Shown here: positions 1 to 64,000 of the stretch, piece after piece
Numbering within the stretch: the first letter of the stretch is position 1
How the letters are laid out: each line of letters begins with the position of its first letter
Source of the DNA: Bradyrhizobium sp. CCGUVB4N
Lineage (GTDB): Bacteria > Pseudomonadota > Alphaproteobacteria > Rhizobiales > Xanthobacteraceae
Reading direction: 5' to 3'
Length of the DNA stretch: 64,000 nucleotides
Assembly: GCF_024199945.1 (NCBI RefSeq)
Contig: NZ_JANADP010000001.1
Location: 1,674,001-1,738,000 of the forward strand
The notes under the pieces: model-generated
Told to the model about the DNA's origin: nothing
What the model saw: the letters and a program-made list of their open reading frames with translations, nothing else
The model's database searches: none
Position numbers and translations under genes: made by a program

Positions 1-772
1 GCGTGAGGCCGCGTCCGCACTGTGCGCTTGGCGAATCCCGAGCGTAGAGCAGCCAGTCGTCGGCGCGGAACGAGCGGTGAAACCACATCGCATGATCGAG
101 ACTTGTCCGCAGCACGCGTTCGTCCGAAAGCGTGCGGCCATGGCGCGCCATCACCGCATCGAGCAACGAGAAATCCGACGCATAAGCCAAGGCGCACCTA
201 TGCAGCGCTGAATCGTCGGTCAGTTTTGCGGAAATCTTGATCCAGGCATGAATTCGGCCGTCGTCAATCTTCTGACCGAAATAACGGCCTATCTCGACCG
301 GGCGCAGTTCGATCGCATAATAATCGCGGATGAATTCCGGCGTTTCGGGAAATATCCGTCGATCGAACAATTCCAGCGTCGCGAGCTTTTCCGGCGGTGG
401 CATGTCGGGCATCTTGTCCTGATGATCAAAGGGTCCCTGCTCTTCAGCGTGAAAAGAGACATTGATAGAGCAAATCTCGTTCCCATGCTGGATCGCGGCG
501 ACGCGGCGCGTCGAATAGCTCTTCCCGTCGCGGAGACGCTCGACCTGATAAACGATCGGAATCCGCGGATCGCCGGGCAGCATGAAATAGCAATGCAGAG
601 AATGAGGCAGCCAGCTCTCGACTGTGCGACATGCCGCGGTCATAGCTTGCCCGATCACTTGTCCGCCAAACACCCGCTGCCAGCCTGCCTTCGCGCTTCT
701 ACCGCGAAACAGGTTTACCTCGATTGGTTCGAGGTCAAGGATGGTTAGCAAATCGATCTGGCTGTTGGACAT
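1..772 (-). CDS. tesB: Acyl-CoA thioesterase II, 3' end outside window
   Basis: This predicted thioesterase hydrolyses acyl-CoA to free acid and CoA in the cytoplasm. I read it directly from the minus strand: it opens MSNSQIDLLTILDLEPIEVN and stays open to the left edge, about 257 residues. Family landmarks are FGGQVIGQAM, HSLHCYFMLPGDP, the hot-dog segment SFHAEEQGPFDHQDKMP, and SLDHAMWFHR near residue 230, whose Asp matches the catalytic Asp of E. coli TesB. The C-terminal Thr/Gln catalytic positions lie at or beyond the edge. No frameshift is seen in the visible part. The plus-strand ORF at 248-748 is its antisense shadow. The GNAT-like gene at 1349-2095 lies upstream on the same strand. 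A degenerate relative is at 16147-16906. Confidence 0.9.
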   Translation of the reverse strand, partial: MSNSQIDLLTILDLEPIEVNLFRGRSAKAGWQRVFGGQVIGQAMTAACRTVESWLPHSLHCYFMLPGDPRIPIVYQVERLRDGKSYSTRRVAAIQHGNEICSINVSFHAEEQGPFDHQDKMPDMPPPEKLATLELFDRRIFPETPEFIRDYYAIELRPVEIGRYFGQKIDDGRIHAWIKISAKLTDDSALHRCALAYASDFSLLDAVMARHGRTLSDERVLRTSLDHAMWFHRSFRADDWLLYARDSPSAQCGRGLT

Positions 773-1348
773 TGACATGCTTTCGCTATATTCGATCTAA
801 TTCTTGTGAACGGCGCCGCGCCATGAACGACCCGAAACTCTCGAGACCTTTGGTCTGCTCTTAGAGCGGCCCGGAATGACAATGACTGTGCTTGGGCCGC
901 ATTTCTTGCGGCACTCTTGCCGCGACTGAAGGAGCCAACTTCAATGTCGGAGCCGCTCGAGGATACTGTGTCAATAGTATCGGATCTCTCGAAAGGCTTG
1001 ATTTTTGGCTCCTGGGTCGTATCGCGAGGTCGCGATTTGCAGGGCTCCGTCATGGGCCGCAGCAGCCACCGTGCCAAGAAATACGGCGTGCGCATCTTGC
1101 TTGATGAGCCGCAAAATCCGAGTGCCTCACGCCCCGGCGAAATACCTCCACGCCTTGGTGTCCGACTCGGGACATAGATTTGGCACTGCCGAACACGACA
1201 ACGGCGCAAATTAAAGCAAGACGGTTGCCTCTAGTGCTCAACGTTTTGTAAGGAGCCAGAGCGATTTTACACTCAGCCGTTGCAAAGGCGAAACGAATCG
1301 CCGATCCAGTGCCAAAGGGCTTACGGCTATTATTTGCGTGGCTGCGCA
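773..1348. other. Intergenic stretch without a recognised gene
   Basis: This stretch between the GNAT-like gene and tesB contains only short overlapping ORFs in several frames, none with a recognisable motif. A plus-strand ORF of about 77 codons beginning at 944 is open, but no family is apparent. It presumably carries the tesB promoter. Confidence 0.5.
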
Positions 1349-2095
1349 CTAAGCCAAACCTCCTGCCGGTCGTTCCGGTGAAGATGACAGAGCCGAAAGC
1401 AGCTCGGTTCTATCGTGACACTCAATCTGGCTCCTCAACTCCTTGCCTGTGAGCCAAATAAGCCAATCGTTGTCAGAAATATCCTCTTCCACCAGCTGCA
1501 ATATCGACCCGTTAGGTTCATGATGTAGCATCTGGTATTGAGCTACTAACCCCTTATCAAGTGAAAACCCCGCTACAAGGGAGCATAAGAAGTCAGGTGT
1601 CCACATAGCATAAGATGCTCCGTGTGCTATTGCTGCTACGATCTTAGCTACACCCTGTCCTCTAAAGTCTTTACGGACCCAAAGATCCCCGTGATAAGCG
1701 ATCTTTCCGGTCATCTTCTTCGCGCTTGGTGCTGTGCAAGTACAACGGTCTTGAGGATGGGCATGTATGGCCGGGTTCGCATAGAACGCCTTCAGCGATT
1801 GAAAATGTTCTGCAAAATTGCTATTTGAAAGATCATACAGACGAGCAGCATCGGTCAGCACGACCTCATTATTTTTATCGACGCCGATGATCCAATATCC
1901 CTCACCTGATTTGATGGGCGAGCGATCTGGCCGGAAATTTGGATAGGTCGGCCCCTTTGTTGGCGTGGCTCGTGTGATCGAGACGTACTCATGAAAATCG
2001 TCTCCTATCGAAAGCTTGATACCTTTCTGAGCGGCCGCGTCGTCATATATTCGGAGGAATCGTGAGACTAGCAACGCATTAGCTACGCCTGTCAT
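1349..2095 (-). CDS. Unknown protein with GNAT-like motif (paralogue of 13774-14499)
   Basis: A 248-residue protein that I cannot assign to a named function. Around residues 135-160 it has LWVRKDFRGQGVAKIV, which resembles the acetyl-CoA-binding motif A (R/Q-x-x-G-x-G/A) of GNAT acyltransferases; the rest does not match a family I know. A conserved N-terminal block (YVSITRATPTK, then PNFRPDRSPIKSGEGYWIIG) and a C-terminal DWLIWLTGKELR are shared with the second copy at 13774-14499. Both copies lie upstream of a tesB gene on the same strand, so the two genes probably travelled together. Acyltransferase activity is an inference from one motif only. No signal peptide or membrane segment is evident. 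Confidence 0.6.
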   Translation of the reverse strand: MTGVANALLVSRFLRIYDDAAAQKGIKLSIGDDFHEYVSITRATPTKGPTYPNFRPDRSPIKSGEGYWIIGVDKNNEVVLTDAARLYDLSNSNFAEHFQSLKAFYANPAIHAHPQDRCTCTAPSAKKMTGKIAYHGDLWVRKDFRGQGVAKIVAAIAHGASYAMWTPDFLCSLVAGFSLDKGLVAQYQMLHHEPNGSILQLVEEDISDNDWLIWLTGKELRSQIECHDRTELLSALSSSPERPAGGLA

Positions 2096-2450
2096 TGCGG
2101 CACCCGTCCTATTGCGATGAGGTTTGAGCTACGCTGAATGATGAGCTATGACGCTACCGCAATCACAACGGATCAAGACACTACCTACTCTGGTGAGGAA
2201 TGCTCCTTCGACGAGCTCGATAGTTTGGCGCTACAACGGGCGCAGAACTCTCGCTCGGGTCGCTCCAAATTTCGGTCTCGTTACAGCTGATGAAAACTGA
2301 GTAGCAGGTTGCGGGATGCGATGGCGCAGCACTCGCGCTCCCAAGTTTGAAATGAGCTTATTCTTTTGCTGAGTATTCCTCCGTTGAGGGCCGCCTTGTT
2401 TGACGGACGCGAACGCTGCAGGTCCTAGGGGTAATCCCAGGAGAAGCGCT
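2096..2450. other. Intergenic stretch, nothing recognised
   Basis: The region between the GNAT-like gene and the IS66 orfA relic. ORFs here have no recognisable product. Its right part is probably 5' flank of the IS66 remnant. Confidence 0.4.
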
Positions 2451-2645
2451 ATGACGATTTCGCGGGCAGAGGTGATCACATCGGTCGAGCGGCGGCGTCG
2501 GTGGTCGCAGGATGAGAAGGAACGGCTAGTTGCAGCATCGCTCGAGCCCGGAGCCACTGTTTCCGAGGTGGCTCGCATGGCCGGCCTTCATGTGAGCCAG
2601 CTGTTCAGGTGGCGCAAAGAGCTTTGCAAGCAAGGTGATACGTGA
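2451..2645 (+). pseudogene. IS66-family TnpA (orfA) N-terminal fragment
   Basis: About 64 residues beginning MTISRAEVITSVERRRRWSQ, with the helix-turn-helix of IS66 TnpA (TVSEVARMAGLHVSQLFRWR). The reading ends just after LCKQ, where the usual protein continues for another 60-80 residues. The cut falls at the truncated recombinase cassette on the other strand, so this is a deletion junction between two mobile elements. Confidence 0.8.
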
Positions 2646-2689
2646 GCGTCATCCAGGGACCACGTACTAGTTAGTCGGGCGAGTCGCAG

Positions 2690-2782
2690 CACGAGATGTG
2701 CGCGCTGCTCTTTATCGAGGGCCTCCCATACGGGTACGGCCCCGCGCTGAGGTGGTGGGTCGAGAAAGCTTAGCTGCTGCAT
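2690..2782 (-). pseudogene. Small recombinase-cassette protein, truncated
   Basis: The minus-strand reading begins MQQLSFLDPPPQRGAVPVWE and continues through ALDKEQRAHLVLRLARL before running into unrelated sequence at the IS66 junction. It resembles the small protein at 6576-6755 that sits between a DUF5372 protein and a serine recombinase. Here it follows DUF5372-like sequence on the same strand, so this is the remnant of a second cassette whose recombinase gene is gone. Confidence 0.55.
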
Positions 2783-3866
2783 GGCTGTCCTCCGATTCCG
2801 GTGGCAGGACAGTATGCGCGGCATCCAATTGCCGCTGCAAAGCGTCGACGATCGTGCGGACGTGCAGCAGCTCGGCGTGGGAAGCCAGGAATGCCGCTCG
2901 AGCGCATTGCGGGCTTGCACGCGGTAAATGTTGTGCGATAGGCAGATCTGTCCACGCGGCCGGTACAAGGGCACGGGTACCATCGGGCAGTACAAGCGTC
3001 AGATGAAGTTCGCCGCGTCGATGACACCAGCCAAGCACATTAAGCGCAGATCCCTCAAAGGGATGGCGCGACCGAACGATGGTTACCTGATCGGGATAGT
3101 CGTCGAGATGATGAGCGCGGTGGTAGGTAGTCTGTCGAGTAGTCTTTCGACACCATCGACCACGCGCACCTACGGGCCTCGCTCGAAGCACAGTGAGAAG
3201 GCGCTCATGCAGCGGGCGCAGATGGAAGGCGGCATGCCCAACCCAGTCCGCCAATGTCGATCGATCGAGAGCGATGCCCTGACGAGCGTAGATCTGGGCC
3301 TGTCGGTAGAGCGGGAGATGATCGGAATATTTGGACACCAGAACCTGGGCGACGGTTGCCTCCATCGGCAGTCCGCCCTCGATAAACGGGGTCGGAGCCT
3401 CGGCCAGCAGGACGCCATCTTCGCAGGCTCGGCAGGCGTTTTTGGGACGTCGGGTGACGACAACGCGGAACTGCGCCGGCACGATGTCCAGCCGCTCGTT
3501 CTTGTCTTCGCCGATCTGATGCAGGTCGCCCTGGCAGCAGGGGCAGGTCTTGGCGTCGAGGTCGACCACGACCTCGATCCGCGGAAGACGGGTCGGCAGT
3601 GCTCCGCGATTGTTGCGGCGCTTCCGTGCGCGCTCCGCCCGGCCTTCCGGAACTGTCTCGTCTTGGCTGGCTTCCGTACAGGCCGCAACCTGTTGGACGT
3701 CCTCAAGACCGAGCAGCATCTGCTCCTCCGGAAGCGACTCTGCCTTCCGGCCAAAGCGATGACGCTGCAGCTCTTTGATGATCTGGCGCAGCCGCTCGCT
3801 CTCGTGCCGCTCGGCAAGTAGCATCGCCTTCAGCGTCTCGGGATCATCAGGAAGGTTATCGCTCAC
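2712..3866 (-). pseudogene. IS66 TnpC N-terminus fused to DUF5372-like sequence
   Basis: One open frame of 384 codons that joins two unrelated pieces. Residues 1 to about 228 are IS66 transposase TnpC: an N-terminal helix (RLRQIIKELQRHRFGRKAES), the zinc-binding TCPCCQGDLHQIGEDK, and LPLYRQAQIYARQGIALDRS. The DDE catalytic core is missing. From about residue 245 the sequence (VTIVRSRHPFEGSALNVLGW, ending PAAWTDL) looks like a DUF5372 protein of serine recombinase cassettes. The joint lies near 3130-3180. The ORF is open but cannot be a working transposase. Confidence 0.75.
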
Positions 3867-3872
3867 GGCAAA

Positions 3873-4284
3873 TCAGAGCATGTTCGCGACCGCCCGACGA
3901 CGTGCTCCGCACAGCTGCTTGCCATCTATGGCCATATCCGTCCGCAGCACGACATCGCCGATCGCGATCTCAAACTTGATCGCCGGAACCTGCCCCTCCT
4001 TCAACGCACCTTCCACGACCAGCGGCGCGAATGTCGGATGCGACGCCTCGCACGGCGGCAACATGCCTCGCTGTCGAAACCGCCGTCGCCAATCGTAGAC
4101 CTGCCAGCGCGTCGCTCCGTGCTTGCGCGCCACCTCGGACACCTGGTAACAGCCTCTCGGCGACGATCCGAGCTCTCTCAGCTTCCGAACGCACGCGGCG
4201 CCCCGATGGTCTTTCAAGCACCTCCGGCCGACTCACCGACCCCGCCGATGAGCCATCCAAATGGACGTCCTTTTTGCTGTCCAA
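3873..4284 (-). pseudogene. IS66-family TnpA, frameshifted
   Basis: The TnpA of the same IS66 remnant. The start frame reads VLERPSGRRVRSEAERARIV, then a shift near 4170-4190 moves to the frame reading VSEVARKHGATRWQVYDWRR and IKFEIAIGDVVLRTDMAIDG. The frame ends ANML immediately before the tnpC start at 3866. Intact IS66 elements have tnpB (about 115 codons) between tnpA and tnpC. It is absent here, so this copy has lost tnpB by internal deletion as well as suffering the frameshift. Confidence 0.75.
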
Positions 4285-4538
4285 TCCGCCACTGTTTCGT
4301 GCTGCGTGGAGCCGGACAGAACGGGGGCGTGATCTGCGTCAGTGATCGCTTCGTTTCTTGATAATAGCACGCGCTTCATTGACGTGAAGCCTCTAGCGAA
4401 CAACGTTTCCCTGTTGGTGGGGTCCGCTGCTTTCACCACGATCAGCTGGAATAACGCAAATCCGCTGATGACGGCATCAAATCTGAGCGCCATTGGCCGC
4501 ATCGGTAAACAAGAGGTGAGATCCGTCCTATCTGAACA

Positions 4539-5453
4539 CTAAAAGACAGGAGTTCGCCACGAGGCATGAGCATTATTCTTGCCAGTAACTATCGTCCCGT
4601 AGATCTCCATCAACCGTTGCGTGATCGCGCCAGGTTGACCACCTCCAACAATAATACGGTCTACAGATATCACTGGCATGATTTCGGCGCCTGTGCCGCA
4701 ACAGAACACTTCTTCGGCGAGGATCAGTTCCGTTCGATCGACGTCGCGCTCGACGGTTGCTGCGCCAAGATATTCACGTGCTAACTCGATAACGGACTGG
4801 CGCGTGATCGATTCTAATATGTCGTTGGTCCCGCTCGGCGTGATCAGTTGGCCATTGCGAATGATGAACACACACATCCCGAATGCTTCGGCAAGCTTTC
4901 CCCTTGAGTTGAGGAAGAATGCTATGTCGTAACCATCGAGTTGGGCCTGCATCATGGCCAGCCGAGCATTATGGTAATTTGCATTACATTTGATACGTGC
5001 AGGCATAGAGTTGTCCGGCATACGCAGCCATGAACTAATCTGAGCAGAAGTGCCTTGCACGAGTCGTCTAGGTGTCTGCCGTGGCAACGCTGTGATGGCG
5101 GTCCCTACGGGGCCGGTTGCACCTAAGTCTCCAAACCCGTCAATGAAAGCCATCATCCGGATATGCACATTGGTACGAAATTCATTTGCGCGACACAGTT
5201 TAACGAGCGCTTCGCCCAACTCGTCTCTGGATGGCCCGTCGTCGAATCGCATCGCCCTTTGCGAGAAGGCATACCGATCGAGGTGCTCTGCAACACGAAA
5301 GAGGTATAATTGCTGTGCTTCTTCGTTCCAATAGCCGCGTATTCCCTCGAAGACACCAATACCATACTTCGCCACTGGCGCGAATACGTGCATCTTCGCG
5401 TCATTCCATGGAATAATCTGGCCGTCGAGATATGCAAACTCTGCCGCTGTCAT
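4539..5453 (-). CDS. Branched-chain amino acid aminotransferase-like (class IV)
   Basis: A 304-residue PLP fold-type IV aminotransferase, near IlvE in length and sequence. IlvE transfers amino groups between 2-oxoglutarate and Leu/Ile/Val. Visible family features are YGIGVFEGIRGYW at residues 30-42, the probable PLP-binding Lys155 in PARIKCNANYHNARLA, GKLAEAFGMCVFII, and the phosphate-binding EEVFCCGTGAEIMPV near the C-terminus. No frameshift or truncation is seen, so it may be active. It stands alone between IS66 remnants and has no biosynthetic neighbours, so it is an accessory copy. D-amino-acid aminotransferase and aminodeoxychorismate lyase share the fold; the overall pattern favours IlvE. 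Confidence 0.85.
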   Translation of the reverse strand: MTAAEFAYLDGQIIPWNDAKMHVFAPVAKYGIGVFEGIRGYWNEEAQQLYLFRVAEHLDRYAFSQRAMRFDDGPSRDELGEALVKLCRANEFRTNVHIRMMAFIDGFGDLGATGPVGTAITALPRQTPRRLVQGTSAQISSWLRMPDNSMPARIKCNANYHNARLAMMQAQLDGYDIAFFLNSRGKLAEAFGMCVFIIRNGQLITPSGTNDILESITRQSVIELAREYLGAATVERDVDRTELILAEEVFCCGTGAEIMPVISVDRIIVGGGQPGAITQRLMEIYGTIVTGKNNAHASWRTPVF

Positions 5454-5560
5454 CTATGTTTACCTACACGGGCTAGTCGCCGTAGTTGTTCGCCGCGCAA
5501 TTCCGTTCGGAGTCCCTGGTCGAATGCAATCAAGTGGCGATCGGTCGTGATCGAGAATGA

Positions 5561-5980
5561 TTATGCAAGCGCATCATGAGCTTCCATGAAGAAGGAGCGC
5601 TTGCTCTTGGACCAAACCCTGGCATACCGCCTATCTTCAGTCGACAGGTCATCGGATCGATCGGGTTCATCCGCTAGCACAGATTGTAGTTGATGGAGCA
5701 TGCATCTTGCCTCTTGGACACGCCTAGAAGCGCCCACGTTCATCACTGATACCTCGCATGCCTCTGGTATCGAGATCAATTGCTGACGTTGGTAGTTGAC
5801 CGCGGCGCCGCGCCTCGATTCTAGCTCGCCTCGCCCACCAGGGCTGAGGCGTTCCGGCGGCAGCAATACTATCGTCCTGGTAGTTTCTAGGTTCGAATAT
5901 CCCATGTGGTTTGTCATGCGCACAGGCGCTGTTGAGATCAGCAAAGTACGCATACGACGAAGACCGCCGGATTGAAGCAT
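5561..5980 (-). CDS. Unknown small protein, doubtful
   Basis: An open frame of 139 codons on the aminotransferase strand, about 100 bases upstream of it. Internal ATGs could give a shorter product of about 118 residues. It is rich in Arg and Ser, with no membrane segment or known motif. It could be a small accessory gene, a relic, or chance coding in GC-rich DNA. Confidence 0.25.
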   Translation of the reverse strand: MLQSGGLRRMRTLLISTAPVRMTNHMGYSNLETTRTIVLLPPERLSPGGRGELESRRGAAVNYQRQQLISIPEACEVSVMNVGASRRVQEARCMLHQLQSVLADEPDRSDDLSTEDRRYARVWSKSKRSFFMEAHDALA

Positions 5981-6026
5981 GCGCGCGCGCGGGGACGGCG
6001 AGCTCTATGATGGCGTTGCGTGAAGG

Positions 6027-6260
6027 TCAGGTGGCCTGCTGAACGGCAGGCTTGGCGGCTTGGCGCAGGAGCTTCCATTCCCAGGGCAGCAGTTCGTGCA
6101 GACGCGATACGGGAAGATCAGCGATACGGGCGAGGACGTCGGCGAGCCAGGCCTTGGGATCGACTTCGTTGAGGCGACAGGTCGTGATCATCGTCAGCAT
6201 GATGGCGGCACGGTCAGCGCCACGCTGGCTGCCAGCGAAGGTCCAGTTGCGCCTTCCCAA
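6027..6260 (-). pseudogene. IS66 TnpC C-terminal fragment
   Basis: A 77-codon frame with the last part of an IS66 transposase: AAIMLTMITTCRLNEVDPKA followed by WLADVLARIADLPVSRLHEL and LPWEWK, typical of the TnpC C-terminal domain. Everything upstream is missing; the reading is cut where the recombinase cassette begins. Confidence 0.8.
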
Positions 6261-6280
6261 GGCCGTTTACCGTTCATTCT

Positions 6281-6742
6281 GCCCATGTCGGGGCGGATTT
6301 TGAAGTCCACTATCGCTGGCATCCCTATTTTGGCCGGATGGTGAACGTGCGTCGTGTCGAGCAACGCGCGACAGGTCGGTTTTTGCGGATCCGAACCCCA
6401 TTGGGCACGGTCATCACGATTCCCAGCTGGATGGTAGATCCGGTCGCATGCGCGGGGATGACCTCTGGGCCACCACAAGTTGATCTTGCCGCATTAGCAG
6501 AGCTGAAGAGACTGGTCACCACGCTTACCGTTTCCGCAAACTCCCGAAGCGATCGAGTCGCATGGGAGAATGCTGATGAAACAGGAGCGCGTAGCTGCAC
6601 AGATTTCGGACGGGCAACTGAGCCTGATATTCGAGCCGAACAGGCTGGACAAGATGAACGAGGCGGCGCGGGTGAAGGCGTTACTGACGCTCGCCCAAAT
6701 CCTCATGCAGGCCGCCGGCCTGGTAGTCGAGGAGCTCGGTGA
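6281..6742 (+). CDS. DUF5372-like protein of recombinase cassette
   Basis: The frame is open from before 6281. It reads HVGADFEVHYRWHPYFGRMV, then an IPSWMVDP motif resembling the PAAWTD end of DUF5372 proteins. In families I know, such proteins precede a small protein and a large serine recombinase, as here. The start is uncertain: ATG 6338 lies inside the conserved part, so the true start is upstream or was lost when the IS66 relic joined at about 6260. The last 60 codons overlap the next gene in another frame and may not be native. Confidence 0.5.
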   Translation, partial: AHVGADFEVHYRWHPYFGRMVNVRRVEQRATGRFLRIRTPLGTVITIPSWMVDPVACAGMTSGPPQVDLAALAELKRLVTTLTVSANSRSDRVAWENADETGARSCTDFGRATEPDIRAEQAGQDERGGAGEGVTDARPNPHAGRRPGSRGAR

Positions 6743-6755
6743 TGCCCGACACTGA
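6576..6755 (+). CDS. Small protein of serine-recombinase cassette
   Basis: A 59-residue protein starting MKQERVAAQISDGQLSLIFE (ATG 6576; an alternative ATG is at 6570). It is mostly helical in appearance (MNEAARVKALLTLAQILMQA) and its function is unknown. It overlaps the recombinase gene by 14 bases, which suggests coupled translation. A homologous start occurs at 2782 on the other strand. Confidence 0.55.
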   Translation: MKQERVAAQISDGQLSLIFEPNRLDKMNEAARVKALLTLAQILMQAAGLVVEELGDARH

Positions 6756-8811
6756 CCAGATCCCGGAAGTGCTCTTGAAGCGCAAAGCTGTTGTCTATGT
6801 GCGACAGTCAACACAATCCCAGGTGATGGCCAATCTGGAGAGCCAACGACGGCAGTACGATCTTGTGGATATTGCGCGCCAGCACGGCTTCTCCGACGTG
6901 GAAGTCATTGATGATGACCTTGGCCGTTCGGCGAGTGGCACGGTGGCCCGGCCGGGCTTTGATCGGCTGGTCGCATGGTTGTGCGCAGGTGCTGTCGGCG
7001 CCGTGATTTGCTTCGATGCATCGCGGCTCGCGCGCAACGGCCGCGATTGGCATCATCTGCTTGAGTTGTGCGGGCTCGTCGAAGCGAGGGTGATTGATCA
7101 CGACGGCGTTTATAATCCTTGCCTTCCGAACGATCGGCTCTTGCTCGGCATGAAGGGAAGCATAAGCGAGTTTGAGTTGGGCATAATCCGGGCACGGATG
7201 CTAGACGCAGCCAGAGCGAAGGCCCAACGTGGTGAGCTACGCTTATCAGTGCCGTTTGGTTATGTCTGGCATCGCGAAGCCGGTCTGGGCCTGGATGCTG
7301 ACCTGCGTCTGCAAGAGGTGATCAGACTTATCTTCACTCGCTTTCGCGACCTTGGTAGCGCGCGCCAGGTGTTGTTGTCGATGAAGGCGGAGCAAATCCA
7401 CTTCCCTCGACCTGCGGATGAAGGTCGCATGACAAACTTCGTTTGGCAGCCCATCCGCTACCGCAATGTGATCAGTGTGCTGAAGAATCCGTTCTATGCG
7501 GGTGTTTACGTATACGGCAAAAGCGAGAAGCGAACCGCGATTGTCGAAGGCAGAGCGCGGCGGACCTACGGGCACTACAAACCGGCAGGCACCTGGGATG
7601 TGATGATAAAGGATCATCACGAAGGGTACATCACCTGGGATGACTACGAGCGCAACCAGAAGCAATTGGCGCTTAACGCCTACGGTCGCCCAGATGGCGC
7701 CAAATCAGGCCGAGGCGGCCAGGCGCTCTTGTCGGGCATTCTGACGTGCGCTCGTTGTGGTCAGCGTCTTAGCGTCAGCTACCGGGGCGGTCGAATAAGC
7801 TACCCGGTCTACCGCTGTGACAAGGGTAGTCTGGCAGGTCGGCTTCGCTGTATGATATTCGGTGCTTCAAAAATCGACGCAGCAATTGCACGAGAACTGT
7901 TACGAGCGGTAGAACCCATGGCGATCGAGGCCGCGTTCGAGGCACAGCGCATGCAACGGGAACGCCAAGACGATAAGCGCCGGATCCTTGATCTGGAACT
8001 CCAGCAAGCCCGGTACGATGCCACGCTTGCTGAGCGCCGGTACGCCGCCTGTGACCCCGATAATCGCCTGATCGCGGCGCAGTTGGAGAAGAACTGGGAG
8101 TACGCTCTGCGCCGTGTGCGCGAGCTGGAAAATCGCCAGAATGACCATCGGTCATCCGGCCACGCGGTCGATCCCGGCACCTTTGCCGATCTGGCGGATA
8201 ACCTGTCCGTAGCCTGGAAATCCCCTGATGTGACGATGCGCGCGCGCCAGCAGTTGCTGCGAGCCTTGATTGTCGACATCATCGCGGACGTCGACGATGC
8301 GGTACGCGACGTCGTGCTCACCATCCATTGGCAGTGTGGGCAGCACTCCGAGCTCCGGATCCGCAAGCCGCGCTCCGGTGAACACGGTTCTTCCACGGCG
8401 GAAGATGCCTTGGCTGTTGTCCGCAGCATGGCCGGGCGCTGGTCTGACGAGCACATCGCCGCCACGCTCAATCGGATGGGCTTGCCCACCGGTATGGGTA
8501 AGACCTGGACAGCACATCGGGTCAGCTCTATTCGCCGTGTGCGTGGCATCCATGCCTACCGTTCAGCAGAAAAAAACGGCGAATGGCTTACGCAGATCGA
8601 GGCCGCAAAAGCGCTCGGTGTCTCAAGCCATATGATCCGCCGCCTTGTCTTCAGCGGCGTTCTGCCTGCTGTGCAGGTTGTTCCGCGAGCGCCCTGTCAG
8701 ATTCGAGCTGCCGATTTGGCGTCCGAGGCGGTCAAAAACGCGATTGCCCGAAAGGGTTGCCCGTCTCGCGAAATTGACGCGGACACGCTTCCAATGTTTA
8801 CAAGCACTTAA
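6742..8811 (+). CDS. Large serine recombinase
   Basis: A 689-residue site-specific recombinase that should cut and join DNA through a phosphoserine link. The resolvase domain occupies about residues 10-155: VVYVRQSTQSQVM carries the probable nucleophile Ser, and ESQRRQYDLVDIARQHGFSD and DASRLARNGRD follow the family pattern. The recombinase domain is at about 170-310. A zinc ribbon (LTCARCGQRLSVSY, then YRCDKG) spans about 335-370, followed by a long basic helical region (about 390-460). The C-terminus has a HTH-like WLTQIEAAKALGVSSHMIRR. The start is ATG 6742 or GTG 6739. It appears intact. The element it mobilises is unclear because no attachment-site repeats were found. Confidence 0.9.
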   Translation: MPDTDQIPEVLLKRKAVVYVRQSTQSQVMANLESQRRQYDLVDIARQHGFSDVEVIDDDLGRSASGTVARPGFDRLVAWLCAGAVGAVICFDASRLARNGRDWHHLLELCGLVEARVIDHDGVYNPCLPNDRLLLGMKGSISEFELGIIRARMLDAARAKAQRGELRLSVPFGYVWHREAGLGLDADLRLQEVIRLIFTRFRDLGSARQVLLSMKAEQIHFPRPADEGRMTNFVWQPIRYRNVISVLKNPFYAGVYVYGKSEKRTAIVEGRARRTYGHYKPAGTWDVMIKDHHEGYITWDDYERNQKQLALNAYGRPDGAKSGRGGQALLSGILTCARCGQRLSVSYRGGRISYPVYRCDKGSLAGRLRCMIFGASKIDAAIARELLRAVEPMAIEAAFEAQRMQRERQDDKRRILDLELQQARYDATLAERRYAACDPDNRLIAAQLEKNWEYALRRVRELENRQNDHRSSGHAVDPGTFADLADNLSVAWKSPDVTMRARQQLLRALIVDIIADVDDAVRDVVLTIHWQCGQHSELRIRKPRSGEHGSSTAEDALAVVRSMAGRWSDEHIAATLNRMGLPTGMGKTWTAHRVSSIRRVRGIHAYRSAEKNGEWLTQIEAAKALGVSSHMIRRLVFSGVLPAVQVVPRAPCQIRAADLASEAVKNAIARKGCPSREIDADTLPMFTST

Positions 8812-9166
8812 AGAAGGGGCGCACAATGACTCAAGGCTTGCGACCGCCCGTAGCTCACGCTCAGCAGCATCGTTCGACATGCAAAGCCGTCTGTCATCAA
8901 GGAAGCGGCTAAATGCATCCCAGCGGCTGAGGCAGTAATTGATCGCTTTGGTCGTGTCGTTGTTCCTGGAGAGCTTGGCGCGCTGCTCGCAACCACTCCT
9001 TCAGCTCGACGATCAGGGAGCGGCTACGCTCCTGGCGCACGCGCAGACGCTCCTGCGGAGCAAGACCGTTGATCTCACGCTCGATGGCGAACAGAACATC
9101 GACGCGCTTGACCGCCTCGGCCGCGATCGGCGCCTTGCTGAGCCGCGCGAGATCAAATATGGAGCG
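8812..9166 (-). pseudogene. IS66 TnpC internal fragment
   Basis: The minus strand from 9165 reads IAAEAVKRVDVLFAIEREIN then RLRVRQERSRSLIVELKEWL, the conserved region of IS66 TnpC after the DDE core. A frame change near 8900 leads to RLCMSNDAAERELRAVA, where the conserved SNDAAER block lies. Both ends are missing. It abuts the recombinase stop codon. Confidence 0.75.
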
Positions 9167-9184
9167 ACAAACAGGCTGAGAGCG

Positions 9185-10922
9185 CGTATTGCCTCACATA
9201 TCGATGCTCCCGAGTGCGATCGGTTGCCTCATTTATTTTGCTCCCGGCCAGGGTTGAGGAGGAGGCCGGGTGCGGAGACGGCCAGGGTTTCGAAGCGCCC
9301 GGCCTCCTCCGCTGGCACCTCCTGGCACATCATTGGGTTGTTGTGCCCTCGTGCCCCAGCAGCGCTTTCTCTGCAGGAACGAACAATAACGCGTTCGCTT
9401 GCTCGCTGCGCCAGGATTTAAGCCGACGTTGAAGCGTTCGAAGAAGCTTGTTCGGATAGGCTCCAGGATATTCCACCTGCAACTGGGAGAGCAGTTCGCT
9501 ACCAGTCCGCCAGGGCTCGGCTTCAAACCATTTTCGCAAATCTAGCGTTGCCCGGATGAGGGGGCGCGACGGCGCCGGCCTCTTTTCGGTTTCACGATTG
9601 GCCGATCCGTCGGCCGCATAGCTCCGTCCTTCCAGGCGGTTCGTAGGCTTGCCAGGAAGAGATCGATCGATTGCGATGCCGCAGCAGGATGGGCGATTGG
9701 CTGGGTATCCGCGAGCGCCGCGAGGCGTTCCTGCGCGCCGCGGATGTCGCGCAACAACGCGACCGGGTCGAGAGCGGCATAGATTTCTTGGAGATGGTGG
9801 CGAACCGCGTCGGGCGTGCGGGCGTCGGCGGCCAAGCGCTGGTGTGGCGTTGCCGGCGCGCTGTATGTCTTGCGCACACGAGCACCGGCGCGCTGCTTGG
9901 CTATCAATTTGAACGAGGGTTGGAAGAAGTTCACGAACAGTCGCGCCGATCGATAGAGTTGAGCCAGCAGCTTGGCCGCTTCCAGGCCCTCGAACCGACG
10001 ATAGCCGACCATCCTGCGCACGACGGCGCCGTTCTTCTGCTCGACGAACGCCTGGTCGTTCTTCCGGTAGGGCCGGCAACGCGTGAAGACGATGTTGGCC
10101 GCATCGCAGTAGGCTTTCAGCGTCTCGTTCATGAACACGGTGTCATTGTCCGTATCGAGGCCGACCAGCGCAAAGGGCAATTGTTTGCGCAATTCCATCA
10201 ACACCGTGCTCAACAGCGTTTGTTCGCGCACGATCAGAGAAGCGCACTCCGTCCAGCCGGTAGCAATGTCGGTGAGCACGAGGGTCTGGATGAAGCTGCC
10301 GCGCGCCGATGGACCGCTATGCGCTACAAGGTCCGCCTCGACAAACCCCGGCGCCGGATCGTTCCAATCTGCCGACGTCCGAATTGGAATACTGCGACGC
10401 AACGAGTGCGTCGCGTGCCGTCGGCTCTTGCGACCTAATCCTTCTCGGACCCGCGCCAATGCGCGGTCGATCGTCGCAGCGCTCATTGCCAAAAGTTTGT
10501 CGCGGATCTCGGGGGCAAGGCCGAGGTGCCCGTGCCGTTCCATCGCAGCAATCAGCGCAGGCATTAACGCCTTCAGCCGCTTCCCGCAGATCCGGTCTGA
10601 CGCCCCCCAAAGGAGCACGAGCGCGTTGTGTTCTGCCTCATTATAGACCCGGCGTCGCGCCCGCCGGCCTGGGCGTGCGTCTTCCTGACCTCGAAGAAGC
10701 CGCATCGCATGCTTGCGATGGAAGCCGGTGATGTCGACGAACTCGTCCAATATCCGCGCCTTCTTCGCGCGATCCGACGTCCGATAGCGCGCGCCTGCCG
10801 CCGCCGTCAGCTCCTTCCGCGTCGCCATGCTTAGCCACCCCATCTTCGCCCCCGCTCGTTCCCGATCCAAGGGAGCAATTTACGTGAGGCAACGGCTCAG
10901 CATCCGGTAACAATTAAGGCGG
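9185..10922 (-). mobile_element. ISNCY/integrase-type insertion sequence
   Basis: The limits come from imperfect inverted repeats. The left end (near 9203-9246) reads GGTTGCCTCATTTATTTTGC and the right end on the minus strand (near 10878-10911) reads CGTTGCCTCACGTAAATTGC, each followed by TCCC and preceded by a GATGCT motif. One transposase gene fills it. The right end truncates an IS110 gene at about 10920, but the missing IS110 tail is not on the other side, so a deletion followed or accompanied insertion. An identical copy of the right end lies alone at 25745-25857. Confidence 0.7.
9330..10870 (-). pseudogene. Integrase-core transposase, apparent frameshift
   Basis: The first frame (10870-9542, 442 codons) has an N-terminal HTH-like region (ILDEFVDITGFHRKHAMRLL), an rve/DDE core (PGFVEADLVAHSG, GLDTDNDTVFMNE, CRPYRKNDQAFVEQKNGAVV) and a C-terminal region rich in Arg. 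The conserved C-terminal tail of this family (LDLRKWFEAEPWRTGSELLS, RTLQRRLKSWR) continues in another frame down to 9330. The change lies near 9560. It could be a real mutation, a programmed shift or a sequencing error; the DDE core itself is complete. Confidence 0.75.
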
Positions 10923-11601
10923 TCAACGCAGAGACCGGGCCGATCCCCGGCATCGTCATCAAGAGCCGACAAGCCGGGTCACTGCGCACGGCCTTCAGAA
11001 CCAGACGATGCAGTCGGGCGTACTCCCGCATCAGCGCTTCACGTCCGGCAAGCAGCGGATTCATGATCGCCTCCAGTAAGGTGTCATCGCTGACCAACTC
11101 ACGAACTCGCGTCGCAAACAGAGTCCGCGAGACGCTTCCGACTTTGAGACCGAGCGGACGCAGAAGTCCGCGGATGACTTGCTCTGCGGCAGCGATGGAG
11201 CGGATGATATGCTTGCGAGCAGCGGCCAGCGTCCGCGCCCTTTGGCTGCCGATGCTCTTGACGTGAACAGGCTTGAACCATCCCGTTCTCACCACCTGCG
11301 CGATCCCACGGGCGTCATTACGATCGGTCTTCACCGGCATGGCCGAAAGTGCCGCCTTAACCTGGCGGGCTTCCAAACTGACGGCCGGCAGCCCCAGTTC
11401 GATTAGATTTGCGGTCAGCCATTCTGACATCGGTCCTGCCTCAAGGCCCACCCGTTCAACTTGACCAACCCATGGTTCGAGGTACTGCACAATCGATGTC
11501 GCGTCCGCCAACGTGGTTCCCTCTCGGATAAGCTTTCCGGTCTTGTCCACCGCACATAGCGCAACGGAATTCAGCGAAACATCGAGGCCGACGTAGATCA
11601 T
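10919..11601 (-). pseudogene. IS110-family transposase, C-terminus cut
   Basis: It starts MIYVGLDVSLNSVALCAVDK (ATG 11601). The DEDD catalytic domain is visible in YVGLDVS, VGLEAGP and KTDRNDARGIAQ. The C-terminal domain begins LLMTMPGIGPVSALTAL and is then cut by the ISNCY-type element, so the Ser-containing C-terminal domain is missing. Not functional. Confidence 0.85.
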
Positions 11602-11664
11602 GGCTTTTCTCCTTTCCGGATGGAGTTGGTCCATGATCGTCAGCCAAAACGTGCCGCGCGGCAA

Positions 11665-12017
11665 ATCGGTCAGGCGATCGGGACCGAATACCCCATCTCT
11701 TCCGTGAACCTTCCTCGCTTCATCTATCCGTCCTTCTTCGGGCCGGACTCTAACTCCTTCTGGAGGAAATACTCAGTGGCAGGTCAGGTCGGCATAACGG
11801 CGGCCGCCGATATGGTGACGATATGAAGCCCAAGGTGTCGACGCTTATGGCCCAGCGGCTGCGCGAGCGATCTTGATCGGCTCGAAGAGAGCGGTGAGGC
11901 GCGATTGCCTTTGAACAATCCAGAATCTCGGCGTCTTGTTAAGATTTGCGAGGGAGACCTAATGGACTTTGTTGCGACTTCACTCGCGTGACCAACGAGG
12001 GCTTCCTTGATGGACTA
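11665..12017. other. Spacer between IS110 and IS630, no gene seen
   Basis: Only short frames without known motifs. The right end is the TA target of the IS630 insertion. Confidence 0.5.
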
Positions 12018-12115
12018 GAGCGGTTTCCACTTTATGTGAATCGGAAGGGTACAGGGGATTCCCTCGGTCGCGCAAATCAGATTCGATTGCTCTGGCTTTA
12101 ACGACGGGGCGAGCG

Positions 12116-12478
12116 ATGGCGAAGGGATATTCGAAAGACCTGAGAGTGCGTGCGGTGGCACTTGTCGAAGACGGCGAGAGCAGACGGGAAGCCGCGCGCG
12201 TGCTCGGTCTCAGCGCCTCGACCGCGATCCGCTGGATCGAGCGCTGGACGAGGACGGGCAGTGTGGCGGCATTGCCCGGCACGGGCCAGAGCCGCTCTCC
12301 GCTCGAGGCGCATCGCCAGTGGCTGCTCAATCTCATCGCCGCGGAGCCGGACTTGACACTCGAAGAGATTCGCGCGCGGCTCAAGTCCGAGAAGCGGCTG
12401 AAAGTCGGGACGACATCGGTCTGGCGCTTCTACGAACGCCACGACATCACGTTCAAAAAAAACTCTGCACGCCGCTGA
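12116..12478 (+). CDS. IS630 transposase, orfA part
   Basis: A 120-codon frame with the N-terminal HTH of IS630 transposases (LRVRAVALVEDGESRREAAR, SASTAIRWIERW) and a second HTH (LTLEEIRARLKSEKRLKVG). It ends shortly after a run of eight A at 12455-12462. The catalytic domain continues in the +1 frame, so the full transposase is probably made by slippage at this A-run, as in other two-frame IS630 elements. Confidence 0.85.
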   Translation: MAKGYSKDLRVRAVALVEDGESRREAARVLGLSASTAIRWIERWTRTGSVAALPGTGQSRSPLEAHRQWLLNLIAAEPDLTLEEIRARLKSEKRLKVGTTSVWRFYERHDITFKKNSARR

Positions 12479-13058
12479 ACAGGATCGCTCCGATGTCGCT
12501 GCCGCGCGCGCCGAGCTGAAGGCCGAGCAATCCAAGCTTGAAGCGCCGCGCCTCGTGTTCATCGACGAGACGGCGGTCACGACGAAGATGGTACGGCATT
12601 ACGGCCGCTCACCGCGTGGCGAGCGTCTCGTTGCGAGCGTGCCGCACGGCCACTGGAAGACGCTGACACTCGTTGCCGCGCTGCGCATCGATGGCTTGAC
12701 GGCGCCGTATGTCTTCGACGGGGCGATGGACGGGCCGTCATTCCTCGCTTATGTCGAGCAGATCCTCGCGCCGACGCTGCGCAAAAGAGACATCGTCTTC
12801 ATGGACAATCTGCGTACCCACAAGATCGACGGCGTTCGCCAGGCGATCGAAGCGGTCGGCGCCAAGGTGCGCTATTTGCCGGCCTACTCGCCCGATCTCA
12901 ACCCGATCGAAATGGCATTCTCGAAGCTGAAGACCGCGCTGCGCAAGGGCGCGGCACGCACCGTCAAGGCGCTCATGAAACTGATCGGCAAGCTCATGAA
13001 GACATTTGCGCCCGACCAGTGCGACAACTACTTTCGACATGCAGGATACGGGGCCTGA
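12462..13058 (+). CDS. IS630 transposase, orfB part (DDE domain)
   Basis: From the A-run the +1 frame reads TLHAAEQDRSDVAAARAELK and then the DDE domain: LVFIDETAVTTKM (first Asp), DIVFMDNLRTHK (second Asp) and YLPAYSPDLNPIEMAFSKLK (the Glu of NPIE). All three catalytic acids are present. A separate start at GTG 12555 would omit part of the domain, so a fusion through frameshifting is more likely. Confidence 0.85.
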   Translation, partial: TLHAAEQDRSDVAAARAELKAEQSKLEAPRLVFIDETAVTTKMVRHYGRSPRGERLVASVPHGHWKTLTLVAALRIDGLTAPYVFDGAMDGPSFLAYVEQILAPTLRKRDIVFMDNLRTHKIDGVRQAIEAVGAKVRYLPAYSPDLNPIEMAFSKLKTALRKGAARTVKALMKLIGKLMKTFAPDQCDNYFRHAGYGA

Positions 13059-13083
13059 TCCACATCAAGCGGAAAATGCTCTA

Positions 13084-13773
13084 GCAAGAGCACTCTTGGC
13101 CGCAAAAAGAGACGTGCACCGGCACCGACGCTTATCTGCATGCGATGGAGCCCTCACGGCAGACGAAGTCGTGCTCGCATCCGCGAGGCCGGTCGCATTG
13201 CCAGCGGCAGCATAATTGCCAGGTGAGATCGTCTTCCGTTTCTTACCGCAGAGCTACCATCTCGCCTATGCCATTACGCTACCGCCGCGTTTTGCGGAAG
13301 TGAGTTGTCACGGCGACGGCTAGGCGCCGACTGGTGATGAAGCGTTTCTGATGCCGGGTCTCGGATCGGCGACACTGTCGTCGGGCTCGCGACATGTTCA
13401 TTGAGCGAAAAATCTTCACATACCAATGTCTCGAGTTGGCATAAGCGTTCAAGGGACGTCGTCCAGGTTTTGAAGGAAACGGGCTCATGGATAGTTATCA
13501 GATCGGCCCAAGAACCGTCTCTAAGCGCGATCGTGTACGGTTACACCATGAATGATGGTGCCGGGTTTCGCTGCTACCGGCGGCCCGGACCCCGGGACGT
13601 TGGTGATCGATCTTATTCGTGCCGACAACTGTCGTGTCTTGCGCTTTTACTCCTGGAAGCGAGGTATTCCACCAGAACAGGTAGTGTGTCGTATCACTCG
13701 TGGTGTTGTAGTGTGACCCAGTAACTCTGCATGGGTTTAGAGTGTCGCCTGACAGTTAGGGCAGTGTGCGATA
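13084..13773. other. 690-bp stretch with no recognised gene
   Basis: Short frames occur on both strands (for example 13401-13724 plus) but show no family motif. The region just before 13774 presumably carries the promoter of the GNAT-like gene. Confidence 0.5.
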
Positions 13774-14499
13774 ATGACAAGTGTAATCAATCTACTGCAA
13801 GTCTCGCGTTTCCTCCAGGTGTATGATCAAGCCGCTGCTCAAATGCACATTAGGCTTTCGATCGGTTTCGACTTCCATGAGTATGTTTCGATCACGCGCG
13901 CCACTCCGACGAAGGTCCTCACATCTCCAAATTTCCGACCAGATCGCTCACCAATCAAATCAGGCGAAGGGTATTGGATCATAGGCGTCGATAAGAACGA
14001 CGAAGTCGCCGTCTTAGAGGCTGGTCGGCTGTATAATCTTTCGCACAGCAACTTTGCAGAACATCTTGAATCCCTTAAGGCGTTTTACGCTGACCCGAGC
14101 ATACATGAAGGTCCGAAGAGTACTTGCACATGCATTGCACCCAGCGCGAAGAAAATGACGGGCAAAGTAGCGTATCACGGGGATCTTTGGGTGCGGAGTG
14201 ACTTTAGAGGAAAGGGCATAACCAAGATCATGAGAGGAATAGAACGGGGCGTCTCTCTTGCCATGTGGGCTCCGGACTTCTCATGTGCAATCGTAGCGCG
14301 CTGGACACTGGAAAAGGCCGTCCACGAAGTCGTGCATCAAGAACTAGGGGGGTCGATACAAGTGGAACAAGACAAGGTGCAGGACTATTGGCTTATTTGG
14401 CTAACCGGCGAGGAGTTGAGGAACCTTGTTAATCGTCACGATGCAGCTGAGCTGCTTTTGGAGCTCTCATCCTCGACGGCGCCGCCGCGCGATAGTTAG
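13774..14499 (+). CDS. Unknown protein with GNAT-like motif (paralogue of 1349-2095)
   Basis: A 241-residue paralogue of the protein at 1349-2095, similar along its whole length: YVSITRATPTKVLTSPNFRP, SGEGYWIIGVDKN, LWVRSDFRGKGITKIM (the GNAT-like R-G-x-G block) and WLIWLTGEELR. The middle differs more (residues 175-200) and is about seven residues shorter. The frame is intact. Downstream on the same strand is the tesB pseudogene, as in the left-hand copy, but an IS630 element has entered the spacer. Function unknown. Confidence 0.6.
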   Translation: MTSVINLLQVSRFLQVYDQAAAQMHIRLSIGFDFHEYVSITRATPTKVLTSPNFRPDRSPIKSGEGYWIIGVDKNDEVAVLEAGRLYNLSHSNFAEHLESLKAFYADPSIHEGPKSTCTCIAPSAKKMTGKVAYHGDLWVRSDFRGKGITKIMRGIERGVSLAMWAPDFSCAIVARWTLEKAVHEVVHQELGGSIQVEQDKVQDYWLIWLTGEELRNLVNRHDAAELLLELSSSTAPPRDS

Positions 14500-14579
14500 C
14501 TTGGTACCGGCCGCTCGAATGCGGATTCTAACGACTCGGCGATGCTCGACGACAACCGGCTAGTACCTCGTCACACTGA

Positions 14580-14900
14580 TTATGACTGGTTGATTCCGAG
14601 CCAGTTCAGGATGGGCAGGTCTTTCGGAGCCACGAGGATTTGGATGCTTCGAGCGACGCCGGGTTGGCGCCGGATGAGACCATTTCGTTCGAGGGTCACG
14701 ATCATCTGGTGGACCGAAGGCGGGCTGACTTGAAAGTGGCGCTGCATGTCGGTCTCGGCGGGCGGGCGTCGGAACATGTGCGCGTAGGTGTAGATGAAGG
14801 CCAGGTACTGGCCCTGCTTTTCGGTGAAGCCTTGAGGGCTGAGGCTGCGAGCGGCGCCTGATTTTCGATTCATTTGTCGATTCGTCCGGTCCTCCGACAA
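14580..14900 (-). CDS. LexA/MarR-like winged-helix protein of IS630 element
   Basis: A 106-residue protein with one winged-helix domain: FTEKQGQYLAFIYTYAHMFR, PPAETDMQRHFQVSPPSVHQ, then MIVTLERNGLIRRQPGVARS. This resembles the N-terminal DNA-binding domain of LexA without its protease domain. It is transcribed divergently from the transposase gene 10 bp away, inside the inverted repeats, so it is a passenger or regulator of the element, probably controlling transposase expression (inference). Confidence 0.75.
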   Translation of the reverse strand: MSEDRTNRQMNRKSGAARSLSPQGFTEKQGQYLAFIYTYAHMFRRPPAETDMQRHFQVSPPSVHQMIVTLERNGLIRRQPGVARSIQILVAPKDLPILNWLGINQS

Positions 14901-14910
14901 GGAGGTCGCG

Positions 14911-16041
14911 ATGAATGTACGTTATCGGGTCGAATTGAGCCAAGCCGAACGCTGTGAACTCACCGCGATGTTGAGCAAGGGCAAGCGGGCTGCCCGCAAG
15001 CTCAAGCGCGCCCAGATATTGCTGGCGGCCGATGCCGGCCGCAGCGATGAAGAGATTGCCCGCGCCGTGGCGGTGGGCGGTTCCACCGTGTACCGGACCA
15101 AACGGCGCTTCGTGGAAGGCAATCTGGAGCGGGCGCTGAGCGAGGATCCGCGTCCAGGCGCGGAGCGCAAGCTCACCGGCAAGGAGGAAGCCCTGCTGGT
15201 GGCAACGGCTTGCGCAACCCCTCCCGAGGGTCGCGCCCGCTGGACGCTGGAGCTTTTGGCCGACGCCATGGTCAGGCTCACCGACCACGAGAGCCTGTCG
15301 GGCGAGACGGTGCGCCGGCGGCTGGCCGAAAACGGCCTCAAGCCGTGGCGCAAGGATATGTGGTGCATTCCAAAGGTCGATGGCGAATATGTCGCCCGCA
15401 TGGAAGACGTGCTCGACCTATATGCCGAGGCGCCTGATCCCGACCGGCCGGTGGTCTGCTTCGACGAGAGCCCGGTCCAGCTCATCGGCGAGGTTCGCGA
15501 GCCGATCCCCGCCGAGCCGGGCCAACTCGAACGTTACGATTGCGAGTATCGCCGCAACGGCACCGTCAATCTCTTCGTCTGCATCGACGTGCATCGGCCA
15601 TGGCGCAAAGTCAAAGTCACAGAGCGACGGGCGGCAGAAGATTACGCCCAGTGCATGCGCGAACTCGTCGATGTTCATTATCCCGACGCCGGGTGCATCC
15701 GCGTCGTGCAGGACAATCTGTCGACCCACTCCGTAGGCTCCCTCTATGAGGCATTCGCGCCTGACGAAGCCCGGCGAATTCTGCGCCGCCTGGAGTTCCA
15801 CTACACCCCAAAGCACGCCAGTTGGCTCAACATGGTCGAGATCGAGATCGGCGTGCTCCGCGGTCAGTGCCTCGACCGCAGGATCGACGACCCAAACTGG
15901 CTCCGCCGCGAAATCGCCGCATGGGAGAAACAACGAAATGCCGCTGGCGCCCGCATCAAATGGATGTTCACGACCGAAAAAGCCCGCGCCAAAATGGGCC
16001 GCGCCTATCCCGCAACGTCCAAAGAGTCACAATCACTGTGA
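14911..16041 (+). CDS. IS630-family transposase
   Basis: A 376-residue single-frame transposase. N-terminal HTH: AARKLKRAQILLAADAGRSD, AVAVGGSTVYRTKRRF. DDE core: VVCFDESPVQLIG (first Asp, about residue 187), CIRVVQDNLSTHSVG (second Asp) and HYTPKHASWLNMVEIEIGVL (Glu). It appears complete and ends just inside the right inverted repeat. Confidence 0.9.
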   Translation: MNVRYRVELSQAERCELTAMLSKGKRAARKLKRAQILLAADAGRSDEEIARAVAVGGSTVYRTKRRFVEGNLERALSEDPRPGAERKLTGKEEALLVATACATPPEGRARWTLELLADAMVRLTDHESLSGETVRRRLAENGLKPWRKDMWCIPKVDGEYVARMEDVLDLYAEAPDPDRPVVCFDESPVQLIGEVREPIPAEPGQLERYDCEYRRNGTVNLFVCIDVHRPWRKVKVTERRAAEDYAQCMRELVDVHYPDAGCIRVVQDNLSTHSVGSLYEAFAPDEARRILRRLEFHYTPKHASWLNMVEIEIGVLRGQCLDRRIDDPNWLRREIAAWEKQRNAAGARIKWMFTTEKARAKMGRAYPATSKESQSL

Positions 16042-16146
16042 CGAGCTACTAGCCGAATCCCGTATCCCGCGGTTCCTCGACAAGAGGCGCCGCGCCGATC
16101 TGGTCACGACGACACCGAGAGCGATCGTCATTTCAACCATCGTCCA

Positions 16147-16906
16147 AGCCAAGTGATCGGGCAGTCAATGGCCGCGGCATGCCACACGGTCGAAAACCGA
16201 CTGCCGCATTCGCTACCTTCCCATTTCATCCTGCCCGGAGACCCCCAGGTACCCATCATCTATCAGATCGAAAACTTGCGCGACGGCAAGAGCTATTCGA
16301 CGAGGCGCGTTACCGCGATCCAGCACGGCCATGCGATCTTCTGGAACATCCTGTCGTTTCACGCCGAAGACCAGGGTACTTCGATCATCAAGACAAAATG
16401 CCCGATGTTTCGGAAAAACTTGGAATGGATATATTGCACGAGCGTACGACGTTTCCGGAAACACCGAATTCCGTCCGCGATTTTTATGCCATCGAGTTGT
16501 GCCCAGTCGAGATCGGTCGGTACTTTGGTCAAAAGATCGAGGACGACCGCACCCATATCTAGATCAAAATTGCCGCAAAGCTGCCAGATAATCCAGCGCT
16601 GCATATGTGCTCGCTGGCTTATGCCTCGGAGTTCTCGTTGCTCGACGTGGTAATGGTGCGTCATGATCTCATGATCGTACGCTGTTCGACGAGCGCATTA
16701 TGCGGACAAGTCTTGATCATGCGATGTGGTTTCACCGCCAATTCCGGGTCGACGACTGGCTGCTCTACGCTCGCGAGTCGCCGAGCGCGCAAGATGGGCG
16801 CGGCCTCACACGACGGCAGATATTCAAACCAGACGGTAGCTTGGTTGCGTCGGTCGCCCAGGAAGGGGCCGGGCGCGAGCTGCACGGATCCTCCGCATGC
16901 ACGTGA
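16147..16906 (+). pseudogene. Acyl-CoA thioesterase II, degenerate
   Basis: Reading across frames gives a TesB protein: VIGQSMAAACHTVENRLPHS, ILPGDPQVPIIYQIENLRDG, then after a shift near 16375 DHQDKMPDV, FPETPNSVRDFYAIEL and EIGRYFGQKIEDDR. A stop follows HI near 16560, then ALHMCSLAYASEFSLLDVVM, SLDHAMWFHRQFRVDDWLLY and GRGLTRRQIFKPDGS in further frames. The first 40 or so residues are missing. At least three frame disruptions make it non-functional. It is a relative of the tesB gene at 1-772 and lies downstream of a GNAT-like paralogue, as that one does. Confidence 0.85.
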
Positions 16907-17723
16907 GCGTGCCTCGCTCTACGAATCCCAGCGCAGCCGACAAAACCCACGGCTCCCGATGGAAAACGCACCTGAGATCAGTGCGATGATCAGGTGCTCT
17001 GTCGATGCAGCCCGCTATGCACACGCACGCGGCTGATCGCGGCCCGGACGCTATCAAGAGCGAGGTCGTTCAGTGTCGAGACTGGTGGCGCGGCGTTGGC
17101 CCAAAGCTCGCTACATGAAAGAGCGATTGTGCGAAATGACAGCCGGGCTGTTGCATCGTAAATCGCAACAAGCGCGGCATCACACTTGACCCAGAGCGAT
17201 TGCCAGACGTTCCGCGGGCGAACCGGTTGCTAATGAACATTGCCGCCAACAGCTCGATTGGCGTGCTGCTGAAACTACGGTTTGACTACAATGTGGAGAT
17301 GGCCGCCAATGCTCGCGTCACACGATGTCTATGTATGTAAACCGTGGTAGCAAGCAGCGCGGATCGCGATTGCCGGACCCGACCACGCTTGCGATTCTAC
17401 AGCAAGATTGATCCAGTGTTGGCTCTGGTCAACTACCAACGCTACCAATTGATTTACCTAACAGAAGCATGTCACCTCTCTCCTTGCAAGCGTCCTTAAC
17501 ACTTTATGGAGGAGTTTGATATGCAAGATGCGGGTGCTCATAGCTTCCAGAGGTCTACCGCGCAGGCACCATCCGAAACAGTTGGTGGTGCCGCAATGAC
17601 GTGCGATTGTTGAAATCTTGGTAGCCGCGAGAAGTCGGGCGTTGAGGCACCTGGTCCTGTGGCGGCATTGAAACGCGGCCCGTACGGTGCGCATGGATAG
17701 GGAAATTCAAGGGAAGACACAGA
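16907..17723. other. Intergenic stretch, nothing recognised
   Basis: About 800 bp between the tesB relic and the monooxygenase. Small frames on both strands show no known motif. A purine-rich AGGGAAATTCAAGGGAAGAC precedes the next ATG and may include its ribosome-binding site. Confidence 0.5.
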
Positions 17724-19082
17724 ATGCCGCGCAATGGTGAAATGACGCTCGGACTTTACTTGGTTCAGACAGGATATCATGAAAGTGCTTGGAGGGATCC
17801 GAGTGTTCCGGCGAACGGCGGAGTTGATGTCGACCATTATGGTCATTTGGCAGAGCTAGCAGAGGGCGCGGCATTTCACTTCGTGTTTTTCGCCGACACT
17901 CTGAGCGTAGTAGAACGCGATAACGCAAGCTTGGCCCGCGCAGGCCGAAACGACGGGTTCGAGCCAATTACGCTGTTGTCGGCACTCTCGTCGAGAACGC
18001 GAAACATTGGCCTTGTCGCAACAGCGAGCACTACGTATCACCAGCCGTATCATCTTGCGCGCATGCTCGCATCACTTGATCATTTATCGCGGGGGCGTGC
18101 TGCCTGGAACGTTGTCACCTCGGGATTCGAGGCCGAAGCGCCAAATTTTGGTGACAAGGAACTTCCGCATCATGACAAGCGCTATGCTCGAGCGCGAGAA
18201 TTCGTTGACGTCGTAAAGGGCTTATGGGATTCGTGGGAAGACGGAGCCTTCATTCGCGATAAGCCGAGTGGTATTTTCGTGGACACCACTAAAGTGCATT
18301 TGCTTAACCACCGAGGCAGCTTCTTATCAGTGAGGGGTCCACTGAACATCGCGCGGCCGCCGCAAGGTCATCCTGTGTTGGTTCAGGCGGGCGCGTCCGA
18401 TGCCGGAATAGCGTTCGCCTCAGAAGTCGGTGAGGTGGTGTTCACCGCTGAACCGTGCTTAGAAAACGGTAAACGATACTACACAAGTCTAAAAGACAAA
18501 GCGCATGCACTTGGGCGGGAGGAAAATCAGATTCTAATCATGCCGGGCATTGTCCCGATCGTCGGGAGGACCAAGCAAGAGGCGTCTGAGAAGCTTGAAA
18601 GACTGCAATCGTATAGTCATATAGACGTTCAAATTGAAACCGCTGAGCGTTGGCTTGGGTTTGTCGTGGACCTGCGTTCGGTCGACCTGGACTCATTCGT
18701 CCCCGAAGCATTGCCGGAGACGAATCTGATCCGGAGCCGCCAAAAGGTGCTTCTCGACTTGGCTGCTCGCCAGAAACTCACCTGGAGAGAACTGATCCGC
18801 TTAGTGTCGGCTAGCAAAGGCCATCTCATGGTTGTTGGAACACCGGACGAAATTGCCAATGCTATGGTGGATGCATTTGATCAACGCGCGGCTGATGGAT
18901 TCAACGTACTTCCCCCGACTGTTCCAGGTGGACTCAAGGATTTTGTGGAGCTTGTCGTGCCCGAATTGCGCCGCCGTGCCAAATTCCGAGCCGGATACTC
19001 CGGACAAACACTGAGGGAGAACCTCGGTCTCAAGCGGCCGCTCAATCGGTTTATCCAGACAGGCGCGTCTACTGGCCTGTAA
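17724..19082 (+). CDS. FMN-dependent monooxygenase, NtaA/SnaA/DszA type
   Basis: A 452-residue luciferase-like flavin monooxygenase of the nitrilotriacetate/desulfurisation subgroup. These enzymes use FMNH2 from a partner reductase and O2 to oxidise small organic substrates in the cytoplasm. Landmarks: ADTLSVVERDNASLARAG (about 55-72), FEPITLLSALSSRTRNIGLV, SLDHLSRGRAAWNVVTS with the FMN-binding region (about 115-135), and HPVLVQAGASDAG (about 215). It ends LKDFVELVVPELRRRAKFR, as complete homologues do. No reductase gene is visible nearby, so the electron donor must be encoded elsewhere. The substrate cannot be told from sequence. Confidence 0.88.
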   Translation: MPRNGEMTLGLYLVQTGYHESAWRDPSVPANGGVDVDHYGHLAELAEGAAFHFVFFADTLSVVERDNASLARAGRNDGFEPITLLSALSSRTRNIGLVATASTTYHQPYHLARMLASLDHLSRGRAAWNVVTSGFEAEAPNFGDKELPHHDKRYARAREFVDVVKGLWDSWEDGAFIRDKPSGIFVDTTKVHLLNHRGSFLSVRGPLNIARPPQGHPVLVQAGASDAGIAFASEVGEVVFTAEPCLENGKRYYTSLKDKAHALGREENQILIMPGIVPIVGRTKQEASEKLERLQSYSHIDVQIETAERWLGFVVDLRSVDLDSFVPEALPETNLIRSRQKVLLDLAARQKLTWRELIRLVSASKGHLMVVGTPDEIANAMVDAFDQRAADGFNVLPPTVPGGLKDFVELVVPELRRRAKFRAGYSGQTLRENLGLKRPLNRFIQTGASTGL

Positions 19083-19366
19083 AAAAACCCAAGCTGTTGC
19101 GAGCCGGGCGACTCTATCGGAACGTCGACGGTGTTTCAATTGCATCGGGGCTCGATAGGGCCGTGTCCACCTCAAATGCCACGGCCCTTAATTCCCAACC
19201 ATGGTGCTTTCTCTATGTCTCGCAGTTGGACATCCGATCGGTCCCAGCGGCTCTCGCATCCTGACGACACTCTTTGCATGCCTGCAGGAAAGGAGCTGGA
19301 GTCGCGCCATCGCATCCATCTGCCTAACGGAGGAGAGGCTCTCGCGATGGCCATCGAGGTCCGGTT

Positions 19367-19478
19367 ATGGCAGCTTCATCGACTGTTCAGGGCGGGCGGA
19401 AAACCATCGGAATCGGACACAAAGAGGGTGAAATCGTTTGGATCACGCTCGACCGACCAGACAAGGCAAACGCGCTTA
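19367..19478 (+). pseudogene. Enoyl-CoA hydratase (crotonase) N-terminal stub
   Basis: Within this frame the sequence GEIVWITLDRPDKANAL is the characteristic first strand and loop of enoyl-CoA hydratases/isomerases. The homology ends right after ANAL, where the end of an IS5 fragment begins (about 19479). The oxyanion-hole domain and everything after are missing, so only the first 35-40 residues remain. Confidence 0.7.
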
Positions 19479-19605
19479 GAGTCCGTTTTGAAATTCAGGG
19501 ATGGGCGTTTCTGCGGATGAGATTGCCGCCCATGGCGACGAGGATCATGGCATGCGAGACGTCGATGCGCTTCTCGTAGTCGCGCATGAGGCGCCGCCAG
19601 CGGGT
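19479..19605 (-). mobile_element. IS5-family 3' end fragment
   Basis: The minus strand reads [20 protein letters not shown], then [15 protein letters not shown] and a stop at 19497-19495, the C-terminus of IS5-type transposases. It is cut on the right by an IS66 remnant and on the left joins the crotonase stub at the presumed IS end. Confidence 0.75.
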
Positions 19606-19816
19606 CATCCAGCCGAAGAGCGGCGTCAGGGTTTGGATCGCCACTGGCCATACCGACATGCGTCGCGGCATGCAAAGCCTGGCTCTTACGGTTCAGGAGA
19701 GCTTGAAGCGCGATCCCCATGCCGGCGATCTCTACATCTTCCGGGGCCGTCGCGGTGACCTCGTCAAGATTCTTTGGCACGATGGGCTGGGCATGTCGCT
19801 CTACGCTAAGCGCCTA
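19606..19816 (+). pseudogene. IS66 TnpB fragment
   Basis: It contains the TnpB block [20 protein letters not shown] then [20 protein letters not shown] and GMSLYAKRL. The last third of TnpB and the start of TnpC are deleted; at 19817-19819 the sequence jumps into tnpC. Confidence 0.8.
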
Positions 19817-19818
19817 GC

Positions 19819-21157
19819 GACGCTGTTCCGGATGACGTTGCCGCCCTGAAGGAGGCGCTGGCAGTCGAGCGCGCGAAGGGTTTGGAGATCGCCGCTGAGC
19901 TCGCGGTCGCCCGCGCGAAAGCGTCGGAAGACGAAGCGCTGATCGCCCAGCAGCAGTTGCAGATCGCCAAGCTGAAGCATCAGATCTATGGGCAACGGTC
20001 GGAACGTTCGGCGCGGCTGATCGAGCAGTTGGCGCTGACGTTCGAAGAGCTGGAAGCCGACGCCACCGAGGACGAGCTTGCGGCGGAACGAGCCGTGGCG
20101 AAGACGACGACGGTGCGCGGATTTACGCGCAAGCGCGCTGAGCGCCAGACCTTCCCTGAGCACACCTTCCCCGGGAGCGGGTAGTGATCGAAGGACCTAC
20201 GGCTTGTGAATGCTGCGGCAGCAATCGCCTTCGCAAGCTCGGCGAGGATATGACGCGCACGCTGGAAGTAGTGCCGCGCCAGTGGAAGGTGATCGAGACG
20301 GTCCGGGAGAAGTTCTCCTGCCGCGATTGCGAGAAGATCAGCCAGCCGCCGGCGCCATTCCATGCCATCGCCCGGGGATGGGCTGGCCCGAGCCTCCTGG
20401 CCATGATCATGTTCGAGAAGTTCGGCCAGCATCAGCCCTTGAACCGCCAGGCCGAGCGCTATGCCCTGGAAGGGGTGCCGATCGCGCTGTCGACCATGGC
20501 TGATGCCGTGGGGGCGGTCTGTGCGTCGCTGGATTCCCTACTGCGCCTGGTGGAAGCCCATGTCATGGCAGCCGAGCGCCTTCATGCTGACGATACGACG
20601 GTGCCGGTCCTGGCTAAGGGCAAGACCGACACGGGACGGTGCTGGATCTACGTTCGGGACGACCGGCCGTTTGGGGGCGCGGGTCCAACGGCAGCGATGT
20701 TCTACTACTCACGCGACCGCAAGGGCGAGCATCCGCAGGGGCATCTGGCCCGGTATGCCGGCATCCTGCAGGCCGACGCCTATGACGGCTACAACCAGCT
20801 CTATCTGGCCGGGCGCCAGCCCGGACCGATCCGGGAGGCTGCCTGCTGGTCGCATGGAAGGCGCCCATTCTTTCCCATGGCCGACATCGAAGAGAATGCG
20901 CAGCGCAAGGGTGTCGGAAAGAAGGAAATCCCGCTCTCTCCGATTGCGATCGAGGTCGTGCGGCGGATCGATGCGCTGTTCGAGATCGAACGCTCCATCA
21001 AGGGCAGGAGCCCCGAAGGGCGTCTTCAGGTGCGACAGACGCTGAGCCGGCCTCTGGTCGAGGACCTTCAGGTCTACATGCGCGAACAGCTCGCCAAACT
21101 GTCTCGTGGTCACGACCTGGCCAAGGCGTTCAACTACATCCTGAAGCGATGGACTAG
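19819..21157 (+). pseudogene. IS66 TnpC, frameshifted and truncated
   Basis: The first frame (19819-20184) holds the leucine-zipper-like N-terminus (ALIAQQQLQIAKLKHQIYGQ). A two-base disturbance near 20165 moves to the frame from 20184 with the zinc finger CECCGSNRLRKLGED, HQPLNRQAERYALEGVPIAL, the DDE core start LHADDTTVPVLAKGKTDTGR, QADAYDGYNQLY and the later RIDALFEIERSIKGRSPEGR. The match ends at LKRWTRF near 21157, so the C-terminal domain is lost. Confidence 0.85.
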
Positions 21158-21397
21158 GTTTATGCCGAGATCGAGCGTATCCTACTCAGGCGCTGGAGGA
21201 CAAAATCCGAGAGCGTATGGGCGTCATGCCCGACCTCGCTCGAGCTCCCTCAACCGAATCAATCCATTCAGACCACATCGATATCGGAAAGGTCGAGAGG
21301 CGTGGCCTCCGCTCATGCCCGCCAACCGCCCGACTGGCAGCATAGTTTCGTTCCCGCCGCTCTCAGTGGCTGTGACTTCTCAAAACGCGTGAGAAAT
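21158..21397 (+). other. Spacer, possible 3' end of a lost gene
   Basis: Downstream of the IS66 break one frame reads ALEDKIRERMGVMPDLARAP and then SIHSDHIDIGKVERRG before closing. It looks coding in style, but I cannot name it. It may be the tail of a gene removed by the IS66 event. Confidence 0.3.
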
Positions 21398-22747
21398 ATG
21401 AACAATCAAATCTTGCAAAATGAAACCTTCGATGATGTCGGGTCGATCGCTACAAACGTTGGCGATGGCTTTACAATGGTGACAGTCGGAGACCTTATCG
21501 TCTCTCGGCGTCTGGCGGAAGGTCAGCACCCTGGGCTTGCCGACATTGTTAAGCTAATTCGGGAGTCAGATGTCGCGTTCGGCAACTTAGAAACGAACAT
21601 TTTCGATATTCGGACGTTCGCCGGCGGGGGCCCGCTCCCCGAGTACACAGGCGGCGCGATTAGCAGCCTTCTGGAAGTGGCTCCCGATCTGAAATCCATT
21701 GGCTTTAATATTGTCAGCCGCGCGAACAACCATACGTTTGACTGGGGACTCGAAGGCATGCGCGAAACCAGCCGCATGCTCGACCGGCACGGAATCGTTC
21801 ATGCGGGCGTAGGTGAGAATTTGGCGCATGCCGCCGCGCCCCGCTTTCTAGAAACTCCGCGTGGCCGAGCAGCGCTAGTGTCGTTCGCTTCAACATTCAC
21901 GCCCTGGTCGCGCGCGGGTGACCCCGCCGGCGAGGCTCCCGGAAGACCCGGCCTCAACTCGCTGCGATTAAAGCGCAGCGTCGTCGTCCCTCCCGATATG
22001 CTCGAGTGTGTGAGGCGCATGCGCGAGGTGTTACCTCACCCCGAGTTTGACCTTGCGGACGCGAACGCGGCTGTTCTTGCCGGAGTGACGTTCAAAAGGG
22101 GCGACGAGGTTTGCTATAGCTATGAGCCAAACTCTTCAGACGCAGCACGAATCTTGCTTAATGTTCGGCAGGGTAAGCAGATTTCAGATTTCGTAATCGC
22201 TACGAACCACGATCACAGCCCGGGAAACTGGAGCGAGGAACCGCCGGATTATGCGCGATCATTTGCTTACAAGTTGATCGATGCCGGCGCGGATGCTCAT
22301 GTCATCCATGGGCCCCATCGGTTGCGAGGCATTGAAATCTATAAGAATCGACCGATCTTCTATAGCCTTGGCAATTTCATTTTTGACTCGCTCCAAACAC
22401 CATTGGGCGCCGACATGTTCGTCGCCTACGGCAAGGACCCGACTGTTGATACGGAAGCCGACCTGCAGGGCGCCACCATAAAGGACTTTGCAGACCCGGC
22501 ATTCTACGAGAGCGTGGTAGCAATCAGCAAATTTCAGCAGAACCAGCTCGTTGAGTTGCTTCTTTACCCTGTCGAGCTTGGCTTCTCGAAGCGACTAGCG
22601 AACCGCGGCGTGCCTCGTCTTGCCCCACCGACACAAGCGAGAAGTATTCTAGAACGTCTACAGAAGCTTTCGTACCCTTTTGGGACGCACATCTCCATCG
22701 AGGACAACGTTGGAGTTATCAGAGTCAGGCCTATGACCGGTCTTTAG
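21398..22747 (+). CDS. CapA/PgsA-type metallophosphatase-like protein
   Basis: A 449-residue member of the CapA family (calcineurin-like fold, named after a poly-gamma-glutamate capsule protein). Landmarks: FTMVTVGDLIVSRRL (the usual GD motif), DVAFGNLETNIFD, FNIVSRANNHTFDWG (family ANNH), DFVIATNHDHSPGNW, DAHVIHGPHRLRGIEIYKNR (HGPH) and PIFYSLGNFIFD. These His/Asn/Asp motifs suggest an intact metal site. No signal peptide is seen, unlike many capsule-linked members, which suggests a cytoplasmic role. I chose ATG 21398; the frame is open upstream to GTG 21302. The next gene is an amidohydrolase relic 7 bp downstream, so they may have formed one operon. Confidence 0.85.
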   Translation: MNNQILQNETFDDVGSIATNVGDGFTMVTVGDLIVSRRLAEGQHPGLADIVKLIRESDVAFGNLETNIFDIRTFAGGGPLPEYTGGAISSLLEVAPDLKSIGFNIVSRANNHTFDWGLEGMRETSRMLDRHGIVHAGVGENLAHAAAPRFLETPRGRAALVSFASTFTPWSRAGDPAGEAPGRPGLNSLRLKRSVVVPPDMLECVRRMREVLPHPEFDLADANAAVLAGVTFKRGDEVCYSYEPNSSDAARILLNVRQGKQISDFVIATNHDHSPGNWSEEPPDYARSFAYKLIDAGADAHVIHGPHRLRGIEIYKNRPIFYSLGNFIFDSLQTPLGADMFVAYGKDPTVDTEADLQGATIKDFADPAFYESVVAISKFQQNQLVELLLYPVELGFSKRLANRGVPRLAPPTQARSILERLQKLSYPFGTHISIEDNVGVIRVRPMTGL

Positions 22748-22754
22748 GGGACGG

Positions 22755-23764
22755 ATGCCATTTGGGCGGTTTCGGATGCACAGGTTTGCATTGACGGCCA
22801 CCGCAACCTTGCCCGTCGTCAACCGGTTCGCAGATCTCCACAACGAAATAGCGGGGTGGCGCCGCGATATCCACGCTAACCCCGAGCTCGGATACGATGT
22901 CTATCGCACGGCTGGAATGGTGACTGAGAGATTGAAGACCTTTGGCGCCGACGAGGTGGTCACTGGCATCGGCAAGACCGACGTGGTCGGCGTCATTATG
23001 GGTAAACGGACAGGCTCTGGACGTATCGTCGGCATGCGGGCCGACATGGATGCGCTTCCTATCATGGAAGCAACGGGGTTGCCGTTTGCCTCGAAGATCC
23101 AAGGCAAGATGCACGCCTGTGGCCATGACGGACATACGGCGATGCTCCTCGGCGCGGCCAAATATCTCTGCGAGACGCGCAACTTCGATGGCACGGCGGT
23201 CGTCATCTTCCAGCCAGCCGAGGAGCGCGGATACGGAGCCCGCGCTATGGTCAATGACGGTCTGATGGAGCGCTTCGGTATCCAAGAAGTCTATGGCATG
23301 CACAACATGCCGGGTTTTCCGGTCGGCAAATTCGCTATCCGTCCCGGATCGCTCCTCGCGGCAGGTGATGGGTTCACCACCGACATCGAAGGCTTTGGTG
23401 GGCATGCCGGGCGCCCTCACGACTGCATCGATACCACGCTCGTCGGGACCCAGGGCCAGGGCAGTGCTTAACTATGAGCGCGGCTGTCCGATCACGCGTA
23501 ACTCAGAAGCTGAGACGACCTTCGCGGCCGATGTGGCTGTCGCGGTGGTGGGCGAGGGGCGCGTCAATTGCAACACGCCGCCGAGGCTCGGCTGCGAAGA
23601 TTTCTGTTTTATGCTGAACGCCCGTCCTGGCGCTTTCATCTTCATTGGGAATGGCGACACGGCGGGGGTGTCACCATCCGCAGTTCAATTTCAACGATGA
23701 GGCTGTCCCATTTGGCTGCTCCTATTGGGCCAAGCTCACGGAGCGAGCTATGCCGGCCGGTTGA
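22755..23764 (+). pseudogene. M20 amidohydrolase (HipO-like), internal deletion
   Basis: The N-terminal catalytic half is intact: IAGWRRDIHANPELGYDVYR, GMRADMDALPIMEATGLPF, the metal-binding ACGHDGHTAMLLGAAKYL and IFQPAEERGYGARAMVNDGL. After HAGRPHDCIDTT (about 23440) the dimerisation domain is mostly missing. From 23462 another frame gives YERGCPITRNSEAETTFAAD and TPPRLGCEDFCFMLNARPGA, and after a further shift near 23665 a third frame gives HHPQFNFNDEAVPFGCSYWA and a stop at 23764. Such enzymes hydrolyse N-acyl or indole-amino-acid conjugates; this copy cannot work. Confidence 0.85.
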
Positions 23765-23814
23765 CCTCAGGATTGAACCGACTTCCTGGTTAATCCTAAG
23801 CTCAAGGGTCGGAT

Positions 23815-24008
23815 TTGCTGGCCGCGTCCGAGCGTATTCATCAGCAACACGGCTACAATTACGCTTGCGCGTTATCGGCTGTGGCGTTTTCGCCGGAGGA
23901 AATGAAAAAGTATGTAATGTATACACTCCGGATTGGGGATACTTGTCGACCCAACTACCTTCCTGGGTTAAGCGCTTTGAGACGGAAATCATTCCGCTCA
24001 TAAAGTAG
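23815..24008 (+). pseudogene. C-terminal relic of polyamine-type ABC substrate-binding protein
   Basis: The last 60 or so codons carry VAFSPEEMKKYV and, after a frame change near 23920, TPDWGYLSTQLPSWVKRFET then EIIPLIK and stop. This matches the end of the complete substrate-binding protein at 59319-60389 (PDWGYMSTQLDAWVKKFEQD). The first 80% of the gene is missing. A hairpin follows about 40 bp after the stop. It suggests a second, lost transporter beside the amidohydrolase relic. Confidence 0.75.
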
Positions 24009-24048
24009 TCGCGCTAGAACACTTGGTTCTCTACCGGGGGCTCCGTAT

Positions 24049-24079
24049 GGCTCACCCACGGCTCCCTCGTGGGTGAGCC
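24049..24079 (+). terminator. Hairpin after the ABC-binding-protein relic
   Basis: A perfect 12-bp stem (GGCTCACCCACG, 7-base loop, CGTGGGTGAGCC). Only a weak T-rich stretch follows, so termination strength is uncertain. Confidence 0.65.
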
Positions 24080-24591
24080 GAGCTGCTTATTTCCTTTACG
24101 ACAATTGGCACCGAACAGACAATCTCGCGTCGTTCTTACCGATGGGGGTCGCGCCGCTCGCGGTTGGGAAATGCGTGCCTCCGTTCAGAGACTTCGATTG
24201 GGTATCTCCTGCCTTGCTCGCACAGCGCTGGCCCTAGTCAGTCGAGAGTTGCGCGCTACCCCGTTGCATTTCGCAATTACCGGGCTCCGAAACAGGGCAT
24301 CTTGAACTCTGTCGGCGCATCCCAGCGCTACTGTACGATGCGACACCTCGCGGACGATGCGAACGCGGCGCGCTTGGCACATATTGGAGCCGGTGCAAGC
24401 GTGATTTGGAGAAAACTGAAGGGCAGATGGCTGGTATGCACAAAGCGCGGTAGTTGTCGAAATTACGCGAAAGGCGGCCCTCAATCGCAGGAATAAATCG
24501 ATAGTGGCCCCGGATCGCACGAATCGGCACTGAAAGTCTCGCTAAGCTTCAAATTGGTAAAAATTCGGTTAAACAGGATACGGAGCGCAGT
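24080..24591. other. Intergenic stretch, nothing recognised
   Basis: Short frames on both strands without known motifs. The right end contains the upstream region of the Crp/Fnr gene. Confidence 0.45.
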
Positions 24592-25428
24592 ATGATTGAC
24601 CACGTACCCAACGTCCTGCAAGCGCTTGACGGCTCCGCAGTTGCTGTGCCCCAGCCGCCGCCCGACATGCCTCGGGCTCTTCAAGGACCTGGTACAGCGC
24701 GTCCTAATACGCGGCGCTTTGTTAAGAACGAAATTCTCGCACGAATATCTCTTCAAGATCTAGCGGCGATGGGAGAGTTCCTTGAACCGGTTGTCTTGCG
24801 AGAACACATGGTCTTGCAGGAGCCAAAAAAGCAGCTTGACCACATTTATTTCATAGAATCAGGTCTCGTCTCGCTGAGGATCGTTGCGGCGGGAGCCATT
24901 CTTGAAACGGCAGTGATCGGGAATCGCGGGGCGGTCGGCGCTTCACTGTTAGTGGGAGGGCATCTGCCAACGCACCAGTGCGTCATGCTCGTCCCCGGGA
25001 GCGCTCACAGGATTCGTGTCGAGGATTTGCGGCACGTGATGCGCGAGCGCCCCGGAATCCGAGAAAATGTTTCTGCATTCGTTCAGGCACTGAGCATGCA
25101 TTGCGCTCAGACAGGATTATGCGGTGTCCGACACGATCGCGAAAAACGGCTCGCGTGCTGGCTCTGTTTGGCGAGCGATGCTCTTGCTGCGGACGTGCTT
25201 CCGGTTACGCACGATTATCTGTCATCTCTATTGGGATTGCGCCGTCCTGGGGTGACGGAGACGTTAATCCGGTTCGAAGAACAGGGACTAATTCACAAGA
25301 CGCGCGGCTTGTTGCGTATCGAGGAACGAACGTTCCTTGAGCAGAAGGCATGCAGTTGTTACAAGCTGATCTCAGGAGCTTATCTCTCAAACGAGCCCGC
25401 TGTTTGCACCATGGATCTAGCGGGGTAA
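24592..25428 (+). CDS. Crp/Fnr-family transcriptional regulator
   Basis: A 278-residue regulator. After a Pro-rich leader (1-40) a cyclic-nucleotide-binding-like beta-barrel spans about 50-160 (VLQEPKKQLDHIYFIESGLV, ILETAVIGNRGAVGASLLVG). The HTH domain is at about 205-250 (LPVTHDYLSSLLGLRRPGVT, ETLIRFEEQGLI). It lacks the N-terminal Cys cluster of oxygen-sensing Fnr, and the Arg/Ser pattern for cAMP binding is not obvious. Regulators of this architecture in rhizobia often act on stress or micro-oxic genes, but no target can be assigned. It stands alone, with its own upstream spacer. Confidence 0.85.
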   Translation: MIDHVPNVLQALDGSAVAVPQPPPDMPRALQGPGTARPNTRRFVKNEILARISLQDLAAMGEFLEPVVLREHMVLQEPKKQLDHIYFIESGLVSLRIVAAGAILETAVIGNRGAVGASLLVGGHLPTHQCVMLVPGSAHRIRVEDLRHVMRERPGIRENVSAFVQALSMHCAQTGLCGVRHDREKRLACWLCLASDALAADVLPVTHDYLSSLLGLRRPGVTETLIRFEEQGLIHKTRGLLRIEERTFLEQKACSCYKLISGAYLSNEPAVCTMDLAG

Positions 25429-25744
25429 CGGCGCCCGCTATGCGTGTGGCTGAGGCGAAAGCAGGTGCTCGGGAGCGCCACCCGACCGGTCATTATCTCC
25501 TGCCCGGGTGGCGAGCCGGACTTGCACATCCTGAACTGCGATAGATCGATGTTGCATGTGAGGGCTTCCTAAGCGAAGCAAGAGATCGGTGCCCAGTTCT
25601 TCTTCCCGCAGTACGAATGGACGCAACGAGTTGAACAGAATAGGCGGCCGTCGATTTTCAGTTAATATCCCAACTGAGCGTGCGTCTGTACGGACGGGAT
25701 CATCCTGGGCGGCGGCGATCAGGGTGAGAACACGCATTGCCTCG

Positions 25745-25857
25745 CCTTAATTGTTACCGGATGCTGAGCCGTTGCCTCACGTAAATTGCTCCCTTGGATC
25801 GGGAACGAGCGGGGGCGAAGATGGGGTGGCTAAGCATGGCGACGCGGAAGGAGCTGG
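25745..25857 (+). mobile_element. Solo end of the ISNCY-type element
   Basis: About 110 bp match the right end of the element at 9185-10922 in opposite orientation, including the terminal repeat (CGTTGCCTCACGTAAATTGC) and the first codons of the transposase (MDRERAGAKMGWLSMATRKE). Then the sequence diverges. It is a deletion remnant of another copy. Confidence 0.85.
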
Positions 25858-26267
25858 GCGTCAGCGTCGCCGCGCCAATCGCCCGCGTGATCCGCATCCG
25901 CGCTCGGGTCGCAAACTCAATCTCGATCGCACCTCGGGTGGCAGCCGGCAATTGCCATCGCCGGCTCTGCTTCCGGAAACCTCGGCTCTTGGTGAATCCA
26001 CTGGGGTGCTTGGCGCCGACCTCACCGTGTCGTGTGGCCAGGATCTGGTAGGGTCCCTTTAAACTCTCAACGACGATCGCCGCTTCTCATCTTCGGACCA
26101 ACGCCAACCGCTCGACTAATCTGAGCGTCACAAAAAAGCATTCTTATCCAAAGGGAATTCACAGCGGCCTAGGCGCCCAAGCGGCTTAGTGCGGAGGCGT
26201 ATTACGCGTGCCTCCGTGTATCGAGGAATGACGTTCATTTGCGCGCAATGAGCGGAAGCTGTTGTGA
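25858..26267. other. Intergenic stretch, nothing recognised
   Basis: No coding signal was recognised between the ISNCY end and the IS3 relic. Confidence 0.45.
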
Positions 26268-26436
26268 TCTTCCCCCAAAAAAGTGGACAGGGTTAAGCTG
26301 CTTTTAGCTCCATCTGGATCGGAGCGGTATATCCGATCGCGGAATGGAGCCGGGTTCGATTGTAGAATCCCTCGATGAAGGCGAAGATATCGCGCTGGGC
26401 CTCGGTGCGGGTCTTGTATTGACGATGATGAACGAG
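26268..26436 (-). mobile_element. IS3-family orfB C-terminal fragment
   Basis: The minus strand reads ELVHHRQYKTRTEAQRDIFA, then FIEGFYNRTRLHSAIGYTAP and QMELKAA with a stop at 26295-26293, the C-terminus of the IS3 DDE transposase. The terminal repeat (CCCCCAAAAAAGTGGACAGG) is at about 26273-26292. The fragment truncates the strawberry-notch gene to its right. Confidence 0.85.
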
Positions 26437-28173
26437 CTCTATGAACCCTTCACAGATTCGGAGGGCAACCTCGGCTCGCGGCCTGTTTATCGTGACGGCC
26501 AACCGGTCGAGAGCCGGCAGGCGGTCGCCCGCCGCGACCGTCTGATCGAGAAGCTTGCCTCGCTCCCTGCGGTCCCTGGAGCGCTGGACCAAGTCGTCCA
26601 GCGCTTCGGTACCGACTTGGTCGCCGAAGTAACCGGTCGCTCGCGCCGCATCGTTCGCAAGGGCGACCGGCTGGTGATCGAAAACCGAGCCGGCTCGGCC
26701 AACCTCGCAGAGACCTCGGCTTTCATGGACGACCTCAAGCGGATCCTAGTGTTCTCCGACGCCGGCGGCACCGGTAGGAGCTACCATGCCGAACGGTCGG
26801 CTCGGAATCGCCGCTTGCGGGTCCACTATCTGCTCGAGCCCGGCTGGAAGGCCGATGCCGCTATCCAGGGCCTCGGCCGCACGAACCGGACCAACCAGGT
26901 GCAGCCCCTGTTTCGTCCCATAGCGACCGACGTGAAGGCCGAGAAGCGCTTTCTCAGCACTATTGCCCGCAGGCTCGACACGTTGGGAGCCATCACGCGC
27001 GGCCAGCGCCAGACCGGAGGGCAGGGCCTGTTCCGGCCCGAGGACAATCTCGAGAGCCAGTATGGGCGTGACGCATTGCGTCAACTCTACACGCTGCTTG
27101 CGCGCGGCAAGGTCGACGGCTGCTCGCTCGAGAGGTTCGAGGATGCAACCGCCCTGAAGCTGACCGACACCAACGGGCTCAGGGATGACCTGCCGCCGAT
27201 CACGACCTTCCTGAACCGGTTGCTGGCGCTCACGATCGAGCTTCAGAACATCCTGTTCACCGTCTTCGAGCAGCTATTGATTGCTCGGATCGAGGGCACC
27301 GTCGCATCGGGCACCTACGACATCGGGCTGGAAACGCTCCGCGCCGAAAGCTTTGTCGTCACGGACCGGAGGACGATTTATGCGCATCCGGGCACTGGCG
27401 CGGAGACCCGGCTTCTCACGATTACCCAGAGCCTGCGCAACCATCCTGTGGGGCTGGATGACGCCCTCGCTCGTCATTCCGATCGTCATGCTGTCCTGCT
27501 GATCAATGAGCGCTCCGGGCGATCCGCCGTTCAGGTGCCGGCGGCGAGCTTCATGCTCGACGACGGCGAGATCGAACGGCGCGTCCGCCTGATCCGGCCG
27601 ATGGAGCAGCACAGCGTCTCCCTCAACATGATGGCGGAAAGCCATTGGGTCGAAACGGATCGAGAGCGTTTTGCCGCAGCCTGGCTGGCGGAGCTCGCCG
27701 AGGTACCCGAGTTCACCGAGAGTACGATCCACATTGTAGCGGGCCTGCTGTTGCCCATCTGGAAGCGACTGCCGAACGAATCCACCCGCGTCTATCGGCT
27801 CCAGACAGACGCAGGCGAACGGATCATCGGCCGCAAGGTCTCGGCTACCTGGGTTGCGAACGTCCTTGCGGCGGACGCGCCGGTGTTGACCCCGGATGCC
27901 GCCTTTGTCGCGCTGGTGGAGCGACGGACAGTCCTCGACCTTGCCGAGGATCTCCAGCTTCGCCGTGTTCGGGTGATGGGCGCATACCGCATCGAACTGT
28001 CTGGGTTCAACGACATGATGCGCGACCGACTACGGGCTTACGGTCTCTTTGGAGAGATTATCTCCTGGAAGCTGCGCATGTTCGTGCCGACGGACGCAAA
28101 CGGCGTCGAGATCCTGTCGAAGGTGCTCGAGTGCTATCCGGTCGCGCGCATCAGTGAGCGGGATGCCGCGTGA
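26437..28173 (+). pseudogene. Strawberry-notch family helicase, C-terminal part
   Basis: About 580 codons remain of a protein that in complete form has a methyltransferase-like N-terminus plus a superfamily 2 helicase and exceeds 1300 residues. The SNO C-terminal domain is recognisable by LRVHYLLEPGWKADAAIQGL then GRTNRTNQVQPLFRPIATDV, which includes the helicase motif VI Arg residues, and by KRFLSTIARRLDTLGAITRG. The N-terminal ATPase (Walker A/B) was lost at the IS3 junction. Such proteins are typical cargo of integrative conjugative elements in rhizobia. The remaining frame is undamaged and its stop overlaps the next start. Confidence 0.8.
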
Positions 28174-29234
28174 TGTCTCGCGATGCCTCCGAGCTGGCCC
28201 GCGGCCTCGCGCGCGAGGCCGAGGCAGTGTGCCGATACTATCTTTCCAATGGTAAGCGGGCGGGTCGATATTGGGTGGTCGGCGACGTCCACAACACCCC
28301 GGGCCGCTCGATGGTCGTGCGGCTCCAGGAATCGCTGAAAGGGCCTGCCGGCAAGTGGACGGACGCTGCGACCGGCGAGCATGGCGACCTCCTCGACATC
28401 ATCCGCGAATGCCGGGGTTTGCGTGACTTCCGCCAAGTCGCCGAGGAGGCGAGACGCTTTCTCAAGCTACCTCGTACCGAACGGGAGTCCGCATCGAAAC
28501 CCGAACGACTAGCGGTGCCAACCGGATCGCAACAAGCTGCCCGTCGGCTCTTTGCGATATCCAGCCCGATCGAGGGGACCGTGGTCGAGACATATCTGCA
28601 GCGTCACGGAATAACCCATGTGCACCATGACGGCAGCCTGCGCTTTCACCCACACTGCTACTATCGACCGGACGAGCACTTGCCGACTGAGACCTGGCCG
28701 GCGATGGTCGCTCGCGTCACCGACCTCGATGGACGGATCACGGGCGTCCACCGCACCTGGCTCGACCCGGACGGTTTCGATCGCGTACGGCTTGGCAAGG
28801 CTCCAATCGACACACCACGACGAGCGATGGGCGATCTTCTTGGCAATGCCGTTCGCTTCGGCGTGGTGGACGACGTGCTCGCTGCCGGCGAGGGTATCGA
28901 AACCATGCTGTCGCTACGCTACGTGCTGCCGACTATGCCGATGGCAGCTGCGCTTTCTGCCAATCACCTCTCAGCCCTGTTGCTCCCGTCGAGCCTGCGC
29001 CGGCTCTACATCGCCCGCGATGCCGATGCCGCCGGGGATGCGGTTCAGGCAGTTCTGACTCAGCGTGCAACAGACGCCGGTATTGAAGCGATTCCGTTGT
29101 CGCCTCGGCTGGGCGACTTTAACGAAGATCTGCACATATTCGGTCTCGATGCCCTCCGAGCAGCGTTGCGGCTTCAGCTCGTGCCGGAGGACGTCGTTCG
29201 CTTCCTGCATTCGTCGATGGTGGTCGCGGAATAG
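28173..29234 (+). CDS. Toprim-domain protein (DUF7146/primase-like) of ICE
   Basis: A 353-residue protein of the primase/helicase-like family that follows strawberry-notch genes in conjugative elements. The N-terminal part (about 1-100) has GRYWVVGDVHNTPGRSMVVR and a GEHGDLLDII zinc-less primase-like region. The toprim domain lies at about 225-310, with LAAGEGIETMLSLRYVLP (acidic EGIET motif) and RRLYIARDADAAGDAV (DxD-like motif). Its ATG overlaps the upstream stop (TGATG), indicating translational coupling. The frame is intact. It probably helps element replication or transfer, but the precise activity is unproven for this family. Confidence 0.8.
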   Translation: MSRDASELARGLAREAEAVCRYYLSNGKRAGRYWVVGDVHNTPGRSMVVRLQESLKGPAGKWTDAATGEHGDLLDIIRECRGLRDFRQVAEEARRFLKLPRTERESASKPERLAVPTGSQQAARRLFAISSPIEGTVVETYLQRHGITHVHHDGSLRFHPHCYYRPDEHLPTETWPAMVARVTDLDGRITGVHRTWLDPDGFDRVRLGKAPIDTPRRAMGDLLGNAVRFGVVDDVLAAGEGIETMLSLRYVLPTMPMAAALSANHLSALLLPSSLRRLYIARDADAAGDAVQAVLTQRATDAGIEAIPLSPRLGDFNEDLHIFGLDALRAALRLQLVPEDVVRFLHSSMVVAE

Positions 29235-29566
29235 CTCCCGGTGTTCGATCGACGTTGATAGGTCGGTCATAGGCGAGGCCAATGCCGGAAGAGAACGCGA
29301 CCACGGCCTTCTAGAGGGCGATCGGACGGCAAGCGGCCCGGGCCGGCAATGGCTGCGGCCGGCTATTTTCCGCCGCGCGCCGGCGATGTGAAGACACATC
29401 ATAGGTTTGGCCAGCGCGCTTTGCATCGCGAAGCAAAATAGCCGTCCTTCGCCATCCTCCGCTGCCGCTTCGGCCCTTTCGGGTTCTGGCCCGTTCCGCC
29501 CGCCGTCTGAGTGATCGCCACGAAGGCCGCGATGGGCGCGGTCAATCCGGCAGAGGACCTTCTTCC
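29235..29566. other. ICE spacer, no gene recognised
   Basis: About 330 bp between the toprim gene and the DUF2493 start. No clear coding frame was seen. Confidence 0.45.
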
Positions 29567-29697
29567 ATGACCGACCGTGACGACATCGAACCACCGCACA
29601 CCACATCTTCAACCGACCACGTCCTTAGCGAACTGCAGCTCTTTGGCTACCGTCCATTGGACGATGAACCGGATCCAAAACCGCTTCCCGAGCCCAG
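29567..29697 (+). pseudogene. DUF2493 protein, N-terminal fragment
   Basis: It starts MTDRDDIEPPHTTSSTDHVL and continues ELQLFGYRPLDDEPDPKPLP, the usual beginning of DUF2493 proteins of conjugative elements. At about 29697 the sequence jumps into the C-terminal part of TrbI in another frame. About 250 residues of DUF2493 are missing. Confidence 0.75.
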
Positions 29698-30129
29698 GGT
29701 GCAAGGCTCATCGGGACCTATGATAGCCAGGTCGCGTTTGGGCAGTCGCGCGTGCTCCTGGTCTGGACGCGCCTCATCATGCCGAATGGGAGGTCGATCG
29801 TCTTGGAGCGGCAGCCCGGTGCAGATACGGCAGGCTACTCCGGTCTTGAGGACGAGGTCGACAACCATTGGAAGGAGCTGTTGGGAGCAGCCGCTTTGTC
29901 GACGCTGCTCTCCGTTGGCACCGAGGTGAACTCGGGAGCGGATTCGGGTAGCGCCAACAGCGATCTGATCGCGGCGCTCCGCCGTGGAGCAGGGGATTCG
30001 ATCAATCAGACTGGCCAGCAGGTGGTCCGCCGCAATCTCAACATCCAGCCGACGTTGACGATCCGCCCGGGATTTCCGGTGCGGGTGATCGTCAATCGCG
30101 ACCTGGTGCTCGAGCCCTACAGAGGATGA
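29698..30129 (+). pseudogene. trbI: Conjugal transfer protein TrbI, C-terminal fragment
   Basis: The frame reads GARLIGTYDSQVAFGQSRVL then LVWTRLIMPNGRSIVLERQP, GAADT-like linker, and RRNLNIQPTLTIRPGFPVRV, the VirB10-like C-terminal domain of TrbI, which forms the outer-membrane part of the mating-pair channel. The cytoplasmic and transmembrane N-terminal two thirds are missing because of the fusion with DUF2493. Its stop overlaps the next start (ATGA). Confidence 0.85.
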
Positions 30130-30377
30130 GGACGATGCCAAAGCTTAAACTCGGAGCAATCGAAGACGATAAGCCTGTCAAGGTGGCTCACGAACTACCG
30201 GCGAGCGTGCACAGAGATCTCGTGGCCTACAGCGAAATTCTCGCACAAGAGAGCGGTCAGCCGATCCAGGATCCGAGCAAGTTGATCGCCCCGATGTTGG
30301 CGCGGTTCATGGCGGCAGACAGAAACTTTCGGAAGGCTCGCCGGGCACGTCAATGTCCGAGCGAAGGCGAGGGGTAA
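30126..30377 (+). CDS. DUF2274 protein (trb operon tail)
   Basis: An 83-residue protein reading MPKLKLGAIEDDKPVKVAHE from the internal ATG at 30135; the overlapping ATG at 30126 is also possible. DUF2274 genes follow trbI in many alphaproteobacterial conjugative elements. It has ELPASVHRDLVAYSEILAQE, which resembles a ribbon-helix-helix fold (inference). The frame is intact, but with trbI broken it has no working partner here. Confidence 0.8.
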   Translation: MRTMPKLKLGAIEDDKPVKVAHELPASVHRDLVAYSEILAQESGQPIQDPSKLIAPMLARFMAADRNFRKARRARQCPSEGEG

Positions 30378-30922
30378 CGCATAGAAAATCAGCTTCAGGA
30401 GAAGTCGAGCCGGCTTGGGTACGCGATCCTCGCGCAAGCCCGATAGGCCAGGCAGAAGAAATTGGCTCACTTGCCACGTTTGAGCACCACCTTTCTTCAT
30501 GCAAATCGGCTCTTTTATGCTGCCGCGGCTGGCACGATGGTCATAAGTGAGGCCAGGGTTGAACCGAGGAGCCTCCAGCTGAAGCCCCACGCTTGCCGTT
30601 CGGGACCATCCTTGGTCCCTGGCTAGCTTCAGAATGCGATCATTATTACGACGCATTGGCGGGGCGCGTGCTGCGTCTTTCGCGCCAGGTCTCGCCGAAA
30701 CATTCTGCTCGTCGGAGACCAGCAGGATTCACAAGCTCATTGCAGAATTTCGGCGCCCTGTATTACTTCTTCGCGCTAATTAGGCGCTAATCTAGCTTTA
30801 GGATTTGTTCCAGAGGCTGAGCGACCGAGGTTGCATCCAGTCAAAGTCCAAATTACTGGGCTTTGCGCACGCTACCGCAACGGCTCACCTGGGGAAAAGC
30901 TCTCGTAATAGGTGTTTCTCGA
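30378..30922. other. Intergenic stretch at the end of the ICE remnant
   Basis: A minus-strand frame (30656-30195) is open but lacks a recognised motif. No tRNA or attachment-site repeat was found that would mark an ICE end. Confidence 0.45.
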
Positions 30923-31654
30923 ATGACCACAGTTCTGATCACGGGTGCGAACCGCGGCATCGGCCTTGCGCTCGCGCAGCAATATGCGACCGACGGGGCC
31001 GAGGTGATTGCCTGCTGCCGTGAACCGGCAACGGCTGAAGCGCTAAGCGCCCTAGCAGAGGCGCGCGGCGGTAGCATTCGGATTATTCAGCTCGAAGTGG
31101 CCGACGAGGCCTCGATCGCATCCATGAAGCGGGCGATCGGCGATCAGCCGATTGACATCCTCATCAACAATGCGGGGATCAACGGCACCCCCAAGCCCCA
31201 GTCGGCCGACAGCATCGACGCCGAGAGTTGGATGAAGACGATCCGCGTCAACGCTCTCGGCCCGATACTCATTGCCCAAGCTTTGCGGGACAATTTGAGG
31301 CGCGGTTCTGAAAAGAAGATTGTGGCGATCAGCAGTGTTTATGGGTCGACTACAAAAGACTATGGTGCCGGCTACCCGAGCAGCCTTGACCGGTATGCAT
31401 ACCGGGCTTCGAAGGCGGCACTCAACAACGGCATGCGAGGGCTCGCTCGCGACTGGGCGGAGGACGGCGTCCTGGTGGGTATTTTGGATCCAGGATTCGT
31501 GCGGACGGACATGCCCGGTGAACTTGCCCGCAATTCCTCACAATCGATTTCGGCCGACGAGAGTGCGCGCGGCCTGAAGCAACGCATCGCCGAGCTCACA
31601 CCAGCTACCAGCGGCACCTTCCAGCGCTTCTGGGGGGAAGCAATCCCTTGGTAA
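30923..31654 (+). CDS. Short-chain dehydrogenase/reductase
   Basis: A 243-residue classical SDR that should interconvert a carbonyl and alcohol with NAD(P). Motifs: VLITGANRGIGLALAQQY (TGxxxGIG cofactor loop, residues 4-21), ILINNAGINGT (NNAG, about 80), KKIVAISSVYGST (catalytic Ser) and the YAYRASKAALN segment (YxxxK). It ends GTFQRFWGEAIPW. The ATG at 30923 starts directly at the Rossmann strand; the frame is open 20 codons further up to 30863, but this leader has no homology-like content. The substrate is unknown; the subgroup resembles C-factor/carbonyl-reductase-like SDRs. Confidence 0.88.
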   Translation: MTTVLITGANRGIGLALAQQYATDGAEVIACCREPATAEALSALAEARGGSIRIIQLEVADEASIASMKRAIGDQPIDILINNAGINGTPKPQSADSIDAESWMKTIRVNALGPILIAQALRDNLRRGSEKKIVAISSVYGSTTKDYGAGYPSSLDRYAYRASKAALNNGMRGLARDWAEDGVLVGILDPGFVRTDMPGELARNSSQSISADESARGLKQRIAELTPATSGTFQRFWGEAIPW

Positions 31655-32002
31655 TCCCCGCGTGAGAACTGCAGCACGTGTGTCGGTGCAATACTTTCAT
31701 GCTCGAACATGCCAGGCGCCGCATGTGAATTGCCATAAGCTTCCCGGGCAGCAGCTGGCGCTTGGCCGGCCGAGGGCCTTGCACAGGCGCGCGTGGTAAG
31801 ATGCGCGAGCCCGGAAGGCCGCTGCTGCCGACTGCTACTGTGCAAAAGTAATCGGCCTGACGATCGCATCGCCTAGTGAAACAACACGCTGGACCGGCGG
31901 TATGCTAGCCAGGGCCCGGTAAGCCTTGGGTGGTCGCCGCTTCATGACGATACAAGACCTGGACTCCTAATCTTTTCAGCTACGCGATGATGGAAAGCCT
32001 GC
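31655..32002. other. Intergenic stretch, nothing recognised
   Basis: About 350 bp between the SDR and ridA-like genes with no clear coding frame. Confidence 0.4.
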
Positions 32003-32359
32003 ATGCCAAATGAAATTCAGCGCCTACAAACCGGCGGCCGAATGAGCAAAGTAGTGATTGCGAATGGAGTTGTCTATCTGGCTGGCCAGGTGTCCGACAC
32101 CGAGTATGCGCCGATTGAGCAGCAAACGAACGAGACCCTCGCTAAAATAGACAAGCTACTTGCTTTGGCGGGGATCGATAAAACGCGCCTGCTTACTGCC
32201 ATGGTGTGGCTCAGTGACGCACGCCACATCGACGACTTTAATAAAGTTTGGGATGCATGGGTTCCAGTGGGTGAAGCTCCTGCTCGTGCTTGCGTGCAGT
32301 CTCGGCTTGCACACGACGGATATGACGTCGAAATCGCTGTCACGGCGCTCGGGCACTGA
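32003..32359 (+). CDS. RidA/YjgF family protein
   Basis: A 118-residue protein of the RidA superfamily, which in its best-known members hydrolyses reactive enamine/imine intermediates made by PLP enzymes. Landmarks: GVVYLAGQVSDTEYAPIEQQ, ETLAKIDKLLALAGIDKTRL, and the C-terminal EAPARACVQSRLAHDGYDVE with the conserved Arg of the active pocket. Members form trimers in the cytoplasm. It belongs to a divergent subgroup (often annotated Rid2-7), so deaminase activity is not certain. It is monocistronic here, with the Ald gene 840 bp downstream. Confidence 0.85.
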   Translation: MPNEIQRLQTGGRMSKVVIANGVVYLAGQVSDTEYAPIEQQTNETLAKIDKLLALAGIDKTRLLTAMVWLSDARHIDDFNKVWDAWVPVGEAPARACVQSRLAHDGYDVEIAVTALGH

Positions 32360-33194
32360 CCGCCCAAGCTGGCGACGTTCAAGCTCAATACGATAATGCT
32401 CGGCCTAGCATCGTGGTGTGTCTGTGGCGGCGCGCCTGTGGGGCGGCGGCACAGTGGCGCTGGTGGATCGCCATCTTCCGGGTAGCGAAAACCCCGCCGG
32501 ATGTCGGATTGATCGAGCGCGACGGTAGAATTGTGATTCATCTCCCCGCTCCGTCGCTAAGTTACGCCGTCAGGAGAAGATCGTGCACCACGCCTGCGCC
32601 ATCGCAGGTCTGTGCTGGTTAAGAACGCATTCTTTGCGTCTAGGGCTTAGATATCACCGCGCGGGATCGCGCAGCAAACGCGAGCCTAGTCGTGCATTGC
32701 GTGAGCGAGCATCGGCGCTCGCGTTTTCAATTGCTTCGGCGTGAATGTTGGGCCAATGTTTCGCGAGCGCGCGCCTACCGAGATCAAGAGCTGTGGCTTG
32801 CAGAACGTCTGCATTCGGCTGCACATTCCGAGCCAGGATAAGCTTAATGCTGGCGCCATTTTGAGATCCAGATTGCAGGCCGGCTGAACCGGTTTCAATC
32901 GACAACTCCGCTGCAGACTTCGGCTGCCATTTCAAAGCCCGCCAAGGCTTGCCTTGGATTGCAAGGGCACGACAACCTTGCGCTACAGTACGGGATAGTA
33001 CCGTTGGAGCGCTCGGTCTCAACTGGTGCACAAGGGCGAGTGGAACGAGAGTTTGCAAGGCCGGAGTCGAGCGAGCCGGATTCCTGCGTGGTGCCCAAAA
33101 ATTTGCTGAATTTATGCGTGATTTGGCCTCGTGTTTCGCAGGCTTGCGCTGCTCTTAGGATTAGAAAAGATCATCCAAGCAGGGAGAGTTGCAA
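32360..33194. other. 835-bp stretch with no recognised gene
   Basis: The longest open frame (33058-32654, minus, 134 codons) has no motif I recognise and may be chance. The region contains the upstream sequence of the alanine dehydrogenase gene; AGGGAGAG at about 33181 is a good ribosome-binding site for ATG 33195. Confidence 0.45.
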
Positions 33195-34307
33195 ATGAAG
33201 GTCGGTGTTCCGAAGGAAATCAAGACGCATGAATATCGCGTGGGTCTCACACCTGGAGCCGTCCGGGAATACGTGGCTGCTGGCCACAGCGTGATCGTCG
33301 AAACCAATGCGGGCGCCGGTATTGGGGCAACGGACGACAATTATCGCAAAGCCGGCGCCACGGTTGTGGATTCCGCTCGCGACGTGTTCGCGTCCAGTGA
33401 AATGATCGTGAAGGTCAAGGAGCCCCAGCCTTCCGAGTGGGTGCAGCTGAGAGAAAACCAGATCCTCTTCACCTATCTACACTTGGCTCCGGACCCGGAG
33501 CAGGCAAAGGGGCTGCTGAAGTCTGGATGCACGGCAATCGCCTACGAGACCGTGACTGATGCACATGGTGGCCTTCCGCTGCTTGCGCCGATGAGCGAGG
33601 TGGCGGGCAGGCTTGCGATCGAGGCTGCCGGTACTGCCCTCAAGAGATATACAGGAGGGCGCGGTTTGCTGATCGGTGGCGTGCCTGGTGTTCAGCCTGC
33701 CCGTATCGTGGTGATCGGAGGCGGCGTTGTTGGCACGCATGCGGCGCGAATGGCGGCCGGGTTGGGCGCCGAGGTCACCATCATTGACCGCTATCTACCT
33801 CGTCTTCGCGAGCTCGACGAACTGTTCGGAGGACGCGTTCGTACAAGGTTCTCGACAATCGATGCTGTTGAGGAGGAGGTATTTGCGGCCGACGTTGTCT
33901 TCGGTGCCGTGCTGGTGCCCGGAGCGAGCGCGCCGAAACTTGTTAGCCGTGGCATGTTGAGCTCGATGCGCAGAGGCTCGGTGATCGTTGACGTGGCGAT
34001 TGACCAAGGAGGCTGCTTTGAGACCTCGCGGGCGACCACGCACGCTGATCCAACTTACGAGGTGGACGGCGTCATCCATTACTGCGTGGCCAATATGCCG
34101 GGAGCTGTCCCGCTGACCTCGAGCCAGGCGTTGAATAACGCCACGCTGCCATTTGGCCTGGCTCTCGCTAACAAGGGATTCTCGGCCGTGCTCGAAAATC
34201 CGCATCTGCGCGCAGGCCTCAATGTCTATCGGGGTCGGCTAACCTACAAGGCGGTAGCGGAGAGCCTCGGCTTGCCGTTCTCGCCGATCGAACAGGCTGC
34301 AGCCTAA
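33195..34307 (+). CDS. ald: Alanine dehydrogenase
   Basis: A 370-residue NAD-dependent L-alanine dehydrogenase, which converts alanine to pyruvate and ammonia and back. The N-terminus MKVGVPKEIKTHEYRVGLTP and the block FTYLHLAPDPEQAKGLL (catalytic His) match the family. The Rossmann region is RIVVIGGGVVGTHAARMAAG followed by the acidic Asp in EVTIIDR. The C-terminal half has GSVIVDVAIDQGGCFETSRA and YCVANMPGAVPLTSSQALNN, where the other catalytic residues lie. Length and motifs are complete. I chose ATG 33195 rather than 33189 because it follows the AGGGAGAG site at good spacing and gives the canonical start. A strong terminator follows. Confidence 0.95.
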   Translation: MKVGVPKEIKTHEYRVGLTPGAVREYVAAGHSVIVETNAGAGIGATDDNYRKAGATVVDSARDVFASSEMIVKVKEPQPSEWVQLRENQILFTYLHLAPDPEQAKGLLKSGCTAIAYETVTDAHGGLPLLAPMSEVAGRLAIEAAGTALKRYTGGRGLLIGGVPGVQPARIVVIGGGVVGTHAARMAAGLGAEVTIIDRYLPRLRELDELFGGRVRTRFSTIDAVEEEVFAADVVFGAVLVPGASAPKLVSRGMLSSMRRGSVIVDVAIDQGGCFETSRATTHADPTYEVDGVIHYCVANMPGAVPLTSSQALNNATLPFGLALANKGFSAVLENPHLRAGLNVYRGRLTYKAVAESLGLPFSPIEQAAA

Positions 34308-34341
34308 CTGAAGCGGTCCCTTCGGGCGGCTCCCCGACTTT

Positions 34342-34370
34342 GGGCCACTCCTTTGGAGTGGCCCTTTTTT
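34342..34370 (+). terminator. Rho-independent terminator after ald
   Basis: A perfect 10-bp stem (GGGCCACTCC, TTT, GGAGTGGCCC) followed by six T, the classic form. It separates ald from the CoA-transferase gene 36 bp downstream. Confidence 0.95.
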
Positions 34371-34405
34371 GATCGCTGAAAATTCCCATTCCGGAGAACG
34401 CCTGG

Positions 34406-35635
34406 ATGTCAGACCTGCCGCTCACGGGCATCAAGATCCTCGACCTCACGCGCGTGCTCGCCGGGCCCCTGTCGGCCCAGATGCTCGGCGATCTCGGTGC
34501 GGAGGTGATCAAGATCGAGCGGCCGGGCACCGGCGACGACGCGCGCGCCTTCGGCCCGCCCTACCTGACCGATCCCGAGGGCAAGGCCAACAACAACAAT
34601 TCGTTCTACCTTTGCGCCAACCGCAACAAGAAGTCGGTCACCGTCAACATCGCCAAGCCCGAGGGGCAGGAGATCATCCGGCAGCTCGCGAAAGACGTCG
34701 ACGTCTTCATGGAGAACTATAAGGTCGGCGATCTCAAGCGCTACGGGCTCGACTATGAGACGATCAAGGCGATCAATCCCGGCATCATCTATTGCTCGGT
34801 GACCGGTTTCGGTCAGACCGGCCCTTACGCGCCGCGCGCGGGCTATGACGCGATCCTCCAGGCGATGGGCGGCCTGATGAGCGTCACCGGCCATATCGAC
34901 GGCGAGCCCGGCGAGGGCCCGATGAAGGTCGGTCCGTCGATCGTCGACTACATGACCGGCATGAACACCTCGATCGGGCTTCTCTCGGCGCTCTACCATC
35001 GCGACGCCAATGGCGGGCAAGGTCAGCACATCGACGTCTGCCTGTTCGATACCGTCATCGCATCGTTGTCGCACTGGCTACAGATCTACCTGGTCAACGG
35101 CAAGACGCCGCCGCGCCGCGGCACTTGGGGCAATGGTGGCATGCCGGCCGGTGTCTTCCGCTGCACCGACGGCGAACTGATGCTGGTGGTCGGCAATGAC
35201 GGCCAGTTCCAGCGCACCTGCGCCGTGCTCGGCGAGCCCGAGCTCGCCAACGACAAGCGCTTCATCAAGAACAACGACCGGGTCGTGCACGGCAAGGAGA
35301 TCATGGCGATCTTCGCTGGCCTGTTCCTGAAGAAACCGGTGGCCTACTGGCTGGAAAAGCTGGAGGAAGCCGGCGTGCCGTCAGGTCCGATCAACAATTT
35401 CGAGCAGGTGTTTAGCGATCCTCACGTCCAGTCGCGCGGCATGCGGGTGAAGGTCAACCATCGCTTCGAGCCCGACCTGTCGCTGATCCGCAACGCGCTG
35501 ACCTTCTCAGAGACGCCCGTCACGGAGTATCGCGCGCCGCCGCTGCTAGGTGAGCATACCCGGGAGATCCTCTCCGGAGCGCTCGGTTATGACGATGCAA
35601 AGATCACGATACTGAAGCAAGCGGGCGTGATCTGA
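34406..35635 (+). CDS. Class III CoA-transferase (CaiB/BaiF)
   Basis: A 409-residue family III CoA-transferase moving CoA between carboxylic acids. The N-terminus GIKILDLTRVLAGPLSAQML and the segment KIERPGTGDDARAFGPPYL are typical. GPSIVDYMTGMNTSIGLLSA contains the probable catalytic Asp181 that forms the acyl-anhydride. GGQGQHIDVCLFDTVI and the C-terminal YRAPPLLGEHTREIL are family signatures. It is complete. The coding sequence is strikingly GC-rich and regular compared with its neighbours, more like a chromosomal gene. The substrate (formyl, succinyl, mesaconyl) cannot be told. The APH-like gene 266 bp downstream could share a CoA-ester pathway. Confidence 0.92.
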   Translation: MSDLPLTGIKILDLTRVLAGPLSAQMLGDLGAEVIKIERPGTGDDARAFGPPYLTDPEGKANNNNSFYLCANRNKKSVTVNIAKPEGQEIIRQLAKDVDVFMENYKVGDLKRYGLDYETIKAINPGIIYCSVTGFGQTGPYAPRAGYDAILQAMGGLMSVTGHIDGEPGEGPMKVGPSIVDYMTGMNTSIGLLSALYHRDANGGQGQHIDVCLFDTVIASLSHWLQIYLVNGKTPPRRGTWGNGGMPAGVFRCTDGELMLVVGNDGQFQRTCAVLGEPELANDKRFIKNNDRVVHGKEIMAIFAGLFLKKPVAYWLEKLEEAGVPSGPINNFEQVFSDPHVQSRGMRVKVNHRFEPDLSLIRNALTFSETPVTEYRAPPLLGEHTREILSGALGYDDAKITILKQAGVI

Positions 35636-35901
35636 AAGGTATCGGGCGGTTTCTTTGCTCGCCAGCGAGTCAACTTGCGGACCCATCAGGCAGGCCCAAG
35701 TGAGGACGGGAAGAAAGGACTCGCTCAAGAAGGTGCTGTCTCCAGGATTAACGCGTGCGCCCTGGAGTTCCGCCGGGCGGAGGCGAGGGCGACCGTGGCT
35801 AGCGGCCGCTACCGTTCTTTGATGAGAAACGCGTCCTCGAGGGGCGCTGAATTTCGCTGCGCGAGATTGGAAGATAGGCAGCAAGAAGAAGGAGCGCTAC
35901 G

Positions 35902-36957
35902 GTGGCGGACGGCGTCAAAGACGAAGAGTTTTCAGGCACGCGGCCGGTGGAGGAGCGGCACCGCGTCGACGAGGTCAAACTCGCCCGCTGGATGGCGGAG
36001 CACATCGAGGGTCATGCGGGCCCGTTGACCGTGCTGCAGTTCAAAGGCGGCCAGTCAAACCCTACCTATCGCCTTGATACGCCCACGCGCTCCTATGTGA
36101 TGCGGCGCAAGCCATTCGGCAAACTGCTCCCGTCGGCGCATGCAGTGGATCGCGAGTTCCGAATCATCTCCGCACTCCGCAAGCAGGGCTTTCCCACTGC
36201 GCATGCTTATGCACTCTGCACCGACGAAAATACTATCGGCGCCGCCTTCTATGTCATGTCGATGGAAGAGGGGCGAGTGTTCTGGGATCCTAAGCTGCCA
36301 AGCCAGCCAGCCGAGGTGCGGCCGAAGATCTTCCGCAGTAAAATCCAAAGCTTGGCGAAACTGCACCTGTACGATCCCGAAAAGATCGGGCTCGGCGACT
36401 TCGGAAGGCCGGGTAATTACTTTGCGCGCCAGGTCGACCGCTGGTCGAAGCAATACCGCGCATCCGAGACGCAACATGTTCCCGAGGTCGAGAAGCTGAT
36501 CGAGTGGCTGCCGAGGACCTTACCCGAGCAAAACCGAGTTTCAATCGTCCATGGCGACTATCGCCTGGACAATATGATCTTTCATCCGAACGAGCCGCGG
36601 GTGCGCGCTGTCCTCGACTGGGAGTTGTCGACAGTTGGTGATCCAATGGCCGATTTCACCTACTTGCTGATGCAGTGGATCATGCCAGGGCTGCAGGGTG
36701 CGGATTTGAACGCGCTTAACATTCCAACCATGGAAGAAGCCGCGGATATCTATTGCGATTACACCGGCACGGCGCTGCCGGATCTTAATTGGTACTTTTC
36801 CTACAACCTCTTCCGTCTCGTGGGCATCACGCAAGGTATCGCCGCCCGCATCCGCAACGGAACAGCGGCCAGCGCAAAGGCGATTGAATCCGCCAAGCGC
36901 ACCGTGCCGCTTGCGAAAGCGTCCTGGATCTACGCGCAGAAGGCAGGGGCGGTGTAG
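35902..36957 (+). CDS. APH-fold phosphotransferase, ACAD10/11-like
   Basis: A 351-residue protein of the aminoglycoside-phosphotransferase fold, in the subgroup found with acyl-CoA dehydrogenases. Nucleotide-binding region: LQFKGGQSNPTYRLDT and SYVMRRKPFG. Catalytic loop: VSIVHGDYRLDNMIFHPNEP (HGDYRxDN) and metal site VLDWELSTVGDPMADF (DWE). In mitochondrial relatives this domain phosphorylates 4-hydroxyacyl-CoA, so a role in acyl-CoA catabolism with the upstream CoA-transferase is plausible but unproven. The start is GTG 35902 after GAAGGAGC. It is intact and unlikely to be an antibiotic-resistance enzyme. Confidence 0.85.
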   Translation: MADGVKDEEFSGTRPVEERHRVDEVKLARWMAEHIEGHAGPLTVLQFKGGQSNPTYRLDTPTRSYVMRRKPFGKLLPSAHAVDREFRIISALRKQGFPTAHAYALCTDENTIGAAFYVMSMEEGRVFWDPKLPSQPAEVRPKIFRSKIQSLAKLHLYDPEKIGLGDFGRPGNYFARQVDRWSKQYRASETQHVPEVEKLIEWLPRTLPEQNRVSIVHGDYRLDNMIFHPNEPRVRAVLDWELSTVGDPMADFTYLLMQWIMPGLQGADLNALNIPTMEEAADIYCDYTGTALPDLNWYFSYNLFRLVGITQGIAARIRNGTAASAKAIESAKRTVPLAKASWIYAQKAGAV

Positions 36958-37146
36958 CGAACTTTTGAAACTCAACTTGCTATCATGCAAGAACCCAGAG
37001 GCGATCGGTCCAAAGGGGGCGCTGAGCGGCGGCTTCACGTTTAGCAACCGCGTGCGCCGACAATGGCTGGTTGCGGTGGGACGCTGTGCCGCGACTTTGC
37101 AAAATATTTCAAATGACTTCGTTAAAGGGCATGGGATCCAGTCATT

Positions 37147-37163
37147 TTGCAGAATTCCTGCAA
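37147..37163. promoter_or_regulatory. Lux-box-like dyad upstream of first oxygenase gene
   Basis: TTGCAGAATTCCTGCAA is a perfect 17-bp inverted repeat centred 93 bp before ATG 37248. It shares the core GCAGAATT-(2)-TGC with sites at 41495 and 42658. The regulator is unknown; LuxR (43621) and LysR (45159) are the local candidates. Confidence 0.5.
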
Positions 37164-37247
37164 TCTTGACGGTTTATTCGCGGCGTTCGTGCATCAACTT
37201 CGGATTATATTTCGATAACAGATGGACAACACTAGGGAGAAGCGGCC

Positions 37248-38135
37248 ATGGCGCGCGCAAACCAAGCTTCATCGACTGCCCAAGTAAACCGCGATCGGTT
37301 GGACTGCGTGCAAGGTCAAATCGCTTTTGCTCGGCGGGCGCCCGATGAAAAGGCTCCCGCGGTTGTCGTGCCGAACTACGAAGCGTATCCCATGGTCACT
37401 CACGACGTGACCATTCGCAACGCGCGCCCGATCGTGGGAGAATTATCGCTCGACAGGGAAGGCTTCGCCCTGGTTGAGCACAAGACCTTCTGTGCAGACG
37501 TGCGTGACCCAGAGGTCATGGCCGAGAAATATCTCGACGAAATGGTGCCCTTCATCAAGAGCTACTTCAATGCGTCGTGGGTCATTCCACGTCGAAAGGG
37601 CATTCGTGTTCGCTCCTCGTCCGGAGCCGCCATTCCCAAGGCCGGCTGGAACTCGGTTTCCGGAGTAAGGGAACCGGCTGGCATCGCTCATATCGACTAC
37701 GCACCCGTCGCATGTCCGATGCTCGCTGCGGCCGAGGACCAAGTGCAGGGGATTCCGATTCGAGCGTATTCTCGATTGATGCTGATTCAGGCGTGGCGCG
37801 CTCTTTCGCCGCCTCCGCAGGATATCCCGTTAGCATTGTGCGACTGCTCCACTGTTCAAGATACCGATGTTGCCGTGGTCGACTACAATACCGACACGAG
37901 CCGAAACGAGCCTGGCAGCTCGACCAAGGGCGCCGTGCTTCGCTTCAATCCCGCTCAGCGTTGGTACTATTTCCCGGAAATGACTCCGGACGAGCTCATT
38001 TTGTTCAAGGGCTATGATTCCGAGGAGCACTACAAGCCTCAGGCGCCTCACTCTGCGTTTGACGATCGCGCCGCATACCCCAATGCAAAGCCCCGTGAGA
38101 GTGTCGAGGCGCGCTTCTTCGTCTATTTCGAGTGA
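37248..38135 (+). CDS. CmcJ/NvfI-family oxygenase-like protein, copy 1
   Basis: A 295-residue protein of the CmcJ/NvfI family (also named for AsaB/GibA-type fungal enzymes), whose characterised relatives act as methoxylation partners or non-haem iron oxygenases in secondary metabolism. A likely iron triad is visible: His148 and Asp150 in PAGIAHIDYAP and His268 in KPQAPHSAFDD, with the C-terminal Arg in ARFFVY as a possible 2-oxoglutarate contact (inferred). Another conserved block is PIRAYSRLMLIQAWRALSPP. A good ribosome-binding site (TAGGGAGA) precedes the ATG. A dyad lies upstream and a terminator downstream, so it is a one-gene unit. It has two close paralogues at 38750 and 41601. Confidence 0.8.
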   Translation: MARANQASSTAQVNRDRLDCVQGQIAFARRAPDEKAPAVVVPNYEAYPMVTHDVTIRNARPIVGELSLDREGFALVEHKTFCADVRDPEVMAEKYLDEMVPFIKSYFNASWVIPRRKGIRVRSSSGAAIPKAGWNSVSGVREPAGIAHIDYAPVACPMLAAAEDQVQGIPIRAYSRLMLIQAWRALSPPPQDIPLALCDCSTVQDTDVAVVDYNTDTSRNEPGSSTKGAVLRFNPAQRWYYFPEMTPDELILFKGYDSEEHYKPQAPHSAFDDRAAYPNAKPRESVEARFFVYFE

Positions 38136-38193
38136 ACGGCAAGATCGAGCCTACGGCCTAACCGATCTCCGAAAAGTAGTCGGGGGGGCGGCT

Positions 38194-38235
38194 TGCAGGT
38201 GCCAGGCGATCGATGCGCTTGGCACCTGCATTTTT
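38194..38235 (+). terminator. Rho-independent terminator after oxygenase copy 1
   Basis: An 11-bp perfect stem (TGCAGGTGCCA and TGGCACCTGCA) with a 15-base loop, followed by TTTTTA. It separates copy 1 from copy 2. Confidence 0.88.
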
Positions 38236-38660
38236 ATGGAGAATTCATTGCTGGCTAGCGGCGCCGGTTCATCATATTCAGTGCCGCACCCTGGAAGAAC
38301 TGTGAGCGAATCCTGGATGACTGCTGCGGCGCTTTGAACGGGGCGAGGCGGACCAACTTGGCCTTGCTGCTGGGCGCGTTGGCAAGGAGAAGACGCGAGT
38401 CTTTCTCGAACAGGCGCGGGTACGCGCGAATCGCGGAGCGCTGCTAAACGTAATTGCGACCGCTCCAACCGCCGCTCACAGCCGCAGACACGTGTACGCA
38501 AACCAAGGCGAGTAGATCTTGCTCGCTACCAATTCTGCCTACGGCTGAGCCAAAATGGATTTGTAAGCAGGCCCCGGCTTCTCGAGGCGGCAGCTTGCTG
38601 ACTACTCGCGGAAATATCCCGTCGAAAAGGCGCTTGATTTACGGATGCCGTTGCATGTTT
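38236..38660. other. Spacer between oxygenase copies 1 and 2
   Basis: No gene recognised; the plus-strand frame starting at 38454 has no family motif. The right end leads into the dyad of copy 2. Confidence 0.45.
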
Positions 38661-38678
38661 TCTGCAATCTCCTGCAGA
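38661..38678. promoter_or_regulatory. Lux-box-like dyad upstream of oxygenase copy 2
   Basis: TCTGCAATCTCCTGCAGA is an 18-bp dyad with 6-bp perfect arms, centred 80 bp before ATG 38750. Its arms (CTGCA/TGCAG) match those upstream of the other copies. Confidence 0.5.
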
Positions 38679-38749
38679 TTTTCGCGGTCTTTGCGCATTG
38701 ATATTGCGTTATTCTTTGCGAATAACCTAGCGCTAGGGAGAAATCAGCC

Positions 38750-39634
38750 ATGGGCAATCCGAAACGAGCCTCGTCGACAGTACAGGTAGACCGCGACCAG
38801 TTGGAGTGCGTGCAAGGTCAAATTGCCTTTGCTCGGCGCGCGCCCGATGAAAAGGCTCCAGCAGTTGTTGTGCCGAATTATGAGCACGTTTCCATCGTGA
38901 GCTACGACGTCACCATTCGCAACGCGCGCCCGCTCGTTGACGAACTGTCTCTCGACAGGGAAGGCTTCGCCCTGATCCAGCACAAGACCTCCTGTGCAGA
39001 CGTGCGCGATCCAGAGATTATGCGCGAGAAGTATCTCGAAGAGATGGTTCCATTCATCAAGAGCTACTTCAATGCATCATGGGTCGTGCCCAAGCGAAAC
39101 GGCGTTTACGTTCGTCGTGCCGCTGGGACGGCAATCCCCAAAGCAGGCTGGACTGCCGTTGATGGAGTAAGAGAGCCGGCTGGATTGGCTCATATTGATC
39201 TCGCGCCGATTGCCGGTCCGGCAGCCGCCGCGGCCGAAGACCAATTGCAGGGCCTTCCGATCCGGGCCTATTCTCGATTGATGGTCATACAAGCTTGGCG
39301 GGCTCTCTCGCCACCTCCGCAGGATTTTCCCTTGGCGTTCTGCGATGCGAGTACCGTTCGCGACGGCGATATGCTCGTGCATGACTACGTTTCAAATACC
39401 AAGAACGAACCGGGCAGCGCGTTCAAGAGCTGTGCCCTTCGCTACAGCGCGGATCAGCGTTGGTACTACTTCCCGGAAATGACTGCGGACGACCTCGTTC
39501 TGTTCAAGGGCTATGATTCCGAGGAGCACTATAAGCCGCAAGCGCCGCACTCGGCATTTGACGATCGTCGCGCCCATCCCAACGCAAAGCCCCGCGAGAG
39601 CGTGGAGGCCCGCTTTTTCGTGTACTATGACTGA
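38750..39634 (+). CDS. CmcJ/NvfI-family oxygenase-like protein, copy 2
   Basis: A 294-residue paralogue of copy 1, collinear along its length. The presumed iron ligands are His148, Asp150 (PAGLAHIDLAP) and His267 (KPQAPHSAFDD). The segments VVVPNYEHVSIVSYDVTIRN and SPPPQDFPLAFCDASTVRDG are closer to copy 3 than to copy 1. The ATG follows CTAGGGAGAAAT. It has its own dyad upstream and a long hairpin downstream, so it too looks separately transcribed. Retention of all ligands in three copies suggests selection for related but different substrates, or dosage. Confidence 0.8.
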   Translation: MGNPKRASSTVQVDRDQLECVQGQIAFARRAPDEKAPAVVVPNYEHVSIVSYDVTIRNARPLVDELSLDREGFALIQHKTSCADVRDPEIMREKYLEEMVPFIKSYFNASWVVPKRNGVYVRRAAGTAIPKAGWTAVDGVREPAGLAHIDLAPIAGPAAAAAEDQLQGLPIRAYSRLMVIQAWRALSPPPQDFPLAFCDASTVRDGDMLVHDYVSNTKNEPGSAFKSCALRYSADQRWYYFPEMTADDLVLFKGYDSEEHYKPQAPHSAFDDRRAHPNAKPRESVEARFFVYYD

Positions 39635-39687
39635 CTTGGTGGAACCGGGATCAACGCCGTCGCTGGGCGGGCTTTGATCAAATCGTG

Positions 39688-39721
39688 AATATGGGCGAGC
39701 GCTGGCGCGCTCGCCCATATT
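39688..39721 (+). terminator. 15-bp hairpin after oxygenase copy 2
   Basis: A perfect 15-bp stem (AATATGGGCGAGCGC, TGGC loop, GCGCTCGCCCATATT). No T-run follows, so it could be a terminator working in both directions or an RNA-stabilising end. Confidence 0.65.
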
Positions 39722-39883
39722 ACAGCTTCCTCTTATCAAATTCCTCAAATGCAAAGACCGGCGAAGGCAGCCGGGGGGGCGTCGTGCACCGGCGGAGGGC
39801 CTCTCGCCTCGTGCGCAATCTTGTGCGACTTCCAAGGCCCGTGGCCCCGATGGGCCGGTTCGAGACGACCCAAGGAGCGCGAC

Positions 39884-41320
39884 GTGCGCGAATATCTGAA
39901 GTTCTACATCGATGGACGCTGGGTCGACCCGGTAACGCCTAAGACGCTGCCCGTCATCAACCCGGCAAACGAGCGGGTCGCAGGCCACATCTCGGCCGGG
40001 GAAAAGGCCGACGTGAACATGGCGGTGGATGCTGCGCGCCGCGCATTCGAAACGTTTTGCAGGACCAGCCGCGGTGAACGGCTCGACCTGTTGCAGCGCA
40101 TTCTCGGCGAGTATCAAAAGCGCCTTGGCGACATCGCCGAGGCAATTACGGAGGAGATGGGCGCGCCGACTTCGCTCGCGCAACGCGCACAGGCCCCGAT
40201 CGGCATGGCGCATCTCGAGGCAGGAATCCAGATCCTGCAGAACTTCAAGTTCGAAGAGGAGCGCGACGGCACCCGCATCGTGAAAGAGCCCATCGGCGTG
40301 TGCGGGATGATCACGCCGTGGAACTGGCCTATCTTCCAGATCGCTTGCAAGGTGGTGCCAGCCCTCGCGACCGGCTGCACCATGGTGTTAAAGCCGTCCG
40401 AGGAGGCGCCGTTCAGCGCCTACATTTGGACGGAGATCCTGGACGCCGCAGGCGTACCGGCCGGGGTGTTTAACCTCGTCAACGGCACCGGCGCCGAAGT
40501 GGGGGCGGCGATCGCGAGCCATCCCGGAGTTGACATGGTGTCCTTTACCGGCTCGACCCGGGCCGGCATCGAGGTGGCCAAGGTAGCGGCTGCGACGGTC
40601 AAACGCGTGACGCAGGAGCTGGGGGGCAAGAGCCCAAACATCATCCTTGAGGACGCTGACTTCCCGACAGCGGTCGCTGGCTGCGTAAGGCGCGTGATGC
40701 AGAACTCCGGGCAATCGTGCTCTGCGCCCACACGCATGCTGGTGCCCTCGACGCGCATCGCCGAGACCGTCATGATCGCTAAGGAAAGCGCGGAATCGAT
40801 AGTGGTCGGTGATCCCAAGAGCAATGCCACGATCGGTCCCGTGGTTAACGAGGCCCAATGGGAGAAGATCCAGTGGCTGATCAAGGCAGGGATCGACGAG
40901 GGAGCCACCCTGGTCACCGGCGGCCTTGGACGTCCGCGCGGGCTCGATGCGGGCTATTACGTTAAGCCCACCGTGTTTGCGCACGTGCAGAACGACATGA
41001 CCATCGCCCGCGAGGAGATCTTCGGCCCCGTGGTCTCGATTCTTGGCTACCAGTCGGTCGACGAGGCGGTGAGGATCGCCAATGATACCGAATACGGGCT
41101 GGCGGCGTACGTCTCGGGGACCGACATGGGTACCTTGGGTGAGGTCGCCTCGAGGCTCCGCGCTGGCCAGGTGCTGATCAATGGGGCCGACGACTTAGCG
41201 GCTCCGTTCGGCGGCTACAAGATGAGCGGCAACGGGCGAGAGTCGGGCGAGTACGGCTTTCACGAATACCTTGAGACCAAGGCTGTGATTGGCTTCACGC
41301 CCCAGCGGGCCGCCGAGTAG
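39884..41320 (+). CDS. NAD(P)-dependent aldehyde dehydrogenase
   Basis: A 478-residue aldehyde dehydrogenase, oxidising an aldehyde to an acid. Landmarks: GVCGMITPWNWPIFQIACKV (cofactor site), MVLKPSEEAPFSAYIW (Lys for cofactor), DMVSFTGSTRAGIEVAK, the general-base Glu in VTQELGGKSPNI, and the catalytic Cys in NSGQSCSAPTRMLVP. The C-terminus has EEIFGPVVSILGYQSVDEAV. The start is GTG 39884, behind CAAGGAGCGC at good spacing; the frame is open further up to 39749 but not conserved-looking. It lies between oxygenase copies 2 and 3 and may process an aldehyde made by them (inference). Substrate unknown. Confidence 0.92.
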   Translation: MREYLKFYIDGRWVDPVTPKTLPVINPANERVAGHISAGEKADVNMAVDAARRAFETFCRTSRGERLDLLQRILGEYQKRLGDIAEAITEEMGAPTSLAQRAQAPIGMAHLEAGIQILQNFKFEEERDGTRIVKEPIGVCGMITPWNWPIFQIACKVVPALATGCTMVLKPSEEAPFSAYIWTEILDAAGVPAGVFNLVNGTGAEVGAAIASHPGVDMVSFTGSTRAGIEVAKVAAATVKRVTQELGGKSPNIILEDADFPTAVAGCVRRVMQNSGQSCSAPTRMLVPSTRIAETVMIAKESAESIVVGDPKSNATIGPVVNEAQWEKIQWLIKAGIDEGATLVTGGLGRPRGLDAGYYVKPTVFAHVQNDMTIAREEIFGPVVSILGYQSVDEAVRIANDTEYGLAAYVSGTDMGTLGEVASRLRAGQVLINGADDLAAPFGGYKMSGNGRESGEYGFHEYLETKAVIGFTPQRAAE

Positions 41321-41365
41321 CTCGGCGCGAATCTGCCTGCCGGTAGCCGCGACCTGCAGCGTCGG

Positions 41366-41387
41366 GCCTCGTCACATGTGGCGAGGC
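41366..41387 (+). terminator. Possible hairpin after aldehyde dehydrogenase
   Basis: A 22-bp near-perfect palindrome with arms GCCTCG and CGAGGC and an inner CAC/GTG. No T-run follows, so termination is uncertain. Confidence 0.4.
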
Positions 41388-41494
41388 ACTTGAAAGCGCT
41401 CGCAGTCCCCACAGGGCCGACGAAGCAGCGGACCTCTCCGCCAATCCGCCAACCAAGTTGGCGGTTCGGTGCTCGATCGGCATCGCGCCGGATT

Positions 41495-41507
41495 GCAGAA
41501 TTTCTGC
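41495..41507. promoter_or_regulatory. Lux-box-like dyad upstream of oxygenase copy 3
   Basis: GCAGAATTTCTGC is a perfect 13-bp dyad, centred 100 bp before ATG 41601. Its core differs by one base from the site at 37147. Confidence 0.5.
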
Positions 41508-41600
41508 GAGCTACGACCGGATTTTGCTGCTTATGAACGTGAAGCATATTCTATGCTGATAGCTCGATATGGGGCACCATCTCTAGGGAGGCGGGCAGCC

Positions 41601-42458
41601 ATGGGCTATGCGAAGCGAGCCTCATCGACAGCAAAAGTAGACCGCGACCAGTTGGAGTGCGTGCAAGGCCAAGTAGCCTTTGCTCGACGTACGCCCGACG
41701 AACAGGCTCCGGCGGTTGTTGTGCCGAATTATGAACACGTTCCCATCGTGAGTTACGAGGTCCCCATTCGCGACGCCCGTCCCATCGTGGACGAACTATC
41801 TCTCGACCGCGAAGGCTTCGTTTTGATTCAGCACAAGACTTCCTGTGCGAACGTGCGCGATCCAGAGATCATGCGCGAGAAGTATCTAGAAGAGATGCTT
41901 CCATTCATAAAGAGCCACTTCAACGCCTCGTGGGTCATCGCCCGCCCCAGTGGCCTGCATGTGCGTCGTGCCGCCGGGACGGCAATTCCCAAGGGCGGCT
42001 GGAATTCCGTAGCTGGAATAAGGGAGCCGGCCGGGTTGGCTCACATCGATGTCGCACCGATTTCCGGTCCTATGAGAGCAGCCGCCGAGAGCCAGGCACA
42101 GGGCCTTCCGATTCGAGCGTATTCCCGATTAATGCTCATTCAACTCTGGCGTGCTCTCTCGCCGCCTCCGCAGGATTTCCCGTTAGCGTTCTGCGATGCG
42201 AGCACCATTGGTGATAAGGATGTGTCCGTGGTGGACTACGGCGTCAACAAGAGTTGCGTCGTCCGCTTCAATTCGAATCAGCGTTGGTATTACTTCCCGG
42301 AAATGACTGCGGACGATCTGGTTCTGTTCAAGGGCTATGATTCCGCCGTACATTACGGTCCGATGTCAGCTCACTCGGCATTCGACAATCGACGCGCATA
42401 TCCGAACGCAAAACCCCGCGAGAGCGTGGAGGCTCGCTTCTACGTATACTTAGATTAA
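41601..42458 (+). CDS. CmcJ/NvfI-family oxygenase-like protein, copy 3
   Basis: A 285-residue third paralogue. The presumed ligands are His148, Asp150 (PAGLAHIDVAP) and His258 (GPMSAHSAFDN). It is shorter because a loop of about nine residues present in copies 1 and 2 (around the NEPGS segment) is missing, and the residues near the distal His differ (SAVHYGPMS versus SEEHYKPQA), so the substrate pocket may differ. I start at ATG 41601, in line with copies 1 and 2 and after CTAGGGAGG; an upstream in-frame start at 41469 would add 44 unrelated residues and cover the dyad. Confidence 0.8.
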   Translation: MGYAKRASSTAKVDRDQLECVQGQVAFARRTPDEQAPAVVVPNYEHVPIVSYEVPIRDARPIVDELSLDREGFVLIQHKTSCANVRDPEIMREKYLEEMLPFIKSHFNASWVIARPSGLHVRRAAGTAIPKGGWNSVAGIREPAGLAHIDVAPISGPMRAAAESQAQGLPIRAYSRLMLIQLWRALSPPPQDFPLAFCDASTIGDKDVSVVDYGVNKSCVVRFNSNQRWYYFPEMTADDLVLFKGYDSAVHYGPMSAHSAFDNRRAYPNAKPRESVEARFYVYLD

Positions 42459-42657
42459 ACTCCGAGGCAGATTCTACCGCTTACACTATTGAAGCTATCA
42501 CTCAGATCGTGGGTCGGTCATCTGGACTACTGCCGTCGATCAATCGTTAAGGCCCTGTGTGGATCCTGGAACAACGGTCGTGCATCTGGCGACAGTCTGG
42601 TGGCCGAGGACTGGACGGGCTTTTGATGCGCGGAAGCTTCGCCTTCCACCGTTCGAC

Positions 42658-42671
42658 GCAGAATTTTGCAC
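42658..42671. promoter_or_regulatory. Half-conserved dyad upstream of racemase-like gene
   Basis: GCAGAATTTTGCAC shares the GCAGAATT core and a TGC half-site with the dyads before the oxygenase copies. It is centred about 62 bp before ATG 42727. The palindrome is imperfect. Confidence 0.4.
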
Positions 42672-42726
42672 ATACAACGCTCCACATTAGGGAAAATCGT
42701 CCCAAGCTTAGGGTAGATTTCAACGC

Positions 42727-43431
42727 ATGACGCAGATCACAGCATCACTCGGAATCCTACATCTCGAACGCGGGCTGGCTCCGGGGGCTACGCCGCCGCC
42801 GCCGTTACCCGGCTCGTTGCTGAATCCAGCAACCTTCAATTTCCCCGTCATCACGGAAACGGTCCCGGGAGCCTGGGTGGAAAACGTCGTCCGCGGCGAT
42901 CCAACTCTTGAACCCGCCTACATGGCAGCCGCCCGCCGCCTGGTGGAACGAGGCGCCATTGCGATAAGTTCGACCTGCGGATTCTCGATACGATACCAGG
43001 CAGCTGTTGCCACCTCGGTAAGTGTCCCGGTAGCGATGTCGAGCCTGCTTCTGCTGCCAGTGTTGCTCCGCCAACTTCCGCGGCAGGCGAAAATTGCCGT
43101 TCTGACCTACGACTCGACGCACTTGGGCGAAGATCTGCTTGGACTCGATAATTCGGCAGACCGCGCGAGGATCGTCATCGGTGGCATTGAAGGCGGCAAG
43201 TACTGGCATGACGAACTGAAACGTCCGCCTCCACCGACCGATGTAGCCGCCATAGAGACAGATGTTATCGCCTGTATCTCGCGACTTCGGGCGGTGCACC
43301 CGGAGATCGGGACCATATTGTTCGAATGCGCAGGTTTTCCGGCGGCTGCGCCGACGATCCGTCGTGTTGCGAAGCTGCCCGTCTACGACATCACAACACT
43401 TAGCCGGATGATGCTTGCGTCGGTCGCGTGA
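42727..43431 (+). CDS. Asp/Glu/hydantoin racemase-fold protein
   Basis: A 234-residue member of the aspartate/glutamate racemase superfamily, which includes racemases, maleate isomerase and arylmalonate decarboxylase. Two Cys at the family positions are visible: AIAISSTCGFSIRYQAAVAT (about residue 85) and TILFECAGFPAAAPTIRR (about residue 202). Both present suggests a two-base racemase- or isomerase-type mechanism rather than a one-Cys decarboxylase. A Pro-rich stretch (APGATPPPPLPGS) is at 18-30. It is placed after the oxygenase genes, just before luxR, and has the same upstream motif, so it is likely part of the same function. Substrate unknown. Confidence 0.82.
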   Translation: MTQITASLGILHLERGLAPGATPPPPLPGSLLNPATFNFPVITETVPGAWVENVVRGDPTLEPAYMAAARRLVERGAIAISSTCGFSIRYQAAVATSVSVPVAMSSLLLLPVLLRQLPRQAKIAVLTYDSTHLGEDLLGLDNSADRARIVIGGIEGGKYWHDELKRPPPPTDVAAIETDVIACISRLRAVHPEIGTILFECAGFPAAAPTIRRVAKLPVYDITTLSRMMLASVA

Positions 43432-43620
43432 AAAAACGTTGTTGCGATGGCAAAGACCGGCGACCAACAATTGTCTCGCTCCAATTTGGATCCAGGCGAT
43501 CCCCGCGTCGCCATCTCTTTGCCCGGCGCCGAGGAAAGCTGCTTGGGCTCACGCTCAAGGAGGGAGAGGGTAAATCCCTGCGGCCAGATCGAGGGAGCGT
43601 AATTACTTAGCAGGCTCGCG

Positions 43621-44358
43621 GTGTGTTCATACACGATGTATCGCGCCATTCAGAACTTTGTCGATCGACTGACCGAAAGCACAGACCAGGATTGCCTTCG
43701 GCAGAGCATGGCGGATATCGCGACGACGCTGAACCTATCCTGCTTTGCATATCTTAGTTTCGCTCGTAAACTCGAAGATCCCCCCAAGCTCATCTCGACC
43801 TATCCGCCAACCTGGACAGCGCATTACCTGGGGCGCCACTACGAACGGTTCGATCCAGTGGTCGGCCAGGCCATCCGCGATACTCGACCCTTTCGGTGGG
43901 GTCTTGGGCTCGGACCGCGAGCTCGGTCCGAATTTGAGCGGGAACTCTTTGAAGAAGCCGCCAGGTTCGGCATTCGGTATGGATTTACGATTCCAATCCA
44001 CGATAGTAAGGGTGCAATCGCCGCCGTCAGCTTCGCGACCGACGAGCGGCGAACAAAATTCGAGCGCTCGATAAACGAGCACGCCCAGGCCCTGCGGCTA
44101 ATGGCGATGTTCTTCCATGCGCACGCCGGTCGCATGTTGCGGTCCGAGCGCATGGTCGATGGCGTCTTATTGTCGCCTCGCGAGTTCGAATGTCTCGAAT
44201 GGTATTCCCTGGGAAAATCCGCTTGGGAGATCGGCAATATTCTCGGGATATCTCCACGAACCGTTGGATTTCATCGGGATAATGCCCGAGCGAAGCTCGG
44301 GGTTCGGACGATTCATCAAGCAGTTGTGCGATTGGCCGAATCAAAGTCTCGAAGATAA
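43621..44358 (+). CDS. LuxR-family quorum-sensing regulator
   Basis: A 245-residue (240 from ATG 43636) acyl-homoserine-lactone receptor and transcription factor. The autoinducer-binding domain (about 20-160) has the conserved ligand-pocket residues: Trp and Tyr in YPPTWTAHYLGRHYERFDP, Asp-Pro in FDPVV, Trp in RPFRWGLGLG and Gly in RYGFTIPIHDSKG. The C-terminal HTH is LSPREFECLEWYSLGKSAWE then ISPRTVGFHRDNARAKLGV. GTG 43621 or ATG 43636 may be the start. It is followed 95 bp later by luxI, the usual pair, with a palindrome in between. It should respond to the cognate LuxI signal; the signal structure is not predictable from sequence. Confidence 0.93.
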   Translation: MCSYTMYRAIQNFVDRLTESTDQDCLRQSMADIATTLNLSCFAYLSFARKLEDPPKLISTYPPTWTAHYLGRHYERFDPVVGQAIRDTRPFRWGLGLGPRARSEFERELFEEAARFGIRYGFTIPIHDSKGAIAAVSFATDERRTKFERSINEHAQALRLMAMFFHAHAGRMLRSERMVDGVLLSPREFECLEWYSLGKSAWEIGNILGISPRTVGFHRDNARAKLGVRTIHQAVVRLAESKSRR

Positions 44359-44380
44359 TTGGGGGATCATTCATAATCAC

Positions 44381-44398
44381 CCTGTGCATCTGCACAGG
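44381..44398. promoter_or_regulatory. Perfect lux-box-like palindrome before luxI
   Basis: CCTGTGCATCTGCACAGG is an 18-bp perfect inverted repeat, 56-73 bp before luxI. The TGTGCA/TGCACA arms resemble the tra box bound by Agrobacterium TraR. This suggests LuxR autoinduction of luxI. Confidence 0.85.
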
Positions 44399-44453
44399 AT
44401 GCGCTTGCATCAGCTTCTCTGCTTTCACTGCGGTACAAGCAGGGAGGACAGCA

Positions 44454-45086
44454 ATGATGCTGCTCATCACGCCAAGCTACTATGGCGAGTTCGTCGATGA
44501 ACTCGCTGAAATGCACCGGTTGCGCTATCGCGTTTTCAAACAGCGTCTTGATTGGGATGTCCAGGTCAGCGGCGACATGGAAGTCGACGAATTTGACGTC
44601 CTTCGGCCAGTCCACTTGCTGCATCGCTCGACACATGGACGCATTCAGGGGTGCGTTCGGCTTCTCCCGTCGAACGGACCAACCATGATTAGAGATACCT
44701 TTCCCATTCTTCTGGACGGACAGGCGGTGCCACGAAGCGACCATGTCTGGGAGAGCAGCCGTTTTGCTCTCGATGTTTCTCCGGATGCACCGAAAGCGGG
44801 CGGTGGACTTGCCAGTGCAACATACGAGCTATTTGCAGGCATGGTCGAGTTCGGCCTTTCCATTAATCTGGCCGAAATCGTAACCGTCACCGACGCCCGC
44901 ATGGAGCGCATTCTTCGGCGCGCCGGGTGGCCGCTGCGCCCGATCGGAAAGCCTCGACCGCTCGGCAATACTCTTGCCTTGGCAGGCTACCTGGAGGTGT
45001 CAACTGATGCCCTGGAGCGCATTCGAAAGTCGGGGCAGATCCCTGGCCCGGTGCTCTGGGCGCCCGTCATCCGAACGGCCGCCTAA
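44454..45086 (+). CDS. Acyl-homoserine-lactone synthase (LuxI family)
   Basis: A 210-residue autoinducer synthase that joins S-adenosylmethionine with an acyl or aryl thioester. The invariant family residues are present: Arg and Phe in LRYRVFKQRLDWDV, Trp in the same block, Asp residues in MEVDEFDVLRPV, Arg in GCVRLLPSNGPTM, Phe in IRDTFPILL, and Glu and Arg in VWESSRFALDVSP. The C-terminus is complete. The acyl donor may be ACP or CoA; some Bradyrhizobium enzymes use branched or aryl CoA, but this cannot be decided here. It is controlled most likely by the lux box upstream. Confidence 0.95.
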   Translation: MMLLITPSYYGEFVDELAEMHRLRYRVFKQRLDWDVQVSGDMEVDEFDVLRPVHLLHRSTHGRIQGCVRLLPSNGPTMIRDTFPILLDGQAVPRSDHVWESSRFALDVSPDAPKAGGGLASATYELFAGMVEFGLSINLAEIVTVTDARMERILRRAGWPLRPIGKPRPLGNTLALAGYLEVSTDALERIRKSGQIPGPVLWAPVIRTAA

Positions 45087-45158
45087 TTAGGCGTCGGAAG
45101 CATACCCTCGACAAGCCGCTGCATAACGCTCCCTACCGCTCTCCGGTTAAGCCTCAAC

Positions 45159-46028
45159 ATGACCAATTCTCGAGGAACGAGTCCTTCTATTCAAGGCAGC
45201 AAGGCAATCGAGCTAAAGCACCTGCGGTCGGCCGTGGCTGCGGCCGATTGTGGCAGCCTTCGTCAAGCCGCTGAGCTGCTCAGATCACAACAGTCTACCC
45301 TCAGCCGATTGGTTAGCCAGATCGAGCACTACCTCGGCGTCGCGATGTTTGAACGCTCAAGCGGAGGTGTAACTCCAACGGCTGCAGGCCGCAGCATTCT
45401 TCGCCTGGCGAGAACGATCCTGGAAGAATTTGACGCGCTTATAGCAACGGCAAAGTCCCTTCAAAACGGCGAAGCCGGTCGGCTGACCATCGGGTTCTGC
45501 ACATCACTTACCGCGGGAAAACTGAAAGCGTCCCTGCTCGACTTCAAGCAGCGATTTCCGCGGATCGAAGTGGCGACTGTTGAACGATCGCGGACAAGGC
45601 TTGCAACGGCGCTTCGCAACGGCGTACTTGACATTCTCATCGTCACGGGAAGCCTGCCGCTACCAGACTGTAAAACCAGGGCGCTGTGGAGCGAACGTGT
45701 CCTGGTTGCCTTGCCACAAGAACATCCCCTCACTGCGCGCCAGGCAATCTACTGGACAGACCTGCGCGGCGAGACGGTCCTGCTAAGCTATTACGATCCC
45801 GGGCGGGACTTCGAAGATTTATTGGTTTCGAAGCTCGTCCTGCCCGAAGATCGTCCCAGGATCGAGCGCCACGACGTCAGCTGCGGTATCATCAAGAGCC
45901 TGATCAGCATGAAGGCCGGCATTAGCCTGGTCCTCGAATCTGATACGGGGGCCATTTTTGCCGACCTGGTCTACCGAGACGTGCGCGATGGCACGGGCCC
46001 AAGCCGGTTCGACTTTTCGGCCTACTGG
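45159..46028 (+). pseudogene. LysR-family regulator, 5' part (split by IS21)
   Basis: About 290 codons of a LysR-type regulator: HTH IELKHLRSAVAAADCGSLRQ, AAELLRSQQSTLSRLVSQIE, LGVAMFERSSGGVTPTAAGR, then the effector domain (RLTIGFCTSLTAGKLKASLL). At SAYW (Trp codon 46026-46028) the IS21 begins and the frame stops three codons later. The last 27 codons are found at 49486-49569. Removing the element and one 5-bp duplication restores the frame exactly: SAYW-RADNESPTLGAFLRLL. Because the lost tail is short, a partly active product cannot be excluded. Confidence 0.92.
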
Positions 46029-46145
46029 TGTTGGTGACTTTCTAAATCCGCACAAAAATGACGACAAGAATGGGCGGTAGGATGGTGAGGGAACTAAAAA
46101 GGCGGCCCGCAAAGGCCGCCGCCGAGTGTCGCAGTGGTGTGTGTT

Positions 46146-46367
46146 TCAGAAGGAGTATGGTTGCTCTTCGTCGTCGCGGTGATCGGCCGGCGCTTGTTGC
46201 TCCTGGATGAGTTCCTGGATCTTGAGGCAGTAGTGCGACCAGATGTTGTCGGATAGATCCTTGAGGAGCTCGTGGACAGCGAGCGCCTGCTCCGGGGTCC
46301 ATTCGGGATTGATGAGGAAGCTGATCCCGAAGTTGAGGCCGGATGGTTGATGGTGGTTTCTGGTCAT
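46146..46367 (-). CDS. Small protein downstream of istB
   Basis: A 73-residue acidic protein: MTRNHHQPSGLNFGISFLIN, PEWTPEQALAVHELLKDLSD, then SHYCLKIQELIQEQ. Its start overlaps the istB stop (ATGA), so it is co-translated and belongs to the element. Function unknown. Confidence 0.7.
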   Translation of the reverse strand: MTRNHHQPSGLNFGISFLINPEWTPEQALAVHELLKDLSDNIWSHYCLKIQELIQEQQAPADHRDDEEQPYSF

Positions 46368-47143
46368 GCAACGTGCTCCTTCTCGTTGGTGCTGGCGGGC
46401 CGGCTTCGATGCTGTGTGCTCTGGGCCTCGGCGCGTTCCAGAGCTTCCTTGAGGCGGTAGGATTCGCCGTCGATGGAGATCACCTCGGATCGGTGCACGA
46501 GGCGGTCGACCAGGCTGACGACACATGCGGCATTTGGGAAGACCTCCGTCCATGCGGCGAAGGGCTTGTTGGTGGTCACGATTGTGGAGCGGGCCTGATA
46601 GCGCCGGCTGACGAGTTCGAACAGCAGGTCTGCGTGACGGTTCGAGTAGGATAGATATCCCACCTCGTCGATCGCCAGAACGTCGGCGGCGGCGTAGTGA
46701 TGGAGCCTTCGGCGCAAAGCGGTATCGCTGTCGAGGGCGGCAAGCTCGCCGAGCATTTCGCTGGCCGATCGGAACAAGACCGAGTGACCGGCGATGAGCG
46801 CCTGGTAGGCGATATTCTGCGCGAGGGTCGACTTTCCGACGCCGTTTGGTCCGACGAAGACGATGTTGGTTGCGTCGTTCATGAAGGACAGCGACATCAA
46901 TTGCTCCACTGCGGCGCGGTCGAGGCGCCTGGACCAGAGCCAGTCGTAATCGGCCATCGGTTTGAAGTGACCGATCCTGGCGTCGCGCAGGCGTCGCTGC
47001 AGCGAGCGCCGGGCACGTTCCTCCTCCTCCCATTGCAGCATGGGGGCCAGCCATGGGGCGCCGGCGATTTCGTCCCAGTGTTCGACCAGGCCGTTGAGGC
47101 GCAGCGCCTTGGCGCGGTTCAGCAGGGCATCATCAGTGCTCAT
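46364..47143 (-). CDS. istB: IS21 helper ATPase IstB
   Basis: A 259-residue AAA+ ATPase that assists IstA in target selection. Walker A is VFVGPNGVGKSTLAQNIAYQ and Walker B is VLAIDEVGYLSYSNR; VSRRYQARSTIVTTNKPF follows as in the family. Its start overlaps the end of istA by 11 bp. It appears intact. Confidence 0.95.
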   Translation of the reverse strand: MSTDDALLNRAKALRLNGLVEHWDEIAGAPWLAPMLQWEEEERARRSLQRRLRDARIGHFKPMADYDWLWSRRLDRAAVEQLMSLSFMNDATNIVFVGPNGVGKSTLAQNIAYQALIAGHSVLFRSASEMLGELAALDSDTALRRRLHHYAAADVLAIDEVGYLSYSNRHADLLFELVSRRYQARSTIVTTNKPFAAWTEVFPNAACVVSLVDRLVHRSEVISIDGESYRLKEALERAEAQSTQHRSRPASTNEKEHVA

Positions 47144-48638
47144 CGTCGTTATCTCCAGAAGGGGTCAGTTGGTCGTAGCTGTCGAGGCGGTGCGGCCGGA
47201 CCGTTGTATCCTTGCGCCGCACATGTTCGGGCAGGCTGGTTTCGACGGGCGGCGGTTCACCACGCTCAAGGCGCCGACGTTCGAGTGCGGCGCGGACCGT
47301 CGCCGCATGGACGGAGCCCGCACGCAAAGCGTCCTCGACCGCAGCCTGCAATTCCGTTGCGCCGTAGCGATCGAGCAGCCGCAGCAGCGCGGTCGTGAGC
47401 GCACCGATGTTGGCGCCACGTTCGGCGGCCCTGATCATCAGGGTCTGACAGACCGGCACGGCTCGGGTGAGGCTGTTGAGGCCGCGATGCTGGCGCGCCT
47501 CACGCTTGATCTCGACGAGATCCTTCAGGTGTCGTCGGTCTTCGATCTCTTGGCCACGATCATAGCTGCGACGGTGACTGGCGATCATTTGCGCGCCGTC
47601 GAAGATCCGGACCTGGCTGAGATCGGCCCGCACGCTCAGCATGCGCCGAACATGGGTATGGGGAACCGTGTAGTCGTTCAGGTCGAACCGCACATAGGGC
47701 GTTTTGCCGACCTTCACGGCGACCTGCTCCTCAACGGGATACGGGTTGGCGGGCAGCGGCAGAAGCAGTGGTTGCTCCTTTGCGAACGCCTGGCGTACTG
47801 TCATCTCGCGATCCTCCGGACATGGTCGGTCCGCCGCTTCGGATCGGCACCATTGTTCGGCCTGGGCATTCAGGTCGTCGAGATCGGTGAACTTGCGGGC
47901 GATGAAGAATGCCTCCCGGATATGCCGTATAGCGCGCTCGACACGGCCTTTTTCGTTGCCCCGGGCAACCGCGACAGGACGCGGCTCGAACCGATAATGG
48001 CCGGCGAAGGCAAGCAGCGTGGGATGGAATCGGATCGCATCACCCTGGCGCTCGAGCACCGCGCTCTTAAGATTGTCGTAGAGCAGGACCCGGGGCAGCC
48101 CACACCATGTGTTGAACGCGCCGATGTGGCCGCGCAGGAAGTTTTCCATGCGCGCATCGAGGAAGAAGCGCAGGTAGATGTCGCGCGAGTACGACAGCAC
48201 CATGACGAACGCCATCAGCGGACGGCGGGCGCGACCGATCTCGATGTGACCGAAGTGCCCCCAATCCACCTGCCCTTGTTCAGACGGCAACGTGCGCAGC
48301 CGCAGGAACGCCTCGGCTGGCTTGCGTGGACGGTGCAAAGCGATCAGGTGCCGGAAGTAGCTGGGCGACCCGCGGTAGCCGCGCTCACGCATCATCGCAT
48401 ACAGGCGGCTGGCCGTGAGTGCGGGGAACTGCTCCAGCGTCTTCAGGACGATCGGCAGATAGGGCTCGATCTTCGTGGGCCGCAATATCGGCCTATTCCT
48501 GGGCAGTCCGGCCTGGGTCAGGACGCGATGCACGGTCGTGTGATGAACCCGCAACTGCTTCGCAATGGTGCCGCAGCGCCATTTCTCGACGTGATACAGA
48601 CGCAGGATCTGCGCTTCCAATTCAGGGATAACGGTCAT
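47133..48638 (-). CDS. istA: IS21 transposase IstA
   Basis: A transposase of about 501 residues from ATG 48638 (further in-frame ATGs at 48659 and 48674). N-terminal HTH: LEAQILRLYHVEKWRCGTIA, KQLRVHHTTVHRVL. The rve catalytic core has Asp in SEQGQVDWGHFGHIEIG, Asp in VLLYDNLKSAVLERQG and Glu in NEKGRVERAIRHIREAFF. The C-terminus has SLPEHVRRKDTTVRPHRL. Intact, so the element may still move. The long plus-strand frame over it is an antisense shadow. Confidence 0.95.
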   Translation of the reverse strand: MTVIPELEAQILRLYHVEKWRCGTIAKQLRVHHTTVHRVLTQAGLPRNRPILRPTKIEPYLPIVLKTLEQFPALTASRLYAMMRERGYRGSPSYFRHLIALHRPRKPAEAFLRLRTLPSEQGQVDWGHFGHIEIGRARRPLMAFVMVLSYSRDIYLRFFLDARMENFLRGHIGAFNTWCGLPRVLLYDNLKSAVLERQGDAIRFHPTLLAFAGHYRFEPRPVAVARGNEKGRVERAIRHIREAFFIARKFTDLDDLNAQAEQWCRSEAADRPCPEDREMTVRQAFAKEQPLLLPLPANPYPVEEQVAVKVGKTPYVRFDLNDYTVPHTHVRRMLSVRADLSQVRIFDGAQMIASHRRSYDRGQEIEDRRHLKDLVEIKREARQHRGLNSLTRAVPVCQTLMIRAAERGANIGALTTALLRLLDRYGATELQAAVEDALRAGSVHAATVRAALERRRLERGEPPPVETSLPEHVRRKDTTVRPHRLDSYDQLTPSGDNDDEH

Positions 48639-49086
48639 CGGTCGGGTCTCGGCCTCCATAGGCGGGGTGCGCATGACGAGGCCCCCGGCGACGCACGAAG
48701 CCGGTACGAACGAACATCGACAACCGACAGCCGCAGAGCCGACAGCTCGGCATGGGCATGATCGATGTCGTCGCTCGCTCGCCGACGTCAGTAGGTGCAA
48801 CGACGACATCGTCCGCAGGCCGGCGCAGTAGTGAACCGACAGGGCATGCGGGTGGAGAGTGATGCGTCACGTTATTGTGCCGCGCCCGGTATCGTCGGGC
48901 CCGGGTCGCATGCGCCAGGCGTCCGCGGCGGCTGCGCTGATAACGCTGTCCCGCCTCGCGCAGGCTCTCGCGGCGGGCAGCACGGGCGCAGTCATGGCCG
49001 CAATAGCGTTGTCCCCGGTCGCAGTTGCGGCAGATCGTGACCTGCGAACGGCAGCGGCCGCACAGAAAGAAGCGGCCCGTGAGCAT
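48622..49086 (-). CDS. Zinc-ribbon accessory protein of IS21
   Basis: A Cys-rich, strongly basic protein upstream of istA: MLTGRFFLCGRCRSQVTICR, NCDRGQRYCGHDCARAARRE, SLREAGQRYQRSRRGRLAHA. The paired CxxC/CxxxC pattern suggests a zinc ribbon with a basic tail that could bind DNA. The frame is open further up to 49173. Its end overlaps the istA start region. Similar ORFs accompany some rhizobial IS21 elements; the role is unknown. Confidence 0.55.
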   Translation of the reverse strand: MLTGRFFLCGRCRSQVTICRNCDRGQRYCGHDCARAARRESLREAGQRYQRSRRGRLAHATRARRYRARHNNVTHHSPPACPVGSLLRRPADDVVVAPTDVGERATTSIMPMPSCRLCGCRLSMFVRTGFVRRRGPRHAHPAYGGRDPTDDRYP

Positions 49087-49485
49087 CCGCGGCGGTCCTT
49101 TCGGAGCGCCGCCGGAGGTTGCTGGAAAAGGTCGACGGAACGCGCGGACAGTGCGATAGTGCAGGCCGCGCACCGTCCGAGGGGCGTGACATCGAGCCCC
49201 ACTTGCCAGTTGAGATCGGTGTTACGCCGGTTTTGTTTCTGCGGCGCTGATTACCCGCAGATCTACCATAAGGCAGGCGCAAAGCGGGGTACGTCGAAAG
49301 GAGCCTCAGGGCGCCCGGAGACGTGCCCCGCGTCTTTTATTCCTCAACTCAGACGCTGGTCGTCGCCGCAAAGGCGTCCGCCCGCTTCGGCGCGATTGGT
49401 GAGCGCGCGTGCGGACGCCTTCGCTCTACCGCCGTCGTACCTCGTCGTCATTCTTGCGCGGATTTAGAAAGTCACCAACAACTGG

Positions 49486-49569
49486 CGGGCGGACAATGAA
49501 AGCCCGACCCTAGGTGCCTTCTTGAGGCTGTTGTCGGAGCGCCACCCTTCGCCTCGCTTGAGAGGTTGA
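49486..49569 (+). pseudogene. LysR-family regulator, 3' part (split by IS21)
   Basis: The 27 codons RADNESPTLGAFLRLLSERH then PSPRLRG and a stop. It continues in frame from the 5' part at 46028 once the IS21 and one copy of ACTGG are removed. It has the typical end of LysR effector domains (P-x-L-x-x-F-L-x-L-L). Confidence 0.9.
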
Positions 49570-50265
49570 CGCGCACTGCGAGCCGAAAGCTTCTCCGTTG
49601 CCTTGAACCGCGCAAAGACGGGAAGCAATAAGTTCGACCGGGCCCGGATTGTCTGATCAAGTATTGTGCGTGAGGATTATTCGCATAGGCGACGAGATCC
49701 CTAGCTCACGGGCAAATCACGTGTCAGTTGATCGGCCTGTGTCCTCCATTCCTCTGAGGGCATTCGTTCAATCCACAGCCCGTCCGCAATCCGATGCATG
49801 CTGGATCGCGAGTGGTTTCACGCTCACGTCAAAGGACGCAATGGAGACGTGATTCGACAATTACGGACAAGGCGAGTGCGCGTGTCAGCGGCTCGGCGAA
49901 ACTCCTGCATCTGTGCAAATGCCCACCGGTCCGCCAATCAGCGCTCATCGGCGCTAAGTGATTTTCGAGTTCTTTCGCGTGAGTTCATCGTGAGCCGGGG
50001 CTGCACCCGGGCATGGTACGAGCTCCTCCTGGCCTGCAGCGCCAGTCGCGATCCTGTTCCTGCTGCCGACAGGCCCCGATGCCAACAGGACCGGAATAAC
50101 GGTGGCCTGTGTTCGCGCTAACAGGCATCGCGAAATGATGTAGGTGTTACCGCGTCAGCAATTTCACTAAACCAACGGGCGCGAAACAATTGTACTGCCG
50201 TCGCCTGTTGTTCATTGAAAGTATTACCTTGCAGCGGTTGAATTAGCCGGAATTAACCCGCGATC
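49570..50265. other. Intergenic stretch, nothing recognised
   Basis: About 700 bp between the LysR tail and the ABC operon. Small plus-strand frames (for example 49798-50121) have no recognised motif. The right part is more AT-rich and looks like a promoter region. Confidence 0.45.
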
Positions 50266-50280
50266 CTGCAATTCGAGCAG
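50266..50280. promoter_or_regulatory. CTGC-N7-GCAG dyad upstream of ABC operon
   Basis: CTGCAATTCGAGCAG, followed by AATTT so that it also contains GCAGAATT. It lies about 120 bp before ATG 50397. It resembles the sites in front of the oxygenase genes. Confidence 0.35.
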
Positions 50281-50396
50281 AATTTAACCGGTTTTAAGCC
50301 TTCAGGCGCCGCTTTTTCGCGTCTTTCTGCTGATACATTGTTGCTTGTCGGGGTGCCGATTGGCGGCCCTTAACAACTTTGCTGTGTGGGCGCAAT

Positions 50397-51386
50397 ATGG
50401 ATCCAAAGACCATCGCTGCAAGCGCGGGCCCTGATCGGTACCTGGCTGTCGAGCCAGCTCTGGATCACCGGGAAAAGGAGCTAGACGCCAAGCGCAGTGA
50501 ACGTCCTTCCTCGTTTTCGGGGAGCCAAATGAAGCTTACCCGCGGAGCCGCCCTTTTGGTCTGCTTGGTTGTCGCGGTGTACAGCACGTTACTGCTGTAT
50601 CCCCTTCTGGGTGTCTTCGTGAACAGTTTTCGCGAATTCATTCCGGGCCGGGTCGGTGCCGAGGCAAATGCGCCGTTCACGATAGCGAATTACGCGGACC
50701 TTCTGCACGCGTCATACGCCTCCTATTTCTGGGACACCTTTGGGATCGGATTCATTGCCTCCTTCCTGGGGGTGTTCCTCGCGTTCCCGATTGCCCATTT
50801 TGTTGCCCGCCGTCGTTCGGATTGGCTTCGGAAGTTGATTTTTGGGTTTCTCATCACGCTCATGTTTCTGAGTGGCTTGGTGCGCGTCTACTCCATTGAG
50901 CTCTCCTTCGGGCCGGTCGGATTCGCGCGCGACATCGCGCCCCTATTCGGGGTTCAGGTTGGCAGCCGATTCTATATTGAATTCATGATTGTGCTTGGGT
51001 TGCTTCACTACGCCGTGCCCATGTCTGCGCTCGTGCTCATTGGCACGATCCAGAACGTGAATCCGCGGCTCATTGAGGCCGCGCAGGCACTCGGTGCAGC
51101 GCGGTGGAAGGCTCACCTGGCGGTGACATTGCCACTCTGTACGCGAGGGCTTCTTTCTGCATTCCTGATATCTTTCACGCTCTCGATCAGTGCTTTCGTC
51201 ATCCCCATGATCTTGGGGCGGGGCAGGGTGATGTTCGTCTCTAACCTGATCTACAACCGCTTCTACGAGACGGCCAATTTCCCCAGCGGATCTGCCGTTG
51301 CAGTTATCATGCTGATCATTTCGCTGCTGGTGGTCTATGCCGTTTCGCGGGTGACAAATAGCCGTTGGGGAGGAGCCCTCCGATGA
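50397..51386 (+). CDS. ABC transporter permease, PotB-like
   Basis: A permease of about 329 residues of the spermidine/putrescine (or Fe/thiamine-like) importer class. After a 45-residue polar leader, about six membrane segments are visible, for example AALLVCLVVAVYSTLLLYPL, FGIGFIASFLGVFLAFPIA and VAVIMLIISLLVVYAV. The EAA loop that contacts the ATPase is LIEAAQALGAARWKAHLAVT. The first 44 residues are unusual; ATG 50529 (MKLTRGAALLV) is a more typical start, so the start is uncertain. Its stop overlaps the start of the second permease gene (ATGA), so both are co-translated. Confidence 0.88.
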   Translation: MDPKTIAASAGPDRYLAVEPALDHREKELDAKRSERPSSFSGSQMKLTRGAALLVCLVVAVYSTLLLYPLLGVFVNSFREFIPGRVGAEANAPFTIANYADLLHASYASYFWDTFGIGFIASFLGVFLAFPIAHFVARRRSDWLRKLIFGFLITLMFLSGLVRVYSIELSFGPVGFARDIAPLFGVQVGSRFYIEFMIVLGLLHYAVPMSALVLIGTIQNVNPRLIEAAQALGAARWKAHLAVTLPLCTRGLLSAFLISFTLSISAFVIPMILGRGRVMFVSNLIYNRFYETANFPSGSAVAVIMLIISLLVVYAVSRVTNSRWGGALR

Positions 51387-52204
51387 AACGCATCGTCGAC
51401 AACGTGTTCGGTCTTGCGGTGAGCGTTGTGGCAATCGCGACTATTGGCTTACTCGTCATCCCCCTGCTCATTGCTACCGCGATGTCCTTTGACTCGCGGG
51501 AGTTCCTGGGCCAATTTCCGCCACCCGGACTGTCACTGCAATGGTACAAGGGCTTCTTCTCGGACGCCTATTATCTTAAGGGGCTGCAGGTAAGCCTGGT
51601 GCTGGCGATCGCGGCAACTTCGCTATCAACCTTGATCGGGGTCGCTGCGGCGTTTACGCTAGATCGCTATGACTTTCGCGGCAAGGAGCTTCTCTCCGCG
51701 TTCTTTCTAACTCCCCTTGTCGTTCCCCACGTCATCATCGGCTTTTCGCTCCTGCTCTTCTTTGCCGCGATCGGCATGTCTGATGGTATGCTCCCGCTCA
51801 TCGGCGGTCACTTAATCATCACGGTGCCTTACGTGATCCGAACAACTCTTGCGAGCCTGGTGGGTATTCGGAAGTCGTATACCGAGGCTGCTCTAATCCT
51901 CGGCGCGACGGAGCGCCGCGCGTTTTGGAAGGTGACGGTACCCCTGTCAAAGACGGGTATCGCCGCCGGCGCTGTCTTCGCCTTCGCTTACTCGCTAGAC
52001 GATGTGTCCGTTAGCCTGTTCTTGACCGGCCCGAAATTGTACACGCTGCCGGTGGCCATGACGAACATGATGCGCTCGCAATTTGACTTGCGCATCGCCG
52101 CAGCTGCGGTGTGCCTCATGGCTGTGACCATCGTGCTGATTTGGGTTCTGGATCGCGTCGCGGGTCTGGACAAAGTGATCGGACAAGGCATCTATCGTAA
52201 GTAG
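51383..52204 (+). CDS. ABC transporter permease, PotC-like
   Basis: A 273-residue second permease of the same importer. Membrane segments include VSVVAIATIGLLVIPLLIAT, LVLAIAATSLSTLIGVAAAF and VPHVIIGFSLLLFFAAIGM. The EAA loop is SYTEAALILGATERRAFWKV. I start at MKRIVDNVFGLA (ATG 51383), which overlaps the upstream stop. It pairs with the first permease to form the membrane channel. The ATPase gene begins 6 bp after its stop. Confidence 0.9.
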   Translation: MKRIVDNVFGLAVSVVAIATIGLLVIPLLIATAMSFDSREFLGQFPPPGLSLQWYKGFFSDAYYLKGLQVSLVLAIAATSLSTLIGVAAAFTLDRYDFRGKELLSAFFLTPLVVPHVIIGFSLLLFFAAIGMSDGMLPLIGGHLIITVPYVIRTTLASLVGIRKSYTEAALILGATERRAFWKVTVPLSKTGIAAGAVFAFAYSLDDVSVSLFLTGPKLYTLPVAMTNMMRSQFDLRIAAAAVCLMAVTIVLIWVLDRVAGLDKVIGQGIYRK

Positions 52205-52210
52205 GATCCA

Positions 52211-53269
52211 ATGACTGTATTAGAGCTCAACACCGTCTCGAAGCGCTTTGGCCAAGAATTGGCCGTGGATAATATCTCCTTCCAAGTCGAGGAGGGGCGC
52301 ATCGTCTCCCTCCTTGGCCCAAGCGGTTGTGGGAAGACCACAACGCTACGCCTCGTGGCCGGGTTTGAAGTGCCCGATGGGGGAGACATCCGCATCCGCG
52401 GCGAGAGCGTGCGCAAGAAGCGACCCTACGAGCGGAACGTGGGGCTGGTGTTCCAGGACTATGCACTTTTCCCCCATATGACCGTGGAGGCAAACATCGC
52501 CTTCGGGATGCGCGAGCGAGGCGTTCCTTCCTCGGAATTTCCTGCGCGAATTCGCTCCGCCCTCGACCTCGTTAAGATGCCCGGGTACGAGAAGCGCAGC
52601 CCGCACCAGCTGAGCGGGGGACAGCAACAACGGGTGGCATTGGCGCGCGCGCTTGTGACCAAGCCCTCCCTGCTCCTTCTCGACGAGCCGCTCTCAAACT
52701 TGGATGCGAAACTCCGAGAGTCTCTGCGAGTGGAGCTGAGGCAGATCCTTACTTCGGCAGGCATCACCACCATCATCGTAACGCATGACCAGTCGGAGGC
52801 CATGAGCCTCGCGGACCACATCATCGTCATGAGCAGGGGCCGTATTATGCAGCGGGGGCCAGCCGAGGAGATCTATAGTGCGCCCGCAAACAAGTTCGTT
52901 GCCGATTTCATCGGGCAGTCCAACTGGTTTACCGGCCGGCTCGATCACCATCAATTCGAGACCGAGGACGGACTATCCATCCTGGTCGCCAGCAACGCCC
53001 AACAAGGAGCGGTGGAGCTCGGCATCCGGCCCGAGCGGATTGCCGTGCGGGGCAAGGACGCCACGGCAGTTGGCGTGAACCTGCTCGATGGCGTGATTGA
53101 GAAGACGGAGTACCTTGGCTCGACAATCCATCACTGGGTCCGCTTGGCCAGCGGCCGCAGAATCCACGCGACCGTACAAAACGATGGTCAGTGCTTCGCG
53201 CGGGACGGCGAAAGTGTCCGATTGGAAATTCGTCCGGAGGACTGCCTCGTCCTTGCGCCGGAGACCTAG
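52211..53269 (+). CDS. ABC transporter ATPase, PotA-like
   Basis: A 352-residue ATPase. Walker A: LLGPSGCGKTTTLRLVAGF; Q-loop: VFQDYALFPHMTVEANIAFG; signature LSGGQQQRVALARAL; Walker B LLLLDEPLSNLDAKLRESL; H-loop TIIVTHDQSEAMSLADHI. The C-terminal TOBE domain (about 280-350) includes ELGIRPERIAVRGK and TIHHWVRLASGRRIHA, as in polyamine-type importers. It completes an operon of two permeases and an ATPase; the substrate-binding protein is not in this operon but is probably the convergent gene at 59319. Confidence 0.95.
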   Translation: MTVLELNTVSKRFGQELAVDNISFQVEEGRIVSLLGPSGCGKTTTLRLVAGFEVPDGGDIRIRGESVRKKRPYERNVGLVFQDYALFPHMTVEANIAFGMRERGVPSSEFPARIRSALDLVKMPGYEKRSPHQLSGGQQQRVALARALVTKPSLLLLDEPLSNLDAKLRESLRVELRQILTSAGITTIIVTHDQSEAMSLADHIIVMSRGRIMQRGPAEEIYSAPANKFVADFIGQSNWFTGRLDHHQFETEDGLSILVASNAQQGAVELGIRPERIAVRGKDATAVGVNLLDGVIEKTEYLGSTIHHWVRLASGRRIHATVQNDGQCFARDGESVRLEIRPEDCLVLAPET

Positions 53270-53702
53270 CGACCCCTACCAACTATTCAATCTCGGAAAT
53301 GTAAACGGCTACTGGGAGACGCCTCAGCGATATTTGTCGCGCCACGCAATGCGTGCCCTGGGCTGGGACTGTATAGTCCCGGATATCGCCAGGGCTGACA
53401 ATCGCAGTTGTTGCACGCAGGCCTAGGTTCTCCCTCGCTTGCAAAATTGTGGTTCATGGAGTCAAGCAGTGATTTCACTGCACCTCAACGCCCGATCGCC
53501 TAAAGGATGATCCGTATCGACCCGCGGGGCAATGATGCTCGACCAGGACAAATCCGGTAGTGTGCGGGAGGTTCTGCAAAAGCTGAGAGGGGAAGCGGTC
53601 TTGCAAAGATCACCGCTCGTAGAGGAGCTTCGACCCGCCATGACCGTGACGAAGATTAGGATGGATGCCTCTGCAGTCGAAGAGTTGTCGAGGTCGGAAG
53701 GA
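53270..53702. other. Intergenic stretch left of the IS66 insertion
   Basis: It contains one plus-strand frame starting ATG 53532 that runs into the IS66. If the IS66 is removed this frame would continue to a stop near 59061 as a 95-codon ORF. No family is recognised and it may not be a gene. Confidence 0.4.
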
Positions 53703-53807
53703 GTTCCTGAGTAAGCGCGCTTTTTGACGCACGATGCAGCATCATCTCCTCGTCTGCGCAGGGCGGGGATTTTGATTGGTGGAGTGTCCCTGTTGGCTTT
53801 AAGGCGA

Positions 53808-54681
53808 TCAGCCAGGGTTGACGGTCTGTGCGTGCTTGGCAAAGTTGAATGGCAACAGGTCTTCGATGTCGGCGTCGGGCGGACGCTGCGGCAGTTCAGC
53901 GAGCACGTGACATAGCCAGGCGTAGGGCTCAACGTCGCAGGCCCGGCATGTCAGCACCAGGCTGTAGATCACCGCGCTGGCCTTTGCGCCGGCGACGGTG
54001 TCGCTGAACAACCAGTTTTTTCTTCCGGTCACAAAGGGTCTGATGTCGCGTTCGAGAACATTGTTGTCGATCGGCGCAAGGCCATCATTGGCGTAGCGGG
54101 CCAGATAATCCCATTGGTTGCGGGCATAGGCGATGGCCTTGCCGGTCAGGCTTTCGGGCAGCACGTTCGGCGCCTGATCGTCGAGCCAATTTTTGAACGC
54201 AGCCAGGACCGGGACGCTGTGCTGCTGGCGCAGCCGCAAGGCGTATTCGGCGCGCGTTTTGCCGTCGGGCGGCGTCTGGCGCGCCAGCCTCTCGACCTCA
54301 TACAATGCCTCGAAGAACCTGAGTGCCTGCAACGAGAGGCCGCCGGGCTTCTTCATCGCCTTGAGCGCGTCGGTAAATTTCCTGCGCGCGTGCGCCATGC
54401 AGCCAAGATGAGTGACACCGGAGAGCGTGCGCCAGGCGTCATAGCCGTCGCTCATCAACAGGCCGCCCCAACTGGCCAGGAAGGCCTGTGGATGCTCCTG
54501 GCCGCGACCGGGCTGGTAATCGAACAACACGACTGGCTGGGCGCTGTCCTGGCCACTGCGGTAGACCCACATGTACGATTTGGTCTGCGCATCCCGCCCG
54601 TCCTCCTTGAGGACCTTGACCCACGTCTCGTCGCCATGGATCAGAGGCTGCGACCGGAGCGTTTGCTTCAGCGCATCATAC
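53808..54681 (-). pseudogene. Outer IS66 TnpC, C-terminal part
   Basis: It contains the last 290 or so codons of TnpC (MWVYRSGQDSAQPVVLFDYQ to FNFAKHAQTVNPG), the same as the inner copy in all visible translation. It is separated from the N-terminal part at 57295-58003 by the inner element. It holds most of the DDE core. Confidence 0.93.
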
Positions 54682-54764
54682 GTAAGCGCTCCTTTCTACG
54701 CACCTATGCAGTTGAGCGCGGGGATGGGATGAGGTGTCCACCATGAGCGAGGTGGACACCATCG

Positions 54765-55163
54765 ATGATCACTCCAGAAGAACCTTTGAGACTTGAGACG
54801 GTCGGCGTGTTGTGCAATGGCCGGCGTCGCTATGATCCGGCCAGCAAACAGCGACTGGTCGAGGCCTGTCTGCAGCCTGGCGTGTCGCTGGCGGGGCTGG
54901 CGTTGCACCACGGCGTGAACGCGAACCTGCTGCGCAAGTGGGTGGCCAAGCGACAACTTCAGAACGGGGATGACCAGCCGGAGGCGCGGGCGCCGATTGC
55001 GCCAGCTTTTATTCCGGTTTGCGCGACGGAGCGATCCTGTGCAGGGCGGCTGACGGCATCGATGCCCAACGGCGTGACGCTTTCGCTGGAAGGCGGCGAC
55101 GCGCAGTTGCTGTCGGCGGTGATTGAAGCGCTGGGGCGTTGCGATGTTCCGACTGGCGTCTGA
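54765..55163 (+). CDS. tnpA: IS66 TnpA (inner copy)
   Basis: A 132-residue protein with the HTH region YDPASKQRLVEACLQPGVSL, AGLALHHGVNANLLRKWVAK and a beta-rich C-terminus (PNGVTLSLEGGDAQLLSAVI). It overlaps tnpB by 20 bases. It is required for IS66 transposition in characterised members. Confidence 0.93.
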   Translation: MITPEEPLRLETVGVLCNGRRRYDPASKQRLVEACLQPGVSLAGLALHHGVNANLLRKWVAKRQLQNGDDQPEARAPIAPAFIPVCATERSCAGRLTASMPNGVTLSLEGGDAQLLSAVIEALGRCDVPTGV

Positions 55164-55497
55164 TCTTCGGGTCTACCTTCACCGCGAACCGATTGACTTC
55201 CGGGCGGGCATCAACAGCCTGGCGATCGTGGTGGAGCAGTCGATGGGGCTGGATCCGTTCCAACGCGCGGTGTTCGCGTTCTGCAATCGTCGCCGCGACC
55301 GGATCAAGCTGCTGATTTATGATCGGTCAGGATTTTGGATGCTGCTGAAGCGGCTGGAGGCCGACAGATTCCACTGGCCCCGAAGTCAGGAGGCGGTGCT
55401 GACGCTGACGATGGAGGAGCTGCACTGGCTGCTTGACGGCATCAACATCGCGGCGATGCGTCGTCATCCGGTGCGGCAATATCAGAGCGTGGGCTGA
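55144..55497 (+). CDS. tnpB: IS66 TnpB (inner copy)
   Basis: A 117-residue accessory protein: MFRLASDLRVYLHREPIDFR, AGINSLAIVVEQSMGLDPFQ, RAVFAFCNRRRDRIKLLIYD and GFWMLLKRLEADRFHWPR are the family pattern. I use ATG 55144; the open frame extends upstream to 55123 inside tnpA. Confidence 0.93.
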   Translation: MFRLASDLRVYLHREPIDFRAGINSLAIVVEQSMGLDPFQRAVFAFCNRRRDRIKLLIYDRSGFWMLLKRLEADRFHWPRSQEAVLTLTMEELHWLLDGINIAAMRRHPVRQYQSVG

Positions 55498-55622
55498 GCG
55501 TGTTCGATGCGGGCGGCGTCATCGGGCTTCGGCATGGCCGTTCTCAGATGACGCCGCCGAAGACATGACGAAGACATGGGAGCCCGGTTGACGCGGCGGC
55601 ATGACTTCGATTCAAGACTACG

Positions 55623-57197
55623 ATGAGTCGCAAGCCCACGACGCACGAGCTGGAAGCCTTGATCGCGGCGCTGAAGGCCGAGAACGAGAAGCTCGCGCAG
55701 CGCGTGAGGCACCTTGAGGAGCAGTTGCGGCTGGAGCGGCTGCATCGCTACGCGCCACGCAGCGAGAAGCTCAAGGATCGCATCTTCAACGAAGCCGAAC
55801 AGGCTTCCGCCGAAGAAGGCGCGGAACAGGACGATCTCGAACCGGCGGTCGTGCCGGATACGGGGCGGCCGGAGGGTGAGACGCCCGCGCCGAAGAAGCG
55901 CGGCCGCAAGCCTCTGCCGGCGGATCTGCCGCGCCAGCGTATCGAACATGATCTGCCCGAGGACCGGAAGGCCTGCCCGTGCTGCCGGAATCGGATGCAC
56001 CGGATGGGCGAGAACGTCACCGAACAACTGCATATCGAGGTGAAGGCGACAGTGCTGCAGCACGTGCGGTTCAAGTACGCGTGCCGTCACTGCGAGCGCA
56101 CTGCGCTGAACACCCCGATCGTGATCGCACCGATGCCGGCGCAGCCATTGCCGGGCAGCGTCGCCACGGCTTCGACGCTGGCGCTCGTGCTGGCCAACAA
56201 ATACGTCGACGGCACGCCGCTGTATCGTCTGGCGGACGCGCTGGCACGCGCCAACGTCAGCGTCGGCCGCGGCGCCCTGGCCAATTGGGTGATCCGGTCG
56301 AGCGAATTGCACCTGCAACGCGTGTATGATGCGCTGAAGCAAACGCTCCGGTCGCAGCCTCTGATCCATGGCGACGAGACGTGGGTCAAGGTCCTCAAGG
56401 AGGACGGGCGGGATGCGCAGACCAAATCGTACATGTGGGTCTACCGCAGTGGCCAGGACAGCGCCCAGCCAGTCGTGTTGTTCGATTACCAGCCCGGTCG
56501 CGGCCAGGAGCATCCACAGGCCTTCCTGGCCAGTTGGGGCGGCCTGTTGATGAGCGACGGCTATGACGCCTGGCGCACGCTCTCCGGTGTCACTCATCTT
56601 GGCTGCATGGCGCACGCGCGCAGGAAATTTACCGACGCGCTCAAGGCGATGAAGAAGCCCGGCGGCCTCTCGTTGCAGGCACTCAGGTTCTTCGAGGCAT
56701 TGTATGAGGTCGAGAGGCTGGCGCGCCAGACGCCGCCCGACGGCAAAACGCGCGCCGAATACGCCTTGCGGCTGCGCCAGCAGCACAGCGTCCCGGTCCT
56801 GGCTGCGTTCAAAAATTGGCTCGACGATCAGGCGCCGAACGTGCTGCCCGAAAGCCTGACCGGCAAGGCCATCGCCTATGCCCGCAACCAATGGGATTAT
56901 CTGGCCCGCTACGCCAATGATGGCCTTGCGCCGATCGACAACAATGTTCTCGAACGCGACATCAGACCCTTTGTGACCGGAAGAAAAAACTGGTTGTTCA
57001 GCGACACCGTCGCCGGCGCAAAGGCCAGCGCGGTGATCTACAGCCTGGTGCTGACATGCCGGGCCTGCGACGTTGAGCCCTACGCCTGGCTATGTCACGT
57101 GCTCGCTGAACTGCCGCAGCGTCCGCCCGACGCCGACATCGAAGACCTGTTGCCATTCAACTTTGCCAAGCACGCACAGACCGTCAACCCTGGCTGA
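55623..57197 (+). CDS. tnpC: IS66 transposase TnpC (inner copy)
   Basis: A 524-residue DDE transposase. Coiled-coil-like N-terminus (HELEALIAALKAENEKLAQR), zinc-binding CPCCRNRMHRMGENV, then FKYACRHCERTAL. DDE core: QPLIHGDETWVKVLKEDGRD (first Asp), LLMSDGYDAWRTLSGVTHLG (second Asp) and PIDNNVLERDIRPFVTGRKN (Glu). The C-terminal domain ends YAWLCHVLAELPQRPPDADI. Intact. A long minus-strand frame over it is antisense. Confidence 0.95.
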   Translation: MSRKPTTHELEALIAALKAENEKLAQRVRHLEEQLRLERLHRYAPRSEKLKDRIFNEAEQASAEEGAEQDDLEPAVVPDTGRPEGETPAPKKRGRKPLPADLPRQRIEHDLPEDRKACPCCRNRMHRMGENVTEQLHIEVKATVLQHVRFKYACRHCERTALNTPIVIAPMPAQPLPGSVATASTLALVLANKYVDGTPLYRLADALARANVSVGRGALANWVIRSSELHLQRVYDALKQTLRSQPLIHGDETWVKVLKEDGRDAQTKSYMWVYRSGQDSAQPVVLFDYQPGRGQEHPQAFLASWGGLLMSDGYDAWRTLSGVTHLGCMAHARRKFTDALKAMKKPGGLSLQALRFFEALYEVERLARQTPPDGKTRAEYALRLRQQHSVPVLAAFKNWLDDQAPNVLPESLTGKAIAYARNQWDYLARYANDGLAPIDNNVLERDIRPFVTGRKNWLFSDTVAGAKASAVIYSLVLTCRACDVEPYAWLCHVLAELPQRPPDADIEDLLPFNFAKHAQTVNPG

Positions 57198-57294
57198 TCG
57201 CCTTAAAGCCAACAGGGACACTCCACCAATCAAAATCCCCGCCCTGCGCAGACGAGGAGATCATGCTGCACCGTGCGTCAAAAAGCGCGCTTAC

Positions 57295-58003
57295 CATCAT
57301 ACACGCGTTGCAGGTGCAATTCGCTCGACCGGATCACCCAATTGGCCAGGGCGCCGCGGCCGACGCTGACGTTGGCGCGTGCCAGCGCGTCCGCCAGACG
57401 ATACAGCGGCGTGCCGTCGACGTATTTGTTGGCCAGCACGAGCGCCAGCGTCGAAGCCGTGGCGACGCTGCCCGGCAATGGCTGCGCCGGCATCGGTGCG
57501 ATCACGATCGGGGTGTTCAGCGCAGTGCGCTCGCAGTGACGGCACGCGTACTTGAACCGCACGTGCTGCAGCACTGTCGCCTTCACCTCGATATGCAGTT
57601 GTTCGGTGACGTTCTCGCCCATCCGGTGCATCCGATTCCGGCAGCACGGGCAGGCCTTCCGGTCCTCGGGCAGATCATGTTCGATACGCTGGCGCGGCAG
57701 ATCCGCCGGCAGAGGCTTGCGGCCGCGCTTCTTCGGCGCGGGCGTCTCACCCTCCGGCCGCCCCGTATCCGGCACGACCGCCGGTTCGAGATCGTCCTGT
57801 TCCGCGCCTTCTTCGGCGGAAGCCTGTTCGGCTTCGTTGAAGATGCGATCCTTGAGCTTCTCGCTGCGTGGCGCGTAGCGATGCAGCCGCTCCAGCCGCA
57901 ACTGCTCCTCAAGGTGCCTCACGCGCTGCGCGAGCTTCTCGTTCTCGGCCTTCAGCGCCGCGATCAAGGCTTCCAGCTCGTGCGTCGTGGGCTTGCGACT
58001 CAT
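57295..58003 (-). pseudogene. Outer IS66 TnpC, N-terminal part
   Basis: The first 236 codons of TnpC, identical in translation to the inner copy up to LHLQRVYD, where the inner IS66 is inserted. After that three or so codons come from the inner element's end. The DDE core is displaced to 53808-54681. Confidence 0.93.
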
Positions 58004-58128
58004 CGTAGTCTTGAATCGAAGTCATGCCGCCGCGTCAACCGGGCTCCCATGTCTTCGTCATGTCTTCGGCGGCGTCATCTGAGAACGGCCATGCCGAAGC
58101 CCGATGACGCCGCCCGCATCGAACACGC

Positions 58129-58482
58129 TCAGCCCACGCTCTGATATTGCCGCACCGGATGACGACGCATCGCCGCGATGTTGATGCCGTCAAGCAGCCA
58201 GTGCAGCTCCTCCATCGTCAGCGTCAGCACCGCCTCCTGACTTCGGGGCCAGTGGAATCTGTCGGCCTCCAGCCGCTTCAGCAGCATCCAAAATCCTGAC
58301 CGATCATAAATCAGCAGCTTGATCCGGTCGCGGCGACGATTGCAGAACGCGAACACCGCGCGTTGGAACGGATCCAGCCCCATCGACTGCTCCACCACGA
58401 TCGCCAGGCTGTTGATGCCCGCCCGGAAGTCAATCGGTTCGCGGTGAAGGTAGACCCGAAGATCAGACGCCAGTCGGAACAT
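58129..58482 (-). CDS. tnpB: IS66 TnpB (outer copy)
   Basis: The 117-residue translation is identical to TnpB of the inner copy at 55144-55497. It is intact although its element is split. Confidence 0.93.
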   Translation of the reverse strand: MFRLASDLRVYLHREPIDFRAGINSLAIVVEQSMGLDPFQRAVFAFCNRRRDRIKLLIYDRSGFWMLLKRLEADRFHWPRSQEAVLTLTMEELHWLLDGINIAAMRRHPVRQYQSVG

Positions 58483-58861
58483 CGCAACGCCCCAGCGCTT
58501 CAATCACCGCCGACAGCAACTGCGCGTCGCCGCCTTCCAGCGAAAGCGTCACGCCGTTGGGCATCGATGCCGTCAGCCGCCCTGCACAGGATCGCTCCGT
58601 CGCGCAAACCGGAATAAAAGCTGGCGCAATCGGCGCCCGCGCCTCCGGCTGGTCATCCCCGTTCTGAAGTTGTCGCTTGGCCACCCACTTGCGCAGCAGG
58701 TTCGCGTTCACGCCGTGGTGCAACGCCAGCCCCGCCAGCGACACGCCAGGCTGCAGACAGGCCTCGACCAGTCGCTGTTTGCTGGCCGGATCATAGCGAC
58801 GCCGGCCATTGCACAACACGCCGACCGTCTCAAGTCTCAAAGGTTCTTCTGGAGTGATCAT
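58463..58861 (-). CDS. tnpA: IS66 TnpA (outer copy)
   Basis: The 132-residue translation is identical to TnpA of the inner copy at 54765-55163, again overlapping tnpB by 20 bases. Confidence 0.93.
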   Translation of the reverse strand: MITPEEPLRLETVGVLCNGRRRYDPASKQRLVEACLQPGVSLAGLALHHGVNANLLRKWVAKRQLQNGDDQPEARAPIAPAFIPVCATERSCAGRLTASMPNGVTLSLEGGDAQLLSAVIEALGRCDVPTGV

Positions 58862-58952
58862 CGATGGTGTCCACCTCGCTCATGGTGGACACCTCATCCC
58901 ATCCCCGCGCTCAACTGCATAGGTGCGTAGAAAGGAGCGCTTACGTTCCTGA

Positions 58953-59318
58953 AGCCGGCAAATCCCCTACACGCGAGTGTAACCGTCCAAATCCTGCGCG
59001 CATATGTCGGCAGTCGTGCTGGCTCGCCTGCGAAGATCCGCGCGGAGGTAAAAGTTGCTAGTCGCGAGACGTCGTCGCCGCGCTGGAAAGGAGGAGCGCT
59101 GCAAGAGACCCGCTCCAGCCGCACTCGTTCCGATCCCGAATGCCGCTCGATCCCGAACACGTTCGTCGTTCAGAGATGACACGAAGCGTCAACTCCAACG
59201 GCTGGTTCCAACTTCAGGCTCCGGCCTCCGAACTGCGCGGAATTGGCGATCTTAACAATCGACCAAGAAAAGGGAGCGGCCCCCGCTCGTCCAAGGCCGC
59301 CCCAGAACGCGTGATGGT
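58953..59318. other. Intergenic stretch right of the IS66 insertion
   Basis: No clear gene. The 3' end of a 95-codon ORF that is restored if the IS66 is removed ends near 59061. The right part is the 3' flank of the substrate-binding protein gene. Confidence 0.4.
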
Positions 59319-60389
59319 CTAAATCTTCGGCAGGATGTCCTGCTCGAACTTCTTTACCCATGCGTCCAATTGCGTGGACATGTAGCCCCAGTCGGGTACA
59401 TAGCCAAACTTATCGAGTTCTTCCGTCGTGAACTGGATGGGAGCGACTTTCGGGCTCGCCTTCGCCGTTTGATTCGCCGGAACGCTGGTGACCTCCTGGT
59501 GGAAGAGCTCCGAGTTTTCCTTGCTCAGCGTGAAATTGGCAAAGTCCATTGCGGCCTTCTTTTGCTTCGAGGCTGTCAGGACGACCCAGCCCTCCACGTA
59601 AAGAGCTGCCTTCATCGACGGCTCGCCCTTCGTCAGCGCCTTGAGAGGCACCCGTTGGGAAAGCGGGGAAAGCGCGCCGTTCGAGGCATAGATGATGCTG
59701 GTCTCACCCGTCGAGACCGAGTTCGTGCCCTCAACAGTCGACGCGAAGACGCGCCCGATGTTGCCGGACTTGGCCAGCTCCTGAAGAAATTGCCAGCCCG
59801 GATCCATCTTGAACTCGTTTCCACCTCGCGCGAGGGCCAGCATCACCGTAGGAGCATTTAGATATTGGCTGGCGACCGGCCAGCAGATTTGTCCCTTGAG
59901 CTTCGGATTGAGCAGGTCCTCGACGGTTTTAATCTCGATCGGGCAACGGTCGGTGCGCACGGCAAAATAGCTACCGTCAATTGAGCGCGGGATGGTCTTG
60001 ATGTTTCCCTTGTCATCCTTGGTCAGGAAGCGCTCAGGTACATCCACCAGGTTTGGCACGTCGGCCAAGGTGACCGTCTCCGCCCACCCCTCCTTAAGGA
60101 TGCTGGCAAAGCCGGGCGACCAGTTGATGATCATATCATACGGCGGATTGGGCCACTTGGCTTTGATCACGCCAAGTATTGTCATCGCTCCGCCGGATTG
60201 AACTCCCCAAGTGATGTCGGCCTTGTCCCACTTTGCCGAAATTTTTTTCGATGCGTCGACGTACGGTGACCCAAAATCCATAACTGTGAGCTGTTCCTTG
60301 GCCTGGGCCTCGGATACGAAGGGCAAAGACGTGGCGGCCACGCCCAGCGCGGCTGCTCGTTCAAGGATTCCTCTGCGTGTGATTTCCAT
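59319..60389 (-). CDS. ABC transporter substrate-binding protein, PotD/AfuA-like
   Basis: A 356-residue periplasmic binding protein. The N-terminus MEITRRGILERAAALGVAAT has a twin-Arg motif and hydrophobic stretch ending SEAQAKEQ, suggesting Tat export and cleavage after AQA. The mature part has EQLTVMDFGSPYVDASKKIS, YDMIINWSPGFASILKEGWA, LLNPKLKGQICWPVASQYLN and the C-terminal FGYVPDWGYMSTQLDAWVKK typical of the polyamine/iron-type family 1 fold. I chose ATG 60389, after GGGAGACACAAA; the frame is open to 60527. It probably feeds the convergent importer at 50397-53269. A relic of a homologue's C-terminus is at 23815-24008. Confidence 0.9.
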   Translation of the reverse strand: MEITRRGILERAAALGVAATSLPFVSEAQAKEQLTVMDFGSPYVDASKKISAKWDKADITWGVQSGGAMTILGVIKAKWPNPPYDMIINWSPGFASILKEGWAETVTLADVPNLVDVPERFLTKDDKGNIKTIPRSIDGSYFAVRTDRCPIEIKTVEDLLNPKLKGQICWPVASQYLNAPTVMLALARGGNEFKMDPGWQFLQELAKSGNIGRVFASTVEGTNSVSTGETSIIYASNGALSPLSQRVPLKALTKGEPSMKAALYVEGWVVLTASKQKKAAMDFANFTLSKENSELFHQEVTSVPANQTAKASPKVAPIQFTTEELDKFGYVPDWGYMSTQLDAWVKKFEQDILPKI

Positions 60390-60948
60390 TTTGTGTCTCC
60401 CTCTCTTGTGGTTTTGGTGCTCGCACTTCAGGCATCCGCGTCCCGGACGTTTGTAGGACGCGGGCAAATCCCTTAAGCAGCCCCACAAAAACAAAAGTAG
60501 AGCGGTGTCAGCGACTAAAACCAGCAAAAATGACCCCGCAAACAGAGAAATACTGCAAGGACTGCGAGGGACAATATTTTAGCCCTCATTCGTGCGCTTC
60601 GTCCACGAAAGAGGGGACCGGTGGAACGCCCGACTGTCATCTGGTAAAATAAACACGTGGTGGTGCGAACGTGCCTCCACCAGTTCATCGCTAGGTCCAT
60701 GCCCCGAGGTGTGGCGACCGCTAAACGTGCGCTTTGCGATTCGCATGTGAGCCCCAGGGCACTCCTCCGAGGCAGGGCGCCTGAACGACTCATGAAGACT
60801 GACTTGCCACTGCAAATCCTCACGCGATCGTCCTGGCGTTGGGGGCGGGACAGGTTGAGCTCGCCTAGCAGCCACCGGACCAAGCTGCGATTCTCGTTAT
60901 AGACGAGCGGCCTGAACCGGGCTTGAGAAAACCGCGTGATGCGCAGAG
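60390..60948. other. Intergenic stretch, nothing recognised
   Basis: It contains the upstream region of the substrate-binding protein gene. A minus-strand frame (60976-60515) is open but shows no known motif. Two CTGC repeats near 60555-60575 are direct, not inverted. Confidence 0.4.
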
Positions 60949-62637
60949 CTAGTAGTGCCTTCCACCGCGCTTGCAATCGACAGCCACCACCTCGTCGGTA
61001 GCGCCGTCAGGGACCTCTTCCCTCCAGCGCACCGATCCGAACGGCCGCTCCAGCATACGCCGGATGCGAACCGGTTCGGGGCCGACATGGAACGCCAGCG
61101 CTTCACGATCCAGCGCGCGCTCCGCTTTTGTCCACCGGTTGCGCTGACGCAGGTAATCGAGCCACGTCGGGCAGTGATAGCGCTCAGTCCACAGCTTGGG
61201 ATCGGCGATGTCACGCGCGATGGACCATCCATAGGCTCCATTGCGCTGGCGCGATAATTGTACCTCCTGCATCAGGTTATGGAAGGCGCGCGCATTCTCG
61301 AGCGCGACGCAATATTCGATCTCCACCACCAGCGGCCCGCTCCGATAAGTGAGCGGAAGCTGCACCTCGGGATCGGCGAGCACCTCGGCGTCCTCCCCAA
61401 GCGCGTTGATCCTCGGCATGCGCAGCCAAAGCCCGAGCAGCGGCGCTAGCAACATCATTGACGCGGAGACGAGCAGGGCGAGCTCGACTCCGGCGGCATC
61501 CGTAAGGCGACCCCAGCCCCATCCCCCTATGGCTATGCCGCCGGAGAATGCGGCCTGGTAGGCCGCAAGTGATCGGCCTGCGACCCAGCGCGGCGCCGAG
61601 AGTTGCACGCCGATATTGAACAACGTCATCGTCATCGTCCATACGGCGCCGGCGAGGACAAGTGCGCAAGCCGTCAAAAACGCCTCGCGGCTTAGGGCCA
61701 CGGCCACGATTGCAGTGCCCAAAGAGAGCGTGCAGGCACGCACAGCGGCTTCGCCGCTCATGCGCTGGCGCACCTCTCCGACATAGAACGCACCGATGAC
61801 GGCACCGAGACCAAAAGCGCCGAGCAAGATGCCGTAGGTCCGCGCATTACCATGCAAGAGATCGCGCGCGACCAGCGGCATGAGCGCCGAGATAGAACCG
61901 CCGATCACGCCGGTCACAAATGCGCGGGTCATGACGATCTTGATTGGCGGCGAATTGGTAATGTACCGCACGCCCGAGACTATGGCACGGCTCAACTGTT
62001 CTCGCGGCAGCCGAGACGGAGCCGCCACACGTCTCCAGAGGAACAGCGAGATCATTAGCGGCACATAGAGCAAAGCGTTAAGCGCATATGCTGCTACTGC
62101 GCCAGCTGTCGCAACGACGATACCACCAATGGCAGGCCCGAAGCTGCGCGCGATGTTGTAGCTAATGCCATTGAGCGCCACCGCCGCGGGCAACGCCTCG
62201 GCAGGCACCTGCTCGGCGACCGCGGACTGCCAAGCCGGGCCCATCAGTGCCATGCCGCTACCGACCGTGAAGCAAAGCAGCAGCAAGAGATTTGGCGTGG
62301 TCAGACCAACCCAGTCGAGCACGGTCAGCGCGATCGCGCCGCAAAAGGCGATTGAAAGCGCAATCAGGGTCACGATGCGGCGGTCATACATATCTGCAAT
62401 CGCCCCGGCCGGGATCGCGATCAGCATAACCGGCAGCATCAAGGCGGTGAGCACCAGGGCGACCTTGTCGGCCGAAGACGTCATCTCGGTCATTGCCCAG
62501 GCGGCACCGACATACTGAATCAAGATACCGAGATTGGATAGGAGGCTCGCCAGCCAGATGCGCCGGAAAGTAGAATAGCGCAGGGGCGCAGTGATACCGT
62601 TGACGCGGAGGGGCTGGGATTTGGCCGGATCAGACAT
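60949..62637 (-). CDS. MFS transporter, EntS-like, with C-terminal extension
   Basis: A 562-residue major facilitator of the enterobactin-exporter (EntS) subgroup. About 12 membrane helices occupy residues 20-405, for example LVLTALMLPVMLIAIPAGAI followed by the loop-2 motif DMYDRRIVT, ALNALLYVPLMISLFLW and LALLVSASMMLLAPLLGLWL. A soluble C-terminal domain (about 430-555; VVEIEYCVALENARAFHNLM, DPKLWTERYHCPTWLDYLRQ) resembles the tail of this subgroup with a ferredoxin-like fold. It may export a small molecule such as a siderophore or drug; no siderophore genes are nearby. It is intact and monocistronic. Confidence 0.88.
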   Translation of the reverse strand: MSDPAKSQPLRVNGITAPLRYSTFRRIWLASLLSNLGILIQYVGAAWAMTEMTSSADKVALVLTALMLPVMLIAIPAGAIADMYDRRIVTLIALSIAFCGAIALTVLDWVGLTTPNLLLLLCFTVGSGMALMGPAWQSAVAEQVPAEALPAAVALNGISYNIARSFGPAIGGIVVATAGAVAAYALNALLYVPLMISLFLWRRVAAPSRLPREQLSRAIVSGVRYITNSPPIKIVMTRAFVTGVIGGSISALMPLVARDLLHGNARTYGILLGAFGLGAVIGAFYVGEVRQRMSGEAAVRACTLSLGTAIVAVALSREAFLTACALVLAGAVWTMTMTLFNIGVQLSAPRWVAGRSLAAYQAAFSGGIAIGGWGWGRLTDAAGVELALLVSASMMLLAPLLGLWLRMPRINALGEDAEVLADPEVQLPLTYRSGPLVVEIEYCVALENARAFHNLMQEVQLSRQRNGAYGWSIARDIADPKLWTERYHCPTWLDYLRQRNRWTKAERALDREALAFHVGPEPVRIRRMLERPFGSVRWREEVPDGATDEVVAVDCKRGGRHY

Positions 62638-63036
62638 GCTGGTTTCTACCGCGCTGGCGACGAAGGGATTGTGGGTGAAATAGATGATGGCACCGAAAGG
62701 CGTGCCGCCAGTAACGCTGCGACAACCTGCCTGGATTGGGCACGTTGCCCAACGAGGCGCTCGTGCCTTCGCGCATGCATGGTCCGTCCTGTTGAAATAC
62801 AGATAGTACTATGAGGCTGGGGCCGGGCGACGTGCTGGATCTACGCAGAGTACTCGCGTGTAGCTCCGACGTATCCTGCTCGTCGACACGAGCCGAATCT
62901 GTCGTCACTCGCATAACCGAGAAGCGGGACATTGAGTTCAGAACCGATCGGTGGCTATTTCGGCAGCGGATCCTCCGACGAGCCTTTTGAAAGCCGAAGT
63001 TCTTGTGCTTTCCATGGTCTCGTCAGCGTGGATGGT
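62638..63036. other. Intergenic stretch, nothing recognised
   Basis: A 400-bp gap between the MFS start and the end of the lyase-like gene. A minus-strand frame (62932-62630) overlaps the MFS start but has no motif. Confidence 0.4.
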
Positions 63037-64000
63037 TCACGCAAGTGGTTGAGCAACTCGGGTGCAAGGTAATTGGAGGACCGTCCATATCTCTTGACCG
63101 CTCTTCGGTGCTGCCGTGGCAAAGTCGGTCGCGCGCTCGCATCCGATCAGCGGGGTCAGGGCCGTTACGAAGCCGTGCTTGCTTCCAGATGTTGACCGGC
63201 ACCGCTCCACGTTGGCCGTTACCCCGGCAATGCACTTTTCTCGTAACGTTCGGGCGGCAATTGTCAGCAAAAAAATCGACTGCAGCACGCTGTAGGCGAT
63301 CACAGGCTCCATGACATTAAGCTGGAGCTGCCCTGCTTCAGCGACCAAGGTAATGGTGAGATCCGCGCCGATGACTTGAAACGCGACTTGGTTCACGACT
63401 GCTGGAATAACAGGGTTCACCTTGCCCGGCATTATCGAAAAACTTGGCCGGAGGGCCGGCAAACTGATTTCGGCAAGGCCACCCCGAGGTCCGCATGAGA
63501 GCAGTCTCAGGTCATTCGAGATTTTGGAGAGCTTCGTCGCCGTGCGCTTCGACATCCAGGAGAATAAGACAAAGGCTCCCGTGTCCCAGCACGCCTCGAT
63601 CAGGTTGCTGGCGGCAACGAATGGAAGCTGAGGAAGTCGAGATAGCTCTTCCACGCCGATACCGGCGTAATCCGGCTTTGTTTTGATTCCAGTCGAGATA
63701 GCTGTGCTGCCAGGAGTCACCTTGTGAAAGAGAGACACGGGTTCTTCTCGCCGGACGATGCCGTCCCGGATGGTTGTCGAAAAGGCAGTAAAGTCCTGGC
63801 CGAGGATTACGGGAATGGCATCCTGCAACTGCGCGCGGCCGAGCTTGACGACACCTGCGAATTCCGAGCCCTTTCGCTGCCGCTCATTGGCAAGCTGGCG
63901 GAGCTCACGATCTAAGGATTGATGCCTCAATAGCATCGCAAGTCGAATCGCAGTTGGATAGACGTCATTCGTTGACCGAGAAAGATTGACGTGGTCGTTT
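63037..64000 (-). pseudogene. Aspartate ammonia-lyase-like, altered catalytic loop, 5' end outside
   Basis: The C-terminal 320 residues of an aspartase/fumarase-superfamily protein; the frame is open to the right edge and begins within SRSTNDVYPTAIRLAML, the conserved substrate-binding segment. Other landmarks: VVKLGRAQLQDAIPVILGQD (TGxTHxQDA-like region, but with GRAQLQDA as in aspartases) and IMPGKVNPVIPAVVNQVAFQ. In active enzymes the loop reads GSSIMPGKVNP, with the first Ser as catalytic base. Here the sequence is PSFSIMPGKVNP, so that Ser is Phe. The tail (GFVTALTPLIGCERATDFAT) ends about 20 residues early (LPCTRVAQPLA). It is probably inactive or altered. Confidence 0.75.

Follow-up and report, generated by a model that had tools for sequence, protein, structure and literature searches.

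A conserved inverted repeat between luxR and luxI of a Bradyrhizobium strain is a probable lux box for luxI autoinduction

The tra box of TraR has TGTGCA arms lying 4 bp apart. In the accessible part of one report, the motif CT-N12-AG is named for the las and pip boxes (PMC4471428). In Mesorhizobium japonicum MAFF 303099, as given in the available portion of the source, an inverted repeat is centred 61.5 bp before the start codon of I1, and a reporter combining R1 with the I1 promoter showed an approximately eightfold rise with culture extracts (PMC10470506); Pseudomonas putida served in that work as a laboratory host free of an AHL circuit of its own. The luxR–luxI locus of Bradyrhizobium sp. 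CCGUVB4N (Table 1) contains a site that is best read as an ordinary member of this known kind, a LuxR-type operator which would serve luxI autoinduction.

Table 1. Features of the luxR–luxI locus, with positions in the window (the whole stretch of 64,000 nucleotides analysed)
Feature	Coordinates	Strand	Description
Putative lux box	44381..44398	.	arms of 8 bp around a central TC; dyad 64.5 bp upstream of the luxI ATG
luxR-type receptor gene	43621..44358 (stop codon included)	+	245 aa; Pfam Autoind_bind 4.4e-29, GerE 2.7e-16
luxI-type acyl-homoserine-lactone synthase gene	44454..45086	+	210 aa; Pfam Autoind_synth 1.9e-51
LysR-type regulator gene	45159..46037	+	after luxI; Pfam HTH_1, LysR_substrate

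The flanking genes are a LuxR–LuxI quorum-sensing pair: adjoining Autoind_bind plus GerE and Autoind_synth proteins, with all three domains above the Pfam cut-off. Among solved chains, the best match by E-value to LuxR is TraR (2q0o), with LasR next, and the best match to the luxI product is LasI (1ro5, 7.8e-32). The luxR frame starts with GTG, with an ATG 15 bases further in, and in its product R213 opens the recognition helix. A GGGAGG stretch directly precedes the luxI ATG. Three frames of about 290 aa that look alike by eye (37248–38135, 38750–39634 and 41469–42458), and for which no Pfam match was found, precede luxR on its own strand; the second and third are separated by an aldehyde dehydrogenase gene. 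Elsewhere in the window there are two minus-strand frames resembling, by eye, an IS21-type transposase and its helper (46146–48809), IS66 transposase genes (20184–21392 and 55623–57197) and a luciferase-like monooxygenase (17724–19082).

The site reads CCTGTGCA-TC-TGCACAGG (in full, 18 bases, CCTGTGCATCTGCACAGG) and lies in the 95-bp gap between luxR and luxI, with 22 bases between it and the luxR stop codon and 55 between it and the luxI ATG. The preliminary description had the sequence, coordinates and place of this palindrome right, but in calling it fully palindromic it went too far: the 8-bp arms are perfect, while the central TC is not self-complementary, giving symmetry at 16 of 18 positions and a minus-strand match whose two mismatches are both central bases. 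The site has the frame of a lux box, an inverted repeat of about 18–20 bp upstream of luxI with CT-N12-AG, and is the sole site in the window at up to three mismatches, detected on both strands.

Conservation was followed in 81 loci, comprising the window and 80 kept of 86 relatives, with related loci not collapsed; the nearest named relatives of luxI are from Bradyrhizobium. At up to two mismatches the box is present in 29 of the 81, window included (13 with none, 12 with one and 4 with two). All 29 carriers have it once, starting 70–81 bp before the start of the luxI match, and no extra copy was found in the 791,776 bases searched. The place before luxI is also kept by other versions of the box in some other relatives, where different palindromes stand at a roughly equal position. 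The 52 loci without this version include such palindromes, weakly symmetric sites, matches that do not begin at the luxI start, and identical copies; six of them (L035–L040) share one identical upstream sequence. These data leave very little room for a chance palindrome, or for an RNA hairpin with no regulator. Once transcribed, a DNA palindrome can also act as an RNA hairpin, but no terminator-like site was found at 44340–44470, relatives keep one distance from luxI although the surroundings of the box have diverged, and shuffled versions of the window yield a mean of 0.03 matches, so chance is a poor explanation of the box.

The palindrome is very probably the operator of the LuxR–LuxI pair, at which a signal-bound LuxR dimer would activate luxI. 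LuxR, carrying the signal made by LuxI, would settle on the palindrome as a dimer, with one half-site for each subunit, and the bound protein would then activate luxI from just upstream of its promoter, resulting in autoinduction. Binding by LuxR, its dependence on ligand, activation and the choice of the adjacent LuxR as binder are predictions from sequence. Position and conservation among relatives give good support to the lux box for luxI autoinduction put forward in the preliminary description, and the box itself would represent one more probable autoinduced luxI.

The genome, a single contig of 9,212,720 bases (9.21 Mb), contains three luxI matches and four Autoind_bind matches. Together with the fact that no sigma-70-like promoter was found at 44340–44470, these numbers lend something to the idea that a LuxR bound at the site acts as a repressor of luxI or luxR, or that the site works for a LuxR encoded at another place in the genome. 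This is nonetheless improbable, as the box is upstream of luxI in all 29 carrier loci and the other two luxI genes have different upstream sequences. A second luxR–luxI pair with the same gene order lies about 120 kb away (C1:1597238–1600762), and a LysR-like frame, judged by eye, seems to come after it as well. No palindrome with at least 7 of 8 arm positions was found in the 160 bp preceding its luxI (the best has 6), and in the 600 bp before the third luxI two palindromes reach 7 of 8, one at -261 and the other, closer to the gene, ACTGGGAAATTTCCCAAT at -62. The box described here is therefore not shared by the three pairs. A genome scan for further copies, suggested earlier as a means of defining the regulon, found CTGTGCANNTGCACAG at one exact site, at one site with a single mismatch and at 16 sites in total with up to two mismatches, against 12 for a reversed control pattern. 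There is no clear excess, and the copy numbers give no pointer to a regulon. The only single-mismatch copy of the box core (L002, 1501–1516) is apparently within an open frame.

A side lead, more interesting than the box itself and worth following, concerns the DNA specificity of LuxR. During comparison of the loci, the LuxR position that precedes the conserved T in the recognition helix was seen to vary with the box. From 277 sequences, 280 luxI frames were obtained, 224 of them with an upstream luxR on the same strand. After removal of exact repeats there were 184 rows whose helix could be read, with a few loci represented twice; 84 of these rows had a palindrome with at least 7 of 8 arm positions. 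With a CCT-N12-AGG anchor there were 76 rows, with 58 inside a zone picked after viewing the data. Within this zone set, from which L133 and L268 were left out for the mismatch of their halves, arginine is accompanied by G at box position 4 in 36 rows and by another base in none, while other residues have G in 2 rows (L079, with H, and L218, with S) and another base in 18. In the raw counts the association is strong, R213 pairing with G and the remaining residues chiefly with A or C. Arginine would read G (CCTGT), and H, N, A, S, K and P would for the most part be paired with C or A (CCTCC, CCTCT, CCTAG, CCTAT and CCTAC). The rows dropped by the zone include rule-fitting sites (L082, L088) and also CCTCC sites, some 65 bp ahead of the model start, in five R proteins (L084, L086, L257, L263 and L264); should these sites be genuine, they count against the rule. 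By the author's own score, calculated without permutations, alignment column 266 (R213) is the top-ranking LuxR column for base 4 when clustering is set at 0.9, 0.8 or 0.7; it drops to second place at 0.6 and falls outside the first four at 0.5.

For a held-out test, the rule, anchor, zone and models were frozen before later-fetched loci were scored. These comprised 102 loci (L277–L378, two repeating earlier places) with 96 luxI frames, and luxR was accepted in either orientation, as opposed to the same strand only in the first set; 27 were lost for want of a nearby luxR, 1 of a readable helix and 36 of an anchored site. Counted as distinct helix–site pairs within the zone, there was 1 R with G, no R without G, no other residue with G and 15 others without G (Fisher p 0.06). 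When the zone was lifted the counts became 3, 1, 0 and 16 (p 0.0035), leaving out two mixed sites that both belong to R proteins (L277, L296); the one R protein counted as lacking G is L310, whose site matches at 5 of 8 arm positions and stands 62 bp ahead of the model start. The non-R rows are mostly one related A group from one genome family and are not independent, one member (L103) having already been in the first set. A looser anchor applied to the 36 unanchored pairs gave six distinct sites over the author's threshold: two in R proteins, both with G, and four in proteins with other residues, all lacking G. The best sites below the threshold are of mixed value: several R proteins have CTGT...ACAG and several A and S proteins have CTAG or CTAT, but the halves differ in L347, L353 and L356 (A), G stands on both sides in L363 and L364 (N), and there is no G in L307 (R).

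On a tree of the 58 rows, there is 1 independent contrast on well-supported branches and 5 on all branches. The first and new rows were then combined in a tree built with the helix hidden; this 86-row set has 39 R with G, no R without G, 2 others with G, 43 others without G and 2 mixed sites. Two rows from outside the zone, both of which fit, were added by hand (L374, L376), and L310, L277 and L296 were not, so that the zero for R without G is partly a matter of choice. Here 4 independent contrasts are well supported (7 on all branches); the base followed the residue in a mean of 3.3 of the 4 and opposed it in none. The phylogenetic test of the rule gave no significance, as fewer than six contrasts cannot reach 0.05.

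A rule by which one LuxR residue, the first of the recognition helix (R213 in this protein), determines base 4 of the box has about even chances of being true. The rule is a consistent hypothesis and not an established result, because the well-supported independent contrasts number only four and some of the sites were selected post hoc. No statement of it was found in the accessible parts of the open-licence literature, a source that takes in few subscription journals and so gives weak evidence of absence. If the rule is true, one substitution with matching box changes could insulate related quorum-sensing circuits in one cell, there would be a simple, testable basis for keeping parallel circuits of a genome apart, and the boxes of many uncharacterised LuxR proteins might be predicted from one residue.

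Compared with known systems, the resemblance to the TraR tra box noted in the preliminary description extends to the TGTGCA arms, and a TraR (2q0o) is the best solved match to this LuxR. It does not extend to spacing: the arms are 2 bp apart here as against 4 bp in the tra box, a spacing on which membership of the tra boxes was rejected and which fits CT-N12-AG instead. The inner bases of the las box differ from those of this box, and LasR has A at the alignment position of R213. The las box of Pseudomonas aeruginosa does share the CT-N12-AG frame, as far as the accessible part of the source goes (PMC4471428). In the available portion of the M. japonicum report, a crotonase-family gene follows I1, whereas a LysR gene follows luxI here; the two loci are alike in carrying an inverted repeat about 60 bp before a luxI-type start, with the dyad in Bradyrhizobium lying 64.5 bp before the ATG.
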